Shown piece after piece: positions 1 to 64,000 of a stretch of 64,000 nucleotides of DNA. A program made the translations under genes and the position numbers. Origin of the DNA: Pseudofrankia sp. DC12. Lineage in GTDB: Bacteria > Actinomycetota > Actinomycetes > Frankiales > Frankiaceae. Below the pieces are notes generated by a model. That model searched no databases. It was not told the origin of the DNA and saw only the letters and a program-made list of their open reading frames with translations. The stretch covers positions 678,978-742,977 of the forward strand of contig NZ_KQ031391.1 in NCBI RefSeq assembly GCF_000966285.1, written 5' to 3'. Each line of letters starts with the position of its first letter. Position 1 is the first letter of the stretch.

Positions 1-1982
1 ACCTGATCGCGGTCTACGACTTCGGGGCCGGCGCGTGCGAGGCCGCCGTGCTGTCCGTCTCCGACTACGGCGCCGAGGTCGCCGGCACGCCGGCCGGGAT
101 GGCCGGTGTCGAGATCGACGATTTGTTGCTGGAGCACGTGCTGGCCGCGAGCGGGGTGGACGTCGCCCTGCTGGACCGGACCGAGCCGGCCACGGCCGCG
201 GCGCTCGGCCGGCTGCGCGCCGAGGTCGTCGCGGCCAAGGAGACGCTCGCGGCCGACGACGAGGCGTCGGTCCCGGTCACCCTGCCCGGGGCGTTCGCCT
301 GGGTGACGCTGCGCCGCGAGGACCTGGAGAGGCTGGTCACGCCCGCGGTCGAGGACAGCGTCCGGGTGCTGGCCAGGACGGTCCGCTCGGTTCCCACGAC
401 CGCGGGCGGCCTGTCGTCGGTGCTGCTGTACGGCGGTCTCGCGCGGATGCCGCTGGTCGGCCAGCTGGTCCGGGCCGCGCTGCCCGGCGCGCGCCGGTTC
501 GAGGAGCCGCCCGCGGAGGATCTGGCGATCGGGGCCGCGCTGCTGGCGATCGGCCTCGCCGAGCAGGCCGAGCCGCCGGCCGGTGGTGAGACCGCGGTGA
601 TCGGCGGCGCCACGCTGGAGCCGCCGGAGCTCTCGTCGTTCCCGGGGGTGTCGCTGCCGCCGTCGGGCGCGCTCGCCGGCGCGGGAGCGGCCGTGCCGTT
701 CGCCGCCGCGAGCGGGCCGGACGACGCGGACGCGACCGCCTTGATCACCGCGGCCTACGAGTCGTTCCCGGCCGGGGCCGCCGCGACCGCCGGCGGGACA
801 CAGCCGACGGGGCTCGCGGCGTGGAGCACCGGCGCCGCTGCGGCAGCGCCGCCCAGCGGCGGAGCGGCCGGGCCCGCAGCGGCCAGCGGCGGAGCGGCCG
901 GCGGCCGCAACCGCCGGCGCCGCGGCGGCCTCGGGGCCCTGCGCTCCGCGGGCGGGATCGCGGCGCTGGTCGCGGCCGTCGTCTTCATCGCCGGCGGCAC
1001 GACGCTCGGAGTCGTGCTCACCCAGGGCGGCGGCAACGACACCGCCGCCGTGCAGGCGACGACCGCGCCGGCCGTCGCACCCGCGACGGTCACCGCGCCC
1101 ACCACCGCGGCGGCGGCACCCTCGCGAAACGTGGTGCGGGTCGCGGACTCCGACGAGGTGGCCCCGATCCTGGAGAAGGCGTCCCAGGAGCTGGCGTCGA
1201 GCCAGCCGAACGTCACCGTCGCCTTCGACTCGACCGTCACCGACACCACCACGGCGTTCGCCAAGCTCTGCTCCGGTGAGGCCGCGATCGCCGGCGCCTC
1301 GTTCGAGCTGGACCCGAAGTTCGCGCCCGACCCGAGCTGCAAGGACAAGGTCGTCGGGTTCGAGATCGCCCACCACACCCTGCCGATCATCGTGAACCCG
1401 GCGAACACCTGGCTGGGCTGCCTGAACCTGACGCAGCTGAAGTCGATCTGGGCCCCCGGCTCGACGATCACCCGGTGGAACCAGATCAACAAGTCCTACC
1501 CGGACGAGCCGATCAACTTCGTCGGCCCGGCGAAGAACACCGTCCAGGCCGAGGTGTTCAACTCCAGCATCAACGGGGACAGCACGAAGTCGCGGGACTA
1601 CACCGTGAGGGACCTGGGCGGCGTCGCGCAGACCGTGCTGTCCGACAAGGACGCGATCGGCTTCCTGGACTTCCCGACGTTCGAGACGCTCGGCGCCCAG
1701 CTGCGCGGCGTGCTGGTCAACGGGGGTTCGGGCTGCGAGCCGCCGAACGCGATCACGGCCGGCACCGGCGTCTACACACCGCTGTGCAAGCCGCTCTACG
1801 TCTACGTGCGGACCGACGCGCTGCGCGACCCCGCGACGGCGGCTTACATGAAGTTCTTCCTGGAGAACGAGCAGTCGATCGCGCAGGTCTCGCACTACGT
1901 CCCCCGCGACGACGCCACCGTGAAGGAGAACATCGACAAGGTCAACAGCCTGACCCAGGGGGTCGGGCCAGTCCCAGCCTGA
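1..1982 (+). CDS. Hsp70-like actin-fold ATPase fused through a membrane segment to a PstS-like binding domain (5' end outside window)
   Basis: The reading frame is already open at base 3 and the first residues, LIAVYDFGAGACEAAVL, match the second phosphate-binding loop of Hsp70/DnaK (consensus YDxGGGTxD). The gene therefore starts upstream. About 190 residues of Hsp70 nucleotide-binding fold follow, ending with LLYGGLARMPLVGQLV, the adenosine-site loop. Next comes an Ala/Pro/Gly linker, an Arg cluster (NRRRRGG) and one hydrophobic segment around bases 952-1020. From about base 1132 a domain resembles phosphate ABC-transporter substrate-binding proteins (PBP_like_2/PstS), with Cys pairs that could form disulfides. 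The inferred topology is a cytoplasmic ATPase with an extracytoplasmic binding domain. The ligand is unknown; phosphate is only suggested by family resemblance. Domain identification is good, function is unknown. Confidence 0.8.
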   Translation, partial: LIAVYDFGAGACEAAVLSVSDYGAEVAGTPAGMAGVEIDDLLLEHVLAASGVDVALLDRTEPATAAALGRLRAEVVAAKETLAADDEASVPVTLPGAFAWVTLRREDLERLVTPAVEDSVRVLARTVRSVPTTAGGLSSVLLYGGLARMPLVGQLVRAALPGARRFEEPPAEDLAIGAALLAIGLAEQAEPPAGGETAVIGGATLEPPELSSFPGVSLPPSGALAGAGAAVPFAAASGPDDADATALITAAYESFPAGAAATAGGTQPTGLAAWSTGAAAAAPPSGGAAGPAAASGGAAGGRNRRRRGGLGALRSAGGIAALVAAVVFIAGGTTLGVVLTQGGGNDTAAVQATTAPAVAPATVTAPTTAAAAPSRNVVRVADSDEVAPILEKASQELASSQPNVTVAFDSTVTDTTTAFAKLCSGEAAIAGASFELDPKFAPDPSCKDKVVGFEIAHHTLPIIVNPANTWLGCLNLTQLKSIWAPGSTITRWNQINKSYPDEPINFVGPAKNTVQAEVFNSSINGDSTKSRDYTVRDLGGVAQTVLSDKDAIGFLDFPTFETLGAQLRGVLVNGGSGCEPPNAITAGTGVYTPLCKPLYVYVRTDALRDPATAAYMKFFLENEQSIAQVSHYVPRDDATVKENIDKVNSLTQGVGPVPA

Positions 1983-2014
1983 CCGGTCCCCGCGTCGGAG
2001 GCCGTTCCCACCGA

Positions 2015-2039
2015 GGCGGCCGGCCCCGTGCCGGCCGCC
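2015..2039 (+). terminator. Hairpin terminator after the Hsp70/binding-protein fusion
   Basis: A perfect 9-bp inverted repeat, GGCGGCCGG/CCGGCCGCC, encloses a 7-nt loop and starts 33 nt after the stop codon. There is no strong U tract, as is usual in high-GC actinobacteria. Confidence 0.5.
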
Positions 2040-2074
2040 TTCGGCTTGTCGTACGCGCGGCGGATGATGGGCCG

Positions 2075-2536
2075 GTGCTGATCCGGGTGGAGGGAACCGA
2101 CCTGCCGGGGCGCAGCTGCGCCGGCCCCGCCGGGCTTGCGGGCTACGAGAACATCCATGTCGCGGTGCAGCGGCGGGAACGGCCGGCCGAGCTGCTCGAC
2201 CCGGTGGCGGCCGACGTCGCCATGGCGGTGTGGACGCTGGAGTGCACCTCGGCGGTCACGCCGGGTGGCCTCGACCTGAAGGGCCGGTACGTCCAGGGCC
2301 GGCCCGGCGAGCGGTTCCTCTACCTCAACTGGGGCACTGTCGACCCGGCGACCGGCGGCTTCACCATGTTCCGCCGGGCCAAGCTGTGGCTGAACGCCGT
2401 GCCGGCCGACGTCCTCGCGGCCGCGGTCGAGTCCGGGCTGCTCGTCGGGCGCCTCGGCCTCACCGACGCCAAGGGCCACCCGACGGGCGCGTCCGTCCGC
2501 CCCCCTCAGATCACCTGGACCGCCGCGTCGAGCTGA
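2075..2536 (+). CDS. DUF5990 family protein
   Basis: The predicted protein has 153 residues from GTG 2075; upstream ATGs are out of frame. It resembles small actinobacterial DUF5990 proteins: an N-terminal strand (VLIRVEGTDLPG), the segment AVWTLECTS, then LKGRYVQGRPGERFLYLNWGT. No catalytic motif, signal peptide or membrane segment is visible, so it is probably cytosolic. It sits alone between two hairpins and converges on the downstream LuxR gene. Function is unknown; family assignment is from general resemblance. Confidence 0.65.
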   Translation: MLIRVEGTDLPGRSCAGPAGLAGYENIHVAVQRRERPAELLDPVAADVAMAVWTLECTSAVTPGGLDLKGRYVQGRPGERFLYLNWGTVDPATGGFTMFRRAKLWLNAVPADVLAAAVESGLLVGRLGLTDAKGHPTGASVRPPQITWTAASS

Positions 2537-2613
2537 CTCGCCGGCCAGGACGACGGGGCGCATCCGCGGGGGCGCGCCCGGTCCGGCCGTCGAGGCCTCC
2601 GGCGGCGGGCTCA

Positions 2614-2640
2614 GGACCGTCGCGCGGGACGGGACGGTCC
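2614..2640. terminator. Hairpin between convergent genes
   Basis: The inverted repeat GGACCGTC/GACGGTCC with an 11-nt loop lies in the 150-bp gap between the DUF5990 gene (+) and the LuxR gene (-). It is placed to serve both directions. Confidence 0.4.
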
Positions 2641-2686
2641 GATGACCGCGGCGCCATCGGATCACGCCGGCGACGGGATACGCGGC

Positions 2687-3280
2687 TCAGCGGGCGGCGG
2701 AGGCCGGGGCCGGCTGGCCGCAGGGGATCACGTCGCCCTCCCGGCCCAGATTTATCAGCAGGTCGCCGGCTTCCTCGGCGACGGCGACCTGCGCCGCCAG
2801 CGCGTCGAGGTCGGTGTCGGTCCGGCCCGGGCCGTGATGGATCAGCACCAGCCGACGGACCTGGCACGCCCGGGCGAAGAGGTAGATGAGCACCGCCTTG
2901 ACGCGGCGGTTGGTGTCCGGCTCGGCGGTGAGGCCCAGCTTGGCGAACAGCGTGTTGATGTGCTTCTCGACCGCGCGCTCGCTGAGGAACAGCGCCGCGC
3001 CGGCGGCCGCGTTGCTCTTGCCCTGAGCGATCTGTGCGAGCACGTCACGTTCCCGGTCGGTCAGCGCCGTCAGCGGCGAGGCCCTGCGCGTGGCGCGCGC
3101 GGCCACGAGTGCCTCCACGACCGCGGGGTCGACCACCGATCCGCCGGCCGCGACCGCACGCACCGCCCTCGCGAGCTGTCCCGGCTCGCCCACCGCGAGA
3201 TCGGGCTGGCTGTCCAGCATCCCGCGCACGCCCTCGCGCACGATCAGCGAGTCGTCGGCGAGCACGATGCCCAGTGACAC
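2687..3280 (-). CDS. LuxR/NarL-type regulator with an internally deleted receiver domain
   Basis: The first 29 residues look like the start of a receiver domain (IVLADDSLIVREGV, with the acidic pair D9-D10). The sequence then jumps straight to the last receiver helix (GQLARAVRAVAAGGS). The phospho-accepting Asp, normally near residue 54, and the switch Thr/Lys region are absent. A complete LuxR-type helix-turn-helix follows (about residues 70-135: LTDRERDVLAQIAQGKSN, then SERAVEKHINTLFAKLGL). After it comes a 60-residue tail (FARACQVRRLVLIHH...) that does not look like the family. The tail could be a frameshifted or read-through extension. It is either a phosphorylation-independent regulator or a decaying gene. 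The GTG start has a -10-like TAGGCT exactly 6 nt upstream and no Shine-Dalgarno. Confidence 0.65.
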   Translation of the reverse strand: MSLGIVLADDSLIVREGVRGMLDSQPDLAVGEPGQLARAVRAVAAGGSVVDPAVVEALVAARATRRASPLTALTDRERDVLAQIAQGKSNAAAGAALFLSERAVEKHINTLFAKLGLTAEPDTNRRVKAVLIYLFARACQVRRLVLIHHGPGRTDTDLDALAAQVAVAEEAGDLLINLGREGDVIPCGQPAPASAAR

Positions 3281-3286
3281 AGGAAA

Positions 3287-3292
3287 AGCCTA
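3287..3292 (-). promoter_or_regulatory. Candidate leaderless -10 hexamer for the LuxR gene
   Basis: TAGGCT (minus strand) ends 6 nt before GTG 3280, placing the expected transcription start on the start codon. No clear -35 was identified. Confidence 0.4.
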
Positions 3293-3454
3293 CCGAAAGA
3301 CGATCACGGGGTGCCCCGCCAGTCCGCTGGCTGACGCCACCCCGGCCCGCCGGCTCGCCATAGCCGTCGCGCGCGCGCCCACCGGACCTTCCGGGCCATG
3401 GCCAGGGGTGGGCGTGGCAGAGTACGCCGCGAAGGCCGAGGAGGTGGGCAGGTC

Positions 3455-5053
3455 TTGACAGTCCAGCGCGCGGTGGCTCAGGCCCGGCCGGACGGCTATG
3501 ACGCCGTCGTCGTGGGGTCCGGTCCGAACGGGCTGACCGGGGCGGTCATGCTCGCCGAGGCCGGCTGGCGGGTCCTGGTGCTCGAGGCGAAGAGCGTGCC
3601 GGGCGGCGGCCTGCGCACCGAGGAGCTGACCCTGCCCGGCTTCCGGCACGACGTCTGCGCCACGGTGCTGCCGCTGGCACTGTCGTCCCCGGCGCTGCGC
3701 GGGTACGGCCAGGCCCGGACCTCCCAGCTCGCTGACCTCCCAGATCCGCTCCGCGAATCCGGCAGGGGCCCTGGCGCCGATCCGGCTGGGGCCCCGGGCG
3801 TCTCCTGGGCGCACCCGCCGATACCGCTCGCCCACCCGCTCGACGACGGAACGGCTTTGTTGCTGCGCGACATCGACCGCACGGCCGCCGGGCTGGCCGC
3901 TGGACAGCGCCGCGCACCGGCAGGCTCCGCATCCGGCGCGACCGGCCCGACGCCGGCGTCGTCGTCCGGTGGCGACCCGTCCGGTTGGCGGCGGCTGTTC
4001 GGGCCGCTCGTCGCCGCCGGCCCCCGGCTCCCCGACACCGTGCTGTCGCTGCTGGGCCTGCCACCCGCCGCGCCGCTCGCACTCGCCAGGTTCGGCGCGG
4101 CCGGCGTGTGGCCCGCTACGGGGCTCGCCCGCGCCGCCCTGCGCGGCGACGCCGCCCAGGCGCTCTTCGCCGGGCTGGCCGCGCACTCGATGCTCGACCT
4201 CCGGCAGACGATCACCTCGGCCTACGGGCTGCTCCTCGGGGTGACCGCGCACCAGGTCGGCTGGCCGGTCGCCGTCGGCGGCTCGGCGAGCCTCGCCGAC
4301 GCCCTCGTCGCCCGGCTACGCCGCCTCGGCGGCGACCTGGTCACCGACCACGAGGTCACGAGCCTCGCCGAGCTGCCGCCGGCCCGAGCCGTGCTGCTCG
4401 ACCTCACCCCCCGCCAGGTGCTGCGGATCGCGGGCGACGCACTACCGGCCCGCTACCGCGCCGCGCTGGCCCGCTACCGCTACGGCCCGGGCGTCTTCAA
4501 GGTCGACTGGGCGCTCGACGGCCCGGTGCCCTGGCGGGACGACGCCGTCGCCGCCGCCGGCACCGTCCACCTCGGCGGCACCCTCGCCCAGGTCGCCGCC
4601 GCCGAGCACGCGGTAGCCCAAGGCCGCCACCCCGAACGGCCGTTCGTGCTGTTCGTCCAGGCCACCGTCGCCGACCCGAGCCGGGCGCCGGCCGGCAAGC
4701 ACACCGGATGGGCCTACTGCCACGTCCCGCTCGGCTCCACCGTCGACATGACGGACGCGATCGAGGCCCAGCTCGAGCGGTTCGCCCCCGGCTTCCGCGA
4801 CCGCATTCTCGCCCGCCACACGATGGGCCCGGCAGCCCTCGAGGCACACAACGCCAACGACATCGGCGGCGACATCGGCGGCGGCACCGCCGACGTCCGC
4901 CAGCTGATGGCTCGCCCGGTCCTGTCCCGCCAGCCCTGGGCGACCCCGCTGCCCGGCGTTTACCTGTGCTCGGCCGCCACCCCACCCGGCGCCGGCATCC
5001 ACGGCATGTCCGGCCGCCACGCCGCCCAGCTGGCCCTCTACCGCGCCCGGTAG
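3455..5053 (+). CDS. FAD-dependent oxidoreductase of the phytoene desaturase/PYROXD2 type
   Basis: The N-terminus carries the dinucleotide-binding motif VVVGSGPNGLTGAVMLAEAG, followed by an acidic residue at the end of strand 2 (VLVLEA). The C-terminus has the typical second FAD-contacting stretch GVYLCSAATPPGAGIHGM. Middle-domain features (GGSASLADALVARLRRLGGD) fit carotenoid-desaturase-like flavoproteins of the PYROXD2 subgroup, whose substrates are mostly unknown. The TTG start is chosen because AGGAGGTG lies 8 nt upstream; the frame stays open further upstream without a better start. Predicted length is 532 residues, near the family norm. There are no carotenoid genes nearby, so a carotenoid role is not supported. 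Confidence 0.8.
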   Translation: MTVQRAVAQARPDGYDAVVVGSGPNGLTGAVMLAEAGWRVLVLEAKSVPGGGLRTEELTLPGFRHDVCATVLPLALSSPALRGYGQARTSQLADLPDPLRESGRGPGADPAGAPGVSWAHPPIPLAHPLDDGTALLLRDIDRTAAGLAAGQRRAPAGSASGATGPTPASSSGGDPSGWRRLFGPLVAAGPRLPDTVLSLLGLPPAAPLALARFGAAGVWPATGLARAALRGDAAQALFAGLAAHSMLDLRQTITSAYGLLLGVTAHQVGWPVAVGGSASLADALVARLRRLGGDLVTDHEVTSLAELPPARAVLLDLTPRQVLRIAGDALPARYRAALARYRYGPGVFKVDWALDGPVPWRDDAVAAAGTVHLGGTLAQVAAAEHAVAQGRHPERPFVLFVQATVADPSRAPAGKHTGWAYCHVPLGSTVDMTDAIEAQLERFAPGFRDRILARHTMGPAALEAHNANDIGGDIGGGTADVRQLMARPVLSRQPWATPLPGVYLCSAATPPGAGIHGMSGRHAAQLALYRAR

Positions 5054-5193
5054 GCGCCGCCGGACGCGGTCCGCCCCAATCGGCCCCATGGGGCGCGGGC
5101 CTGCGCGCGCGAACTGTGGTCCCAGCAGCCGCGCCGTGATCGCAAGCCAGTGTGACTGACAGTACATTGAAGGCTCCAAGCGGCGGGGGCCTC

Positions 5194-5199
5194 TACGAT
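5194..5199 (+). promoter_or_regulatory. Candidate leaderless -10 hexamer for mutA
   Basis: TACGAT ends 6 nt before ATG 5206. The alternative in-frame GTG 5152 has no Shine-Dalgarno, so the position of this hexamer favours ATG 5206 as the translation start. Confidence 0.4.
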
Positions 5200-5205
5200 C
5201 CGGTC

Positions 5206-7166
5206 ATGACCGTTCCCCCGGCCGATCTGGAGCTCGCCGCCCTGTTCCCGGCGGCGTCGCGCGAGGCCTGGCAAAAGCTGGTCCTCGGCGTGCTGCGCAA
5301 GTCCGGAGTGGCTGGTGAGCAGGCTCTCCCGGCCGACGCCGAGGCCCTCATCTCGACCGCGAGCTACGACGGCTTCGCGATCAGGCCGCTGTACACCGCG
5401 CAGGAAACGACGCCCATCGAGGCCGGCCTGCCCGGTCACGCTCCGTTCGTGCGCGGCCGGCGGGCCGAGGGCGCGAACGTCGACGGCTGGGATGTCCGCG
5501 CGCTGCACACCCACCCGGACGCGAAGGTGACGGCCGAGGCGATTCTCGACGACCTCGAGGGCGGGGCCACGTCGATCTGGCTGCGGCTGGCCGCCCCGTC
5601 GGCCGACGCCGGCGAGGGCCTGTCCGCCGAGGCGCTGCCGGACGTGCTGCGCGAGGTCTACCTCGACCTGGCGCCGGTCGTCCTGGACACCGGCGGCGAC
5701 GCGGTCACGACGACGGCAGCCGCGGACGTGCTGCTCGCGCTGGCGGGCGTGCGGGGGGTCGCGCCGTCGACGCTGCGCGCCACGCTCGGCGCCGACCCAC
5801 TCGGCTTCGCCGCCCGCACCGGGCTCGGCGGCGACAAGCTCGCGGCGCACCTGGACGAGGCGTCCCGGCTGGCCGCGCGCGTCGCCGCCGGCTACCCGGG
5901 CGTCCGGACCTTCGTCGTCGACGCGACGCCGTACCACGACGCGGGCGGCAGCGACGCGCAGGAGCTCGGCGCCTCGATCGCCACCGGGGTGGCCTACCTG
6001 CGGGCGCTGACCGGGTCAGGGGTGGCCGGGTCCGCGGTGGCCGGCGCGGCCGGGTTCGACGTCGCCGGGGCGCTCGCCCAGCTGGAGTTCCGGTACGCGG
6101 CCACCGCCGACCAGTTCGCCACGATCGCCAAGCTGCGCGCCGCCCGGCTGCTGTGGGCCCGGGTCGCCGAGGTCTGCGGCGCGGCCGGCGCCGACCAGGC
6201 TCAGCGCCAGCACGCGGTCACCTCGTCGGCGATGATGACGCGGCGCGAACCGTACGTGAACCTGCTGCGCACCACGATCGCCGCGTTCTCGGCCAGCGTG
6301 GGCGGCGCGGACGCCGTCACCGTGCTGCCGTTCGACGACCGGCTCGGCCTGCCGGACGGCACCTCCCGCCGGCTGGCCCGCAACATCCAGGCGCTGCTGC
6401 ACGACGAGTCGAGCCTCGCCCGGGTGATCGACCCGGCCGGCGGCTCGTGGTTCGTCGAGTCGCTGACCGCCGAGCTGGCCGAGGCCGCCTGGGGGTTCTT
6501 CACCGAGATCGAGCGGGCCGGCGGGATGGCGGCTGCGCTCGCGAGCGGGCTGGTGGCCGAGCGGATCGACACGACCTGGGCCCGGCGCCGCGAGGACCTG
6601 GCGTTGCGCCGGGCGCCGCTGACCGGTGTCAGCGAGTTCCCGAACGTCGCCGAGACCCTGCCGCCGCGGTCCCCGGCTCCGGCACGGGCCGGCGGCCCGG
6701 GTGGGCTGCCGGTCCGGCACTACGACGACGACTACGAGGCGCTGCGGGCCCGGTCGGACGCGCACCTGGCCGCGACCGGCGCCCGGCCGGTGGCTTTCCT
6801 CGCCACGATCGGGCCGCTGGCAACGTTCACGCCACGGGCCACCTTCGCGGCGAACCTGTTCCAGGCCGGCGGGCTGGAGACTCCCACCGCCGGCCCCGGC
6901 GACGACCCGGCCGCGATCGCCGCAGCCTTCACGGCGTCCGGGGCGAGGATCGCCTGCCTGTGCTCGTCCGACAAGATCTACGCGGCGAGCGCCGCGCCCG
7001 TCGCCGCCGCGCTCAAGGCGGCCGGCGCCACCCACGTCTGGCTCGCCGGCAAGCCGGGTGACCGGGCCGGCTCCGACGCGGCCGCCGGCGTCGACGGCTA
7101 CATCGTCACCGGCGGCGACGCCGTCGACGTCCTTCGCACCGCGCTCACGAAGGCCGAGGTCGCCTG

Positions 7167-7167
<1 letters not shown>
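5206..7167 (+). CDS. mutA: Methylmalonyl-CoA mutase small (beta) subunit
   Basis: This is the non-catalytic partner of the adenosylcobalamin-dependent mutase that interconverts methylmalonyl-CoA and succinyl-CoA in propionate and odd-chain metabolism. The 653-residue product has a mutase TIM-barrel-like domain ([34 protein letters not shown]). Its C-terminal B12-fold domain lacks the DxHxxG cobalt-ligand motif, as expected for the small subunit. The stop codon overlaps the mutB start by one base, so translation is coupled. ATG 5206 is preferred over GTG 5152; the latter would add 18 residues unlike the family and has no ribosome-binding site. Confidence 0.92.
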
Positions 7168-9398
<2,231 letters not shown>

Positions 9399-9455
9399 GC
9401 CCGCGCTGGCCCGGCCCGACTTTGCGATCTACCGTTGACGGAGGTTCTCGCCCGC

Positions 9456-10493
9456 GTGCCCGAGCCTGGCCCCCAGGTGCCAGCCCGCCGCCCCATCGAC
9501 GTCGACGTGTTCGCCGACGGGGTGCTGGCCAACAACCGGACGCTCGTCGCGCGGGCGATCACCCTGGTCGAGTCCAGCCGGGCCGACCACCGGGAGGCGG
9601 CCCAGCAGCTGCTGGTCAAGCTGCTCCCGCACACCGGGAAGGCCCGCCGGGTGGGCATCACGGGCGTGCCCGGCGTCGGCAAGTCGACCTTCATCGACGC
9701 GCTCGGCACGATGCTCACCGGCCAGGGGCACCGGGTCGCGGTACTCGCCGTCGACCCGTCCTCGACTCGCACCGGCGGGAGCATCCTCGGCGACAAGACC
9801 CGGATGGCCACCCTCTCCACCGACCCGGACGCGTTCATCCGGCCCTCACCGACCGCGGGCACCCTGGGCGGCGTCGCGAAGGCCACCCGCGAGGCGATCG
9901 TCATCATGGAGGCCGCCGGCTACGACGTCGTGCTGGTCGAGACGGTCGGCGTCGGCCAGTCCGAGACGACGGTCGCCGACATGGTCGACACCTTCCTGTT
10001 CCTGACCCTGGCCCGCACCGGCGACCAGCTGCAGGGCATCAAGAAGGGCGTCCTGGAGATCGCCGACGTGATCACGGTGAACAAGGCCGACGGGCCGCAC
10101 CTGATCGACGCGCAGCGGGCCGCCCGGGAGCTCGCCGGCGCGCTGCGGATGCTGCGGGCCCCGGACGACGGCTGGCGCGCCCCCGTGCTGACCTGCTCGG
10201 CGATCGAGAAGAGCGGCCTGGCCGAGGTCTGGGCGCAGGTCGTCGCCCACCAGGACATGCTCGACGCCGCCGGGCTGCTGGCCGCCCGCCGCCGCCGCCA
10301 GCAGGTCGACTGGACCTGGGCGATGGTGCATGACCGGCTGCTCACCGACCTGCACGCCCACCCGGCCGTCCGCGCGCTCGCCCCGGACCTGGAGCGCCAG
10401 GTCCGCGACGGCGTCCTCACCCCGAGCCTCGCCGCCGACGCCCTGCTGGCCGCCTACGGCACCGGCCGGCCGACACAGCAGTCGCGCCTTTAG
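9456..10493 (+). CDS. meaB: MeaB/ArgK-type GTPase chaperone of methylmalonyl-CoA mutase
   Basis: G3E-family P-loop GTPase that protects and gates cofactor loading of the B12-dependent mutase. Visible motifs are Walker A in GITGVPGVGKSTF, the LAVDPSSTRTGGSILGDKTRM segment typical of MeaB, the VETVGVGQSE switch region, and NKAD for guanine recognition. GTG 9456 is chosen because CGGAGG lies 11 nt upstream; TTG 9435 in the same frame is an alternative adding 7 residues. The C-terminus (about 50 residues) is the dimerisation arm. It lies 57 nt after mutB on the same strand, consistent with one operon. Confidence 0.95.
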   Translation: MPEPGPQVPARRPIDVDVFADGVLANNRTLVARAITLVESSRADHREAAQQLLVKLLPHTGKARRVGITGVPGVGKSTFIDALGTMLTGQGHRVAVLAVDPSSTRTGGSILGDKTRMATLSTDPDAFIRPSPTAGTLGGVAKATREAIVIMEAAGYDVVLVETVGVGQSETTVADMVDTFLFLTLARTGDQLQGIKKGVLEIADVITVNKADGPHLIDAQRAARELAGALRMLRAPDDGWRAPVLTCSAIEKSGLAEVWAQVVAHQDMLDAAGLLAARRRRQQVDWTWAMVHDRLLTDLHAHPAVRALAPDLERQVRDGVLTPSLAADALLAAYGTGRPTQQSRL

Positions 10494-10495
10494 TC

Positions 10496-10513
10496 GATCT
10501 TTCCGGCAAGATC
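10496..10513 (+). terminator. Short hairpin after meaB
   Basis: GATCTT/AAGATC with a 6-nt loop begins 3 nt after the stop codon. It is a weak but well-placed candidate terminator for mutA-mutB-meaB. Confidence 0.35.
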
Positions 10514-10711
10514 AACGCCGCCCCGGGCTCATCGCCGCCCGAGGCCTGATCGCCCGCTGGATTCTCCGGGGACTGGATGTCGCCGAACTGGCGGACAGCC
10601 CAGCGGGCGGGGCAAAGGCTTCGAGTATCCCGCGGTCTTTCGGTGGTCGCGATCAGGCGATGCCGTTGTGGCGTGGTGCCCGGACGGGACGTGCCGCGGC
10701 GCCAGGCGGCA

Positions 10712-10873
10712 TCACGCCGGCTGGTAGGTCTGGTGGAAGGCCTCGACGAGCGCGGCCCAGTTGGCCGACGGCACCAGCCCGCCGGTCTGCGTGTGCCTGA
10801 TACACGTGTCGCCGGCGAACCCGCGGTGCTCGTACACGGCGAGCCCTCCCCTGTCAGCGCGGAAAGCGCCCAT
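10712..10873 (-). CDS. Small unrecognised open reading frame (53 codons)
   Basis: ATG 10873 to TGA 10712 encodes 53 residues (for example AVYEHRGFAGDTCIRHTQT and a Trp-containing C-terminus). Roughly 90% of third codon positions are G or C, far above chance even here, so the frame looks protein-coding now or recently. It overlaps the 3' end of the NlpC/P60 fragment in another frame and lies in a zone of gene debris. No strong ribosome-binding site is seen. It may be a small gene or the 3' remnant of a longer one. I do not recognise the family. Confidence 0.4.
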   Translation of the reverse strand: MGAFRADRGGLAVYEHRGFAGDTCIRHTQTGGLVPSANWAALVEAFHQTYQPA

Positions 10874-11087
10874 GCCGTGGTACTTGCCACCTGTATGGCG
10901 CGATTTTCACTACTTGTCCTCGCCCCGAGGCTGTGATCATCTGTCCGTTTCCGATGTAGATCGCGACGTGGTGGATGTTGGTGGCGGTGCCGTAGTAGAG
11001 GAGATCGCCAATCTGGAGTGGTTCCTCGGGTGGGAGCACGGGCCCGGCCTCGTACTGGGTCTGTGCGGTGCGGGGTAGGTCGATCCC
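10854..11087 (-). pseudogene. Remnant of an NlpC/P60 cell-wall peptidase gene
   Basis: One frame encodes GIDLPRTAQTQYEAG and then LQIGDLLYYG, HHVAIYIGNGQMI. These match the middle and C-terminal half of NlpC/P60 endopeptidases, including the catalytic His region (HHVAIYIG). The N-terminal part with the catalytic Cys (DCSG motif) is missing: upstream the frame abuts an unrelated FBP-domain fragment. It is a truncated, presumably inactive relic. Confidence 0.65.
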
Positions 11088-11116
11088 GCCGGGATCCGTC
11101 CGCCAAGGCCGACGAC

Positions 11117-11446
11117 GTGTTTCAGGCCCCGCACGTACAAGGAGCAGGCGAGGTCGCTGCACATATACGCGCCGACCGTGTTGCCCTGCTGCCCAGCCTT
11201 GCCCGTCCTCGGCGCGACCAGCAGGCTTACCCCGCCGGTGTGGGCAGTCAGGCACAGCGAGCACATGCTGGTCACGGGGTGCAAGGCGGAGGGAACAGAG
11301 CTGCGCAGGACGAGGGCCACCAGCGTGCCGTCCAGGTCCGCCGCGAGGTAGGCGCGCTCCGGGGCCTGATGGTCGCGCCACTCTCGGCCTTCTGCCCGAG
11401 GTGACCTCCGGCAGAGGCCCGGGTGCAGGTGGGTGAGCTGGCGCAT
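11117..11446 (-). pseudogene. Remnant of an FBP-domain (EF-G-binding, treble-clef zinc finger) gene
   Basis: In one frame APERAYLAADLDGTLVALVL is followed by MCSLCLTAHTGG, TGKAGQQGNTVGAYMCSDL and ACSLYVRGL. These are the conserved blocks and two Cys pairs of the C-terminal treble-clef zinc finger of actinobacterial FBP-domain proteins. The N-terminal domain is not recognisable, and downstream the frame runs into sequence joined to an NlpC/P60 fragment. The gene appears truncated at both ends. Confidence 0.6.
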
Positions 11447-11495
11447 CTCCGAACGCGGCGAACTCGTGGTCGGCGATCGTTCTTCTCATCCTGCC

Positions 11496-12176
11496 CTACC
11501 GCCTACGCGGCACGAGTCCGGTCTCGTAGGCGATGATCGCCAGGTGGACGCGGTCACGGGCCTCGAGCTTGGCGAACAGGCGCGCGACATGGGTCTTCGC
11601 CGTCGCCGCGCTGATCACCAGCCGCTCGGCTATCTCAGTGTTCGACAGTCCCTGTCCGACCAGTGCCAGCACCTCGCGCTCCCGGTCGGTGATCTCCGCG
11701 ATGAGACTCGAGTCCGCGGCGGGCTCGGCGTCGTCGGGGGCCGCAGAGCCGGACGTTCCGGCGAAGTCCGCGATCAGCCGTCGGGTCACGCTCGGCGCGA
11801 TCAGCGCGTCGCCGGCCGCCACTACGCGGATCGCGTCCAGGATCGCGTCCAGGGCCATGCTCTTGAGAAGGAATCCGCTGGCGCCGGCGCGCAGTGCGCC
11901 GTAGACGTACTCGTCGTCGTCAAAGGTTGTCAGCACGAGCACCCTGGGCGGGTCCGGCTCGGCGGTCGTCTGCCGGGTCGCCTCGATGCCGTCCATGCCC
12001 GGCATGCGGATGTCCATCACCACGACGTCCGGCCGCAGCTCACGCACCAGGCGCATCGCCTCGCGGCCGTCGCCGGCCTGGCCGACCACCTCCAGGTCGT
12101 CGGTGTCGCCGATCAGGATCGTGAGCGCGACCAGCATCAGGGGCTGGTCGTCGGCGAGCAGGACGCGCACGCTCAT
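11496..12176 (-). CDS. NarL/FixJ-family response regulator
   Basis: A complete 226-residue two-component regulator. The receiver domain has the acidic pair (LLADDQ), the phospho-accepting Asp in VVVMDIRMPGMDG, the switch Thr in VLTTFDDD and the conserved Lys in FLLKSM. The C-terminal LuxR helix-turn-helix reads LTDREREVL-like (ITDREREVLALVGQGLSN) and AKTHVARLFAKLEARDR. The start codon overlaps the end of the upstream kinase gene by 4 nt, so the two are translationally coupled and form a cognate pair. The likely target is the divergent ABC transporter operon. Confidence 0.93.
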   Translation of the reverse strand: MSVRVLLADDQPLMLVALTILIGDTDDLEVVGQAGDGREAMRLVRELRPDVVVMDIRMPGMDGIEATRQTTAEPDPPRVLVLTTFDDDEYVYGALRAGASGFLLKSMALDAILDAIRVVAAGDALIAPSVTRRLIADFAGTSGSAAPDDAEPAADSSLIAEITDREREVLALVGQGLSNTEIAERLVISAATAKTHVARLFAKLEARDRVHLAIIAYETGLVPRRR

Positions 12177-13372
12177 GCCGGGAGGCTCGCCGTCACCCGG
12201 AATCCGCCCTCCGGACGTTGGCCGGCGCTGAACTGGCCGGACAGCAGCGTCACCCGCTCGCGCATGCCGAGCAGGCCGAAGCCGCTCCCGCCGGCCGCCG
12301 CCGAGGACCTCGGACGGCCCGGCCCGCCGAGACCGTCGTCCCCGTCGTCCACCACCTCGATGCTCACTCCTTCCGGCTCGTAATCGACCGCGACCCGGCA
12401 TGTCCGCGCCCCGGAATGCCGCACCACGTTCGTCACCGACTCCTGGATGATCCGGAACGCCGACAGTTCGATCTCCGGCGGCAGCGGACGCTGCTCGCCC
12501 TGCCAGGTCACGTGGACCCGCACTCCGGCGTCGGCCGTGCGTTCGGCGAGCTGCGGGACGTTGGCCAGGCTGCTGGCCGGCGCCAGCGGAGCGGCCTGCG
12601 GCATGGCGTCGTCCGGCTCGGCGCGGCGTAGCGCCCCGAGCATGCGCTGCAGCTCCAGCAGCGTCTCCCGGCTGGTGGTCTCGATGCCGGTCAGCGCCTG
12701 CCGCGTCTGCTCGGGCTTGGTCTCCACGACCCGCGCCGCCGCTCCCGACAGCACCGTGATGATCCCGATGCTGTGCGCGACGCTGTCGTGCAGTTCGCGG
12801 GCGATCCGCAGCCGCTCGGCCATGACGGTGCGGGCCGCGGTCTGCTCCTGCAGGGCTTCGAGGTATTCACGGCGTTTGCGATACACCCCTCCGAAGACCC
12901 ACGCGACCGCGAACCACAACGCTATCCACCCGGCCCACTGGGCCGCGCCGAAGACGGACTGCCCGTGGACGTGGACGTCGTTGACGAACGCGGCCGCGAC
13001 GCCCGCGACGGAGCCGACGGCGGCAGCCTTCGGCCGCCGGGCGGCGAGGTACCCGCCCAAGGCGACGAGCAGGATGAACACGACCAAGGGCCGCGCGCCG
13101 AAAATGTCGCCGAGGACCGATTCGCCCAGGACCGCCGCGAAGACGGCCGCCGGCAGACGGCGCACCAGCAGGACCGGAAGGGCGAGCACGACGCACAGAC
13201 CTATCATCTGGAAGTGCCCGAGGTCGGGGAACCGGAACAGGCCGTCGACAGGGCTCGGCGTCGTCAAGGGGAGCATCAGCGCGTAGAAGCCGGCGGCGGC
13301 CAGCACTACGGGCTGTGACATCAGCCAGGTCACGCGCTTCGATGTCGAGAGACGCTGGAGAAGCTCTTCCAT
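12173..13372 (-). CDS. Sensor histidine kinase (HisKA_3 family)
   Basis: The 399-residue membrane kinase has several N-terminal hydrophobic segments (about residues 15-150) followed by a short coiled segment. The dimerisation/phosphoacceptor motif ERLRIARELHDSVAHSIG carries the phospho-His, and an HATPase domain follows (IQESVTNVVRHSGA N-box, VVDDGDDG, GFGLLGMRERV G-boxes). ATG 13372 is preferred: a TACGAT hexamer ends 6 nt upstream, whereas upstream in-frame codons lie in the divergent promoter region. It sits head-to-head with the ABC transporter genes, a layout typical of antibiotic-sensing or cell-envelope-stress modules. Confidence 0.92.
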   Translation of the reverse strand: MEELLQRLSTSKRVTWLMSQPVVLAAAGFYALMLPLTTPSPVDGLFRFPDLGHFQMIGLCVVLALPVLLVRRLPAAVFAAVLGESVLGDIFGARPLVVFILLVALGGYLAARRPKAAAVGSVAGVAAAFVNDVHVHGQSVFGAAQWAGWIALWFAVAWVFGGVYRKRREYLEALQEQTAARTVMAERLRIARELHDSVAHSIGIITVLSGAAARVVETKPEQTRQALTGIETTSRETLLELQRMLGALRRAEPDDAMPQAAPLAPASSLANVPQLAERTADAGVRVHVTWQGEQRPLPPEIELSAFRIIQESVTNVVRHSGARTCRVAVDYEPEGVSIEVVDDGDDGLGGPGRPRSSAAAGGSGFGLLGMRERVTLLSGQFSAGQRPEGGFRVTASLPA

Positions 13373-13378
13373 ACGGAG

Positions 13379-13384
13379 ATCGTA
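13379..13384 (-). promoter_or_regulatory. Candidate leaderless -10 hexamer for the histidine kinase
   Basis: TACGAT (minus strand) ends 6 nt before ATG 13372. No Shine-Dalgarno is visible, which supports leaderless initiation. Confidence 0.4.
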
Positions 13385-13501
13385 TTCCGTGGCGTCGGCT
13401 CTGCGCGTCGCCCCGGGGATGTACGCCGGTACACCCCCGGGCCGATGGCCTGCGGGAAAGGTGACATCCGCCGGCCGACGCCAGGGATCATGGTCCGTTT
13501 C

Positions 13502-13507
13502 TAGGTT
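13502..13507 (+). promoter_or_regulatory. Candidate leaderless -10 hexamer for the ABC ATPase
   Basis: TAGGTT ends 7 nt before ATG 13515. It lies in the 142-bp divergent gap with the kinase gene, where the response regulator would be expected to bind. Confidence 0.4.
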
Positions 13508-13514
13508 CGTGGCC

Positions 13515-14261
13515 ATGACGAATGCACCGATGATCGCTCTCCAAGACGCGACAAAGAAATATGACGAGGGCCCGCCAGCGCTGGCCGGTGTGACCTTGTC
13601 CGTGGCGTCCGGTGATTACGTGGCGATCCTCGGCCATTCCGGCAGCGGGAAGTCCACGCTGCTGAATCTGATCGCCGGTCTGGACAAGCCTTCCAGTGGC
13701 ACCGTGACCGTCGACGGCACCCGCGTCGACCAGCTCGGTGAGGCCGGTTCGGCGAAGTACCGCCGGGCCTCGATCGGCATGATCTTCCAGTTCTTCAATC
13801 TGCTCGACGATCTGACCGTGTTGGACAACGTCATGGTTCCGGCACAGCTGGCCGGGATGGGCAAGGCCGAAGCGAAGCGGCGGGCCGTCGAGCTGCTCGG
13901 CTCGCTGGGCATCGACCGGCACGCCAAGGCCTACCCGCAGCGGCTGTCCGGCGGGCAACGGCAGCGGGTGGCGGTGGCCAGGGCCCTGATGAACAGGCCG
14001 GCGCTGCTGCTGGCCGACGAGCCGACCGGCGCTCTGGACTCGAGCTCGGCCGAGGACGTGCGGCGGCTGCTGCTGGACCTGAACGCCGAGGGCCAGACCA
14101 TCCTGCTGGTCACCCACGACACCCAGCTGGCCGCGGACACCGCGCGCCGCACTGTCGAGTTGGTGGACGGCGCGGTCGAGCGGGACGTCGTCAACCACGG
14201 CAGCGGTGCCGGACTGGCCGCCCGCACGCCGCTGACCCGTCCGGCGGGAGAGGCCCGATGA
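13515..14261 (+). CDS. ABC transporter ATP-binding protein (MacB/LolD type)
   Basis: The 248-residue ATPase has Walker A GHSGSGKSTLLN, a Q-loop IFQFFNLL, the ABC signature LSGGQRQRVAVARAL, Walker B LLLADEPTGALD and the H-loop VTHD. The sequence type matches the MacB/LolD/FtsE group that energises FtsX-like permeases. Its TGA overlaps the ATG of a 29-codon gene, which in turn overlaps the permease start, so the three are translationally linked. Confidence 0.94.
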   Translation: MTNAPMIALQDATKKYDEGPPALAGVTLSVASGDYVAILGHSGSGKSTLLNLIAGLDKPSSGTVTVDGTRVDQLGEAGSAKYRRASIGMIFQFFNLLDDLTVLDNVMVPAQLAGMGKAEAKRRAVELLGSLGIDRHAKAYPQRLSGGQRQRVAVARALMNRPALLLADEPTGALDSSSAEDVRRLLLDLNAEGQTILLVTHDTQLAADTARRTVELVDGAVERDVVNHGSGAGLAARTPLTRPAGEAR

Positions 14262-14347
14262 CACTGCGCAAGCCGCCGATGCCCCGGCGCCTGTTCGAGG
14301 TCGGCTTCCATGCCGTGGCCCGCCTGCCGCTGGCGGCGAGCCGATGA
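14258..14347 (+). CDS. 29-codon gene coupled between ABC ATPase and permease
   Basis: ATG 14258 overlaps the ATPase stop by 4 nt (ATGA), and its own TGA overlaps the permease ATG 14344 by 4 nt. The product MTLRKPPMPRRLFEVGFHAV... is short, basic and partly amphipathic (RRLFEVGFHAVARLPLAAS). GGGAGAGG lies just upstream of the ATG, a better ribosome-binding site than the permease itself has. It may act as a coupling leader that carries ribosomes into the permease, or as a small membrane-associated subunit. It could also be a relic of a longer permease N-terminus. No homologue is recognised. Confidence 0.5.
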   Translation: MTLRKPPMPRRLFEVGFHAVARLPLAASR

Positions 14348-16755
14348 GCGCCCTGGGCAAGGTCGTACGCTCCGGCGTGGGCCGGCGCCGCCTGCAGTCC
14401 CTCGTCATGGCTCTGACGACGTTCGCGACCGTCACCACCGCGGTGGTGACGGTCGGCCTGCTGACCGCCGTGCAGGCCCCGTTCGAGCACGCCTTCAGTG
14501 CTCGGAACGGCGCGCATCTGGCGGTCCAGTTCGACAGTTCGAAGGTCACGGCCGCGCAGGCCGCCGCCACCGCTCACGCCGCCGGCGTCACCGAGGCGGC
14601 CGGACCGTACCCGATCGCCGCCGCCCTGGACACGACGATCGGCACGGACTGCGCCAAGAGCGCCGGTAACGACAACGGTCCGATCACCGTCAGCACCCGG
14701 CCCGACCTGGGCAGCACCTCCGGAATGGACCAGCTGGCGCTGACCCGGGGGCGCTGGCCGACCAGCCCGGGCGAGATCGCCCTGCCGTGGCAGGACTATG
14801 CCGCCGACTGCTTCGGCGATTCGGTGGTGTTCTCCTCCCTGCCGGGCAAGCCGTCGTTCAAGGTCGTCGGCTTCGCCGACTCGGTGACCAACAGCGCGAC
14901 CGGCTTCCTCACCGCCGACGGTTTCGCGCGGCTCACCGCCGCCGGTGCCAAGTCCGACGAGCAGATGCTCTACCGGTTCGCCAAGGCCGGGACCAACGCC
15001 GACATCGCCACCGACAAGCAGGCGGTGGCCGCCGCCGCGCCGGCCGGCGCGGTCGAGAGCGGGCAGTCGTACCTGACCGCGGAGCAGCAGGCGACCGGCA
15101 ACGCCAAGGCCTACGTGCCGTTCCTGATCGGCTTCGGGATCCTCGGGCTGTTCATGTCGGTGCTGATCATCTCGATCGTGGTCAGCGGGGCTGTGGCCTC
15201 GGGAATCCGGCGCATCGGGATTCTGAAGTCGCTGGGCTTCACCCCTTCGCAGGTGGCTCGCGCCTACACCGCGCAGGCCATGATCCCGGCGACACTCGGC
15301 CTGGTGCTCGGCACGGTTTTCGGCAACCTCCTGGCCGTGCCGATCCTGGGCGGGGCCACCAAGCAGTTCGGCGCGGCCAGTGCGGCCAGTGCCACGATTC
15401 CGTTGCGGGTCAGCGCCGTGGTGCCGCTGGGCACCCTGCTGATCGTCGGCGTCACGGCCTTGATCCCGGCCCTGCGGGCCGGCCGGATGCCGACGGTGCG
15501 GGCTCTGGTGGTCGGCCGCGCCCCCAAGGCCGGGGGCGGTCAGAGGGCGCAGCGTCTGGCCTCGCGGCTGCCGCTGCCCCGGGCCATGTCGTTGGGGCTG
15601 GCCCAGCCGTTCGCCCGGCCGGCCCGGACCGTCCTGGTCGGTGCGGCGGTGCTGTTCGGCGTCGTGAGTGTCACGTTCGCGGTGGGGCTGGAGACCGGGT
15701 TCAACAAGTACCTGGACACCAGTACCTCAGGCTTCAACGTCGCGTCGGAGATCGTGGAACCCACCGCCGACGTAGGGGTGCCCTGGGGTCTCTACGGCCC
15801 CAACGACCCGCGCGACCCGCACCTGGATGCCGCCAGGGTGGCCGCCGCGCTCGCTAGGATTCCGGGCACGAAGGCCGCGTTCGGCTGGGGCGACAGCGGC
15901 GCGACCATGGTCGGCGCCCCGCCCGGCGGCGAAACGGCGAAGGTGTTCACGACCACCGGCGACTTCTCCTGGACGGGCATGGAGCTGCTGTCCGGCCGCT
16001 GGTACTCGGCGCCCGGCGAGGCCGTGGTCGGCGACAAGCTGGCCTCGGCGGTGGGGATCCACGTCGGTGACGACGTCACCGTGGTGCAGCAGAACAAGCA
16101 ACTGCCGCTGAAGGCCGTCGGCATCAACTTCGACACCAACGTGGGCGACTACACGGTCATGACGGATGCGGCCACCTTCACCGCCGCCGGTCTGACCCCG
16201 CACATCGACCAGTTCAACGTCGAGCTGGCCTCGAACGTCAACGGAGTGGACTGGTCCACCTCAGCCGCCGCCGCGCTGACCCCGCTGAACGCCTCGGTCC
16301 AGCGGAACTCGGACGGGGGCAAGAACATCGTGGTAGTCACCATGGGCGCCCTGGTGGCCACGCTTACGCTGATGATGATGGCGGTCGCCGCGCTCGGGGT
16401 GCTGAGCATGGTTGTGCAGGACACCCGGGAGCGGGCTCATGATCTGGGGATCTTCAAGGCCCTCGGGATGACACCCAAGCAGACCATTGCGATGGTTCTG
16501 ACCTCGGTGTCCCTCACCGGCCTGGTCGCCGGGCTGATCGGGGTTCCGCTCGGGGTCGCGGTGGAGAAGGCGACGCTGACCCCGATGGGGAACGCGATCG
16601 GCCGGCACCTGCCGCCGAGCGTGTCCCACGTCTACACCGCCGGGCTGCTCATCCCCCTGCTGGCCGGCGGGATCGTGATCGCCCTGCTCGGGGCACTGCT
16701 GCCGGCCGGCTGGGCGGCACGGACCCGGACCGCCACCGCGCTGCGGACCGAGTAG
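14344..16755 (+). CDS. FtsX-like ABC transporter permease
   Basis: The 803-residue membrane protein has the duplicated FtsX-type layout. A first transmembrane helix lies near residues 17-43, followed by a large extracytoplasmic domain and three helices (about residues 256-375). A second half repeats the pattern, with helices near 430-450 and a C-terminal FtsX bundle (IVVVTMGALVATLTLMMMAV, LGIFKALGMTPKQTIAMVL, LLAGGIVIALLGALL). The phrase GILKSLGFTPSQVARAY is the matching coupling-helix segment of the first half. It works with the upstream ATPase, probably in lipid, peptide or drug export or in envelope-stress response. The substrate is not evident. Confidence 0.9.
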   Translation: MSALGKVVRSGVGRRRLQSLVMALTTFATVTTAVVTVGLLTAVQAPFEHAFSARNGAHLAVQFDSSKVTAAQAAATAHAAGVTEAAGPYPIAAALDTTIGTDCAKSAGNDNGPITVSTRPDLGSTSGMDQLALTRGRWPTSPGEIALPWQDYAADCFGDSVVFSSLPGKPSFKVVGFADSVTNSATGFLTADGFARLTAAGAKSDEQMLYRFAKAGTNADIATDKQAVAAAAPAGAVESGQSYLTAEQQATGNAKAYVPFLIGFGILGLFMSVLIISIVVSGAVASGIRRIGILKSLGFTPSQVARAYTAQAMIPATLGLVLGTVFGNLLAVPILGGATKQFGAASAASATIPLRVSAVVPLGTLLIVGVTALIPALRAGRMPTVRALVVGRAPKAGGGQRAQRLASRLPLPRAMSLGLAQPFARPARTVLVGAAVLFGVVSVTFAVGLETGFNKYLDTSTSGFNVASEIVEPTADVGVPWGLYGPNDPRDPHLDAARVAAALARIPGTKAAFGWGDSGATMVGAPPGGETAKVFTTTGDFSWTGMELLSGRWYSAPGEAVVGDKLASAVGIHVGDDVTVVQQNKQLPLKAVGINFDTNVGDYTVMTDAATFTAAGLTPHIDQFNVELASNVNGVDWSTSAAAALTPLNASVQRNSDGGKNIVVVTMGALVATLTLMMMAVAALGVLSMVVQDTRERAHDLGIFKALGMTPKQTIAMVLTSVSLTGLVAGLIGVPLGVAVEKATLTPMGNAIGRHLPPSVSHVYTAGLLIPLLAGGIVIALLGALLPAGWAARTRTATALRTE

Positions 16756-16818
16756 GACCGAGCAGAGCCGCCGGTCGCCGCAGCAAAAGCGGTGCTGGGC
16801 ATTGCACGGCGCGGCAAG

Positions 16819-16878
16819 AACGCCAATGCCGACCTCCCCCGGTTGACAGCCTCGGGAGGTCGGCATTCCGGCGTTTTT
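16819..16878 (+). terminator. Strong hairpin with T tract downstream of the permease
   Basis: Arms AACGCC..TGCCGACCTCCC (16819-16838) and GGGAGGTCGGCA..GGCGTT (16854-16875) pair over about 18 bp with a small bulge and are followed by TTTTT. This is the most canonical intrinsic terminator in the window, 64 nt after the permease stop. Because it precedes an IS66 fragment, an insertion-sequence end is an alternative reading. Confidence 0.65.
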
Positions 16879-16978
16879 CCCTCAACACAAAGGCGTGAGT
16901 GGTACCCAGGCATGGCGGTCGGCGTTTTCGACCTTTTCTCGATCGGCATCGGCCCGTAGAGTTCACACACCGTCGGCC

Positions 16979-17260
16979 CGATACGCCGACCGCGAGACCG
17001 ACTACCTGCGCTTCCTGTCCGACCTGACGGTGCCACCGGATAACAACGGCAGCGAGCGCGAGATCAGGATGGTCAAGCTCCGCCAGAAGATCTCCGGCTG
17101 CCTACGCAGCCTCACCGGCGCCAGACAGTTCTGCGCCCTGCGCAGCTACCTCTCGACGACCCGCAAACACGGGATCGCGATGCTCGACGCGCTGCGCCGC
17201 CTCGCCGAGGGCCGCCCCTGGCTACCCACCGAACGAGCCCCCGCCCTCGCTTCGGCTTAA
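16979..17260 (+). pseudogene. IS66-family transposase remnant (C-terminal end)
   Basis: The frame encodes RETDYLRFLSDLTVPPDNNG, SEREIRMVKLRQKISGC, ARQFCALRSYLSTTRKHG and a natural stop. These are the conserved C-terminal blocks of IS66 transposases, including the third acidic catalytic region (PPDNNGSERE). The upstream 400 or so residues are missing, so this is an inactive relic. No companion TnpA/TnpB or intact inverted repeats were recognised. Confidence 0.85.
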
Positions 17261-17640
17261 CTCAAAGTCACCGCGGGCCGGTCAATACCTGACCAGTTAC
17301 CAGTCGGGTAGGCATCAGCGCACCAGTAGCGCCCGTGGCGGCGCCACGGGTCACCACTCGCCGCCGAACCGGCGTAGGCGATGTCCAGACCAGAGAGACC
17401 GATCAAAATGACTTCTGCTCTGGCATCACGGGCCGCCCCCCTCGTCGCCGAAGAACCAGTGCGAATGCTGGCACGAATGCCGGAAACTCGTTGAATGCCA
17501 ACCAGTCAGGCCCGCCGATTTCGCGCCTTCGCCAACGCCAAGATTCTTGAGGTGAACCGCCCAGACGCCGGCTACGCCCCGCCGCCGCGCACCTGGCCTG
17601 ACCGCAATAGTCAAGGGCAGGCAGTTCATCGGCCACGCTG
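17261..17640. other. Gap without a recognisable gene
   Basis: No convincing coding sequence, RNA or repeat is seen between the IS66 fragment and the lipoprotein gene. Codon third-position bias in the open frames is weak, consistent with degraded insertion debris. Confidence 0.5.
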
Positions 17641-18093
17641 TCAACGTTGACCGACCGCCGGGTCGAGGTGGACGGTCACCAGCACCGCCCGAGTGGTGTC
17701 CACGGCCGACGGCAGCCTGATCACGCTCGTCGTCGGGGTCAGGTCGTCGGTGCAGACCGTCAGCGCGCCGGGCCGGGCCTGCGCTGGCGCGAGCGGGGCG
17801 ACGCGGATCTCGATCGCGTGCCGGCCGACAACCGTCAGCGCGACCGGCAGGTTCGGGCAGGAGCCACTGCCCGTCAGGCCCAGCGCCAGCCGGTGGTTCG
17901 GCTCGAGCACCGCCACCGGCGCGTCCCCGCCCAGCCCCGACCGGGCCGCCCCTGGCGGGGAACCAAGATAGTGCCACTCGACAAGGCCGTTGCGAGGCTG
18001 GGAGCGGCCGCAGCCCGTAGCCGACAACGCCACGACGAGCAGCGCCACGGCCCCGGCCGCCGGCGCCCGGCCGGCCCGGCTTCGTCCGGTCAT
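17641..18093 (-). CDS. Putative lipoprotein of unknown function
   Basis: The 150-residue product begins with a basic N-region and a hydrophobic core, VALLVVALSATGCG, ending in a lipobox with acceptor Cys at about residue 28. It is therefore probably anchored to the outer face of the membrane by Lgt, whose gene is elsewhere in this window. The mature part is beta-rich in appearance, with a second Cys pair (SCPN, VCTD) that might form a disulfide. ATG 18093 is chosen because the signal peptide starts there; the frame is open much further upstream without family-like sequence. It is divergent from the molybdoenzyme gene. The family is not recognised. Confidence 0.7.
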   Translation of the reverse strand: MTGRSRAGRAPAAGAVALLVVALSATGCGRSQPRNGLVEWHYLGSPPGAARSGLGGDAPVAVLEPNHRLALGLTGSGSCPNLPVALTVVGRHAIEIRVAPLAPAQARPGALTVCTDDLTPTTSVIRLPSAVDTTRAVLVTVHLDPAVGQR

Positions 18094-18213
18094 GCCCTGA
18101 CGGACCCACGCCGGCCCGTCCCGGTTCGCCCTTCCCGGCCGTACCGCGTGAGTTGGGATCCGGCGATGCACGCGAGCGGCCGCGGCCCACGGTGACGTGG
18201 AATCCTGGAGCGC

Positions 18214-18810
18214 ATGGGAATCGTCTCGCCGGGATTTCACGGGCGGCGCCGGGGCAACACCGCACTGCCGCCCGGCCAGTACGAGGAAGAGGACTTCCCG
18301 GTGCTCTCGGCCGGGCCGACGCCACGGGTGCCGACGGACCGGTGGCAGTTCACGATCACCAGCGAGACCGGCGAGCGGTACTCGTGGAGCTGGGCCGAAT
18401 TCCAGGCGCTGCCCCAGGAGACGCCGACGGTCGACATCCACTGCGTCACCCGCTGGTCGAAGTTCGCCACCACCTGGACGGGTATCTCGCTGGACACCCT
18501 GTTCGAGGACGTCGAGACGGCCGCGGACTACGCGATGATCCACTCCTACGGCGGCTACACCACGAACCTGCCATTGGAGGACCTGCTCGACGGCCAGGCC
18601 TGGGTGGCGCACCGGTACGACGGCGAGGACCTCGACCCCGAGCACGGCGGCCCGGCCCGGCTGCTCGTCCCGCACCTGTACTTCTGGAAGTCGGCCAAGT
18701 GGGTGCGCGGTATCCAGCTCATGCCGGAGGACTCGCCCGGCTTCTGGGAGGCGGCCGGCTACCACGACCGCGGCGACCCCTGGCGGGAGGAGCGCTACCA
18801 GGGCGACTGA
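18214..18810 (+). CDS. Sulfite-oxidase-like molybdopterin oxidoreductase (cytosolic)
   Basis: The 198-residue single-domain SUOX-fold protein contains the segment VDIHCVTRWSKF, whose Cys77 is the expected molybdenum ligand. LYFWKSAKWVRGIQLM near the C-terminus is the conserved Moco-pocket segment. There is no signal peptide or Tat motif, so it should be cytosolic, unlike MsrP/YedY. It has only the Moco domain, without haem or dimerisation domains. The next gene on the strand encodes a flavin-type NAD(P)H reductase, a natural electron partner. The physiological substrate is unknown. Confidence 0.88.
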   Translation: MGIVSPGFHGRRRGNTALPPGQYEEEDFPVLSAGPTPRVPTDRWQFTITSETGERYSWSWAEFQALPQETPTVDIHCVTRWSKFATTWTGISLDTLFEDVETAADYAMIHSYGGYTTNLPLEDLLDGQAWVAHRYDGEDLDPEHGGPARLLVPHLYFWKSAKWVRGIQLMPEDSPGFWEAAGYHDRGDPWREERYQGD

Positions 18811-18833
18811 CCGCCAGAGCCGGAGGTCCGCCA

Positions 18834-18889
18834 GAGCAGGCAGAGCCGGCAGAGTAGGGCTGGCAGCGCGGAGCAGGCAGAGCCGGCAG
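18834..18889. repeat. 19-bp direct repeat in the molybdoenzyme-reductase gap
   Basis: GAGCAGGCAGAGCCGGCAG occurs at 18834-18852 and 18871-18889, within a stretch rich in related CAGAGC/GGCAG motifs. Confidence 0.7.
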
Positions 18890-18965
18890 TCAGGCAGGAC
18901 GAGTCGAGGCGTCGAACCGCCCGGCGTTCCGGTCGGCCGGGCGCGGGCAGGAGGGTGGGGCAGCG

Positions 18966-19724
18966 ATGGCCGGGCCGACGCGGGTCGGGGCCAGGATGGC
19001 GTGGCGGACCGGCCGTCTCGTCGAGATCCTCGACGAGACGCCGAGCGCGCGGACGCTGGTCCTGGACGTGCCGGGCTGGCCGGGGCACCTGGCCGGGCAG
19101 CGGGTCGACATCCGGCTGACGGCCGAGGACGGCTACCGGGCGTCACGGGCCTACTCGCTGGCCGCGCCCGCGGACGGCGACCGGGTCGAGGTCACCATCC
19201 AGCGGGTGCCCGACGGCGAGGTCTCGCCCTACCTGGTCGAGGTGTTCTCGGTCGGCGACCCGGTGGAGCTGCGCGGGCCGGTTGGCGGGTGGTTCGTCTG
19301 GGATCCCGCCGGACCGCCGGACCCGGTGCTGCTGGTCGCCGGCGGCTCCGGGATCGTCCCGCTGATGGCCATGATCCGGGCCCGCCGCGCCGCCGCGAGC
19401 CGGGTGCCGTTCCGCCTCGTGTACTCGGTGCGCGGCCCGGACGACGCCTACTACGCGACCGAGCTGCGCCGCCGCGCGCCCGCGGACGGCGGCCTCGACG
19501 TCACCTACGTCTACACCCGGGCCGTTCCGACGGGCTGGCCAGCCCCGCCACGGCGGATCACCTCGGCCGACCTCGGCGCGGCGGGCTGGCCGGCGGATCT
19601 CGAACCGCTGTGCTTCGTCTGCGGGCCGACGGGCTTCGTCGAGGCGGTCGCCGGCCAGCTCGTCGGCCAGGGCCACGACCCCGGCCGGATCCGGACCGAG
19701 CGGTTCGGGCCGACGGGCCGGTAG
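18966..19724 (+). CDS. Ferredoxin-reductase-type FAD/NAD(P)H oxidoreductase
   Basis: The 252-residue protein has an FAD-binding barrel with RASRAYSLAAP (RxYS motif) and GEVSPYLVEVF, followed by an NAD(P)-binding domain with LLVAGGSGIVPLMAMIR and the C-terminal CFVCGPTGFVEAV. It lacks a 2Fe-2S domain, so it would pass electrons to a separate partner. The adjacent sulfite-oxidase-like molybdoenzyme, 155 nt upstream on the same strand, is the obvious candidate. AGGAGGGTGGGG just upstream supports ATG 18966; the later in-frame ATG 18996 is possible. Confidence 0.88.
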   Translation: MAGPTRVGARMAWRTGRLVEILDETPSARTLVLDVPGWPGHLAGQRVDIRLTAEDGYRASRAYSLAAPADGDRVEVTIQRVPDGEVSPYLVEVFSVGDPVELRGPVGGWFVWDPAGPPDPVLLVAGGSGIVPLMAMIRARRAAASRVPFRLVYSVRGPDDAYYATELRRRAPADGGLDVTYVYTRAVPTGWPAPPRRITSADLGAAGWPADLEPLCFVCGPTGFVEAVAGQLVGQGHDPGRIRTERFGPTGR

Positions 19725-19868
19725 CGCTGTCCTCGCCCCCCGCGAGCAAGCATCGAGCCGATGTGGTGGACCAGACAGGGCCGATGCGCTGGTAAGGGGC
19801 CGCCGGGGTCGTCAGGGTGGACTGGGCGCGGGTCGTGAGGTGGCGCCGCGGTGGGCGAGGAGGCCTGG

Positions 19869-20540
19869 ATGTCGTACGAGCTCTGGACGGCGGTCGACCA
19901 CTACTTCGAGGGCAGGCTGGTGCCGGCGGACCCGGTCCTGGACGAGGCGCTGAAGGCGACCGCGGCGGCCGGGATCCCGTCAATCCAGGTGTCGGCGACG
20001 CAGGGGAAGCTGCTGCACCTGCTGGCGCGGCTCCACGGGGCGGCCAGGATCCTGGAGGTCGGGACGCTGGGCGGCTACAGCACGATCTGGCTGGCCCGGG
20101 CTCTGCCGGCCGGCGGGCGGCTCGTCACCCTCGAGGTCACCCCGCGGCACGCCGCCGTCGCGACGGCGAACGTCGCGCGCGCCGGCCTCGCGGACGTCGT
20201 CGACATCCGGGTCGGCCCGGCGCTGGACACCCTGCCCAAGCTGCTGGCGGAGGCCGCCGGGCCGTTCGACCTGGTCTTCATCGACGCCGACAAGGTGAAC
20301 AACCCGGCCTACTTCCAGTGGGCCGTGAAGCTCACCAAGCCGGGCAGCGTCATCATCGTCGACAACGTCGTTCGCGAGGGCCAGGTGGCCAACCCGGACA
20401 GCGAGGACCCGAGCGTCGTGGGCACTCGCGAGCTCCACGACCTGATCGCCGCCGAGCCCCGGGTCAGCGCGACCGCGATCCAGACCGTCGGCAACAAGGG
20501 CTACGACGGCTTCACCCTGGCCCTGGTCGTCGGCGAGTAG
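19869..20540 (+). CDS. SAM-dependent O-methyltransferase (cation-dependent family 3)
   Basis: The 223-residue class I methyltransferase has motif I ILEVGTLGGYSTIWLARALP, the acidic residue after it (LVTLEVTP), and FDLVFIDADKVNNPAYF, whose Asp residues belong to the divalent-metal site. PGSVIIVDNVVREGQVANP is typical of caffeoyl-CoA/catechol-like O-methyltransferases. GAGGAGG ends 5 nt before ATG 19869 and fixes the start; an upstream in-frame GTG is ignored. Its acceptor cannot be told from sequence. It converges on glyQS across a strong hairpin. Confidence 0.9.
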   Translation: MSYELWTAVDHYFEGRLVPADPVLDEALKATAAAGIPSIQVSATQGKLLHLLARLHGAARILEVGTLGGYSTIWLARALPAGGRLVTLEVTPRHAAVATANVARAGLADVVDIRVGPALDTLPKLLAEAAGPFDLVFIDADKVNNPAYFQWAVKLTKPGSVIIVDNVVREGQVANPDSEDPSVVGTRELHDLIAAEPRVSATAIQTVGNKGYDGFTLALVVGE

Positions 20541-20554
20541 GCCGAAGCCTCCGG

Positions 20555-20581
20555 CCGGGCCGCGTGCGATCCGCGGCCCGG
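20555..20581. terminator. Bidirectional hairpin between O-methyltransferase and glycyl-tRNA synthetase genes
   Basis: A perfect 10-bp stem, CCGGGCCGCG/CGCGGCCCGG, with a 7-nt loop lies in the 48-bp gap between two convergent genes. Confidence 0.6.
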
Positions 20582-20588
20582 GTCCGGT

Positions 20589-23690
<3,102 letters not shown>

Positions 23691-23728
23691 GAGGTGGCTC
23701 CGATTTGCCTGAGGGAGAGACCGGCGGC

Positions 23729-23760
23729 GCCAGGCCGAGGCGACGCTGAGCGTCCCTGGC
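23729..23760 (-). promoter_or_regulatory. Nested hairpin in the glycyl-tRNA synthetase leader
   Basis: GCCAGG/CCTGGC encloses a near-perfect palindrome GACGCTGAGCGTC about 40 nt upstream of the GTG. No T-box specifier or T-box sequence could be recognised, so its role is open (leader structure or operator). Confidence 0.3.
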
Positions 23761-23928
23761 GCGGCGGCGCTGACCGGCCCAGAATCCGTGACAGCGTGGT
23801 AGGCCCACTGTAGCCACGAGAGTCGCGCCCGCAGGCGAGGGCCGGGGGCGGGCTCGCGGTCAGGGGTGTGAAGGCCGCACTCCGGTCACCCAGCCCTGGC
23901 CGGCTCCACGCAGGGCGGGCGATCGGCG

Positions 23929-25200
23929 CTAGCCGGCGGCGAGCTCGCGGTGCAGCAGGCCGAGCCGGGCGGTCGCCCTGTCCCGGTCGGGGCCGGGTGG
24001 CAGCAGCCGGCGGCAGGCCTCCCAGACGTCGAGGTCATCCTCGCCGGCCGGGCCGTCGGCCCAGCGCAGCAGCAGCGCCGCGTCGCGCCGGCGCAGCAGG
24101 CCGACCCGTACCTCGGCGCGCAGCCGGTCGCGCAGCACCGCGATCCCGGGCGCGACCGAGCGCGGCAGCAGCTGCCCGGCCCACCGGTCGACGACGGCCG
24201 CGTGGTCGCCGGCGGACAGCAGCCGGCGCAGCTCGGCGACGTCGGTGTCGAGGGGGCCGACGAGACGGTAGGGCCGGGACTCCACCAGGCCCGGCCCGAC
24301 GACCCGGCGCAGCCTCGACAGCTCGGCCCGGATCGTCACCGGGTCCAGCGGGCGCTCGTCGACCGCGGCGGCCAGCTCGTCGGCGGTCAGGCCCTCCGGG
24401 TGCTCGGCCAGCAGCAGGAGCAGCTCCGCGTGGCGTGGGGTGACCGGGACCCGCCTGCCGGCGACGACCAGCGCCGGGGCTTCCGGGCCCACGACCTCCA
24501 GGCGAGTTCCCGCCGGGGCGCTCTGGTGGGTGCCGGTATCGGTGAGGCGCCGGATCAGCAGCTCGCGCTCGGCGGCGGCGACCGTCGCGGAGATCAGCGC
24601 GAGCACCGCTGGCACGGCGGCCCGGCCGTCGCCCGTGACGTCGACGGCGCCGATGACCCGGTGGTCCGCGGGGTCGTGCACCGGGCTCGCCGAGCAGCTC
24701 CACGGCCGGACGGTGCGGACCCAGTGCTCGGCGGCGGCGACCCGTGCCACCCCGTCGATCGCGAGGGCGAGCCCCGGGGCGTTCGTGCCGGCGTGTGCCT
24801 CGTCCCAGCCGGCGCCGGCTGTGAAGCCCATGTCCTCGGCCCGGCCGCGCACGGTGTGGTCGCCCTCGACCCACAGCAGGGTGCCGTCGGCGTCGCTGAC
24901 CGCGACGATCAGCCCGTCGGCGCCGACCCGCGCGACGAGCAGGTCGCGGACCAGCGGCAGGACGGCGGCTAGCGGATGGGCCGCCCGCGCGGCCCCGAGG
25001 CGCTCCCCCGCCAGCCGGAGCGGCGGGCAGTTGTGCTCCGGGTCGACCCCGAACGAGCGGGACCGTGCCCACGAGTCGACGACCGTGCGCCGGACCGCGG
25101 GCCGCGGCGCGCGCGTGGCATCCACCGGCAGCGGCGCGCCAGCCGCAACCGACTCTCGTGCCTGCTGGACCAGCCGCGGCGCGGCCACCTCATCCGTCAC
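23929..25200 (-). CDS. GAF-domain transcriptional regulator with winged-helix C-terminus
   Basis: The 423-residue protein starts like AcoR-type activators ([15 protein letters not shown]), and a GAF domain follows (about residues 75-215; [38 protein letters not shown]). The latter blocks are typical of regulators next to aldehyde dehydrogenases. It has no AAA+ sigma54-activation domain or Fis helix. Instead the C-terminal half is a winged-helix-like DNA-binding region ([34 protein letters not shown]) with a helical tail. It is divergent from the aldehyde dehydrogenase gene and is its likely regulator, perhaps sensing an alcohol or aldehyde. Confidence 0.82.
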
Positions 25201-25203
25201 GCT

Positions 25204-25225
25204 CGATCACCGTTTCGATCGAAGC
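25204..25225. promoter_or_regulatory. Candidate operator between regulator and aldehyde dehydrogenase
   Basis: The perfect palindrome TTCGATCGAA (25214-25223) plus a nearby second CGATC half-site lie just upstream of the regulator start, in the shared divergent region. Autoregulation is an inference. Confidence 0.35.
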
Positions 25226-25496
25226 GACTCCACCAGATCCGTATGACGGGGATCACACTACGCCGACCTGGTCCACGCCGAGACCGTCCCGTATCGGACG
25301 CGAAAGAACGTGGCCCGTTCCGGTCATCACCCCGACCCGCACCGACGCGGCGTGGCAGCCGCGCTGGCAACGGGATTGCAACGTCGGCGTGGCTACCGTC
25401 CGGGACGCACGACGGCCCGAGGCCGCGGGACCCGACGAGGCCTCGCACGGTCTTCGGCTGGCAGCGACACCAGTCCTACTTCAGGAAGGACGCGCG

Positions 25497-27020
<1,524 letters not shown>

Positions 27021-27085
27021 CCCGCTCGGCCAGCACCCCTGCCAGACCAGCACCCCCGCTCGACCAGCGCCCCCGGGAGGCCGTC

Positions 27086-27586
27086 ATGGGCCAGGTTCGT
27101 AGGGTCGACGCGACGCCGGCCGCCGCCGCGATGCTCCGGTCGCTGACGGCGGCGCACGGCCCGCTGATGATCCACCAGTCCGGCGGGTGCTGTGACGGTT
27201 CCTCGCCGATGTGCTACCCGCGCGGGGAGTTCCTCGTCGGGGACGGGGACGTCCTGCTCGGCGTCCTCGACCTCGACGACACCGCCAGCCTCGCCGAGCC
27301 GGCGGCCCTGGCCGGTCTACCGGGCCGAGTCCCCGGCTCGGCGGACTGGCCGGACGACCCGGGCCCGACCGGCGCGACGGTGCCGGTCTACATCGGCGGC
27401 GCCCAGTTCGCGTACTGGTCGCACACCCGGCTCACGATCGACCTGGTCCGCGGCCGTGGCGGCGGCTTCAGTCTCGAGGCCCCGGAGGGCTACCGGTTCC
27501 TGACCCGGTCCCGCCTGTTCACCGAGGACGAGACCGAGGCACTGGAGGCAGCGGGACCGCCGGCCCGCGGCCCGCTCGTGTCCTGA
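27086..27586 (+). CDS. DUF779 family protein
   Basis: The 166-residue protein carries the family blocks GPLMIHQSGGCCDGSSPMCY, YIGGAQFAYWSHTRLTIDLV and GYRFLTRSRLFTEDE. The clustered Cys residues (GGCCDGS, MCY) are conserved in the family and could bind metal or act in redox chemistry. GGGAGG lies 5 nt before the ATG. DUF779 genes commonly follow acetaldehyde-type ALDHs, so an accessory role to that enzyme is likely, though the biochemical function is not established. It nearly abuts the convergent TauE gene. Confidence 0.88.
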   Translation: MGQVRRVDATPAAAAMLRSLTAAHGPLMIHQSGGCCDGSSPMCYPRGEFLVGDGDVLLGVLDLDDTASLAEPAALAGLPGRVPGSADWPDDPGPTGATVPVYIGGAQFAYWSHTRLTIDLVRGRGGGFSLEAPEGYRFLTRSRLFTEDETEALEAAGPPARGPLVS

Positions 27587-27604
27587 TCGGACCAGCGGCC
27601 GGGC

Positions 27605-28546
27605 TCAGGCGAAGTCCCGGACGAACAGCACGACGGCGACGGCCAGGCCGAGGATGACGACGCCCCGGCGCAGCCACACCGCCGGCAGCAGCCGGGCGGC
27701 CCGCGCGCCCATCACGCCGCCGGCCGCCGAGGTGACGACGAGGATGCCGGCGTAGGCCCAGGCGACCTGGGCGCTGACCAGGAAGACGACCACGCCCACC
27801 GCGTTGACGATGAACGACAGCAGCGTCTTCAGCGCGTTCGTCCGCTGCAGGTCGTCGACGAGCAGGATGCCCATCACCGCGAGCAGCAGGACGCCCAGGC
27901 CGGCACCGAAGTACGACCCGTACGCGCCGGCGACGAACACCCCGATCCGGGTCGGCCAGGTGACCGGCCGGTCCGCGCCCGGCGACGGCCCCGCCGCGGC
28001 GACGGCCGGCCCCGCCGGGGCCACGGCCGTCCCTACCGGGGCCGTCGCCGTCCCAGCGCCGGCCGGCTGGGCCGTGCCGACGGCCAGCGCCGGGGCCGCA
28101 TCCGTGGCCACCGTCGGTCCCGGAGTCCGGGCCGAGGTCAGGGCCGCGGCCTTGGCCGCCCGGCGCCGCGCGACGACGCCGGACAGTTTCGACTGGCTGG
28201 CCAGCAGCAGGCAGGCGATGAGGACCAGGAACGGGACCGCGGTCTTGAAGCTGTCCTTGGGCGTCACCAGGAGGATCACCGCGCCGACGATCCCGCCCAG
28301 GATCGCGGCCGGCGCCAGCGCCCGCAACCGGGGCAGCTGGCCGGACAGCTCTCGCCGGTAGCCGAGGGCGCCACCCGCGTAGCCCGTGACCAGCCCGGTC
28401 GACGAGGTGATGTTGGCGGTGACGGCCGGCAGCCCCGCGGCCAGCAGGGCCGGGAAGGCGAGCAGCGTGCCGCCGCCGGCCACCGCGTTGACGGCGCCGG
28501 CGGCCAGCCCGGCGCCGGCCGTCAACAGCGCGTCCAGTCCATTCAC
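27605..28546 (-). CDS. TauE/SafE-family membrane transporter (sulfite exporter type)
   Basis: The 313-residue protein has two transmembrane half-repeats: residues about 5-120 (AGAVNAVAGGGTLLAFPALL is the family signature) and 200-313 (GAYGSYFGAGLGVLLLAVMG, FIVNAVGVVVFLVS). They are separated by an Ala/Pro-rich cytoplasmic loop of about 70 residues, unusually long. The GTG start is preceded by GGAGGAT. Family members export sulfite, sulfoacetate or other anions. The cytosolic sulfite-oxidase-like gene lies 9 kb away, so a sulfur link is only a possibility. Confidence 0.85.
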   Translation of the reverse strand: MNGLDALLTAGAGLAAGAVNAVAGGGTLLAFPALLAAGLPAVTANITSSTGLVTGYAGGALGYRRELSGQLPRLRALAPAAILGGIVGAVILLVTPKDSFKTAVPFLVLIACLLLASQSKLSGVVARRRAAKAAALTSARTPGPTVATDAAPALAVGTAQPAGAGTATAPVGTAVAPAGPAVAAAGPSPGADRPVTWPTRIGVFVAGAYGSYFGAGLGVLLLAVMGILLVDDLQRTNALKTLLSFIVNAVGVVVFLVSAQVAWAYAGILVVTSAAGGVMGARAARLLPAVWLRRGVVILGLAVAVVLFVRDFA

Positions 28547-28737
28547 GCGGGTTCATCCTCCGGTTCGCAAGGTCCGCGCGCCTCGTGCCGGGACCGACGA
28601 GGCGCCGCCCGGACGGCCACTCCCCCATCGTCGCGCACGCGGCCCGCACGGACCGCCACGAACCGGGCGAACCGGGCCGACCGAGCCGAAGACCACATTC
28701 TTCCGGGCCGTCGACGGACCGGCCGGGTGGATCCAGA

Positions 28738-29823
28738 TCAGAGGACGCGGGTCCGGATGAGCACGCCGCAGACCGCGGCGGACGGCGCCATCGGCAGCCA
28801 GGAGGTGAGCAGCCGGTAGCCGAGGACAGCCGCGATCGCCGTCGTCGTCGGGGCGCCGGCGCCGGTGAGCAGCGCCGTCAGCGCCGCGTCCAGACCACCG
28901 AAGCCCCCGGGCGACGGGATGATCGCCGAGAGTGCGCTGGCTACCAGGTAGACAGGAATGATCTTGCCTGCGCCGAGGGGCGCGTGCAGCGCCGCGGCGA
29001 TCGCGCACAGGGTGGCGGCGTGCAGCATCGGGATCGCGATCGAGCCGCCCCACAGCAGCGCCGCGCGGCTCGTGCTGCCGCTGCCCGCCAGCAGGGCGCG
29101 CTGCTCGACGACCCGGCGCGCGCCCGTCCGGACCAGCCGGCGGGCCTTCGGCACGCAGGCCGCGACCGCCACCAGCACGCCCAGGCCGGCCAGCAGGTAA
29201 CCGGTCTGGCCGGGGATGCCGACCCGTGGCAGCGGAACGGCCCCACATACCAGCAGGATCACGAGCACCACCGCGTGCGGGAGCGCCCCCGCCGTCGCGT
29301 TGGCGGCCGTCGCGGCCACCGCCTCGGCCATCGAGAACCCGCGCCGCAGCAGATAGCGGGTCTGCAGCGCGGCGACGCCCATGCCCGCGGGCACGAGCAC
29401 GTTGGGCAGGATGCCGGCGATCTGGACGGCGACGAGCTGGCCGAACGGGAGGTTGCGCGCGACCGCGCCCTTCATGCTGGCCGCCGCGGCGATGTAGGTG
29501 GCGCACGCGGCGATCGCGGCGACGATCAGCCATTCACCGTCGGCCGACTTGCAGGCCTCGAACGCGGCCACGAGCTCATGGCGGTGGGTCCCCAGCCAGA
29601 TCGCGCCGATGGCGGGCGTGACGACGCTGAGCACCGCCATGATCCGCTTGTTCCGCCGTGACCGGGTGGAACTCCCGGCGGACTGCTCCGCGTCGTCCTC
29701 GGCGGGCAGGTCGGTGAGGAGCACCTCCACCAGCGGCTCGTCCGTCAGCTCCGCGAACGGCCGGGCGGATGGCGCCGCGGCGACCAGGGCGGTCGCGGGC
29801 TGGGCCGCCTCGACAGGCTCCAT
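28738..29823 (-). CDS. Lysylphosphatidylglycerol-synthase-like integral membrane protein (UPF0104)
   Basis: The 361-residue protein has a soluble acidic N-terminus (about 60 residues) followed by roughly eight hydrophobic segments. The flippase-like signature regions are NVLVPAGMGVAALQTRYLLR and LSAIIPSPGGFGGLDAALTALL. It lacks the C-terminal aminoacyl-transferase domain of MprF, so it corresponds to the transmembrane flippase-like part only. It ends 192 nt from the TauE gene and starts 9 nt downstream of the glycosyltransferase gene on the same strand, suggesting an operon that handles a glycolipid or lipid-linked sugar. Confidence 0.85.
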   Translation of the reverse strand: MEPVEAAQPATALVAAAPSARPFAELTDEPLVEVLLTDLPAEDDAEQSAGSSTRSRRNKRIMAVLSVVTPAIGAIWLGTHRHELVAAFEACKSADGEWLIVAAIAACATYIAAAASMKGAVARNLPFGQLVAVQIAGILPNVLVPAGMGVAALQTRYLLRRGFSMAEAVAATAANATAGALPHAVVLVILLVCGAVPLPRVGIPGQTGYLLAGLGVLVAVAACVPKARRLVRTGARRVVEQRALLAGSGSTSRAALLWGGSIAIPMLHAATLCAIAAALHAPLGAGKIIPVYLVASALSAIIPSPGGFGGLDAALTALLTGAGAPTTTAIAAVLGYRLLTSWLPMAPSAAVCGVLIRTRVL

Positions 29824-29831
29824 CGCCCGGC

Positions 29832-31028
29832 CTACGCGTGGTCCACGGGCGCGGGCTCGCCGCCCGGCGCGGAGCCGACCAGCGGAGCGCCTGGCTCACG
29901 CGGCGCGGGCTGGTCGCTGAGCAGCGTCGCGAGGCGGGCACCGAGGTGCTCCCAGGTCCAGGCCGAGCTCATCCACTGCCGGCCGGCCGCGCCCAGCTGG
30001 CGGGCCCGGTCCGGGTCCGCGAGCAGCTCGTCGACGGCGCGGGCCACCGCGGCGACATCCGTCCCGTCCACGACCACTCCGCTCTCACCGGGGATCACCA
30101 CTTCGGGCGCACCCCCGTGCAGGCCGGTGATGACCGGCTTACCGGCGGCCGCCGCCTCCAGCGACGACAGCCCGAGCCCCTCCAGGTCCAGCCCGCCCTT
30201 GCGCGGACGCGACGGCATCGCGAAGACGTCAGCGGCGTCCAGGTAGGCTGGCAGATCCTCTTCAGCAACCGGGCCGGTGAAGACGACATTCCCGGCGACC
30301 CCCGCCGACGCCGTGATCCGACGCAGCCGAGCGGCGTCGCGGCCCTTGCCGACGACGACGAGCAGCGCGTCCGGATGGTGGCGCAACACCGACGGCAACC
30401 CCCTGATCAGGACGTCCTGGCCCTTGCGCGGCACCAGACGGGCAACACACGTCACGATAGGCCGTCCACCCCAGCCGTGCCTGCGTCGGAGTTCTTCACC
30501 GCCGGCGCCCGGGTGGAAACGGTCGACGTCGACGCCGCCGGTGAGCCGCTCGAACCGCGTGCCGGCCGGGGCGACCTTGCGCAGCCGGCGCAGCGTCACG
30601 TCGGTCAGGTGGGTGACGACGTCGGCCTTGCCCGCGACCGAGCGGACCAGCTGGTAGCCGTAGGGCAGGTGAGACCAGCCGTACTCGTGGCCGTGGGTGG
30701 ACGAGACCACCCACTCGACGCCGGCCCGGCGCAGCGCCGGGGCGATCATCCCGCGAGGCGTGCCGGCCGGGAACCAGGCCGCGGTGCAGCCTTCCGCGAG
30801 CGCGATCCGGCCGATCGCCGGGCCGACGCCCGGCAGCCGCAGGTTCGCCGCCGGGTGGCGGATGATCTCGAAGGGCGCGTCGGCGTCGAGCTTCGGCGCG
30901 TCCAGATGCGGCGGCGCGACGACCAGGACCTTGTCCCGCGGGAGCATGGCGGCGAAGCAGTACGCGAAGGTCTGGATGCCACCCATCACCGGCGGGAACT
31001 TGTCCGCGACGATCAGCGTGCGGTGCAT
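29832..31028 (-). CDS. GT4-family glycosyltransferase (PimB-like)
   Basis: The 398-residue GT-B enzyme has the N-terminal FPPVMGGIQTFAYCFA loop, the acceptor-domain SSTHGHEYGW, VARLVPRKGQDVLIRGL with the phosphate-binding Arg/Lys, and the C-terminal EGLGLSSLEAAAAGKPVI nucleotide-sugar motif. These fit GDP-mannose-dependent phosphatidylinositol mannosyltransferases such as PimB'. It lies 9 nt upstream of the UPF0104 gene, consistent with joint glycolipid synthesis and translocation. Donor and acceptor remain inferred. About 30 C-terminal residues are Pro/Ala-rich and dispensable-looking. Confidence 0.9.
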   Translation of the reverse strand: MHRTLIVADKFPPVMGGIQTFAYCFAAMLPRDKVLVVAPPHLDAPKLDADAPFEIIRHPAANLRLPGVGPAIGRIALAEGCTAAWFPAGTPRGMIAPALRRAGVEWVVSSTHGHEYGWSHLPYGYQLVRSVAGKADVVTHLTDVTLRRLRKVAPAGTRFERLTGGVDVDRFHPGAGGEELRRRHGWGGRPIVTCVARLVPRKGQDVLIRGLPSVLRHHPDALLVVVGKGRDAARLRRITASAGVAGNVVFTGPVAEEDLPAYLDAADVFAMPSRPRKGGLDLEGLGLSSLEAAAAGKPVITGLHGGAPEVVIPGESGVVVDGTDVAAVARAVDELLADPDRARQLGAAGRQWMSSAWTWEHLGARLATLLSDQPAPREPGAPLVGSAPGGEPAPVDHA

Positions 31029-31311
31029 GGACAGGGTCTGCCGCCCTTCGGCGGACGGCGCGTGATGTCCGCGTTGGCTGAGGGACGGCCAGTGGTCAGA
31101 CCCAGGTAACCGCCCGGTTGGACATACCGGAAGATACCCTGTACCTGCGCGATCACAGTGGCAGACGTGCCGCCGTTGTGGCCCTTTCCATCTCGGTCGG
31201 CGTCACCGCGCCGGCATTGTCACCGGACGTGCCGAGCGGCCAGCGCAACCCACCGGTCCCGGCACGGCGGTGTTCTCCCCTGCGCCTCCGGTCCCGGTCA
31301 GATCGCCCGGG

Positions 31312-33636
31312 TCATGCCCGGCCCGACGCGGGCGCGAGGCCGTTGAGGATGTCGATCGCGTGCGTCAGGTCGCCGATGTTGACGAAGTCGACGGCGACGA
31401 AGTTGACCCTGCGGTGCCGGACGTCCTCGCAGGTCCGGGCCCGGGCGACGACCGTGGCGCTGGCGTTGTCGGCCAGCGCGGCCCGCCGGCTCGGGGCGGC
31501 CGTCGTCAGCCAGTGGTTGACCAGGAGCAGCCGGGCCTCCGCCGACCCGCGTTTCACCGCGCAGCCGGTCAGGTCGGACGCGGTGCGGGCGTCGAAGGGG
31601 GTGTCCGAGCCATAGCGGTAGAAGGACCGAAGGAAGCTACCGGGCGTGTCCTGACTCTCGGTGAACATGACCAGCCGGTGGCCGGAGCTGATCATCTGCC
31701 CCAGCGTCGGCCAGGCGCCGCCCGGGTCCGCGGGTGGCGTGAGCACGGTCCGCCCGAGCCCCGCAGCCTCGACCGCGCCGATGATCTCACTGGCCGGCGC
31801 CTCGTCCTGGATGATGACCGTGACAACCTCGGCCGGGTTCCGGTTGAGCCAGTCCCCGATCGCGCGCAGCTGCGTGGTGAGGTCGATCGCGCCGAGCTGG
31901 CACATGTCGTGGCAGAGCCACAGCCCCGGCCGGGTCGACAGCGCCCCTCGGGTCAGCGGCTCCAGCGCGGTCCGTTCCGACGGCGTGAGCCCGTCCAGGG
32001 CGGTCTGGACCTCCTCGGGGGTCGTCCAGTGATGCACGTCGATCAGCAGGCCGCGCACGCCGAGATCGAGCTGGTGGACGATCGACGGGTCCTGCCCGGG
32101 GCCGAGGAACCGGTCCTCGCTGTCCGCCATCGCGTTGTGGCTGGCCGCGTAGCTGACCTGGTCGTAGGGGCGGTCGCACAGCCGGGCCGAGCCCTCGCAG
32201 ACCACGCGGGCATCCGCCGCCGCACCCGGGAACGCGGCCCAGGTGACCCCGACCAGCGTCGGGATGACCACGACGGTGGTGGCGACCACCCGCCGCCACC
32301 GGGCATGACGCTCGAGGCGGGTGGAGAGCGCGACCAGGAGTGAGACGCCGGTGATCACGCCTCCGATCACCAGCATCCAGATCGTCAGCCGCAGGAAGTC
32401 GCTCTCGATTCCCCGGTAGGCGGTCGCGCCGAAGTCGGTGAGCACGTGCGCGGCGCCCGGCGGCAGCTTCGAGCCGGGCTTGTCCAGCGCGGTCAGCGGG
32501 TTCGGCAGCGTCAGGCGCATCACGACGCCCAGCAGCAGCGAGCCGGCGCCGGCCGCGAGGGCGGTGTAGCCGACGGCCCGGACCGGTGACCGCCCGCGCC
32601 CTCGGGCGACCGTGACCACGCCCACCAGGCCGCCGAACATCGCCAGCACACTGGCCAGGATGATCACGGGCAGTCGCTGGGACAGGTCGTGCAGCCGCTC
32701 GACGGCGCGGATGGTCGGTTTGTGGCTCAGGTCCGACAGCGAGACCCCGAGGTCGAGCACGGTGCCGTCGACCAGCTTGCCCCGCAGCCGGGCGATGGCC
32801 TGGTCGTCACCCCGGAACAGCGGCGGCCCGAGCACCGCCAGGGCCCCGGCGACATCGCCCTGCAGCAGCAGCGCCCGCGCGGGTGCCTCGACCGTCGCCC
32901 GCGTCGCCGGGTCGAGCCGGGTGAGCACCGCGTCGAGGACCAGGTCGACGTCCTGCGGGCGCAGCCGCATCGTCGGGAGGTTCTTCGGCGGCTTGCCCGC
33001 GGCGACGGCATCGAGCGCGGCGAGCACACCGTCGGTGAAGTCCGAGACGCTCGACACCTGGTAGGTGGCGCCGGCGCCGAGCTCACCCGCGATGTACCGG
33101 TTGGCGAGGCCCGAGATGTTCGCGAACAACGGGCGCAGGTCGGCGGTGAGCACGACGTTGTTCTGGTCGCCCCGCAGGTAGCCGACGATCCGGTCGATCT
33201 GCTCGTCCGTCAGGCCCTCGACCGTGGACGGCGGCAGCACCGTCCGCAGGTTCGCCGTGATCAGCGTGCGGTCGATCGGGAGGCCGGCCATCAGGTCGTC
33301 GACGGCGGGGTCGGGCAGGATCTCGGTGTAGATCCGGTCGTAGGCGTGCACCCGGGTGAGGCCCTGGGTGTAGTAGTTCGGCGACAGCACGGTGGCGCGC
33401 ACGGTGAGGATGACCAGCAGCGGCAGCCACGCCAGCACCACGAGCAGAGTCAGCGCCACCTGGGCCAGCAGCCACCATCCGGCGTTGCCCTGGTCGGACG
33501 GGCGGGCCGGTCCGCGTCGGGGCCGGTCTGCGCTGCGGGCGGATGCGTCGGGCCGGTCCGATTGCTCGCGACCCGCCGCTGGCGGCTCTCCCGTCGACGG
33601 CGACGCCTTTGTCCCGTTCCGCTGCCCGAGCCGCAC
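31312..33636 (-). CDS. Membrane protein with a C-terminal PI-PLC X-like phosphodiesterase domain
   Basis: The 774-residue protein has an N-terminal hydrophobic helix (LLAQVALTLLVVLAWLPLLV) and an extracytoplasmic region. Further helices follow (LPVIILASVLAMFGGLVGVV, ALAAGAGSLLLGVVM, and two more). The C-terminal domain has YAASHNAMADSED and GLLIDVHHW, the two catalytic His regions of the X domain of phosphatidylinositol phospholipase C. The Ca/PI determinants are not obvious, so the substrate may be another phosphodiester. GTG 33636 has TAGGTT 7 nt upstream and no Shine-Dalgarno. The frame remains open upstream across the adenylate kinase gene, which is not coding for this protein. Confidence 0.85.
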   Translation of the reverse strand: MRLGQRNGTKASPSTGEPPAAGREQSDRPDASARSADRPRRGPARPSDQGNAGWWLLAQVALTLLVVLAWLPLLVILTVRATVLSPNYYTQGLTRVHAYDRIYTEILPDPAVDDLMAGLPIDRTLITANLRTVLPPSTVEGLTDEQIDRIVGYLRGDQNNVVLTADLRPLFANISGLANRYIAGELGAGATYQVSSVSDFTDGVLAALDAVAAGKPPKNLPTMRLRPQDVDLVLDAVLTRLDPATRATVEAPARALLLQGDVAGALAVLGPPLFRGDDQAIARLRGKLVDGTVLDLGVSLSDLSHKPTIRAVERLHDLSQRLPVIILASVLAMFGGLVGVVTVARGRGRSPVRAVGYTALAAGAGSLLLGVVMRLTLPNPLTALDKPGSKLPPGAAHVLTDFGATAYRGIESDFLRLTIWMLVIGGVITGVSLLVALSTRLERHARWRRVVATTVVVIPTLVGVTWAAFPGAAADARVVCEGSARLCDRPYDQVSYAASHNAMADSEDRFLGPGQDPSIVHQLDLGVRGLLIDVHHWTTPEEVQTALDGLTPSERTALEPLTRGALSTRPGLWLCHDMCQLGAIDLTTQLRAIGDWLNRNPAEVVTVIIQDEAPASEIIGAVEAAGLGRTVLTPPADPGGAWPTLGQMISSGHRLVMFTESQDTPGSFLRSFYRYGSDTPFDARTASDLTGCAVKRGSAEARLLLVNHWLTTAAPSRRAALADNASATVVARARTCEDVRHRRVNFVAVDFVNIGDLTHAIDILNGLAPASGRA

Positions 33637-33643
33637 ATGCCCC

Positions 33644-33649
33644 AACCTA
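33644..33649 (-). promoter_or_regulatory. Candidate leaderless -10 hexamer for the PI-PLC-like gene
   Basis: TAGGTT (minus strand) ends 7 nt before GTG 33636, the same hexamer and spacing as at the ABC ATPase gene. Confidence 0.4.
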
Positions 33650-33706
33650 CCGAGGTCTCCGTGGGCTACACCACGATGGCGGCACCCCTGGTGGTGAAGG
33701 GCAGAT

Positions 33707-34465
33707 TCAGGCCAGCGAGGCGAGGGCCGACTCGATGCGGGCGGCCACCTCGTCGGGCGTACCCGAGCCGTCGACGGTGCGCAGGAGGCCGGCGCGAGTG
33801 TAGTAGGCGCGCAGCGGGGCGGTGCGCTCGGCGAAGACCTTGAGGCGGCGCTTGGCCGTCTCCTCGTTGTCGTCGAGCCGGTCCTCGGTGCTGGACCGGT
33901 GGCTGATCCGGCGCAGCACGGTCGACTCGTCGACGTCGAGGTCGAGGACGACGTCCACCGCGCGGGCGTTCTCGGCGCATTTGGCCGGGGGCAGGCGAAG
34001 CCGTTCCGACGCGAGCTGGTGGGCGGCCAGCGCGTCGCCGAACCGGGCGTCGAACGCCACGGCCTGGGCGACCGTGCGCGGGAAACCGTCGAGCAGGAAG
34101 CCGCGGCAGGCGTCGGCGGCGACCGGTATCGGGGCGAACCCACCGGGGCCGGCCAGGGCGGACACAGGCGCGGCGGCGGCGACCGGGGTACTCGCGGCGA
34201 GGGCGGCCACGGGCTCGTGGTCGAGCACGGCGGCGGCCGCGGAGCCGAACAGGCGTTCCGCGACCAGGTCGAGCACGAGCTCGTCGGGGACGAGCTCGCC
34301 GGAGCGGACGAACTCCTCGGCGCGACGGCCGAGCGGTGAACCAGCGGCGATCTCCGCGTCGAGCAGCCGGCCGGTGGAGATCGCCGGGATGCCGTGGCGG
34401 GAGCTGACCCGTGCGGCCTGCGTGCCTTTTCCTGAGCCCGGAGGTCCGAGCAGCACGACTCTCAC
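33707..34465 (-). CDS. Adenylate kinase-like protein with an Ala-rich insertion
   Basis: The P-loop nucleotide monophosphate kinase begins with the family N-terminus VRVVLLGPPGSGKGTQAARV and has the AMP-site ISTGRLLDAEI and LLDGFPRTVAQA. Arg-containing catalytic loops follow (RLDDNEETAKRRLKVF). The LID is short, as usual in actinobacteria. At 252 residues it exceeds the usual 190-217. About 45 extra Ala/Pro-rich residues (roughly 74-120) separate AERLF from RGFLLDGFP, and a smaller insert follows. GTG 34465 has TAGCGT 7 nt upstream. The housekeeping adk is normally in the ribosomal-protein cluster, so this is probably an extra paralogue. Confidence 0.82.
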   Translation of the reverse strand: MRVVLLGPPGSGKGTQAARVSSRHGIPAISTGRLLDAEIAAGSPLGRRAEEFVRSGELVPDELVLDLVAERLFGSAAAAVLDHEPVAALAASTPVAAAAPVSALAGPGGFAPIPVAADACRGFLLDGFPRTVAQAVAFDARFGDALAAHQLASERLRLPPAKCAENARAVDVVLDLDVDESTVLRRISHRSSTEDRLDDNEETAKRRLKVFAERTAPLRAYYTRAGLLRTVDGSGTPDEVAARIESALASLA

Positions 34466-34472
34466 CGAATGG

Positions 34473-34478
34473 ACGCTA
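34473..34478 (-). promoter_or_regulatory. Candidate leaderless -10 hexamer for the adenylate kinase-like gene
   Basis: TAGCGT (minus strand) ends 7 nt before GTG 34465; no Shine-Dalgarno is visible. Confidence 0.35.
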
Positions 34479-35098
34479 CCGCGCACCAATCCCCCACATA
34501 GCTGGATGACCTGTAAGAAATATGACCTGACTTCGCGGGAACAACGGCCGGAATCGCCCAAACTCCGCGCCTAAAGGAGACAGTCAACTGAACTCGTCTC
34601 AGGCGTCTGGCGGCCCTGCCTGGGGGCGCGGCCAAGGTCCGCACCGACGGCGTCCGCCGGCGTGGTCGACCTGCCCTGCCGCGGCCCGCGCAGCCTATCC
34701 GTCAGCGTCGTCATACGTCCACCCGGACTTCACCCGGGGACGGGATCAATGCCCACGGCCACCATCGACCCGAGATCCACACAGGTCGCCCACGTGACCC
34801 GCCAGCCGCTGACATCAGGCCGAAAATCCCATTCTCAGATCCGCACAGCGCGCTCCGCAAACAAACGGGTGGCCCGGTTTGCCGTGTTGGACAACACGCA
34901 GGCCGGCCACGGCCGCGGGCGAATCAGCGACACCGCCGCGAAACGCAGCGCACAGCGCCCGAACCGGCGAAGCGGCCGACGGGCGCCCAGCAACACCGCC
35001 ACGAAACGCAGCCAACATCCCAACCCTGGACAGGCACCCACCCCACACCTCAACACCACCCCCGAACCACCCAGGGGAGGGCGCACAGCGCCCGAACC
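34479..35098. other. Non-coding region upstream of the adenylate kinase-like gene, with repeats
   Basis: About 620 bp without a convincing gene. A plus-strand frame exists but has low coding character and is interrupted by repeat modules. The region includes an AT-richer patch near 34500-34580 that may carry promoter elements, and two families of direct repeats between 34927 and 35124. Confidence 0.5.
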
Positions 35099-35124
35099 GG
35101 CGAAGCGGCCGACGGGCGCCCAGC
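34927..35124. repeat. Two-module direct repeats (44 bp perfect, 23 bp imperfect)
   Basis: A perfect 44-bp unit occurs at 34948-34991 and 35081-35124 (it begins GCGCACAGCGCCCG and ends GGGCGCCCAGC). A second 23-bp unit with two mismatches occurs at 34927-34949 and 34990-35012 (core CGAAACGCAGC). The second 44-bp copy forms the upstream arm of the gltD terminator hairpin. Confidence 0.85.
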
Positions 35125-35143
35125 GCCCGTCAGCCGCTTCGCC
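35099..35143 (-). terminator. 20-bp-stem hairpin directly after gltD
   Basis: Arms 35099-35118 and 35124-35143 pair over 20 bp with one mismatch around a 5-nt loop and abut the gltD stop codon. It is strongly placed as the gltBD terminator. Confidence 0.65.
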
Positions 35144-36586
35144 CTAGCGCCGGGTCGGGGTGATCGGCTCCGGGAGGTCGGTCGCGCCGCTGAGGTAACG
35201 GTCGACCGCGGCGGCGGCCGAGCGGCCCTCGGCGATCGCCCAGACGATCAGCGACTGGCCACGGCCCATGTCACCGGCGACGAAGATGCCGGGGACGGAC
35301 GACTGCCAGCCCGCGTCGCGGGCGACGTTGCCCCGGCCGTCCAGCTCGACGCCGAGGCCCTCGACCAGGCCCTCGCGCTGCGGGCCGACGAAGCCCATCG
35401 CGAGCAGCACCAGCTCGCACTCGAGCTCGGTCTCGCTGCCCTCGACCTTCTGGAACCTCCCGTCGACCGACTCGACCTCGTACATGCGCAGCCCGCGCAG
35501 CCGGCCCTCGTCGTCACCGAGGAACGCCTCGGTGGAGACGGCGTAGACCCGCTCGCCGCCTTCCTCGTGCGCCGAGGTCACGCGGTAGAGCATCGGGTAG
35601 GTCGGCCAGGGGTTCGCCGCCGGCCGCGTCTCCGGAGGCCGGGGCATGATCTCCAGCTGGTGCACCGAGACCGCGCCCTGGCGATGCGAGGTTCCAAGGC
35701 AGTCCGCGCCGGTGTCGCCGCCGCCGATGACGACGACGCGCTTGCCCTTCGCGGTGATCGGCGGCTCGGCGAGGTCGCCCTCCTGCACCCGGTTGGCCAG
35801 CGGCAGGAACTCCATGGCGAAATGGACGCCGCTGAGCTCACGGCCGGGCACCGGCAGGTCACGTCCGATCGTGGAGCCGCCGGCCAGGACGACCGCGTCG
35901 AAGGTGGCACGCAGCTCCTCGACCGAGAGGTCGACGCCGACGTCGCAGGAGGTCACGAACGTCGTGCCCTCCGCCGCCATCTGCTCGAGGCGCCGGTCGA
36001 GGACGGCCTTCTCCATCTTGAACTCGGGGATGCCGTACCGCAGCAGGCCGCCGATCCGGTCGGCCCGCTCGAAGACGGTCACGTCGTGACCGGCGCGGGT
36101 AAGCTGCTGGGCGGCAGCGAGCCCCGCCGGCCCGGAGCCGACGACCGCGACCTTCCGGCCGGACCGCACCGACGGGGGCACCGGGACGACCCGGCCCTCC
36201 GCGAGCGCCCGGTCGATGATCGAGACCTCGATCTGCTTGATCGTCACCGGATCGTCGGAGATGCCGAGCACGCAGGCCGCCTCGCACGGCGCCGGGCACA
36301 GCCGCCCGGTGAACTCCGGGAAGTTGTTCGTCGCGTGCAGCCGGTCGATGGCCTCCTGCCACTCGCCCCGGCGGGCGAGGTCGTTCCACTCCGGGATCAG
36401 GTTGCCCAGCGGGCAGCCGTTGTGGCAGAACGGGATGCCGCAGTCCATGCAGCGGGACGCCTGAGCGGTCAGCGAAGGCGCCGGGAAGTCCTGGTAGACC
36501 TCCCGCCAGTCCTGGATTCGGACGTCCACGGGCCGGCGCGCCGGTAGCTCCCGGTGGTGCCGGAGAAACCCAGTCGGGTCAGCCAT
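35144..36586 (-). CDS. gltD: Glutamate synthase small subunit
   Basis: The 480-residue FAD/Fe-S subunit delivers NADPH electrons to GltB for glutamate formation from glutamine and 2-oxoglutarate. The N-terminal Cys clusters (SRCMDCGIPFCHNGCPLGN, GRLCPAPCEAACVLG) bind 4Fe-4S centres. The FAD motif is AVVGSGPAGLAAAQQLTRAG, the NADPH motif VVVIGGGDTGADCLGTS, and the C-terminal GIFVAGDMGRGQSLIVWAI closes the FAD site. AAGGA precedes ATG 36586. The frame is open for another 192 codons upstream, but that sequence is a palindromic repeat element, not GltD-like. It lies downstream of gltB, separated by that element. Confidence 0.95.
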   Translation of the reverse strand: MADPTGFLRHHRELPARRPVDVRIQDWREVYQDFPAPSLTAQASRCMDCGIPFCHNGCPLGNLIPEWNDLARRGEWQEAIDRLHATNNFPEFTGRLCPAPCEAACVLGISDDPVTIKQIEVSIIDRALAEGRVVPVPPSVRSGRKVAVVGSGPAGLAAAQQLTRAGHDVTVFERADRIGGLLRYGIPEFKMEKAVLDRRLEQMAAEGTTFVTSCDVGVDLSVEELRATFDAVVLAGGSTIGRDLPVPGRELSGVHFAMEFLPLANRVQEGDLAEPPITAKGKRVVVIGGGDTGADCLGTSHRQGAVSVHQLEIMPRPPETRPAANPWPTYPMLYRVTSAHEEGGERVYAVSTEAFLGDDEGRLRGLRMYEVESVDGRFQKVEGSETELECELVLLAMGFVGPQREGLVEGLGVELDGRGNVARDAGWQSSVPGIFVAGDMGRGQSLIVWAIAEGRSAAAAVDRYLSGATDLPEPITPTRR

Positions 36587-36597
36587 TCCAATCCTTA

Positions 36598-37167
36598 TCT
36601 CTTTGTTCGTGGCGTCCGGGCGCGAGCCTCCGGCCCCGATCCTCGCTTCGCTCCGGTCGTGGCCTCCGGCTCGCGTCCTCCGCCACGAACGGGGCTTCGC
36701 TCCGTCCGGTCGGCCAGTCAGGCCGCTTCGCTTCGCTCGCGGCCTGCTGGCCGACCGGACTACGCGAAGCCTCTGGGTACAGCCTGATCGGTGGAGCGGT
36801 GGTGATCGGGCGCTTCGCTTCGCTCGCGGCCGCTGGCCGTCCGGACTACGCGAAGCCTCTGGGTACAGCTTCATCGGGACTTGCTTCGCCTCGCTCGCGG
36901 GCCCTTGGCCCACCGAGCCACGCGAAGCCTCTGGGTACAGCCTGATCGGTATGCCTCCACTCGCGGTTCTCTCGAATGATCGGCCTCGACCTGATGGCTT
37001 CGCGTAGCCCGGTGGGCCAGCGGGCCGGAGCGAAGCGACCGGCCCGACTGGCCCACCGCGCGGAGCGAAGCCCTGTTCGTGGCGGAGGACGCGAGCCGTA
37101 GGTCCCGACCGCAGCGAAGCGGAGGTCGGGGCCGGAGGCTCGCGCCCGGACGCCACGAACAAAGAGA
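36598..37167. mobile_element. 570-bp palindromic element with long terminal inverted repeats between gltB and gltD
   Basis: The ends are inverted copies: TCTCTTTGTTCGTGG at the left reappears inverted at the right. The first 42 bp are identical and similarity continues imperfectly to roughly 36775 and 36990. Each arm contains its own GTTCGTGG/CCACGAAC hairpin. The centre has three direct copies of a 22-bp core (36762, 36848, 36920; GCGAAGCCTCTGGG...) within 72-86-bp units that also share GCTTCGC-CTCGC. No transposase is present and no clear target duplication is seen. It resembles a MITE or REP/BIME-type mosaic. Its position means gltBD transcripts would contain it. Confidence 0.75.
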
Positions 37168-37172
37168 CACAG

Positions 37173-40100
37173 TCAGGCGCGGACCGCTGTCATGATCAGT
37201 TCATCGGCTGGGATGCCTTGCTCCTTGGCTTGCGCGATCACGGTCAGGACCCGCTTGTAGTCGCGGGGCATGACCTTGACGAACTTGGCCTGCTCGTCCT
37301 CCCAGCTGGCGAGCAGGCCGGCGGCGACGGTGGAGCCGGTCTCGCGGCGGTGGCGGGTCAGCAGGGAGACGAGCAGCGCCCGGTCCTCGGCGTCGAGGGG
37401 CTCGATGTCGACCATCTCGGCATTCACCCGCTCGACGACCGGGTCGTACAGGTAGGCGACGCCGCCGCTCATGCCGGCGGCGAAGTTGCGGCCGATCTGG
37501 CCGAGCACGACGACGGTGCCGCCGGTCATGTACTCGCAGCCGTGGTCGCCGACGCCCTCGACGATCGCGGTCGCGCCCGAGTTGCGGACGCAGAACCGCT
37601 CACCGACGACGCCCCGGAAGTACGCCTCGCCCGCGGTCGCGCCGTAGAGAAGCACGTTGCCGGCGATCGTGTTCTCCTCGGCGCGCAGCGGCGCCTCCTT
37701 CGGCGGAAAGACGATGATCCGCCCGCCGGACAGGCCCTTGCCGGTGTAGTCGTTGACATCGCCCTCAAGGGTCAGCGTGATGCCGCGCGGAACGAACGCG
37801 CCGAAGCTCTGGCCGGCGGAGCCGGTGAACCGCAGCGATATCGTGTCGTCAGGCAGGCCGACGGCCCCGTAGCGGCGGGTCACCTCGTAGCCGAGCATCG
37901 TGCCGACGGTGCGGTTGACGTTGCGGATCGGCATCTCCAGCCACACCGGCCGGCCGTCCTCCAGGGCGCCCTCGCACAGCTGGATGAGCGAGTTGTCCAG
38001 CGCCTTGTCGAGGCCGTGGTCCTGGCTCGCTGCGTTGGACAGCGAGCCGCCGAACGGGGTCTCCGGAGTGTGCAGCAGCGGGCTGATGTCCAGCCCGGCG
38101 GCCTTCCAGTGCTCGACGGCGAGGGCCGCGTCCAGGATGTCGACCCGGCCGACGGCCTCCTTCAGCGTCCGGAAACCCAGCCGCGCCAGGTACTCCCGGA
38201 CCTCCTGGGCGATGAAGGTGAAGAAGTTCTCGACGAACTCCGGCTTGCCGTTGAACCGCGCGCGCAGCGCCGGGTTCTGGGTGGCGACCCCGACGGGGCA
38301 GGTGTCCAGGTGACAGACCCGCATCATCACGCAGCCGGCGACGACCAGCGGCGCCGTCGCGAAGCCGAACTCCTCGGCGCCGAGGAGCGCGCCGATGACG
38401 ACGTCCCGGCCGGTCTTGATCTGGCCGTCGACCTGCACCACGATCCGGTCGCGCAGGCCGTTGAGCAGCAGCGTCTGCTGCGTCTCGGCCAGGCCCAGCT
38501 CCCAGGGCGCGCCGGCGTGCTTGAGCGACGTCAGCGGCGAGGCGCCGGTACCGCCGTCGTGGCCGGAGATCAGCACCACGTCGGCGTGCGCCTTGGAGAC
38601 GCCGGCGGCGACGGTGCCGACCCCGACCTCGGCGACGAGCTTGACGTGCACCCGCGCGGTCGGGTTGGCGTTCTTCAGGTCGTGGATGAGCTGGGCGAGG
38701 TCCTCGATCGAGTAGATGTCGTGGTGCGGCGGCGGCGAGATCAGGCCGACGCCCGGCGTCGAGTGCCGGGTCCTGGCGATCCACGGGTAGACCTTGTGGG
38801 CGGGCAGCTGCCCGCCCTCCCCCGGCTTCGCGCCCTGCGCCATCTTGATCTGCAGGTCGTCGGCGTTGACGAGGTACTCGCTGGTCACGCCGAACCGGCC
38901 GGACGCGACCTGCTTGACCGCGGAGCGGCGCAGGTCGCCGTTGGCGTCGGGGACGAAGCGCTCGGCGTCCTCGCCGCCCTCGCCGGTGTTCGACTTGCCG
39001 CCGAGCCGGTTCATCGCGATCGCCAGGGTCTCGTGCGCCTCGGCGCTGATCGAGCCGTAGGACATCGCTCCGGTGGCGAACCGCTTGACGATCTCGGAGA
39101 CCGGCTCGACCTGGTCGATCGGGATCGGCCGGCGCAGGCCCGGGCGCAGCTCGAACAGGCCCCGCAGGGTCGCGTTGCGCTTCGAGAGGTCGTCGACCTT
39201 GGCCGTGTACTCCTTGAAGACCTCGTACTGGCGGGTCCGGGTGGCGTGCTGGAGGAGGAACACGGTCTCCGGGTTGAACAGGTGCACCTCGCCGTCGCGG
39301 CGCCACTGGTACTCGCCGCCGGTCTCCAGCGGCCGGTGCACGAGCTCTGTGGCCACCCGCGGATGGGCCCGGGCGTGGCGCGCGGCGACCTCGGCCGCGA
39401 GCACGTCGATGCCGACGCCGTCGATCCGCGACGCGGTACCGGTGAAGTACCGGTCGATCAGGTCGGAACGCAGCCCGATCGCCTCGAAGACCTGGGCACC
39501 GGTGTAGCTGGCGATCGTGGAGATGCCCATCTTGGACATCACCTTCAGGACGCCCTTGCCGAGCGCCTTGACGATGTTCTTCTCGGCCTGCTCCGGGGTG
39601 ACGCCGGCGATGTCGCCGCGGCGGATCAGGTCCTCGACCGACTCGAAGGCCAGGTACGGGTTGACCGCGGCGGCGCCGAAGCCATTCAGCAGCGCGATGT
39701 GGTGCACCTCGCGGGCGTCGCCGCTCTCCACGATCAGGCCGACCTTGGTCCGGGTCTTCTCCCGGATCAGGTGGTGGTGCACCGCCGAGGTGAGCAGCAG
39801 CGACGGGATCGGCGCGAGCCTCGCGTCGGAGTCCCGGTCGGACAGCACGACGATCCGGGCGCCGTCGGCGATCGCCGCGCTGACGCCGGCGCAGATCTCC
39901 TCGATCCGGGCCACCAGCGCGGTGCCGCCGCCGGCGACCTCGTACAGGCCGCGGACGGTGACGGCGGCGAAGCCGGGCATGTCACCGTCGTCGTTGATCC
40001 CGATGATCTTCGCCAGCTCGGTGTTGCTGATCACCGGGTAGGGGATCTGGACGACGCGGCAGGTCGCGGCGCCGGCGTCGAGGAGGTTGCCCTCCGGGCC

Positions 40101-41732
40101 GAGGTAGTGGCCCAGGCTGGTGACCAGCTCCTCGCGGATGGCGTCCAGCGGCGGGTTGGTGACCTGCGCGAACAGCTGCTGGAAGTAGTCGAACAGCAGC
40201 CGGGGCCGCTCGGAGAGCACCGCGACCGGGGTGTCGGTGCCCATCGAGCCGATCGGCTCCGCGCCGGACCGCGCCATCGGGGCGACGATAACCCGCAGCT
40301 CCTCCTCGGTGTAGCCGAAGACCTGCTGGCGGCGGGTGACCGACTCGTGGCTGTAAACGACCCGCTCGCGCTCCGGCAGGTCGGCCAGCGCGATGACGCC
40401 CGCGTGCAGCCACTCGTCGTAGGGCGCCGCCGAGGCGAGCTCGGACTTGATCTCGTCGTCGCTGACGATCCGGCCCTTGGCCGTGTCGATCAGGAACATC
40501 CGGCCCGGCTGGAGCCGGCCCTTCTGGATGACCCGGTGCGGCGGGATGTCCAGGACGCCGACCTCGGAGGCCATGACGACCAGCCCGTCGTCGGTGACCC
40601 AGTACCGCGACGGGCGCAGGCCGTTGCGGTCGAGGACCGCGCCGATCATCGTGCCGTCGGTGAAGGCGATCGACGCCGGGCCGTCCCACGGCTCCATCAG
40701 CGTCGCGTGGAACTGGTAGAAGGCGCGGCGCTTCGGGTCCATCTCGGCGTGGTTCTCCCACGCCTCCGGGATCATCATCAGCACGGCGTGCGGCAGGCTG
40801 CGGCCGCCCAGGTGCAGCAGCTCCAGCACCTCGTCGAAGCTGGCCGAGTCGCTGGCGCCGTCGGCGCAGATCGGGAAGAGCCGGGCGAGGTCGCCGGGGA
40901 CCAGGTCGCTTTCCAGCAGCGCCTCACGGGCACGCATCCAGTTGCGGTTGCCGCGGACGGTGTTGATCTCACCGTTGTGCGCGATCAGGCGATAGGGATG
41001 CGCGAGCGGCCAGCTCGGGAAGGTGTTCGTCGAGAACCGGCTGTGCACCAGCGCGATAGCGCTCGCGAACCGCGGGTCGTCCAGGTCCGGGAAATAGGCG
41101 GACAGCTGGTGTGTAGTCAGCATTCCCTTGTAGACGATGGTGCGCGCCGACAACGACGGGAAATAGACGCCAGTCTCGCGCTGGATCCGCTTACGCAGGC
41201 AGAATGCCCGGCGCTCCAGCTCAAGCTGGTCGAATGCGGTGTCGTCGTCGATGGGCGCGCCGACCGCGGGGCTGACCGAGGTGCCCGGCAGCGTCACGAA
41301 CAGCTGGCGCATCCGGGGCTCGACCTCGCGGGCCGCGTGCCCGACGATGTGGCTGACGACGGGCAGCTCACGCCAGCCGAGAACCCGCAGGCGCTCCTGG
41401 CGGGCCAGCCGCCCGATGGTGCGGACGGCCTCGTCGCGGTCGCCAGCCACCTGGGGGAGGAAGCCGATGCCGACGGCGTACCGGCCGGCAGCAGGCAGCG
41501 GGAAACCCGCCACGTCACGCAGGAACACGTCCGGGACCTGGACGAGGATGCCCGCGCCGTCACCCGTGTCCGGGTCGCTGCCGGAGGCGCCACGATGGTC
41601 AAGGTTGCGCAGTACTGTGAGGCCCTGGTCGACCAGCTCATGGCTGCGGCGGCCGTGCACGTCGACGACGAAGCCGACACCACAGGCGTCGTGCTCGTAC
41701 GAGGGGTCGTAGAGACCTTGCTTAGTCGGCAT
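37173..41732 (-). CDS. gltB: Glutamate synthase large subunit
   Basis: The 1519-residue protein has four parts. An N-terminal class II glutaminase has [20 protein letters not shown], where Cys17 is the expected mature N-terminal nucleophile after removal of a 16-residue propeptide. A central domain follows. The FMN-binding synthase barrel carries the 3Fe-4S Cys cluster ([19 protein letters not shown]). The C-terminal beta-helix domain is GXGXG-like ([17 protein letters not shown]). It transfers glutamine amide nitrogen to 2-oxoglutarate with GltD. ATG 41732 is chosen at the family N-terminus; the frame continues open upstream without homology. gltD follows after a 570-bp repeat element. Confidence 0.96.
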
Positions 41733-42260
41733 CCGGCATGTCCTGTCCGTCTTCAGGGCCTGAAGGGTGCGGACGACGCTGTCCGGGAGCGCGTCGACGA
41801 CGACCAGGCGGCACCGGCGCCGCGCACCGCAGCCTTGCCCCAGAACACCCCGGCCAGCCGGCGCTCGGGCGTCCCGCCAGCCCGGGTGCCGGGCGTCCGG
41901 GTGCGCGCGGCCAGAGCCGAGACAGCTGGGACAGGGCGCGGTGAGCCAGCCGCGTCTTGCGCTCCACCGAGTGTGCCATGTCCCCGCCCGATTCGCTGAG
42001 ATCGTCAGCGTCCGGCAGGTCACATGAATGTGACAGCAGTGTTCCAAGCGGGCGAGCCTTGCCTTTGCTAACCTTCTTGTCCGCTGGGGCCCAGCACTGC
42101 TCTGCCTGCGGGTTCCGGCCGGCCGAAGGCCCACCTACCAGACGTCACAGCACTCGCCGAGGCTGCCAGCCAGCCGGCGGGCACCAGCCCCGCCCCGGTC
42201 CAGGGCCGCCCCCCGCGCATGAACGCAAGGTAACCCGGCCGCCGGCCGCCCGTGCGGACG
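41733..42260. other. Upstream region of gltB
   Basis: 528 bp between gltB and the VIT-family gene, both on the minus strand. No gene is supported; the frame that continues upstream of gltB lacks homology. A relatively AT-rich stretch at about 42010-42080 contains a perfect palindrome and probably the promoter. Confidence 0.5.
42019..42034. promoter_or_regulatory. Perfect palindrome, candidate GlnR-type nitrogen-control site
   Basis: GTCACATGAATGTGAC is a 16-bp palindrome with 7-bp arms. It contains the AC-N9-AC spacing reported for actinobacterial GlnR boxes and lies 287 bp upstream of the gltB start, where nitrogen regulation would make sense. Another dimeric regulator could equally use it. 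Confidence 0.4.
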
Positions 42261-43127
42261 TCAGTGGACCACGCCGCCGACGAGGGCACCCACCAGGAAC
42301 GTGGCGGCCGCGGCCAGCGCGCCAAGAACGAGCTGGCGGCCACCGGACAGCCACGGGGAACGGCCGGTGAACCGGCTGACGGCCACGCCGACCCCGAACA
42401 GCGCGCAGCCGGCCAGCACCGCGCTCGCGACGAATGTGTGGCCGCCGAGCACCCAGCGTGAGACCAGGTAGGGCAGCACCGGCACCAGCGCTCCGACGGC
42501 GAACGCCGCGAACGACGAGAAGGCGGCCAGCATCGCGCTCGGCAGCCGGCCCGGGGTGACGCCCAGCTCCTCCTGGCTGTGCACGGCCAGCGCGACCTCC
42601 GGGTCGCCGTGCAGCTGGCTGGCGACGGCATCGGCCAGCGCCGGGTCGACGCCCTTGCGGGCGTAGGACGCGGCCAGCTCGGCCCGCTCGTCGACCGGGA
42701 ACTCCGTCAGCGCCTGCCGCTCGACCTCGATCTCCGCGGCCATCGCCTCGTTCTGGGACCGGACCGAGGTGTACTCCCCCGTCGCCATCGAGAACGCGCC
42801 GGCGGCGACCCCGGCGAGGCCGGCCAGCACCGCCGTCGAGCGGGACGCGTTGCTGCCGGCGAACCCGGACAGCAACGCGACGTTGCTGACCAGCCCGTCC
42901 ATCACCCCGAACACCGCCGGGCGCAGCCAGCCGCCGGAGACGTCGCGATGGGCGTCATGGTGGTGCTGGTGCATCCCGGGCCGGAACACGGCCTCGGACC
43001 GCCGGGAGGCCGGCCGAGCGGCCCAGGCACCGGCCAGGCCCTCGTCTGCCGGGTCGCCGACAGCCGGGCTCCCGTCGGCCTGGTCCCCATCAGCGGGACC
43101 TTCGCGGGCCGGGCCCCCGTCAGCCAT
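42261..43127 (-). CDS. VIT1/CCC1-family membrane protein (iron/manganese transporter type)
   Basis: The 288-residue protein starts with a His-rich cytoplasmic segment (MHQHHHDAHRD) followed by the family signature WLRPAVFGVMDGLVSNVALLSGFAG. GVAAGAFSMATGEYTSVRSQNE has the conserved acidic residues. An amphipathic helical region comes next, then three hydrophobic segments at the C-terminus. VIT proteins move ferrous iron or manganese out of the cytosol; the His-rich N-terminus supports metal binding. ATG 43127 overlaps the end of lgt by 8 nt, so the two genes are coupled. GTG 43157 is a possible alternative start. Confidence 0.87.
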   Translation of the reverse strand: MADGGPAREGPADGDQADGSPAVGDPADEGLAGAWAARPASRRSEAVFRPGMHQHHHDAHRDVSGGWLRPAVFGVMDGLVSNVALLSGFAGSNASRSTAVLAGLAGVAAGAFSMATGEYTSVRSQNEAMAAEIEVERQALTEFPVDERAELAASYARKGVDPALADAVASQLHGDPEVALAVHSQEELGVTPGRLPSAMLAAFSSFAAFAVGALVPVLPYLVSRWVLGGHTFVASAVLAGCALFGVGVAVSRFTGRSPWLSGGRQLVLGALAAAATFLVGALVGGVVH

Positions 43128-44145
43128 CGCCGCGGCCAGGCGCAGCCGTGTCGTCACCGCCGTCCGCTGCCGGAAATGCGGCGGATGCGGGGGATGCGGC
43201 CACGGTCGCGGGTGTGTCCGCCCCGAGCCGCCCGCTGACGGCGCCGGCGGTGACCGGGGCGTCGTCCTGCTCGTCGACGGCGTCACCCGCGGCGACCTCG
43301 GCCGGCTCGTCGCCCGCCGCCGCCACACCGTCGGCCGGGCTGACGTCCTCGTCGACGGGCTTGCGGATCAGCAGGTACATCGCCAGGGCGCCCAGGAAGA
43401 CGACGATGCTGGTCCAGTCGTTGAGGCGCAGGCCGAGGAAGTGCTCGGCGTCGTCGATCCGCAGCGCCTCGACCAGGCCCCGGCCGAAGGTGTACAGCAT
43501 GATGTACATCGCGAACAGCCGGCCGCGGCCAAGCCGGGCCCGCCGGTCGATGACCAGCAGCGTCACGCCGACCAGCACGTTCCAGACCGACTCGTAGAGA
43601 AACGTCGGGTGGAAGGTCGTGTACTGCTCGTAGCCGAGGGGCCGGTGGGCCAGGTCGATCTTCAGCCCCCACGGCAGCGTGGTGGGACGGCCGAAGAGCT
43701 CCTGGTTGAAGTAGTTGCCCCAGCGGCCGATCGCCTGCGCGAAGATCAGGCCGGGCGCGGCGGCGTCGGCGAACAGCAGGAACGACACGTTCGCCCGGCG
43801 GCAGGCGAGCCACACCCCGAGCGCGCCGCCCGCGACCGCTCCCCAGATCCCCAGCCCGCCGTTCCACACATACAGGACGTGGACCAGGTCACCGTTCTTG
43901 CCGAAGTACGCCTGCGGGCTGGTGAGGACGTGGTAGACCCGGGCGCCGATGATGCCGAGCAGCACGGCACCCACGCCGGCGTCGCTGGCGAAGTTCGGGT
44001 CGACGCCGCGGGCCCGCAGCCGGCGGCCGGTCAGCCAGACGGCGACGATGACGCCAATAATGATCATAAAGGCGTAGGCGCGCAGCGGCAGGGGCCCGAG
44101 GTGCAGCACACCTCGGGAGGGGCTAGGGATCGCGGCTAGGACCAC
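43120..44145 (-). CDS. lgt: Prolipoprotein diacylglyceryl transferase
   Basis: The 341-residue multi-pass membrane enzyme attaches diacylglycerol from phosphatidylglycerol to the lipobox Cys of prolipoproteins. The signature is GLIFAQAIGRWGNYFNQELFG, with the essential Arg/Asn/Glu residues; RVYHVLTSPQAYF and HPTFLYESVWN also fit. The C-terminal 75 residues are acidic, Ala-rich and beyond the usual enzyme length, as in several actinobacterial Lgt proteins. The GTG start has TAGCCT exactly 6 nt upstream. It follows trpA on the same strand across a hairpin, a conserved neighbourhood in actinobacteria. Confidence 0.95.
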   Translation of the reverse strand: MVLAAIPSPSRGVLHLGPLPLRAYAFMIIIGVIVAVWLTGRRLRARGVDPNFASDAGVGAVLLGIIGARVYHVLTSPQAYFGKNGDLVHVLYVWNGGLGIWGAVAGGALGVWLACRRANVSFLLFADAAAPGLIFAQAIGRWGNYFNQELFGRPTTLPWGLKIDLAHRPLGYEQYTTFHPTFLYESVWNVLVGVTLLVIDRRARLGRGRLFAMYIMLYTFGRGLVEALRIDDAEHFLGLRLNDWTSIVVFLGALAMYLLIRKPVDEDVSPADGVAAAGDEPAEVAAGDAVDEQDDAPVTAGAVSGRLGADTPATVAASPASAAFPAADGGDDTAAPGRGDG

Positions 44146-44151
44146 GGCCCA

Positions 44152-44157
44152 AGGCTA
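44152..44157 (-). promoter_or_regulatory. Candidate leaderless -10 hexamer for lgt
   Basis: TAGCCT (minus strand) ends 6 nt before GTG 44145, downstream of a hairpin that follows trpA. Confidence 0.4.
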
Positions 44158-44222
44158 CCTAGCCGGGACCCGCTGTCGTCTACCCGTCCTCGAACAAAGG
44201 CTGACAACTCCGGCAAGCCATC

Positions 44223-44247
44223 CCGGCGACGTGGCGAACGTCGCCGG
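44223..44247 (-). terminator. Hairpin downstream of trpA
   Basis: A perfect 10-bp stem, CCGGCGACGT/ACGTCGCCGG, with a 5-nt loop lies about 87 nt after the trpA stop codon and before the lgt promoter candidate. It could end the trp transcript. Confidence 0.5.
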
Positions 44248-44333
44248 CGGAATGCCTGGTCAGGGCCAGCCGGCCCAGGGGTCAGCACCGGCCCGGCCGA
44301 CCTGACGCCCGGGTTCGCCGTCGACCGGGCCAG

Positions 44334-45164
44334 TCAGGTGGTGGCGCGGACGCCGGCGGCGAGGTCCGCCGTGAGCGCACGGACCGCGGAGATGCCCGCG
44401 TCGAGGCCGGCGCCGGAACGCTCGGCGTCGACCAGGCACCCGACCAGCGCGGTTCCGACGATCACGCCGTCGGCGAAGCCCGCGACGGTCGCCGCCTGGG
44501 CCCCGTCCTTGACGCCCAGTCCGACCGCCACCGGCAGGTCGGTCACCCCCCGCACCCGCTTTACCAGGCCCTCGGCGGCGGCACCGACCGACTGGCGGAC
44601 ACCGGTGACGCCCATCAGCGACGCGGCGTAGACGAAGCCGCTGGCGATGCCGGTCACCCGGCGCAGCCGCTCGTCCGAGGAACTGGGCGCGACGAGGAAC
44701 ACCGAGTCCAGTCCGTGCCGGCCGGCGGCCTCCAGCCACGGGCCGGCCTCCTCGGGGGGCAGGTCCGGGGTGATCGTGCCCGCGCCGCCCGCCGCGGCGA
44801 GATCAGCCGCGAAGCGCTCGACGCCGTGGCGCTCGATCGGGTTCCAGTACGTCATCACCAGCGTCGGAGCACCGGTCTCGGCGACCGCCTCGACCGTGCG
44901 CAGCACGTCGGCGGTGGTGACCCCGGCCCGCAGCGCTGCGTCGACGGCCTCCTGGATGACCGGCCCGTCGATCGTCGGGTCCGAGTACGGCAGGCCGAGC
45001 TCGACGGCGTCGACCCCCGCCTCGACCATCGCGCGGATCGCCTCGATCGCGCCGTCGACCGACGGGTAGCCCGCCGGCAGGTAGCCGACGAGGAGAGCGC
45101 GGCCCTCCTTGCGCGCGGCGGCGAAGCTGTCCGCGAGCCGCCCGTTCGTACCCTGTCCGCCCAC
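44334..45164 (-). CDS. trpA: Tryptophan synthase alpha subunit
   Basis: The 276-residue TIM-barrel enzyme cleaves indole-3-glycerol phosphate to indole and glyceraldehyde 3-phosphate and channels indole to TrpB. Motifs are VELGLPYSDPTIDGPVIQEA (catalytic acid region; Pro-Tyr-Ser-Asp), GTITPDLPPEEAGPW, and the phosphate-binding VAVGLGVKDGAQA and FADGVIVGTALVG. GTG 45164 has GGAGAAGGA upstream and gives the correct N-terminus. It is the last gene of the trp block, 179 nt after trpB. Confidence 0.95.
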   Translation of the reverse strand: MGGQGTNGRLADSFAAARKEGRALLVGYLPAGYPSVDGAIEAIRAMVEAGVDAVELGLPYSDPTIDGPVIQEAVDAALRAGVTTADVLRTVEAVAETGAPTLVMTYWNPIERHGVERFAADLAAAGGAGTITPDLPPEEAGPWLEAAGRHGLDSVFLVAPSSSDERLRRVTGIASGFVYAASLMGVTGVRQSVGAAAEGLVKRVRGVTDLPVAVGLGVKDGAQAATVAGFADGVIVGTALVGCLVDAERSGAGLDAGISAVRALTADLAAGVRATT

Positions 45165-45343
45165 GTTGCTGTCCTTCTCCCGGCCGGCTGGCCCGGCCGA
45201 CCTCGGCAAGCCCGGTCGCCCAGGGCGCGCGTCGTCGTGTGCTGTCTGCGTGTCGCCTCGGGCCTCGCCGGCCTCGTGCCGGTCGGGCCCCGCCCGACCT
45301 GGCCGCGGCCCCGCGCTCGCGGGAGCGCGTGGGGCCGGTTCGG

Positions 45344-46636
45344 TCAGCCGTTCCCGGCGGTCCCGTCGACGCCGTCGAGCACGTTGAACCAGCGGGCGGC
45401 GGTGTCGACGTCCTTGTCGCCGCGGCCCGAGCAGCTGACCAGGACGGTCGCTCCCGGGCCGAGCTCACGGGCGACCTCGAACGCGCCGGCGAAGGCGTGC
45501 GCGCTCTCGATCGCGACCAGGATGCCCTCGGCCTTCGCGACGAGCGAGAGAGCCTCCATCGCGGCGGCGTCGTCGACGACCCGGTAGCTCGCCCGGCCGG
45601 TGTCGTGCAGCCAGGCATGCTCGGGACCGATGCCGGGATAGTCCAGCCCGGCTGAGATCGAGTGCGAGACCTGGGTCTGGCCGTCCTCATCCTGCAGGAA
45701 GTACGAGCGCATCCCGTGCAGCACGCCGGAGCCGCCCCCGGCGATCGCGGCGGCATGCCGGCCGGTCGCCAGGCCGTCGCCGCCCGCCTCGCAGCCGATC
45801 AGCGCGACCGGGGTGTCGGGGATGAACCGGTGGAAGATCCCAATCGCGTTCGAGCCGCCGCCGACGCAGGCGACGACCGCGTCCGGGAGCCGTCCGGTGA
45901 TCTCCAGCACCTGCTCGCGGGCCTCGACGCCGATGATCCGCTGGAAGTCGCGGACCAGCATCGGGAACGGGTGCGGGCCCATCACCGAGCCGATGCAGTA
46001 GTGGGTGTGCCCGACGGTGGCCACCCAGTCCCGCAGGGCCTCGTTGATGGCGTCCTTGAGGGTGCGGCTGCCGGAGGTGACCGGGACGACGGTTGCGCCG
46101 AGCAGCCGCATCCGGGCGACGTTGAGCGCCTGGCGCCGGGTGTCCTCCTCGCCCATGTAGACGACGCACTCCAGGCCGAGCAGGGCGCACGCGGTCGCGG
46201 TGGCGACGCCGTGCTGGCCCGCGCCGGTCTCGGCGATCACGCGGGTCTTGCCCATCCGCCTGGTCAGCAGGCACTGGCCGAGGACATTATTGATCTTGTG
46301 CGAGCCGGTGTGGGCGAGGTCCTCGCGCTTGAGCAGCAACTGGGCCCCACCGATCCGCTCGGTGAGCCGGTGCGCCACGGTGACCGGCGTCGGCCGGCCG
46401 GCGTAGCTGGCGAGCAGTCCGTCCAGCTCGGCGACGAAAGCCGGGTCGTTGCGGGCCTGCTCGTAGGCCGCGGTCAGCTCGTCGAGCGCCGCCATCAGCG
46501 CCTCCGGCACGAACCGCCCGCCGAACGGCCCGAAGTGCCCCAGCCCGTCCGGCACGCTGGCCCACTCCCCGGCGCCCAGGTCGGCGGCGGCTGGCGAGAC
46601 GGCGAAGCCGGTCGACCCGGCGTTAGGAGCGCTCAC
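45344..46636 (-). CDS. trpB: Tryptophan synthase beta subunit
   Basis: The 430-residue PLP enzyme condenses indole with serine to tryptophan. [15 protein letters not shown] contains the PLP-binding Lys, [15 protein letters not shown] the substrate loop and [14 protein letters not shown] the phosphate cup. [14 protein letters not shown] marks the N-terminus. The GTG start carries TAGAGT exactly 6 nt upstream and no Shine-Dalgarno, suggesting an internal leaderless promoter in the trp block. It lies 51 nt after trpC. Confidence 0.96.
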
Positions 46637-46642
46637 ACCCCG

Positions 46643-46648
46643 ACTCTA
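46643..46648 (-). promoter_or_regulatory. Candidate leaderless -10 hexamer for trpB
   Basis: TAGAGT (minus strand) ends 6 nt before GTG 46636, in the short trpC-trpB gap. Confidence 0.4.
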
Positions 46649-46687
46649 TCGGCCTACGCCAACCGATTTTTCGGCGTGCCAGACAGG

Positions 46688-47494
46688 TTAACGGCCGACC
46701 TTGGTGGCTGGGTGGGCGCCGGCGGCGACGAGGTCGGCGACGGTCTGGCGCGGGTCGGGGCCGCTGACGGCGGCCTCGCCGACGAGCACCGCGTCGGCGC
46801 CCGTCTCCGCGTAGCCGAGCAGGTCACGCGGGCCGCGGATGCCGGACTCGGCGACCTTCAGGATGCCGGGCGGCACCATCGGCGCCAGCCGCGCGAAGGT
46901 GTCCCGCCGGACCTCGAGCGTCTTGAGGTCACGGGCGTTGACGCCGATCAGCCGGGCGCCCGCGTCCAGCGCCCGCTGCGTCTCCTCCTCGTCGTGGACC
47001 TCGACGAGCGCGGTCATCCCGAGCGACTCGGTCCGCTCCAGCAGGCCGACGAGGCGGGGCTGGTCGAGCGCCGCGACGATCAGCAGGATCAGGTCGGCGC
47101 CGTGGGCCCGCGCCTCCCAGATCTGGTACGGAGCCACGATGAAGTCCTTGCGCAGCACGGGCACGTCGACCGCCACCCGGACGGCGTCCAGGTCGGCCAG
47201 CGACCCGCCGAACCGGTGCTTCTCGGTCAGCACGCTGACGGCCGCGGCGCCGGCGGTCTCGTAGATGCCAGCCAGCTTCCCGGGATCGGGAATGTTGGCC
47301 AGGTCCCCCTTGGACGGGCTGCGCCGCTTCACCTCGGCGATCACCGCGACCCGCCGGGCGCGCAGGACCGCCAGCGCGTCCCGTGGGTCCGGGACCTTCT
47401 CGACGCGTTGTCTGAGCACGTCAAGTGGGGTCTGGGACTCGCGTTCGGCCAGATCGGCACGGACGCCGGCGATGATGTCGTCGAGGACGGTCAC
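46688..47494 (-). CDS. trpC: Indole-3-glycerol phosphate synthase
   Basis: The 268-residue TIM-barrel enzyme converts carboxyphenylamino-deoxyribulose phosphate to indole-3-glycerol phosphate. [14 protein letters not shown] contains the catalytic Lys and the phosphate site; [29 protein letters not shown] and [13 protein letters not shown] are the remaining hallmark loops. GTG 47494 is chosen at the family N-terminus with GGAG 9 nt upstream. The frame is open for 90 more codons upstream but without IGPS similarity. Confidence 0.95.
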
Positions 47495-47903
47495 AGCTCG
47501 GCTCCTGCGGCTCTCGCTGCCATGGCGCCGATGGTAGGCCCCCAGCTGGACATCGCACATCGCCCCCCACGGCCGCATCGGCCCTCTGACGGTCCGTAGT
47601 TGCCCACCGATTGTCCGAGCCGGAACCGTCGGGCCGATCAACCGCCAAACAGGCCATACCCAGCAGGGTGCACACTCGCACCGGTCACGCAGCGTGGTTG
47701 TCCCCTTGTTGCCCAGCACACACGCCCGGCGACGGCCCGCGACGGGTCCGCCACTCAGCGACATTCGTGTCTAGCGCGCCACCTCCGGCAATCCGGACGG
47801 GCCGGCCGGCGCGCCGTTCGGCGTGTCGCTCGGCCGCCTTCCGGCCATCATCCGGCCAGCTGTCCGCAGCCCGCCAGCCACCACAGAGCCGCCCTCGCGG
47901 CCG
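47495..47903 (-). other. Leader region of trpC
   Basis: 409 bp between the TIGR02234 gene and trpC on the minus strand. The trpC frame stays open here and contains a cluster of three Trp codons in seven (WVWPVWR), which recalls attenuator peptides but is not followed by a stop. No clear terminator/antiterminator pair was identified by eye. Confidence 0.35.
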
Positions 47904-48578
47904 TCAGTCCGCCGAGACGGTCGGGTCCTGGCCACGCTCGATGGCCTCCCAGGCGTCCAGCGGGCGCGGCGACCTGGTCTGGTAGCGGCCCCCCATCGCC
48001 GGCCAGGACCGGCCGAACGCGGCCGCCAGCAGGCCGGCGCCGAGCAGGGCCACCCCGCCCACCAACGCGAGCCACGGCGCGGCCGACACCTCGATCGGGC
48101 CGAGGCTCGGGTGACCGCTGGGGGCGAGGGCGACGACGTGCTGCGCGGCCCGCACGACCGGCGCCGGGTCGAGGCTGACCCGGGCCGCGTAGACGATCAC
48201 CCCGACGCCGGCCGCGGCGACGAGCGCCCCGACGACGCGCCGGGCCACGCCTCGGGTCGCGACCAGCGCGACGGCCGTGGCCAGGCCCAGCAGCCCGAAG
48301 GCGCTGACCGCGGGAGCCAGGTCACCGGCGCCGAGTTTCACCGCGAGCGGAGCCGTGCTCGCCCCACTACCGGCCGTCGCCGCGTCCCGCACGTCCGTGT
48401 GGACCCAGGTCGCCGACGCGGCAAGCAGCGCCACCGCCGCGCCCAGCAGGCAGCCGCCGACGGCCACCCCAAGCCCGGTTCGCCCGGCCAGCCGGTGGCC
48501 GGGCCGGTCGGCCCGCGCGGGCGTCGCCGCCTCGGCCGCGAGCCCGCTCGACGCGATCTGCCCGGTGTCCGCGCTCAT
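47904..48578 (-). CDS. Trp-biosynthesis-associated membrane protein (TIGR02234 family)
   Basis: The 224-residue protein has four hydrophobic segments ([69 protein letters not shown]). The extracytoplasmic loop has the conserved ATWVHTDV motif, and the C-terminal tail [11 protein letters not shown]...[13 protein letters not shown] is typical of the family found between trpE and trpC in actinobacteria. Its function is unknown; association is by conserved context. It starts 29 nt after trpE. Confidence 0.9.
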
Positions 48579-48607
48579 GCCTGTGTTCCCGTCTGTCGCG
48601 ATGGTGG

Positions 48608-50191
48608 TCAGCCCGGCGCGCGCAGGGTCTCGGCGATCTCGATCGCGCGCAGCACGGCGGCGGCCTTGGTCCGGCTCTCGTGGTCCTCGGCGTCGGGCAC
48701 CGAGTCGGCGACGACGCCGGCACCGGCCTGGACGTACGCGCGGCCGTCGCGGACCAGGGCGGTGCGGATCGCGATGGCCGTGTCGAGGTCGCCGCCGAAG
48801 TCGAGGTAGCCGACGACGCCGCCGTACAGGCCGCGCCGGGTCGGTTCCAGCTCGTCGATGACCTCCATCGCCCGCACCTTGGGGGCGCCGGACAGCGTGC
48901 CGGCGGGGAAGGTCGCGGCGAGCACGTCGATCGCGGTGCGCTCGGGCGAGACCTGGCCGATGACGGTCGAGACGATGTGGGTGATCTGCGAGTAACGCTC
49001 GATCGTGGCGAACTCGACCACCCGCACCGTCCCCGGCACGCAGACCCGGCCCAGGTCGTTGCGGACCAGGTCGACGAGCATGACGTGCTCGGCGCGTTCC
49101 TTCGGGTCGGCGAGCAGCTCGGCGGCGAGCTTCGCGTCGGCCTCGGGGGTCTGCCCGCGCGGCCGGCTGCCGGCGATCGGGTGCAGCAGCGCGCGTCTGC
49201 CGGTGACCTTGACGTGTGCCTCGGGCGAGGTGCCGACGACGTCGAAGTCGCCGAACCGCAGCAGATACATGTACGGACTCGGGTTGGACGCGCGCAGCAC
49301 CCGGTAGATGTCGAGGGCGTCGGCGGTGGTCGCCCGCTCGAAGCGCTGCGACACCACGATCTGGAAGCACTCGCCCGCGCGGATCTCCTCGATCGAGCGC
49401 TCGACCGCCTGCTGGAACTGGCCGGGCGCCATCGCGGAGGTGAACTGGCCGATGTCGAGCGGCGCGACCGCGCGGGTCGCGGCGACAGTCGGCTCGGTCC
49501 ACTTGTGCAGCTCGGCCGTCATCAGCTCCAGCCGGCCGGCCGCGTCGTCGTAGGCGGCGTCGAGCGCGGCCTCGTCCAGCGGGACGGTCGCGGGCGCCCC
49601 GTCCGGCCCTGGCGGGGCGGCGGCGTGGGTGAGGACGTTGGCGACCAGCAGGCAGGAGCCGTCAGCATGGTCGAGCACGGCGAGGTCCATGCACAGCAGC
49701 AGACGCAGCTCCGGCATGTGCAGGTCGTCGACGGCGTGCTCGGGCAGCCGCTCGATCCGGCGGACGAAGTCGTACGACAGGTAGCCGACGAGGCCACCCA
49801 TCAGCGGCGGCATCCCCGCCGCGCCGGCGCTTGGCCACAGCGCGTCCAGCCGCGGCGCACGCAGCGACCGCTCGACGGCGCGCAGCGCGGCCAGCGGGCT
49901 GCCGCCGGTCGGTATGCCGGGCGGCGGCGGACCGCCGGTCCAGCAGGCCTCGCCGTCAACCTCGGTGAGGGTGGCCGCCGCCCGCACGCCGACGATCGAG
50001 TACCGGGAGCGCATCCCGCTGTGCTCGGCCGACTCCAGCAGGAACGTGCCGGGGCCGCCGCCGAGCTTGCGGTACATCCCGACCGGGGTCTCGCCGTCGG
50101 CCAGCAGCCGGCGGGCCACGGGGACAACAGTGTACTCGGCGGCCAGAGCGCGGAACTCGGTCCGCGTCGGGCTGATCTCACCGGTGGTCAT
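48608..50191 (-). CDS. trpE: Anthranilate synthase component I
   Basis: The 527-residue chorismate-utilising enzyme makes anthranilate with a TrpG amidotransferase not seen in this window. The C-terminal catalytic domain shows [12 protein letters not shown], the [14 protein letters not shown] loop, [14 protein letters not shown] and [19 protein letters not shown], plus [13 protein letters not shown]. The N-terminal regulatory domain carries an LLES-type segment ([10 protein letters not shown]), the usual tryptophan feedback site. Its ATG overlaps the end of hisI by 14 nt. Confidence 0.95.
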
Positions 50192-50618
50192 GCCGGGCTC
50201 CCGGGTTCGTGCCCACGGCGCCGGCCGGGGCGGTCGGTGGCGTCGGCCCGCCGGGCGAGCCGACGGCCGCGGCCAGGTCGCTCCCGTCGAAACAGGTCGG
50301 CGTCCCGGTGTGGCAGGCCGGGCCAACCTGGTCGACCTGGACGAGCAGCGCGTCCCCGTCGCAGTCGAGCGCCACCGAGCGGACCCACTGGACGTGCCCG
50401 GAAGTGTCCCCCTTGACCCAGTACTCCCGGCGGCTGCGGCTCCAGTAGGTGGCCCGGCCGGTGGTCAGCGTGCGGTGCAGCGCCTCGTCGTCCATCCAGC
50501 CGACCATCAGCACCTTCCCGGTGTCGTACTGCTGGACGACGGCCGCGACCAGCCCGGCCCGGTCCCGCTTCAACCGGCCGGCGACGGCGGGATCAAGCCC
50601 GGGGGACGAGTTACTCAC
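50178..50618 (-). CDS. hisI: Phosphoribosyl-AMP cyclohydrolase
   Basis: The 146-residue enzyme opens the purine ring of phosphoribosyl-AMP in histidine synthesis. The metal-binding motif [25 protein letters not shown] shows the three Asp residues and the Cys/His ligands; [12 protein letters not shown] and [18 protein letters not shown] also fit. It lacks the HisE pyrophosphohydrolase domain, as in other actinobacteria. The GTG start lies 6 nt after a CACAAT hexamer. It overlaps trpE by 14 nt, linking histidine and tryptophan genes in one transcript. Confidence 0.93.
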
Positions 50619-50624
50619 GGTGCC

Positions 50625-50630
50625 ATTGTG
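50625..50630 (-). promoter_or_regulatory. Candidate -10 hexamer for hisI
   Basis: CACAAT (minus strand) ends 6 nt before GTG 50618. It deviates from TANNNT at the first base. Confidence 0.25.
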
Positions 50631-50655
50631 CCGGCCCGGCGGGATGCTGCTGTTC

Positions 50656-50786
50656 CCCGCCCGCCGGGGCGGCACCCAGCGACACAGTGCCACCCCGGCG
50701 GGACACTGCACCTCCCGCCCGCCGGGGCGGCACCCAGCGACACAGTGCCACCCCGGCGGGACACTGCACCTCCCGCCCGCCGGGGC
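50656..50786. repeat. 58-bp tandem repeat upstream of hisI
   Basis: Units starting CCCGCCCGCCGGGG begin at 50656, 50714 and 50772. The first two are complete and identical over nearly all of the 58-bp period, and the third is truncated after about 15 bp. A degenerate half-unit precedes them near 50627. Each unit contains inverted CCGGCGGG/CCCGCCGG-type motifs. It lies in the hisI 5' region. Confidence 0.85.
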
Positions 50787-50916
50787 TGCGGGAGCCATGC
50801 TCAACCGGTGGCGGCGTGGAGGACCGCGAGGTCCTCGCCCGGCCCCACCTGCCAGCTGTTGGCAGCGGGCGGGACGGTCGGGTCGGCTACCTCGGGGCCG
50901 GTCATCGGGCGAGCAT

Positions 50917-52092
50917 CTACGGCGCGGCTTCAAGCAGCGGGCGGACGTCCTTGGCGAAGCGGCACAGCTGGTCGTCGGTGGCGTCGTAGCTCTCGCCCGG
51001 GCCGCTCGGGAAGATCGTCAGGTCGGCCAGGCCGCCGAGGTCGTCGCGCAGCTTCAGGATCGCGGCGGCGACATCCTCGGCGGTGCCGACCGCCCAGACG
51101 CCCTGCTCGACGGAGTCCTCCAGGGTCGGCACCCAGCCGGCGGGGGGCATGCCACCGTCAGGTCCGAGGTAGGCCCTGGTCCAGCCGTAGGGGCCGAGGA
51201 AGCGCCAGAACTCGTCGTGCCCTGGCCTGGCCAGCTCCATCGCCTGCGCCCGGCTGTCACCGATGTAGGTGTTGAGCACGACCATCCGCTTCTCGCCGGG
51301 CCCGGGCGCGCCGCCGTGGGCGGCCGCGTAGACCTCGGCGTAGCGCTCCCACCTGGCCTGCAGCAGCGGGCGGCTCACCAGCCAGAAGACCCCGCCGAAA
51401 CCCCTGGTCGGGACCTCGACGAGCGAGCCGGGGCTGCTGATCGCCTGCCAGACGTCGTACGGGTACACCGGCCGCGGGATGAGGGTGAGCTCCTCGACCT
51501 CGCCGCCCCGGTCGGGGATGCCCGGTGGCGGGGCCTGGAAGTAGCGGCCGCGGTGGGTGAAGGTCTCGTTGTCCAGCGCGGTCAGCAGCAGGTCGACCGC
51601 CTCCGCGGTGACCTCGCGGTTGGCGGTGTCCGCGGCCTGCGCGTCCGGGTTGTCGGTGGAGCCGATCGACACCCGGCCGAGGGACAGCGGCTCGATCTCG
51701 CGCGGCACCGTGCCCCGGCCGAGCCCCAGTACCGCGCGGCCACCGGAGAGGTTGTGCAGCATGGCGAAGTCCTCGGCGAGGCGCAGCGGGTGCCACTGGC
51801 CGACGACGTTGAACATCGTGCCGATCCTGATCCGGCTGGTCCGCTCGGCGAGGAACGCGCCGAACAGCAGGCCGTTCGGCACGATCTCGTAGCCCTCGTG
51901 CTGGAAGTGGTGCTCGGTCAGCCAGAAGTAGTCGAAGCCGAGCTCGTCGGCGAGCGCCCCGGTGCCCAGGAGGCGTCGCGTCGCACCCAGCACCTCGGCC
52001 TGTCCGTAGCGGCGGGACGTCGGCTCCGGGCCACCGGCGCCGAGCGTGTCGCCCATCTCCACGGCCCCGAAAAGAAAGACGCCGACGCGCAT
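50917..52092 (-). CDS. Luciferase-like (LLM class) flavin-dependent oxidoreductase
   Basis: The 391-residue bacterial-luciferase-fold enzyme probably uses reduced FMN or F420. Typical segments are [16 protein letters not shown] near the N-terminus, [33 protein letters not shown] and [11 protein letters not shown] in the first half. The C-terminal part contains [16 protein letters not shown], the usual last helix. GGGGAG precedes ATG 52092. The gene stands divergent from the amidase gene. The substrate cannot be predicted, but an oxidative or catabolic step with the neighbouring amidase is possible. Confidence 0.88.
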
Positions 52093-52364
52093 CGCGCTCC
52101 CCTGTGTCCGGACGGGGCCGTGGGTGCGGCCTCGCGGTGCCGCGCGGCCCGCGACCGGGCCGGCCGGGACGGCAGGCGGTTGCCTGTTGGTGTCATCAAC
52201 ACTGCCGGCCACGTATTTCAGCGCCGTCAAACGCCCGTAACAGCCCAGACGGGGCCCCGCCGGGGCCGAGGCGAGGTAGTGAACTGTCCTTTCGCGGTGG
52301 TCTACTGAGGCCGCCGGCCTCCGGGTACCCAGGGAGGCAGCCGGGTGCCCGAAGGAGCATGCCT

Positions 52365-54098
52365 GTGTCCACCGACGTCCGCTACTACGCGGTCGGCCAG
52401 CCCACCAGCCAGGCGGAGGCCGCCCCAGCCGACGATCCTGGGTGGCGCGCGGGGCTCGAGGCCGCGTTCTGGCGGTACGAGCACGCGCTGCTCGCCAACG
52501 GCCTGGACGTGCTGGACGAGCTGTTCCTCGACGAGCCGGGGACGCTGCGTGCCGACAGCGCAGGTGTCCTCGTCGGGCACGCCGAGATCGGCCTGTTCCG
52601 CCGGCCCCGAGGCGTCGGGGCCGGGCTGCCCGGGCCGCGGACGGTCGAACGGCTGCACGTCCAGGTACACGGGCCGGCGTCGGCGCTGCTGGTCGCCGAG
52701 GTGCGCCGGGAGCAGGACGGCGGCCGCGGCCTGCAGACCCAGCTCTGGACAGCCCTCGATGCCGACGGTGGCGAAGCTCGGTGGCGCGCGGCTGCGGCGC
52801 ATGTCAGCGGCTCCCCGGCGGGGGCGTCGGCACCGGCCGGCTCGGGCGCGCCGGCGGCCGGTGCCGGTGCCGCGCCTGACGAGACGAGCGCTGTGTGGCG
52901 GGTCCGCGGGGCTCCGCTGGTCGCCGGCGCGGCCGAGGGCCCGCTTCGGGGGCTCACCGTGGCCGTCAAGGACCTGTTCGCCGTCCAGGGACACCGGACC
53001 GGGGCCGGGAATCCGGCGTGGCTCGCCGAGGCCGCCCCGCAGCCGGAGCACGCGCCGGCCGTCGCCGCGCTGCTCGCCGCCGGTGCCGACGTCGCCGGGA
53101 TCGCGCAGACCGACGAGCTGGCCTACAGCCTGTCCGGGACGAACGTCCACTACGGCACCCCGCCGAACCCCACCGCGCCCGGGGCCGCCCCCGGCGGCTC
53201 CACCAGCGGGCCGGCGAGCGCCGTCGCGCTGGGCCTGGTCGACGTCGGCCTCGGGACCGACACGGGCGGCTCGGTGCGGGTTCCGGCCTCCTACTGCGGC
53301 CTGTTCGGGATCCGCCCGACCCACGGCGCCGTCTCCGCGGCCGGGGTCGTCCCGCTCGCGCCCAGCTTCGACACGGTCGGCTGGCTGACCCGTGACGCGG
53401 GCGTACTCGCCCGGGTCGGCTCGGTGCTGCTGCCGCCGGCGGACCCGGCTTCCCCACCGCCGGCGCGGCTGCTGGTCGCGGACGACCTCGTCGCCCTCGC
53501 CGAGCCGGAGGTGGCGGCGGCGCTGGCCGCGGCACTGCCCGGGCTGGCCGCGGCGGTTGGGCTGCCGGCGCGGCACATCCCCCGGGTCGCGGGCGGCCAG
53601 CTCGACGAGTGGATCACAGCGTTCCGGCAGAACCAGGGCTGGGAGGCCAACGCCACGCACGGCGCCTGGGTGGCGGCGCACCCGGGCGCGCTCGGGCCGG
53701 GGATCGCCGGCCGCTTCGCGGTCGCCGCGGCCGTCACCGAAGGCCAGCTCAGGACAGCCCAGCGCATGCGCGCCCACGTCCGGGACACCCTCGCCGCGGC
53801 GCTCGGCGGCGGGTCCGTCCTGGTCGCGCCGGCGGCCAGCAGCCCGGCCCCGCCGCTGGACCTCGCCATCGACGTCAAGGACCGGGTCCGGACCGCGACC
53901 CTCACGCTGAGCTCGGCCGCGGGGCTGGCCGGCCTTCCGGTGGTTGTCCTGCCGCTGCTCCGGGTCCGCGACCGCCCGGTCGGCGTCGCCCTGATCGGCG
54001 CCACCGGAACGGACCGCGCACTGCTCGCCCTGGCTACCAGCGCCGGCGCGGCCTGCCCGCCCCCGCAGGCCCGAAGCACGGATCAGTCCCCGTCGTGA
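52365..54098 (+). CDS. Amidase-signature hydrolase with N-terminal AtzH-like (DUF3225) domain
   Basis: Residues about 25-150 form an AtzH-like SnoaL-fold domain (WRAGLEAAFWRYEHALLANG, LDELFLDEPGTLRADSAGVL, LVGHAEIGLFRRPRG). An Ala/Gly linker leads to a complete amidase-signature domain with the Ser-cisSer-Lys triad: VAVKDLFAV (Lys), APGGSTSGPASAVALG (first Ser), GLGTDTGGSVRVPASYCGLFG (nucleophile). Separate atzH and amidase genes occur in cyanuric-acid/biuret degradation, so the fusion hints at hydrolysis of a carboxylated urea-type compound, by inference. GTG 52365 is favoured because GAAGGAG ends 7 nt upstream; ATG 52359 is too close to it. Confidence 0.87.
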   Translation: MSTDVRYYAVGQPTSQAEAAPADDPGWRAGLEAAFWRYEHALLANGLDVLDELFLDEPGTLRADSAGVLVGHAEIGLFRRPRGVGAGLPGPRTVERLHVQVHGPASALLVAEVRREQDGGRGLQTQLWTALDADGGEARWRAAAAHVSGSPAGASAPAGSGAPAAGAGAAPDETSAVWRVRGAPLVAGAAEGPLRGLTVAVKDLFAVQGHRTGAGNPAWLAEAAPQPEHAPAVAALLAAGADVAGIAQTDELAYSLSGTNVHYGTPPNPTAPGAAPGGSTSGPASAVALGLVDVGLGTDTGGSVRVPASYCGLFGIRPTHGAVSAAGVVPLAPSFDTVGWLTRDAGVLARVGSVLLPPADPASPPPARLLVADDLVALAEPEVAAALAAALPGLAAAVGLPARHIPRVAGGQLDEWITAFRQNQGWEANATHGAWVAAHPGALGPGIAGRFAVAAAVTEGQLRTAQRMRAHVRDTLAAALGGGSVLVAPAASSPAPPLDLAIDVKDRVRTATLTLSSAAGLAGLPVVVLPLLRVRDRPVGVALIGATGTDRALLALATSAGAACPPPQARSTDQSPS

Positions 54099-54157
54099 CC
54101 TAGCGCCGCCGGGGCTGCCGGCGGCGACCGGGCGGGGACGCGGGCGGTGATGCGACC

Positions 54158-54760
54158 ATGGCCGGTATGGCAATCGACGCCGGAGCCGCCGGGCAGGATC
54201 TGAGCACCCGGATCGGGCGGTCGATCCGGGTGCTGCGCCAGCGCCAGGGGCTGACCCTCGTCCAGCTGGCCACGAGAGCCGAGCTGTCGCACCCGTTCCT
54301 CAGCCAGCTGGAGCGCGGCCTCGCCCGGCCCAGCATGGCGTCGTTGCACCGGCTCGCGCAGGCTCTGGGGACCACCCAGCCAGCGCTGATGTCGATGGCG
54401 GCGGACGACGGCGCCGCCCTGTCTCCGGACGGGCGGGTCAGCCTCGTGACGGCGGGCAGCGGTGTGCCCGTGGACAACCCCGGCGGGGTCGCCCGCTCGC
54501 TCGTCGCCGGCGCCCGGGCCATCTACCCGGTCCTCTTCGACGGCGCGCCGACCGCGTTCGGCCAGGCCTACACCCACCCGGGCGACGAGTTCGTCCACGT
54601 CATCGCCGGCTCGATCGAGGTCGAGGTGCAGGACGAGGGCCTGTTCGTCCTCACCCCCGGCGACACCCTCTACTACCCCGGCGTCCTCCCCCACCGCTGG
54701 CGCCAGCTCGCCGGCCCCACCAGCCGCATCCTCCTCGTCCAGGACGCCAGGGCCCACTGA
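54158..54760 (+). CDS. XRE-family regulator with C-terminal cupin domain
   Basis: The 200-residue protein has an N-terminal helix-turn-helix (IRVLRQRQGLTLVQLATRAE, LSHPFLSQLERGLARPSMAS) and a C-terminal cupin (PGDEFVHVIAGSIEVEV, LTPGDTLYYPGVLPHRWRQL) with potential metal-ligand His/Glu residues. Such regulators sense small metabolites and control neighbouring catabolic or transport genes. It follows the amidase by 59 nt on the same strand and converges on the ABC exporter genes. ATG 54158 is used; ATG 54167 is a close alternative. Confidence 0.9.
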   Translation: MAGMAIDAGAAGQDLSTRIGRSIRVLRQRQGLTLVQLATRAELSHPFLSQLERGLARPSMASLHRLAQALGTTQPALMSMAADDGAALSPDGRVSLVTAGSGVPVDNPGGVARSLVAGARAIYPVLFDGAPTAFGQAYTHPGDEFVHVIAGSIEVEVQDEGLFVLTPGDTLYYPGVLPHRWRQLAGPTSRILLVQDARAH

Positions 54761-54781
54761 GCGGGCCGGCGCCGGCCCAGG

Positions 54782-56650
54782 TCAGAGCGCGGCGACGCCG
54801 GCGGACCAGGAGGCGTGGAGGCGCTGATAGACGCCGGGCTCGCCTACCAGCTCGGCGTGGGTGCCCTGCTGGACGATCCGGCCGGCGTCGACGACGACGA
54901 CGAGGTCGGCGGTCTCGGCGGTCGACAGGCGGTGGGCGATCGTCACCGAGGTGCGGTCGCGGGTGAGCTCCAGCAGCGCGGCGCCGAGGCGGACCTCGGT
55001 GGCCGGGTCGACGGCCGAGGTGGCCTCGTCGAGGACGAGCAGGTCCGGGTCGGCGAGCTCGGCGCGGGCCAGCGCGATGAGCTGGCGCTCGCCGGCCGAG
55101 AGCAGCCCGCCGGACTCGCCGACCTGGGTCAGCACCCCGGCCGGGGTACGGGCGAGCCAGTCGGCCAGGCCGAGGCGCGCGAAGGCCGCGACGATCTCCT
55201 CGTCGGTCGCGGCCGGCCGGCCGTAGCGGACGTTGGCGGCGATCGTCGCGTCGAACAGGAAGCCGTCCTGCGGGACCATCACCACCCGGCCGCGCAGCGA
55301 CGAGAAGCGCACCTCGGTCAGCGGCACCCCGCCGATCAGGACCCGGCCCTCGGACGGGTCCATCAGCCGGGTGAGCAGCTTCGCGATCGTCGTCTTGCCC
55401 GACCCGGTCTCGCCGACGACCGCGACCCGGGAGCGGGCCGGGACGTGCAGGTCGATGCCGTGCAGGACGGGCGGCCCGGTCGGGTAGCGGAACGTCACCC
55501 GTTCGAAGGTCACGTCCAGGGGGCCGGGGGCCAGGTCGCGGCCGCCGGGCGTGCCGTCGGCGGTTCGCGGGGCATCGGCGGGGTCGCGGATGTCGCTGGG
55601 GGTGTCGAGGATGTCCAGCACCCGGCGCAGGCCGGCGAGCGCGTTCGCGCCGTCGTTGAGGACCTCGGTCAGGGTCTGCACGGGCATCACGAACAGCGTC
55701 ATCAGGAACAGGAACGCCACCAGCCGGCCGGTCGACAGGTGCCCGCCGGCCCCGAGCGCCACGCCGAGCAGCACCACACCGGCGAGGGCCGCCGCCGAGA
55801 CCAGCTCGGCCGCCGAGAACACGACGGCCACCAGGACCTGGGCCCGGCTCTGCGCAGAGCGATGGGCCTCGACCGTCTGGTCGATCCGGGCGGCGGTGCG
55901 GGCCTGCGAGCCGTAGGCCCGCACCACCTGCGCGCCCACCACCGCCTCGGACACCGCGCCGAGCAGCTCCCCGACGCGGCGGCGCACGATCGCGTACCGG
56001 ACGGCCAGCCTGCGCTGGAAGCCCCGGGTGGCGAGCACCATCGGGACGAAGCAGACGTAGACCAGCAGGGTCAGCGGCCAGGAGAAGACCAGCATCAGGC
56101 AGGTCGCGACGATCATCTGGCCGATGGAGACGACCAGCATCACGCCGCCGAGCTGCAGGAACTGCGACATCTGGTCGACGTCGGTGGTGACCCGGGCGGT
56201 CAGCCCGCCGCGCGCCTGGGTCGCCTGGGTGAGCATCGCCAGGTCGTGGATGTGCCGGAACGCGCGGACCCGCAGCGTCGCGAGCGCGCCCTCGGACATC
56301 CGGTACAGCCGGACGTTCATCAGGTAGGTCGCGATGGCCGTCACGACGATCGTGCCGGCGGCGATCATGACGGCCGTGCGTACGACGCCGAGGTCGACGC
56401 CCTGGTCGCCGGAGATGCCCCGGTCGAGCGTCTGCTGGACGGTGAGCGGGATGACGATCTTGCCGACGGTGGCGACGAGCGCCAGCAGAAGGGTGACCGA
56501 CAGGCCGCGGGTCGCCTCCGGGGCGAGCCGGCGCAGCCGCTTGGCCGTGCCCCACAGCCCCTCCCGGCGGCCGGCCCGGTCCCGGTCCTCGATCGCCGCG
56601 GCCGCCGGCCCTGAGCCGCGCTGCGGGGGGATCGCGACGTCAGCCGTCAC
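54782..56650 (-). CDS. ABC exporter half-transporter (second subunit)
   Basis: The 622-residue protein has a six-helix ABC exporter membrane domain (TLLLALVATVGKIVIPL through VVLLGVALGAGG) and an ATPase domain with Walker A VVGETGSGKTTIAKLL and a Q-loop VPQDGFLFDATI. Its ABC signature is degenerate (LSAGERQLIALARAEL); Walker B is LLVLDEATSAVDP, with H-loop IAHRL. The start GTG overlaps the stop of the partner gene by 4 nt, so the two form a heterodimeric exporter for lipids, peptides or drugs. The substrate is unknown. Confidence 0.92.
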   Translation of the reverse strand: MTADVAIPPQRGSGPAAAAIEDRDRAGRREGLWGTAKRLRRLAPEATRGLSVTLLLALVATVGKIVIPLTVQQTLDRGISGDQGVDLGVVRTAVMIAAGTIVVTAIATYLMNVRLYRMSEGALATLRVRAFRHIHDLAMLTQATQARGGLTARVTTDVDQMSQFLQLGGVMLVVSIGQMIVATCLMLVFSWPLTLLVYVCFVPMVLATRGFQRRLAVRYAIVRRRVGELLGAVSEAVVGAQVVRAYGSQARTAARIDQTVEAHRSAQSRAQVLVAVVFSAAELVSAAALAGVVLLGVALGAGGHLSTGRLVAFLFLMTLFVMPVQTLTEVLNDGANALAGLRRVLDILDTPSDIRDPADAPRTADGTPGGRDLAPGPLDVTFERVTFRYPTGPPVLHGIDLHVPARSRVAVVGETGSGKTTIAKLLTRLMDPSEGRVLIGGVPLTEVRFSSLRGRVVMVPQDGFLFDATIAANVRYGRPAATDEEIVAAFARLGLADWLARTPAGVLTQVGESGGLLSAGERQLIALARAELADPDLLVLDEATSAVDPATEVRLGAALLELTRDRTSVTIAHRLSTAETADLVVVVDAGRIVQQGTHAELVGEPGVYQRLHASWSAGVAAL

Positions 56651-58656
56651 GAGAGCACCTCCTCGTCGACGCCGTCGGCGTCCTGGACCGCGTCGGCGCC
56701 GACGGCCAGCCGCGCGGCCCGCTCGTAGGCGGTGAGCAGTTCCGCGTAGCCGGGCGAGCCGACGAGCAGCTCGTCGTGGCGGCCCTGGGCCACGACCCGC
56801 CCGTCCTCCAGGTAGACGACCTCGTCGGCGAGCGCGATCGTCGCCCGCCGATGGGCCACGACCACGACGGTCGACGCGGTGAGCCCGCGCAGGCCGGACA
56901 GGATCGACGCCTCGACCCGCGGGTCGACGCTGGAGGTCGCGTCGTCCAGCACCAGCAGCCGGGGGTGGCGAACCAGGGCGCGGGCCAGGGCGACCCGCTG
57001 GCGCTGGCCGCCGGAGAGGGTCGTGCCGCGCTCCCCCACCTCGGTGTCCAGGCCGTGCGGGAGCGCCGCGACGAACCGCTCCGCCTGGGCGCGGCGCAGC
57101 GCGTCCCAGACGTCGTCGTCGGACAGGTCGGCGCCGAGGGTGATGTTGGCCCGGACCGTGTCGTCGAACAGGAACGCCTGCTGGGCCACCAGGGCGACCG
57201 CGCCGGTCACCTCGCCGGCGGCCAGCGCGCGCAGGTCGGTGCCGTCGAGGCGGACCGAGCCGGCGTCCGGGTCGACCAGCCTGGCCAGCAGGCCCACCAG
57301 GGTCGACTTCCCGGCGCCGGTCCGCCCGGCAATCGCGATGATCTTCCCCGGGGTCGCGTCGAAGGCCACGTCGGCCAGCGCGGCGGCGCCCCGGGTGGGC
57401 TCGCCCGCCGGCGCGTCGCCCTCGTCGGTCGAGGCGAGCGCGTCGGACGCGGCGGACTGGTAGCGGTACCCGACGCCCTCCAGGCGCAGCGCGGCGGCGC
57501 CGGTGCCGGCCAGCCGGGCTGACCCGAACTTCTGCTCGCCGCCGGCGGTCAGCACCGCCGACACCCGCCCCCAGCCGACCACCGAGCGGGGCAGCTCGCT
57601 GATCACCCAGCCGATCGCCCGGATCGGGAAGGCCAGCAGCGTGAACAGGTAGGCCACGCGGACCAGGTCGCCGACCGACAGGTGCCCGCCCGCGATCCGC
57701 TGCGACCCGACGAGGAGCACCGCGAGCACCCCGAAGTTCGGCAGCGCCTCCATCAGCGGGTCGAAGGCCCCGCGGACCCGGCCGGCGCGGATCATAGCGT
57801 CGCGCAGCTCCTCGGCCGCGCGGCGGAACCGGGCCGTCTCGTCGGCCTCCCGGCCGAGCGTCTTGACGACCAGGGCGCCGTCGAACGACTCGTGCGCGAC
57901 AGCACTCACCTCGGCGCGCAGCCCCTGCACCCGGGCGAACAGCGGCGACACCCGCCGTGAGTAGAGGTAGTTGAGCACGCCGACGACCGGGAAGACGACG
58001 AACCCGACGGCGGCGAGCACCGGGTCGGTCGCCACCAGCAGAACCACCGCCGCGGCCAGCATCACCACGACACCGACCGCGAACGGGAACGGCGCGATCG
58101 GCGCCCAGAGCGCCTCGACGTCGGCGTTCGCGTTGGACAGCAGCGCGCCGGTGGAGTGCCGCTGATGCCAGGCCAGCGGCAGCCGCAGGTACTGGCGGGT
58201 GATCCGGCGCCGGTAGTGCGCCTGCATCCGGTACTGCAGGATCCCCGCGGCGAACCGGCGGAAGAACATCCCGACCGCGCGGGCGGCGCCGACCGCGAAC
58301 ACCAGCAACGCCGCGCCGACGACGCCGCCCCAGCCGGCATGCCCGCTGCGCAGCGACGGGACGACGACCCGCTGGGTGACCTCGCCGAGGACATACGAGC
58401 TCGCGACGGTGGCCAGGCCGAACAGCGCGCTGCCGGCGACCGACAGCGCGAACAGCCGGGGCTCCTCGCGTACCGCCAGGCCCAGGACCCGCAGGCCCCG
58501 CCGGATCACCGACCCGGACGCGTCGACCGCCCGCGCCAAGTCCGCGAACCACGGCGGGTTGACGTCGGAGCCACCGGGACCGGCGGAGCCTGGACCGCTG
58601 GAACCGGAGCCCGTGAAGGTTTCCGATCCGTCCGGAGCGTCACCGGATGCGGACAC
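56647..58656 (-). CDS. ABC exporter half-transporter (first subunit)
   Basis: The 669-residue protein has a membrane domain spanning about residues 60-330 (LFGLATVASSYVLGEVTQ, VVMLAAAVVLLVATDPVLAAVGFVVFPVVGVL) and an ATPase with Walker A AIAGRTGAGKSTLVGLL near residue 440. The canonical signature is LSGGQRQRVALARALV, and the Walker-B region LLVLDDATSSVDPR has Asp in place of the catalytic Glu. That suggests one catalytically weak site in the heterodimer, complemented by the partner. GAGGAG precedes the GTG start. It is coupled to the next gene by a 4-nt overlap. Confidence 0.92.
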   Translation of the reverse strand: MSASGDAPDGSETFTGSGSSGPGSAGPGGSDVNPPWFADLARAVDASGSVIRRGLRVLGLAVREEPRLFALSVAGSALFGLATVASSYVLGEVTQRVVVPSLRSGHAGWGGVVGAALLVFAVGAARAVGMFFRRFAAGILQYRMQAHYRRRITRQYLRLPLAWHQRHSTGALLSNANADVEALWAPIAPFPFAVGVVVMLAAAVVLLVATDPVLAAVGFVVFPVVGVLNYLYSRRVSPLFARVQGLRAEVSAVAHESFDGALVVKTLGREADETARFRRAAEELRDAMIRAGRVRGAFDPLMEALPNFGVLAVLLVGSQRIAGGHLSVGDLVRVAYLFTLLAFPIRAIGWVISELPRSVVGWGRVSAVLTAGGEQKFGSARLAGTGAAALRLEGVGYRYQSAASDALASTDEGDAPAGEPTRGAAALADVAFDATPGKIIAIAGRTGAGKSTLVGLLARLVDPDAGSVRLDGTDLRALAAGEVTGAVALVAQQAFLFDDTVRANITLGADLSDDDVWDALRRAQAERFVAALPHGLDTEVGERGTTLSGGQRQRVALARALVRHPRLLVLDDATSSVDPRVEASILSGLRGLTASTVVVVAHRRATIALADEVVYLEDGRVVAQGRHDELLVGSPGYAELLTAYERAARLAVGADAVQDADGVDEEVLS

Positions 58657-58851
58657 CGTTCTCCTCTCGACAGGTCACCGCGCGCGCCGCGCGGGCAGCC
58701 CGTCAGGTGCAGGTGTCATGGGGTGCCGGCCCGGCGAGGTGCTACAGCGTCGCGACAGGTTCATGTCATCAAAGCCGCAACGCGAACCCGCTGCCAGAGA
58801 TTTCCGGCGCGCAACTCGGCCTCCCGGCCGGCCGCCGAGCCGGGCGTGGAG

Positions 58852-59616
58852 TCAGCGGACGGGGACCTCGGCGGACCGCAGCGCGGCCTTGACCTCGGCG
58901 ATCCGCAGCTGGCCGAAGTGGAAGACGCTCGCCGCGAGCACGGCGTCGGCGCCGGCGGCGACCGCCGGCGCGAAGTCGGCGAGCTGCCCGGCGCCACCGC
59001 TGGCGATCACCGGGACGTCGACCTCCCCGCGGACGGCGGCGATCATCTCCAGGTCGTAGCCGTCGCGGGTGCCGTCGGCGTCCATGGAGTTCAGCAGGAT
59101 CTCCCCGGCGCCGAGCTCGACGGCCCTCGCGGCCCAGCCGACCGCGTCGATGCCGGTGCCGCGGCGGCCGCCGTGGGTCGTGACCTCGAACCGCGGGCCG
59201 TCGGGGTCCGGGCAGCGGCGGGCGTCGACCGACAGCACGACGCACTGGCTGCCGAACCGCAGCGCGCACTCACGCAGCAGCTCCGGGCGGGCGACGGCCG
59301 CCGTGTTGATGCCCACCTTGTCGGCGCCAGCCCGCAGCAGCCGGTCCACGTCGTCGGCGGCCCGCACCCCGCCGCCGACGGTCAACGGGATGAAGACCTG
59401 CTCGGCGGTGCGCCGGACGATGTCGAAGGTGGTCTCCCGGTTGCCGCTGGAGGCCGTGATGTCCAGGAAGGTCAGCTCGTCGGCGCCCTCGGCGTCGTAG
59501 AGCCGGGCCATCTCCACCGGGTCGCCGGCGTCGCGCAGGTCCAGGAAGTTGACGCCCTTGACGACCCGTCCGGCGTCGACGTCGAGGCAGGGGATGACGC
59601 GGACGGCGACGCTCAC
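58852..59616 (-). CDS. hisF: Imidazole glycerol phosphate synthase cyclase subunit
   Basis: The 254-residue half-barrel-duplicated TIM barrel cyclises the product of HisH-driven ammonia transfer. [20 protein letters not shown] has the catalytic Asp; [37 protein letters not shown] (second catalytic Asp) and [10 protein letters not shown] are the phosphate and catalytic loops. GTG 59616 fits the family N-terminus, though no strong ribosome-binding site is near. It lies downstream of hisA on the same strand. Confidence 0.95.
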
Positions 59617-59783
59617 AGAATTTCGAGCTCGCTCCCGGGGTTCCTGCCGGATCGGCGAAACCGATCCGATGGGTCCGGCTTCACTCATCGCCCCCCCCGT
59701 TCGTCGCATCCGCGCCGAACGGGGGCCCTGCTCGCGGCCGTCCTCCTCCGTCGGACGCCCACTCCGCTCGCTCACCCCTGCGC

Positions 59784-60518
59784 TCACCGCGCGACGCCGG
59801 CCGCGCCGGTCACGACGGCGAGCGCCTCGGGAAGCGTGAACGCGCCGGCGTAGAGCGCCTTGCCGACGATCGCGCCCTCGACGCCGGGGACACCGGCGAT
59901 GGCGGTCAGGTCGGCGAGCGAGGACACGCCGCCGCTGGCGACGACAGGCCGGCCGGTGGCGGCGGTGACGGCGGCCAGCAGCTCCAGGTTCGGACCGGTG
60001 AGGGTGCCGTCGCGGCGCACGTCGGTGAGGACGTACCGGGCGCAGCCGTCGGCGTCGAGGCGGGCGAGGACGTCGAACAGCTCGCCGCCCTCCTTCGTCC
60101 AGCCGCGGGCGGCCAGCGTGGTGCCGCGCACGTCCAGCCCGACGGCGATCTTGTCGCCGACCCGGTCGATCGCGCGGCGGACCCAGTCTGGGTTCTCCAG
60201 CGCGGCCGTGCCGACGTTCACCCGGGCGGCCCCGGTGGCGAGCGCGGCGTCCAGCGAGGCGTCGTCCCGGATGCCGCCGGACAGCTCCACGGCGACGTCG
60301 AGGGATCGGACCACCGCGGCGAGCAGGTCCCGGTTGGAGCCACGCCCGAAGGCGGCATCCAGGTCCACGAGGTGAATCCACTCGGCGCCGTCACGCTGCC
60401 AGGCGAGCGCCGCCTCGCGCGGGTCGCCGTAGACGGTCTCCGACCCGGCCTCACCCTGCACCAGCCGGACGGCCACTCCGTCCGCCACATCCACCGCGGG
60501 CAACAACGTCAACGTCAC
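59784..60518 (-). CDS. priA: PriA-type phosphoribosyl isomerase (HisA, probably also TrpF activity)
   Basis: The 244-residue (beta-alpha)8 enzyme isomerises ProFAR in histidine synthesis. [18 protein letters not shown] carries the catalytic Asp, [13 protein letters not shown] the phosphate loop, [16 protein letters not shown] the second catalytic Asp, and [12 protein letters not shown] follows. Actinobacterial PriA also isomerises phosphoribosylanthranilate. No trpF lies in the trp block here, which fits a bifunctional role. The GTG start has TAGGCT 6 nt upstream, whose TAG is also the stop codon of the preceding gene. Confidence 0.93.
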
Positions 60519-60524
60519 CCGCCC

Positions 60525-60530
60525 AGCCTA
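60525..60530 (-). promoter_or_regulatory. Candidate leaderless -10 hexamer for hisA/priA
   Basis: TAGGCT (minus strand) ends 6 nt before GTG 60518 and overlaps the stop codon of the upstream membrane-protein gene. Confidence 0.35.
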
Positions 60531-61673
60531 CGGTGCCTGCGCCGGGGTGGTGGCCGGCGCCGAGGCGGCCGCGGATGCCGAGTCCGTCACCGGCCGCGGC
60601 GTGGCGGCCGGTGATCCGGTGGGGGACGGCCGGGCGGAGGCGGCCGGCCCGGTGGTGGCCACCGGACGGGTGGCCGTGGCGGTCGGTCTGGTCGCGGTGG
60701 GCTCGGCCGCGCCCGCGGTGCTGCCCGGCTGGCTGGTGGCCGGTCGGCGAGGCGAGGCCGGTGGCGGGGTGGCATCGGCTGAGCTCCGCGCCGGTGTCGT
60801 CGCTGGACCAGGCGGCGCGACCGTCGTCGAAGGCGTCGAGGCGGCCGCCGAGCTGGCCACCGATCCGGGCCCAGCGGGCGTCACGGCCGGCGAGCCGGGC
60901 TCCCGGGGATCGCCGGAGCGGGTCGCCGCCCGGTCCGCCTCGAGGGCGACCGAGCCGTCGGCGAGGCTGGGGCGCGGGTCGAGTGAGTCGTTCCAGCCAG
61001 CGGCCCGCAGCAGTTCGGGCGTCGGGGCGAGCCGCGCGGACGGCGCGGCCGAGGCTCCCGGACTGCTGATCGTCGGCGACGGCCCCGGGCCGGCCACCGA
61101 GGGCAGCAGGCCCTTGGGTGCGGCGTTGGTCCCCGCGCGCTGCCAGGCCGCGACCGCGCACATTCCGGCCAGGCACAGCACGATCCCGGCGGCGGCCGCC
61201 AGCAGTGCGACCTCGCCGTAGCTGAGCCGATGCCGACGAGCGGGCCGCGGCCGAGCGGGCCGCGGCCGCTCGCTGGGTCGGTCTGGCGGTGTCCGGGCCA
61301 ACAGGTGCGGCGCCCGAGGCTCACCCGCGGAGGCGATCTGGGCGGGACGCGGCACGACCACGTCCAGATCGGGCCGACCCGGCACTGGACCGGGGCGGGC
61401 CGGACCCGACCAGGCCTGCGCCGGGCCGGGGCGCGCCGCCGGGGCCGGGGCCAGGCCGGGGCGCGCCGGGCCCGCGTCGGCCCCGAGCCAGGGCAGTCGG
61501 CCCCGGTCGAGCACCAACGACGTCAACGTCTCGGCATCCGCGATGTCCACGTCCCCGTCCGACCGGATGGCGGCGCCGTCCGCATCGTCCGTGGCCAAAC
61601 GCGGGCCCGCATCGTCCGTGGCCAAACGCGGGCCCGCATCGTCCGTGGCCAAACGCGGGCCTGGTTGGGTCAT
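60528..61673 (-). CDS. Single-pass membrane protein with N-terminal nonapeptide repeats and Pro/Ala/Thr-rich tail
   Basis: The 381-residue protein of no recognised family begins with three copies of GPRLATDDA, then a Pro-rich segment and a basic stretch (RPRPARPRPARRHRLS). One transmembrane helix follows (about residues 151-170: EVALLAAAAGIVLCLAGMCA). The last 200 residues are Ala/Ser/Pro/Thr-rich and low in complexity, resembling an exported wall-spanning or glycosylated stalk. Coding is supported by strong third-position GC and ATG 61673. It ends 9 nt before hisA/priA, so it may share a transcript with hisA-hisF. Confidence 0.7.
   Translation of the reverse strand: MTQPGPRLATDDAGPRLATDDAGPRLATDDADGAAIRSDGDVDIADAETLTSLVLDRGRLPWLGADAGPARPGLAPAPAARPGPAQAWSGPARPGPVPGRPDLDVVVPRPAQIASAGEPRAPHLLARTPPDRPSERPRPARPRPARRHRLSYGEVALLAAAAGIVLCLAGMCAVAAWQRAGTNAAPKGLLPSVAGPGPSPTISSPGASAAPSARLAPTPELLRAAGWNDSLDPRPSLADGSVALEADRAATRSGDPREPGSPAVTPAGPGSVASSAAASTPSTTVAPPGPATTPARSSADATPPPASPRRPATSQPGSTAGAAEPTATRPTATATRPVATTGPAASARPSPTGSPAATPRPVTDSASAAASAPATTPAQAP
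61582..61662 (-). repeat. Three tandem 27-bp repeats within the membrane-protein gene
   Basis: Units begin at 61582, 61609 and 61636 with a period of exactly 27 bp and are nearly identical. They encode the repeated nonapeptide near the N-terminus and preserve frame. Confidence 0.9.
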
Positions 61674-61729
61674 GCGGGCCTCATCCGGTCCCCATGGGGA
61701 TCAGCGTGGCCGGATTCACGCAAAGGCGA

Positions 61730-61906
61730 TTACCTGACGCGCCCGAGCGCCTCGTTTGGGTAGTCAACTCTCCCGAACTGCGCGCTGTCGACCGTTGTCA
61801 GCCAGACGGCGCGCCCTCGGCCCGGGCCGGAGCGGGGCAAGGGGCCGCCGGGTTCACCTTCGGCGGCAGCCTCGCCGGCGGCGGTCGGCACTGTTGGCAC
61901 GGACAT
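61730..61906 (-). CDS. Small unrecognised gene (58 codons)
   Basis: ATG 61906 is preceded by AGGGAG at 5-nt spacing, and about 80% of third positions are G or C, so this looks like a real small gene. The product is Gly/Pro-rich in its first half (GEPGGPLPRSGPGRGRA) and ends WLTTVDSAQFGRVDYPNEAL plus a basic tail. There is no signal peptide or membrane segment. It lies 56 nt upstream of the repeat-bearing membrane protein on the same strand and upstream of, but opposite to, the lasso-peptide genes. I do not recognise a family. Confidence 0.5.
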   Translation of the reverse strand: MSVPTVPTAAGEAAAEGEPGGPLPRSGPGRGRAVWLTTVDSAQFGRVDYPNEALGRVR

Positions 61907-62205
61907 CGTCGCTCCCTGGTCGCCAGCCCCCGGCCGGGTCCGCCCGCGTCGTCACGGCGACCTCAGCTCGCCGGCCCCGCCCGCCGACCCTCAGATGTCA
62001 CTTTACGACATAATCGATGACTAAAAGTATCAGATCAACGATGCAGAGCTGGCCTCGGCAGCGGTGTGACGCGGCCTCGCGCCGATACGCCGATGGCGAG
62101 TGTCGGTGCCTCACTCTCCGCATCCAGGATGCTTTCATTCTCGCTGCCAGCAGTTACCGCGGCGGCCATGCGTGCGCCGTCCCTGCCACCGTGACGGAGG
62201 TCCGG
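61907..62205. promoter_or_regulatory. Divergent control region before the lasso-peptide genes
   Basis: About 300 bp between the small minus-strand gene and the B1 gene. It contains the most AT-rich patch nearby (about 61994-62042), a likely promoter zone for one or both directions. Several very short frames exist here but none is a convincing lasso precursor. Confidence 0.4.
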
Positions 62206-62556
62206 ATGCCGGATGCCAGCCAGCAGGCACCAGCGGGCCCGGGCCCGGCACGGGCCGACGACCACGACGAGATCCGGATCGGGCCCGGCGTGCAGGCCGC
62301 CGACATCGGCGGCGAGATCGTCCTGCTGCACCCGGACGACGGCGCGTACTTCGCGCTGAACGAGACGGGCGCCCAGCTCTGGCGGCAGCTGAGCCCGACG
62401 TGGGTGCCCCGTGGCGCCGCCGTCCGCCAGGCGGCGGCGACGGTCAGCGACGGCTGGCTCGTCGAGGCGCCGCACGCCGAGCGCGACCTGAGCGAGCCGC
62501 TGGACGAGCTGGCGCGCCGCCGCCTCGTCAAGGTCACCCCCCGACCGGCGCCATGA
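62206..62556 (+). CDS. Lasso-peptide B1 / PqqD-like leader-recognition protein
   Basis: The 116-residue product has a PqqD/RRE fold: IRIGPGVQAADIGGEIVLLH, DDGAYFALNETGAQLWRQL, and a C-terminal helical part ending LARRRLVKV. This domain binds the leader of a ribosomal peptide and presents it to the B2 protease. GGAGG ends 5 nt before ATG 62206, fixing the start. The next two genes encode B2 and an asparagine-synthetase-like cyclase, defining a lasso-type locus. Confidence 0.87.
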   Translation: MPDASQQAPAGPGPARADDHDEIRIGPGVQAADIGGEIVLLHPDDGAYFALNETGAQLWRQLSPTWVPRGAAVRQAAATVSDGWLVEAPHAERDLSEPLDELARRRLVKVTPRPAP

Positions 62557-62596
62557 GCACGGCCGGCACCTTGGCGCCGGGCCGCGCGCTGGCGGG

Positions 62597-63025
62597 GTGG
62601 AACGGGTGGTGCGGGCGCAGCTGTGGTTCGCGGCCGGCCTGCTGGAGACCGCGCTGCGCCACCGCCGGGTGCCGGACCTCGTGATGGCCGCCGGCCACGC
62701 CGCCGGATCGCCCGCCGCGCGCTGGTACCCGGCGGGGCGCCTGGCGCTCACCGGCCCCCGCCTGGACGAGCTCGCCGCGGACGCCGGGGCGTTCTGGCGC
62801 GGCGACTCCGCCTGCCTGTCCCGGTCGCTGCTGCGCGGCTGGCTCGCCGCGACCGCCGGTCGCAGCGTGGACCTCGTCGTCCGCGTGCGCCGCAGGCGGG
62901 CGTTCGCGGCGCACACCTGGCTGGAGGTCGACGGAGCGGTGCACGCCGAGGAGCGCGAACCCACCCTCGTCTACCACCCGGTCGCCAGCTATCCGCTCAC
63001 CGACCAGCGGAGGCCACCTAGATGA
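62597..63025 (+). CDS. Lasso-peptide B2 transglutaminase-like leader peptidase
   Basis: The 142-residue product has the B2 family triad: Cys73 in GDSACLSRSLLRGWL, His106 in FAAHTWLEVDG, with Asp112 nearby. It cleaves the leader peptide in cooperation with B1. GTG 62597 is taken as start; GTG 62606 and 62609 are alternatives. The gap of 40 nt from B1 and the 4-nt overlap with the next gene indicate a single transcript. The N-terminal segment is helical and short, as in split actinobacterial B2 proteins. Confidence 0.87.
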   Translation: MERVVRAQLWFAAGLLETALRHRRVPDLVMAAGHAAGSPAARWYPAGRLALTGPRLDELAADAGAFWRGDSACLSRSLLRGWLAATAGRSVDLVVRVRRRRAFAAHTWLEVDGAVHAEEREPTLVYHPVASYPLTDQRRPPR

Positions 63026-64000
63026 CGTTCTGCGCCGAGCTGCGCCTCGACGGCCAGCCGCCGACGACCGCGCTCGTCGAGCGGATGCTCGCCGCCTCGG
63101 CGACCCCCGTCGGCCCCAGCGTGCACGCCTTCGTCGTCGGGCCACTCGCGGTCGCGGCGGCGGCGGGCCCGGCGCTCGGGCCCGCCGCGGACCTCACCCA
63201 CACCGCCGGCGGCCTGATCGCCGTCGTCGACGGGTGGTCACCGCCCGCAGGCGGGCTCGCGGCCCCCGCGCCGGGCGACCAGAGCGGGGCGGCGACGCAG
63301 CCCCGGTCCGCGTCTGGCCAGCTTTCCGCCGCGTGGACCCGGTACAGGGCGTTCGGCCTCGACCGGCTGCTCGGCGACTGGGCGGCGCTCGTCTTCGAGC
63401 AACGGACCCGCCGGCTGGTGCTCGCCCGGTCACCGCGCAGCATGCGCACCCTGGTGCTGCGCCACGGCGCCGGCCGGCTGCTGGTCGCCACCGGCCTCGC
63501 GCAGCTGTGCGCGGCCGGGCCGCCGTTCGAGGCGAACCAGACCGTGCTCGCGGAGATGCTCCTGCACGGCCCGACCACCGAGCACGAGACGCTGGTGCGC
63601 GGCGTCGAGCGGGTGCCGGCCGGCCACCTCGTGGAGATCGAGGCGCGGGCCGGCGAGCGGCCCAGGCGCCGGGCCTTCAGCTCGCTGTACGCGCTCGTCC
63701 CGCCGCTCGCGGCCGAGCCCGTCGAAGCGGCGGCCAGGCGGGCCCGACCAGCCCTCTGGGCCGCGGTCGCGGACGCCGCGCGGTGCGTCGAGGCGCCCGC
63801 CGGGCCGGACCAGCGTCCCGGCCCCGACCTGGCGGCGCCGAGCACCAGCCCGCCGCCGGCGGGGTCGAGCACCAGCCCCCGGTTCGCCGGGGCGGGCACC
63901 GGCTCGGTCGGCGTGGGGCTCTCCGGCGGGGTGGACTCGAGCGTCGTGACCGGGATCGCCGCCCAGCTCGCCCGCTCAGGCCGCCTTGGCCCCGGCGGCT
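63022..64000 (+). CDS. Lasso-peptide cyclase C, asparagine-synthetase-like (3' end outside window)
   Basis: ATG 63022 overlaps the B2 stop (ATGA) and the frame is open to the end of the window (326 codons seen). The N-terminal part is a class II glutaminase-like domain (FGLDRLLGDWAALVFEQRTR, MRTLVLRHGAGRLLVATGL, VLAEMLLHGPTTEHETLVRG). The usual Cys2 nucleophile is missing (it starts MTFCAEL). The synthetase domain begins with the pyrophosphate loop VGLSGGVDSSVVTG at residues 299-312. Lasso cyclases adenylate an Asp/Glu side chain and join it to the peptide N-terminus. A plain asparagine synthetase is unlikely given the B1-B2 context. Confidence 0.88.
   Translation, partial: MTFCAELRLDGQPPTTALVERMLAASATPVGPSVHAFVVGPLAVAAAAGPALGPAADLTHTAGGLIAVVDGWSPPAGGLAAPAPGDQSGAATQPRSASGQLSAAWTRYRAFGLDRLLGDWAALVFEQRTRRLVLARSPRSMRTLVLRHGAGRLLVATGLAQLCAAGPPFEANQTVLAEMLLHGPTTEHETLVRGVERVPAGHLVEIEARAGERPRRRAFSSLYALVPPLAAEPVEAAARRARPALWAAVADAARCVEAPAGPDQRPGPDLAAPSTSPPPAGSSTSPRFAGAGTGSVGVGLSGGVDSSVVTGIAAQLARSGRLGPGG

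Follow-up and report, generated by a model that had tools for sequence, protein, structure and literature searches.

A genus-specific family of dispersed foldback elements in Pseudofrankia and its member between gltB and gltD

Bacterial MITEs and foldback elements, such as NEMIS/Correia and ERIC, are non-coding, intergenic repeats with terminal inverted repeats, which sometimes lie in operons and affect mRNA processing; in some enterobacterial operons, intercistronic REP hairpins protect or end the mRNA and limit read-through. REP, REPIN and BIME elements are moved by RAYTs (Nunvar 2010, PMC2817692; Bertels and Rainey 2011, PMC3116915). CGTC-tagged palindromic repeats, with stems of 8-9 bp, were reported from five other phyla, none of which is Actinomycetota (Di Nocera 2013, PMC3733652). 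For Frankia, a survey of insertion sequences in CcI3, ACN14a and EAN1pec describes transposase-bearing elements, with no mention of MITEs or palindromic repeats (Bickhart 2009, PMC2770080). In the open-access literature no paper was found that describes the repeats presented here.

The window is a stretch of 64,000 nucleotides, positions 678978-742977 of the genome of Pseudofrankia sp. DC12 (G000:C1), which is a single contig of 6,884,336 bp. The initial annotation had noticed a palindromic element separating gltB from gltD; indeed, the 586-bp gap between the two genes is occupied almost wholly by an element of 570 bp, whose parts, in window coordinates, are the following:

36598..37167, no strand assigned: full-length composite foldback element, 570 bp, with two inverted heads flanking a direct-repeat core
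36605..36690, plus strand: end hairpin HP1, gltD-facing copy (GTTCGTGGCGTCCGGGC ... CCGCCACGAAC), from inverted-repeat search, family alignment and covariance model
36693..36771, plus strand: second hairpin HP2, gltD-facing copy (GGCTTCGC ... GCGAAGCC), from the inverted repeat and covariation at an orthologous site
36725..36792, plus strand: core direct repeat 1, from direct-repeat search
36811..36878, plus strand: core direct repeat 2, with about 69% ungapped identity to repeat 1, from direct-repeat search
36883..36950, plus strand: core direct repeat 3, from direct-repeat search
36996..37072, minus strand: second hairpin HP2, gltB-facing copy, from inverted repeat and fold
37075..37160, minus strand: end hairpin HP1, gltB-facing copy, the first structure after the gltB stop, from inverted repeat and fold
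37173..37175, minus strand: gltB stop codon, with HP1 starting 12 nt downstream in the gltB direction
36584..36586, minus strand: gltD start codon (MADP...), kept in 8/8 genus genomes, with the ribosome-binding site just beyond the element

The two arms (36598-36725 and 37040-37167) are 128 nt each and 91% complementary, and their outermost 42 nt form a perfect inverted repeat, so that the annotated 42-bp termini, with likeness extending beyond 100 bp, are borne out. The description of the arms as hairpins also holds, each being made of two, HP1 of 86 nt and HP2 of about 79 nt (77-79 nt in this element), as does that of three internal direct repeats, which are 68 nt each. Folding of the whole element as RNA gave -464 kcal/mol, against -280 (sd 7) for shuffled sequences (z = -26), a stability far beyond that of the shuffles. 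The motif GCGAAGC forms one strand of nearly every hairpin loop within 36605-37160; this sequence is known to form an unusually stable DNA mini-hairpin, with possible relevance to the handling of single-stranded DNA.

The minus-strand frame was correctly annotated as open into gltD, since an ORF at 35144-37162 runs through the element into this gene; however, only two of the three recurring LYPEASR repeats are read in it, one of the spacings between repeats being 86 nt. A coding role for this frame was rejected, since gltD has its start beyond the element and one repeat is out of frame; both the start codon and the ribosome-binding site of gltD are kept in all relatives. The open frame is an incidental by-product of a G+C content of about 72%.

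The element is a member of a genus-specific, non-coding family of dispersed foldback elements. The family is built of the modules HP1 and HP2, which form long inverted repeats enclosing a core rich in hairpins. Sequence search, which the initial annotation had proposed for further copies, revealed many partial and inverted ones in the DC12 genome and in six relatives. For the 17-nt head GTTCGYKSCGTCCGGGC the counts are 23, 56, 13, 34, 30, 61 and 17 in seven Pseudofrankia genomes and 0 in the eighth; it is found once in each of 2 of 27 other Frankiaceae, where the surrounding sequence is no element, while the reversed pattern, used as control, gave 0 matches. A covariance model of the 86-nt HP1, built on 45 copies, was searched in 35 genomes, all Frankiaceae: at E <= 1e-3 it matched 29, 68, 13, 41, 68, 122 and 16 times in seven Pseudofrankia genomes, where the 122 matches of G005 are possibly a lower bound, since at most 128 candidates per genome were scored, and gave 0 matches in the eighth genus member (G007) and in the 27 other Frankiaceae. 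Copy number by this model thus differs almost tenfold between species. Draft contigs end in or beside elements (C132, C235 and C275 of G006; C1, C29 and C334 of G003); since draft assemblies break at elements, draft copy numbers are likely underestimates. An artefact of assembly or contamination is unlikely, because two of the carrier genomes are closed. The assembly of G007 consists of 5.4 Mb in 850 contigs, and it may represent a MAG or a deep branch.

Two head subtypes exist, GTTCG[CT]GGCGTCC and GTTCGCTCCGTCC, and heads are frequently duplicated in tandem with the junction CTGTG. Two-headed members range in size from 40-50 bp (L251, L346, L347) over 350-700 bp to 1.4 kb. No convincing gene was found in any of them: in those of up to about 1.4 kb the only ORFs overlap one another and lie in sequence derived from the repeats. 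In L236 two heads enclose an ORF of 234 aa, which probably represents an ordinary gene with a distinct element on either side. Collections of plasmids and phages gave no match to the family. Rfam gave nothing above the gathering score, the best value being 27.9 bits against a cut-off of 90; its miRNA-type matches were below threshold and driven by the hairpin, and were discarded.

Other repeats accompany the family. A second, smaller palindrome of about 40-50 bp, with core AATCGGCTTCGCCGATT and flanks GGGACCC and CACGACCTCC, sits inside foldback loops or arms, one repeat family being nested in another (L204:617-633, L207 near G000:C1 3319100, L198:3028-3044, L092, L244, L261, L265, L274). A G-rich stretch (..GGGCGGGAAGGTTGTT) recurs in G001 and G004 immediately beyond many of the heads and resembles one more repeat family, joined to element ends; its loci are mostly in G001 (L231:888-901, L240, L241, L247, L250, L256, L258-L260).

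Comparison of orthologous sites, also proposed in the initial annotation, revealed empty sites both at gltBD and elsewhere. At gltBD the element is missing in G006 and G001, where the gap is 37 and 40 bp, respectively; in G002 a 60-bp gap holds an element remnant, CCTCCGCCACGAACACAGAGATAGGA; G003-G005 carry elements of the other subtype, and the gap of G007 consists of about 180 bp of unrelated sequence. For 14 elements of DC12, the joined coding flanks were searched and judged by the distance between them, and several sites were element-free in the closest relatives; absence was confirmed by reading at at least 6 of 9 sites (L064, L056, L065, L068, L069, L077). L064 is ilvB-ilvN, as identified by protein sequence, and in G002 these genes overlap directly and no element is present. 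At L065, the protein of the carrier ends 1-2 residues before that of the relatives, and its TGA lies in the CTGAG end of the element. The rpoA-rplQ site is common to six genomes: here the element starts flush with the rpoA stop, and about 300 bp of unrelated intergenic DNA lie beyond it. At this site HP1 has been lost exactly in G003, while in G001 both hairpins have been lost and a short scar, TGATGGTTCG, is left. Many insertions are old, because they are common to several species. In other Frankiaceae (L314, L315, L318-L326) a different, native G+C-rich hairpin is found immediately past the rpoA stop, within the rpoA-rplQ operon, in the position that the foldback element takes in Pseudofrankia.

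The paired structure is constrained. Among the 45 HP1 copies, nine pairs vary on both sides and the covariation score is 0.234, compared with 0.065 for shuffled alignments and at most 0.045 for slid structures, thus above all of them; since these copies share ancestry, the counts do not represent independent events. In stem 2, the six inner pairs vary on both sides. By contrast with the variable stems, the internal-loop strands (CGTCCGGGC and GTCCTCC) and the apical CTCGCTTCGCTC are almost constant. The rpoA-rplQ orthologues, whose covariation likewise surpasses that of shuffled and slid versions, display 11 two-sided pairs and are 98% paired; at another site, shared by the sister species G002 and G006, all stem substitutions in two hairpins consist of four compensated pairs, three of them adjacent, and none is one-sided. 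Adjacent double changes and flips from G-C to C-G without intermediates suggest that both arms change together, through template switching in the hairpin or through conversion by a different copy, and not through slow compensation point by point; the conserved mismatched loops, however, argue that arm-to-arm correction is not the sole force.

Position relative to genes, with gene ends assigned by a simple codon-usage gene finder, is biased. Among the heads that face the 3' end of a gene, 47 of 71 lie 3-15 nt past the stop codon; among those that face a 5' end, the start is no more than 35 nt away in 21 of 44, and some elements are placed directly upstream of ribosome-binding sites. Flanking gene pairs are tandem in 55 cases, convergent in 29 and divergent in 2, against a background of 74, 12 and 18 (P = 6e-4). 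The nearness to stop codons is not merely a consequence of short gaps: at rpoA the element directly abuts the stop, although a long intergenic stretch remains. Like REP/BIME elements, the family is extragenic with a bias to gene 3' ends.

The search for a mobilising system gave negative results. PF01797, the Y1/RAYT transposase domain, is absent in 7/7 carrier genomes, while the same search was positive in control genomes including Escherichia coli. No target-site duplication was found in 27 two-headed elements, for which the longest direct match was 3.89 nt, compared with 3.75 nt after shuffling (109/500). Among the inner neighbours of 73 elements, the 25 commonest families listed consist of housekeeping genes. 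An autonomous parent with the same ends was not found at the loci read, where all copies of the outer-end motif lead into HP1 or a remnant.

Taken together, a dispersed foldback family with a preference for gene ends, which would act at gltBD as a 3' barrier, is the best overall explanation, with a probability of roughly 0.7, the dispersed family itself being highly probable. In the proposed mechanism, members are, or once were, non-autonomous palindromes that would spread through an enzyme acting on their single-stranded hairpin form; they would favour, or survive best, directly past stop codons, and would shrink or disappear through precise loss of hairpin modules. Mobility mediated by an enzyme is the part of this mechanism towards which we lean, with some reserve. 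A bolder version is improbable: a foldback class specific to the genus that lands on the stop codon, its terminal CTGA or CTGT either providing the stop or overlapping with it. An enzyme without relation to RAYTs would copy it in a structured single-stranded form, DNA or RNA, template switching from arm to arm would keep the hairpins perfect, and the host would have come to use the copies as gene-end hairpins.

Other explanations account for part of these data. The most serious, although still unlikely, is that the hairpins are selected by the host at gene ends, as bidirectional terminators or stabilisers of mRNA 3' ends, where they replace native ones, so that dispersal would reflect secondary duplication and no parasitism. 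The position flush past stop codons, the avoidance of divergent promoters, the native hairpin of other Frankiaceae at the same rpoA position, the pairing maintained by compensated changes at orthologous sites and the near invariance of the loop strands and apex amid variable stems all agree with it; however, sites are lost almost without trace in close relatives, even inside essential operons, copy number differs nearly tenfold from species to species, elements also lie directly upstream of ribosome-binding sites, and T-tract terminators are missing. Growth, movement and upkeep of the palindromes without any enzyme, through replication errors (hairpin template switching and slippage) and ectopic gene conversion among copies, is a weaker candidate: it would explain the flipping of neighbouring pairs in blocks, including double transversions, the tandem duplication of heads and the nested insertions, as well as precise hairpin loss and the lack of target duplication, but arm-to-arm correction alone would erase the conserved mismatched internal loops, and conserved ends at many unrelated gene ends require a copying mechanism.

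A strict REP/REPIN-BIME system, moved in trans by a RAYT (Y1) transposase, is largely refuted and very improbable. Extragenic hairpins in inverted pairs, the 3'-end bias and a GTAG at the foot of some HP2 hairpins recall it, but all seven carriers lack PF01797, and the only genome placed in the genus that has a Y1 transposase (G007, L086) is also the only one without any element. The least probable reading, hardly credible by now, is an RNA specific to gltBD, either a structured leader or a regulator, that works like a riboswitch or adjusts stoichiometry: the very stable fold and the location between both subunit genes would fit, but dozens of copies lie next to unrelated genes, two sister genomes lack the element at gltBD and Rfam gave no match above cut-off. 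A gltBD-specific leader is thus refuted by the dispersed copies and the empty sites, a situation clearly opposite to that by which the initial annotation would have recognised a fixed local leader, namely no second copy anywhere and base-for-base conservation of the sequence at gltBD in distant relatives. A secondarily acquired effect of the element on gltBD, including the GltB:GltD stoichiometry, is nevertheless possible.

Returning to the dispersed foldback family and its member at gltBD, the operon does not depend on the element, because relatives without it at this site exist. The element contains no T-tract terminator according to prediction, a weak site at the gltB end being the sole one obtained, and no sigma-70-like promoter was predicted. 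Once transcribed, HP1 past the gltB stop may act as a 3' barrier, shielding or ending the gltB mRNA, and may reduce read-through into gltD, thus uncoupling it; a strong hairpin 12 nt past the stop would impede 3' exonucleases, perhaps also transcription, and would so favour gltB over gltD. By analogy with intercistronic REP hairpins, the element is probably a 3' barrier for gltB mRNA that uncouples gltD, and the family probably tags or ends mRNAs at gene ends; for an appreciable effect on gltB:gltD expression we would give slightly less than even odds.

The family adds an actinobacterial, RAYT-less example to the dispersed palindromes of bacteria. It also provides a natural system in which the same site is filled, shortened, scarred or empty in sister species (gltBD, ilvBN, rpoA-rplQ), so that one can ask how such repeats move and whether subunit stoichiometry changes; the stem changes at orthologous sites, fully compensated and block-wise, allow mutation templated by hairpins to be weighed against selection for pairing.

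Compared with known systems, the Pseudofrankia elements resemble REP/REPIN/BIME in being extragenic and palindromic, with inverted pairs, mosaic clusters and many copies, and also in their compensated stem changes, placement near gene 3' ends and excision-like losses. They differ in that REPs are palindromes of 20-40 nt, whereas these hairpins are 79-86 nt with several stems and two conserved internal loops, and GTAG is found at some HP2 feet only; in addition, the composites measure 350-1400 bp, are actinobacterial and have a Y1/RAYT gene in no carrier. With CGTC-tagged repeats they share dispersed palindromes, a CGTC-containing end and the lack of a dedicated transposase, a likeness that is a four-letter match only and for which no homology is claimed. 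Like MITEs and foldback elements (NEMIS/Correia, ERIC), they are non-coding, intergenic, bounded by terminal inverted repeats and sometimes placed inside operons, with many copies of 50-600 bp and a few longer members; unlike them, they display no detected target-site duplication and no cognate transposase, their arms are made of separate hairpins and their ends are duplicated in tandem. Like the insertion sequences of Frankia they are repeated Frankiaceae DNA with inverted repeats, but they are absent from the other Frankiaceae examined. The annotation as a non-autonomous transposon or REP/BIME mosaic is therefore right as to class, while the lack of RAYT/Y1 in carriers speaks against a strict REP and that of detected target-site duplications against a classical MITE. 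The elements are best read as a variant of the REP/BIME/MITE kind from Actinomycetota which provides hairpins at gene ends, in a form and lineage for which no description was found, rather than as a new category.
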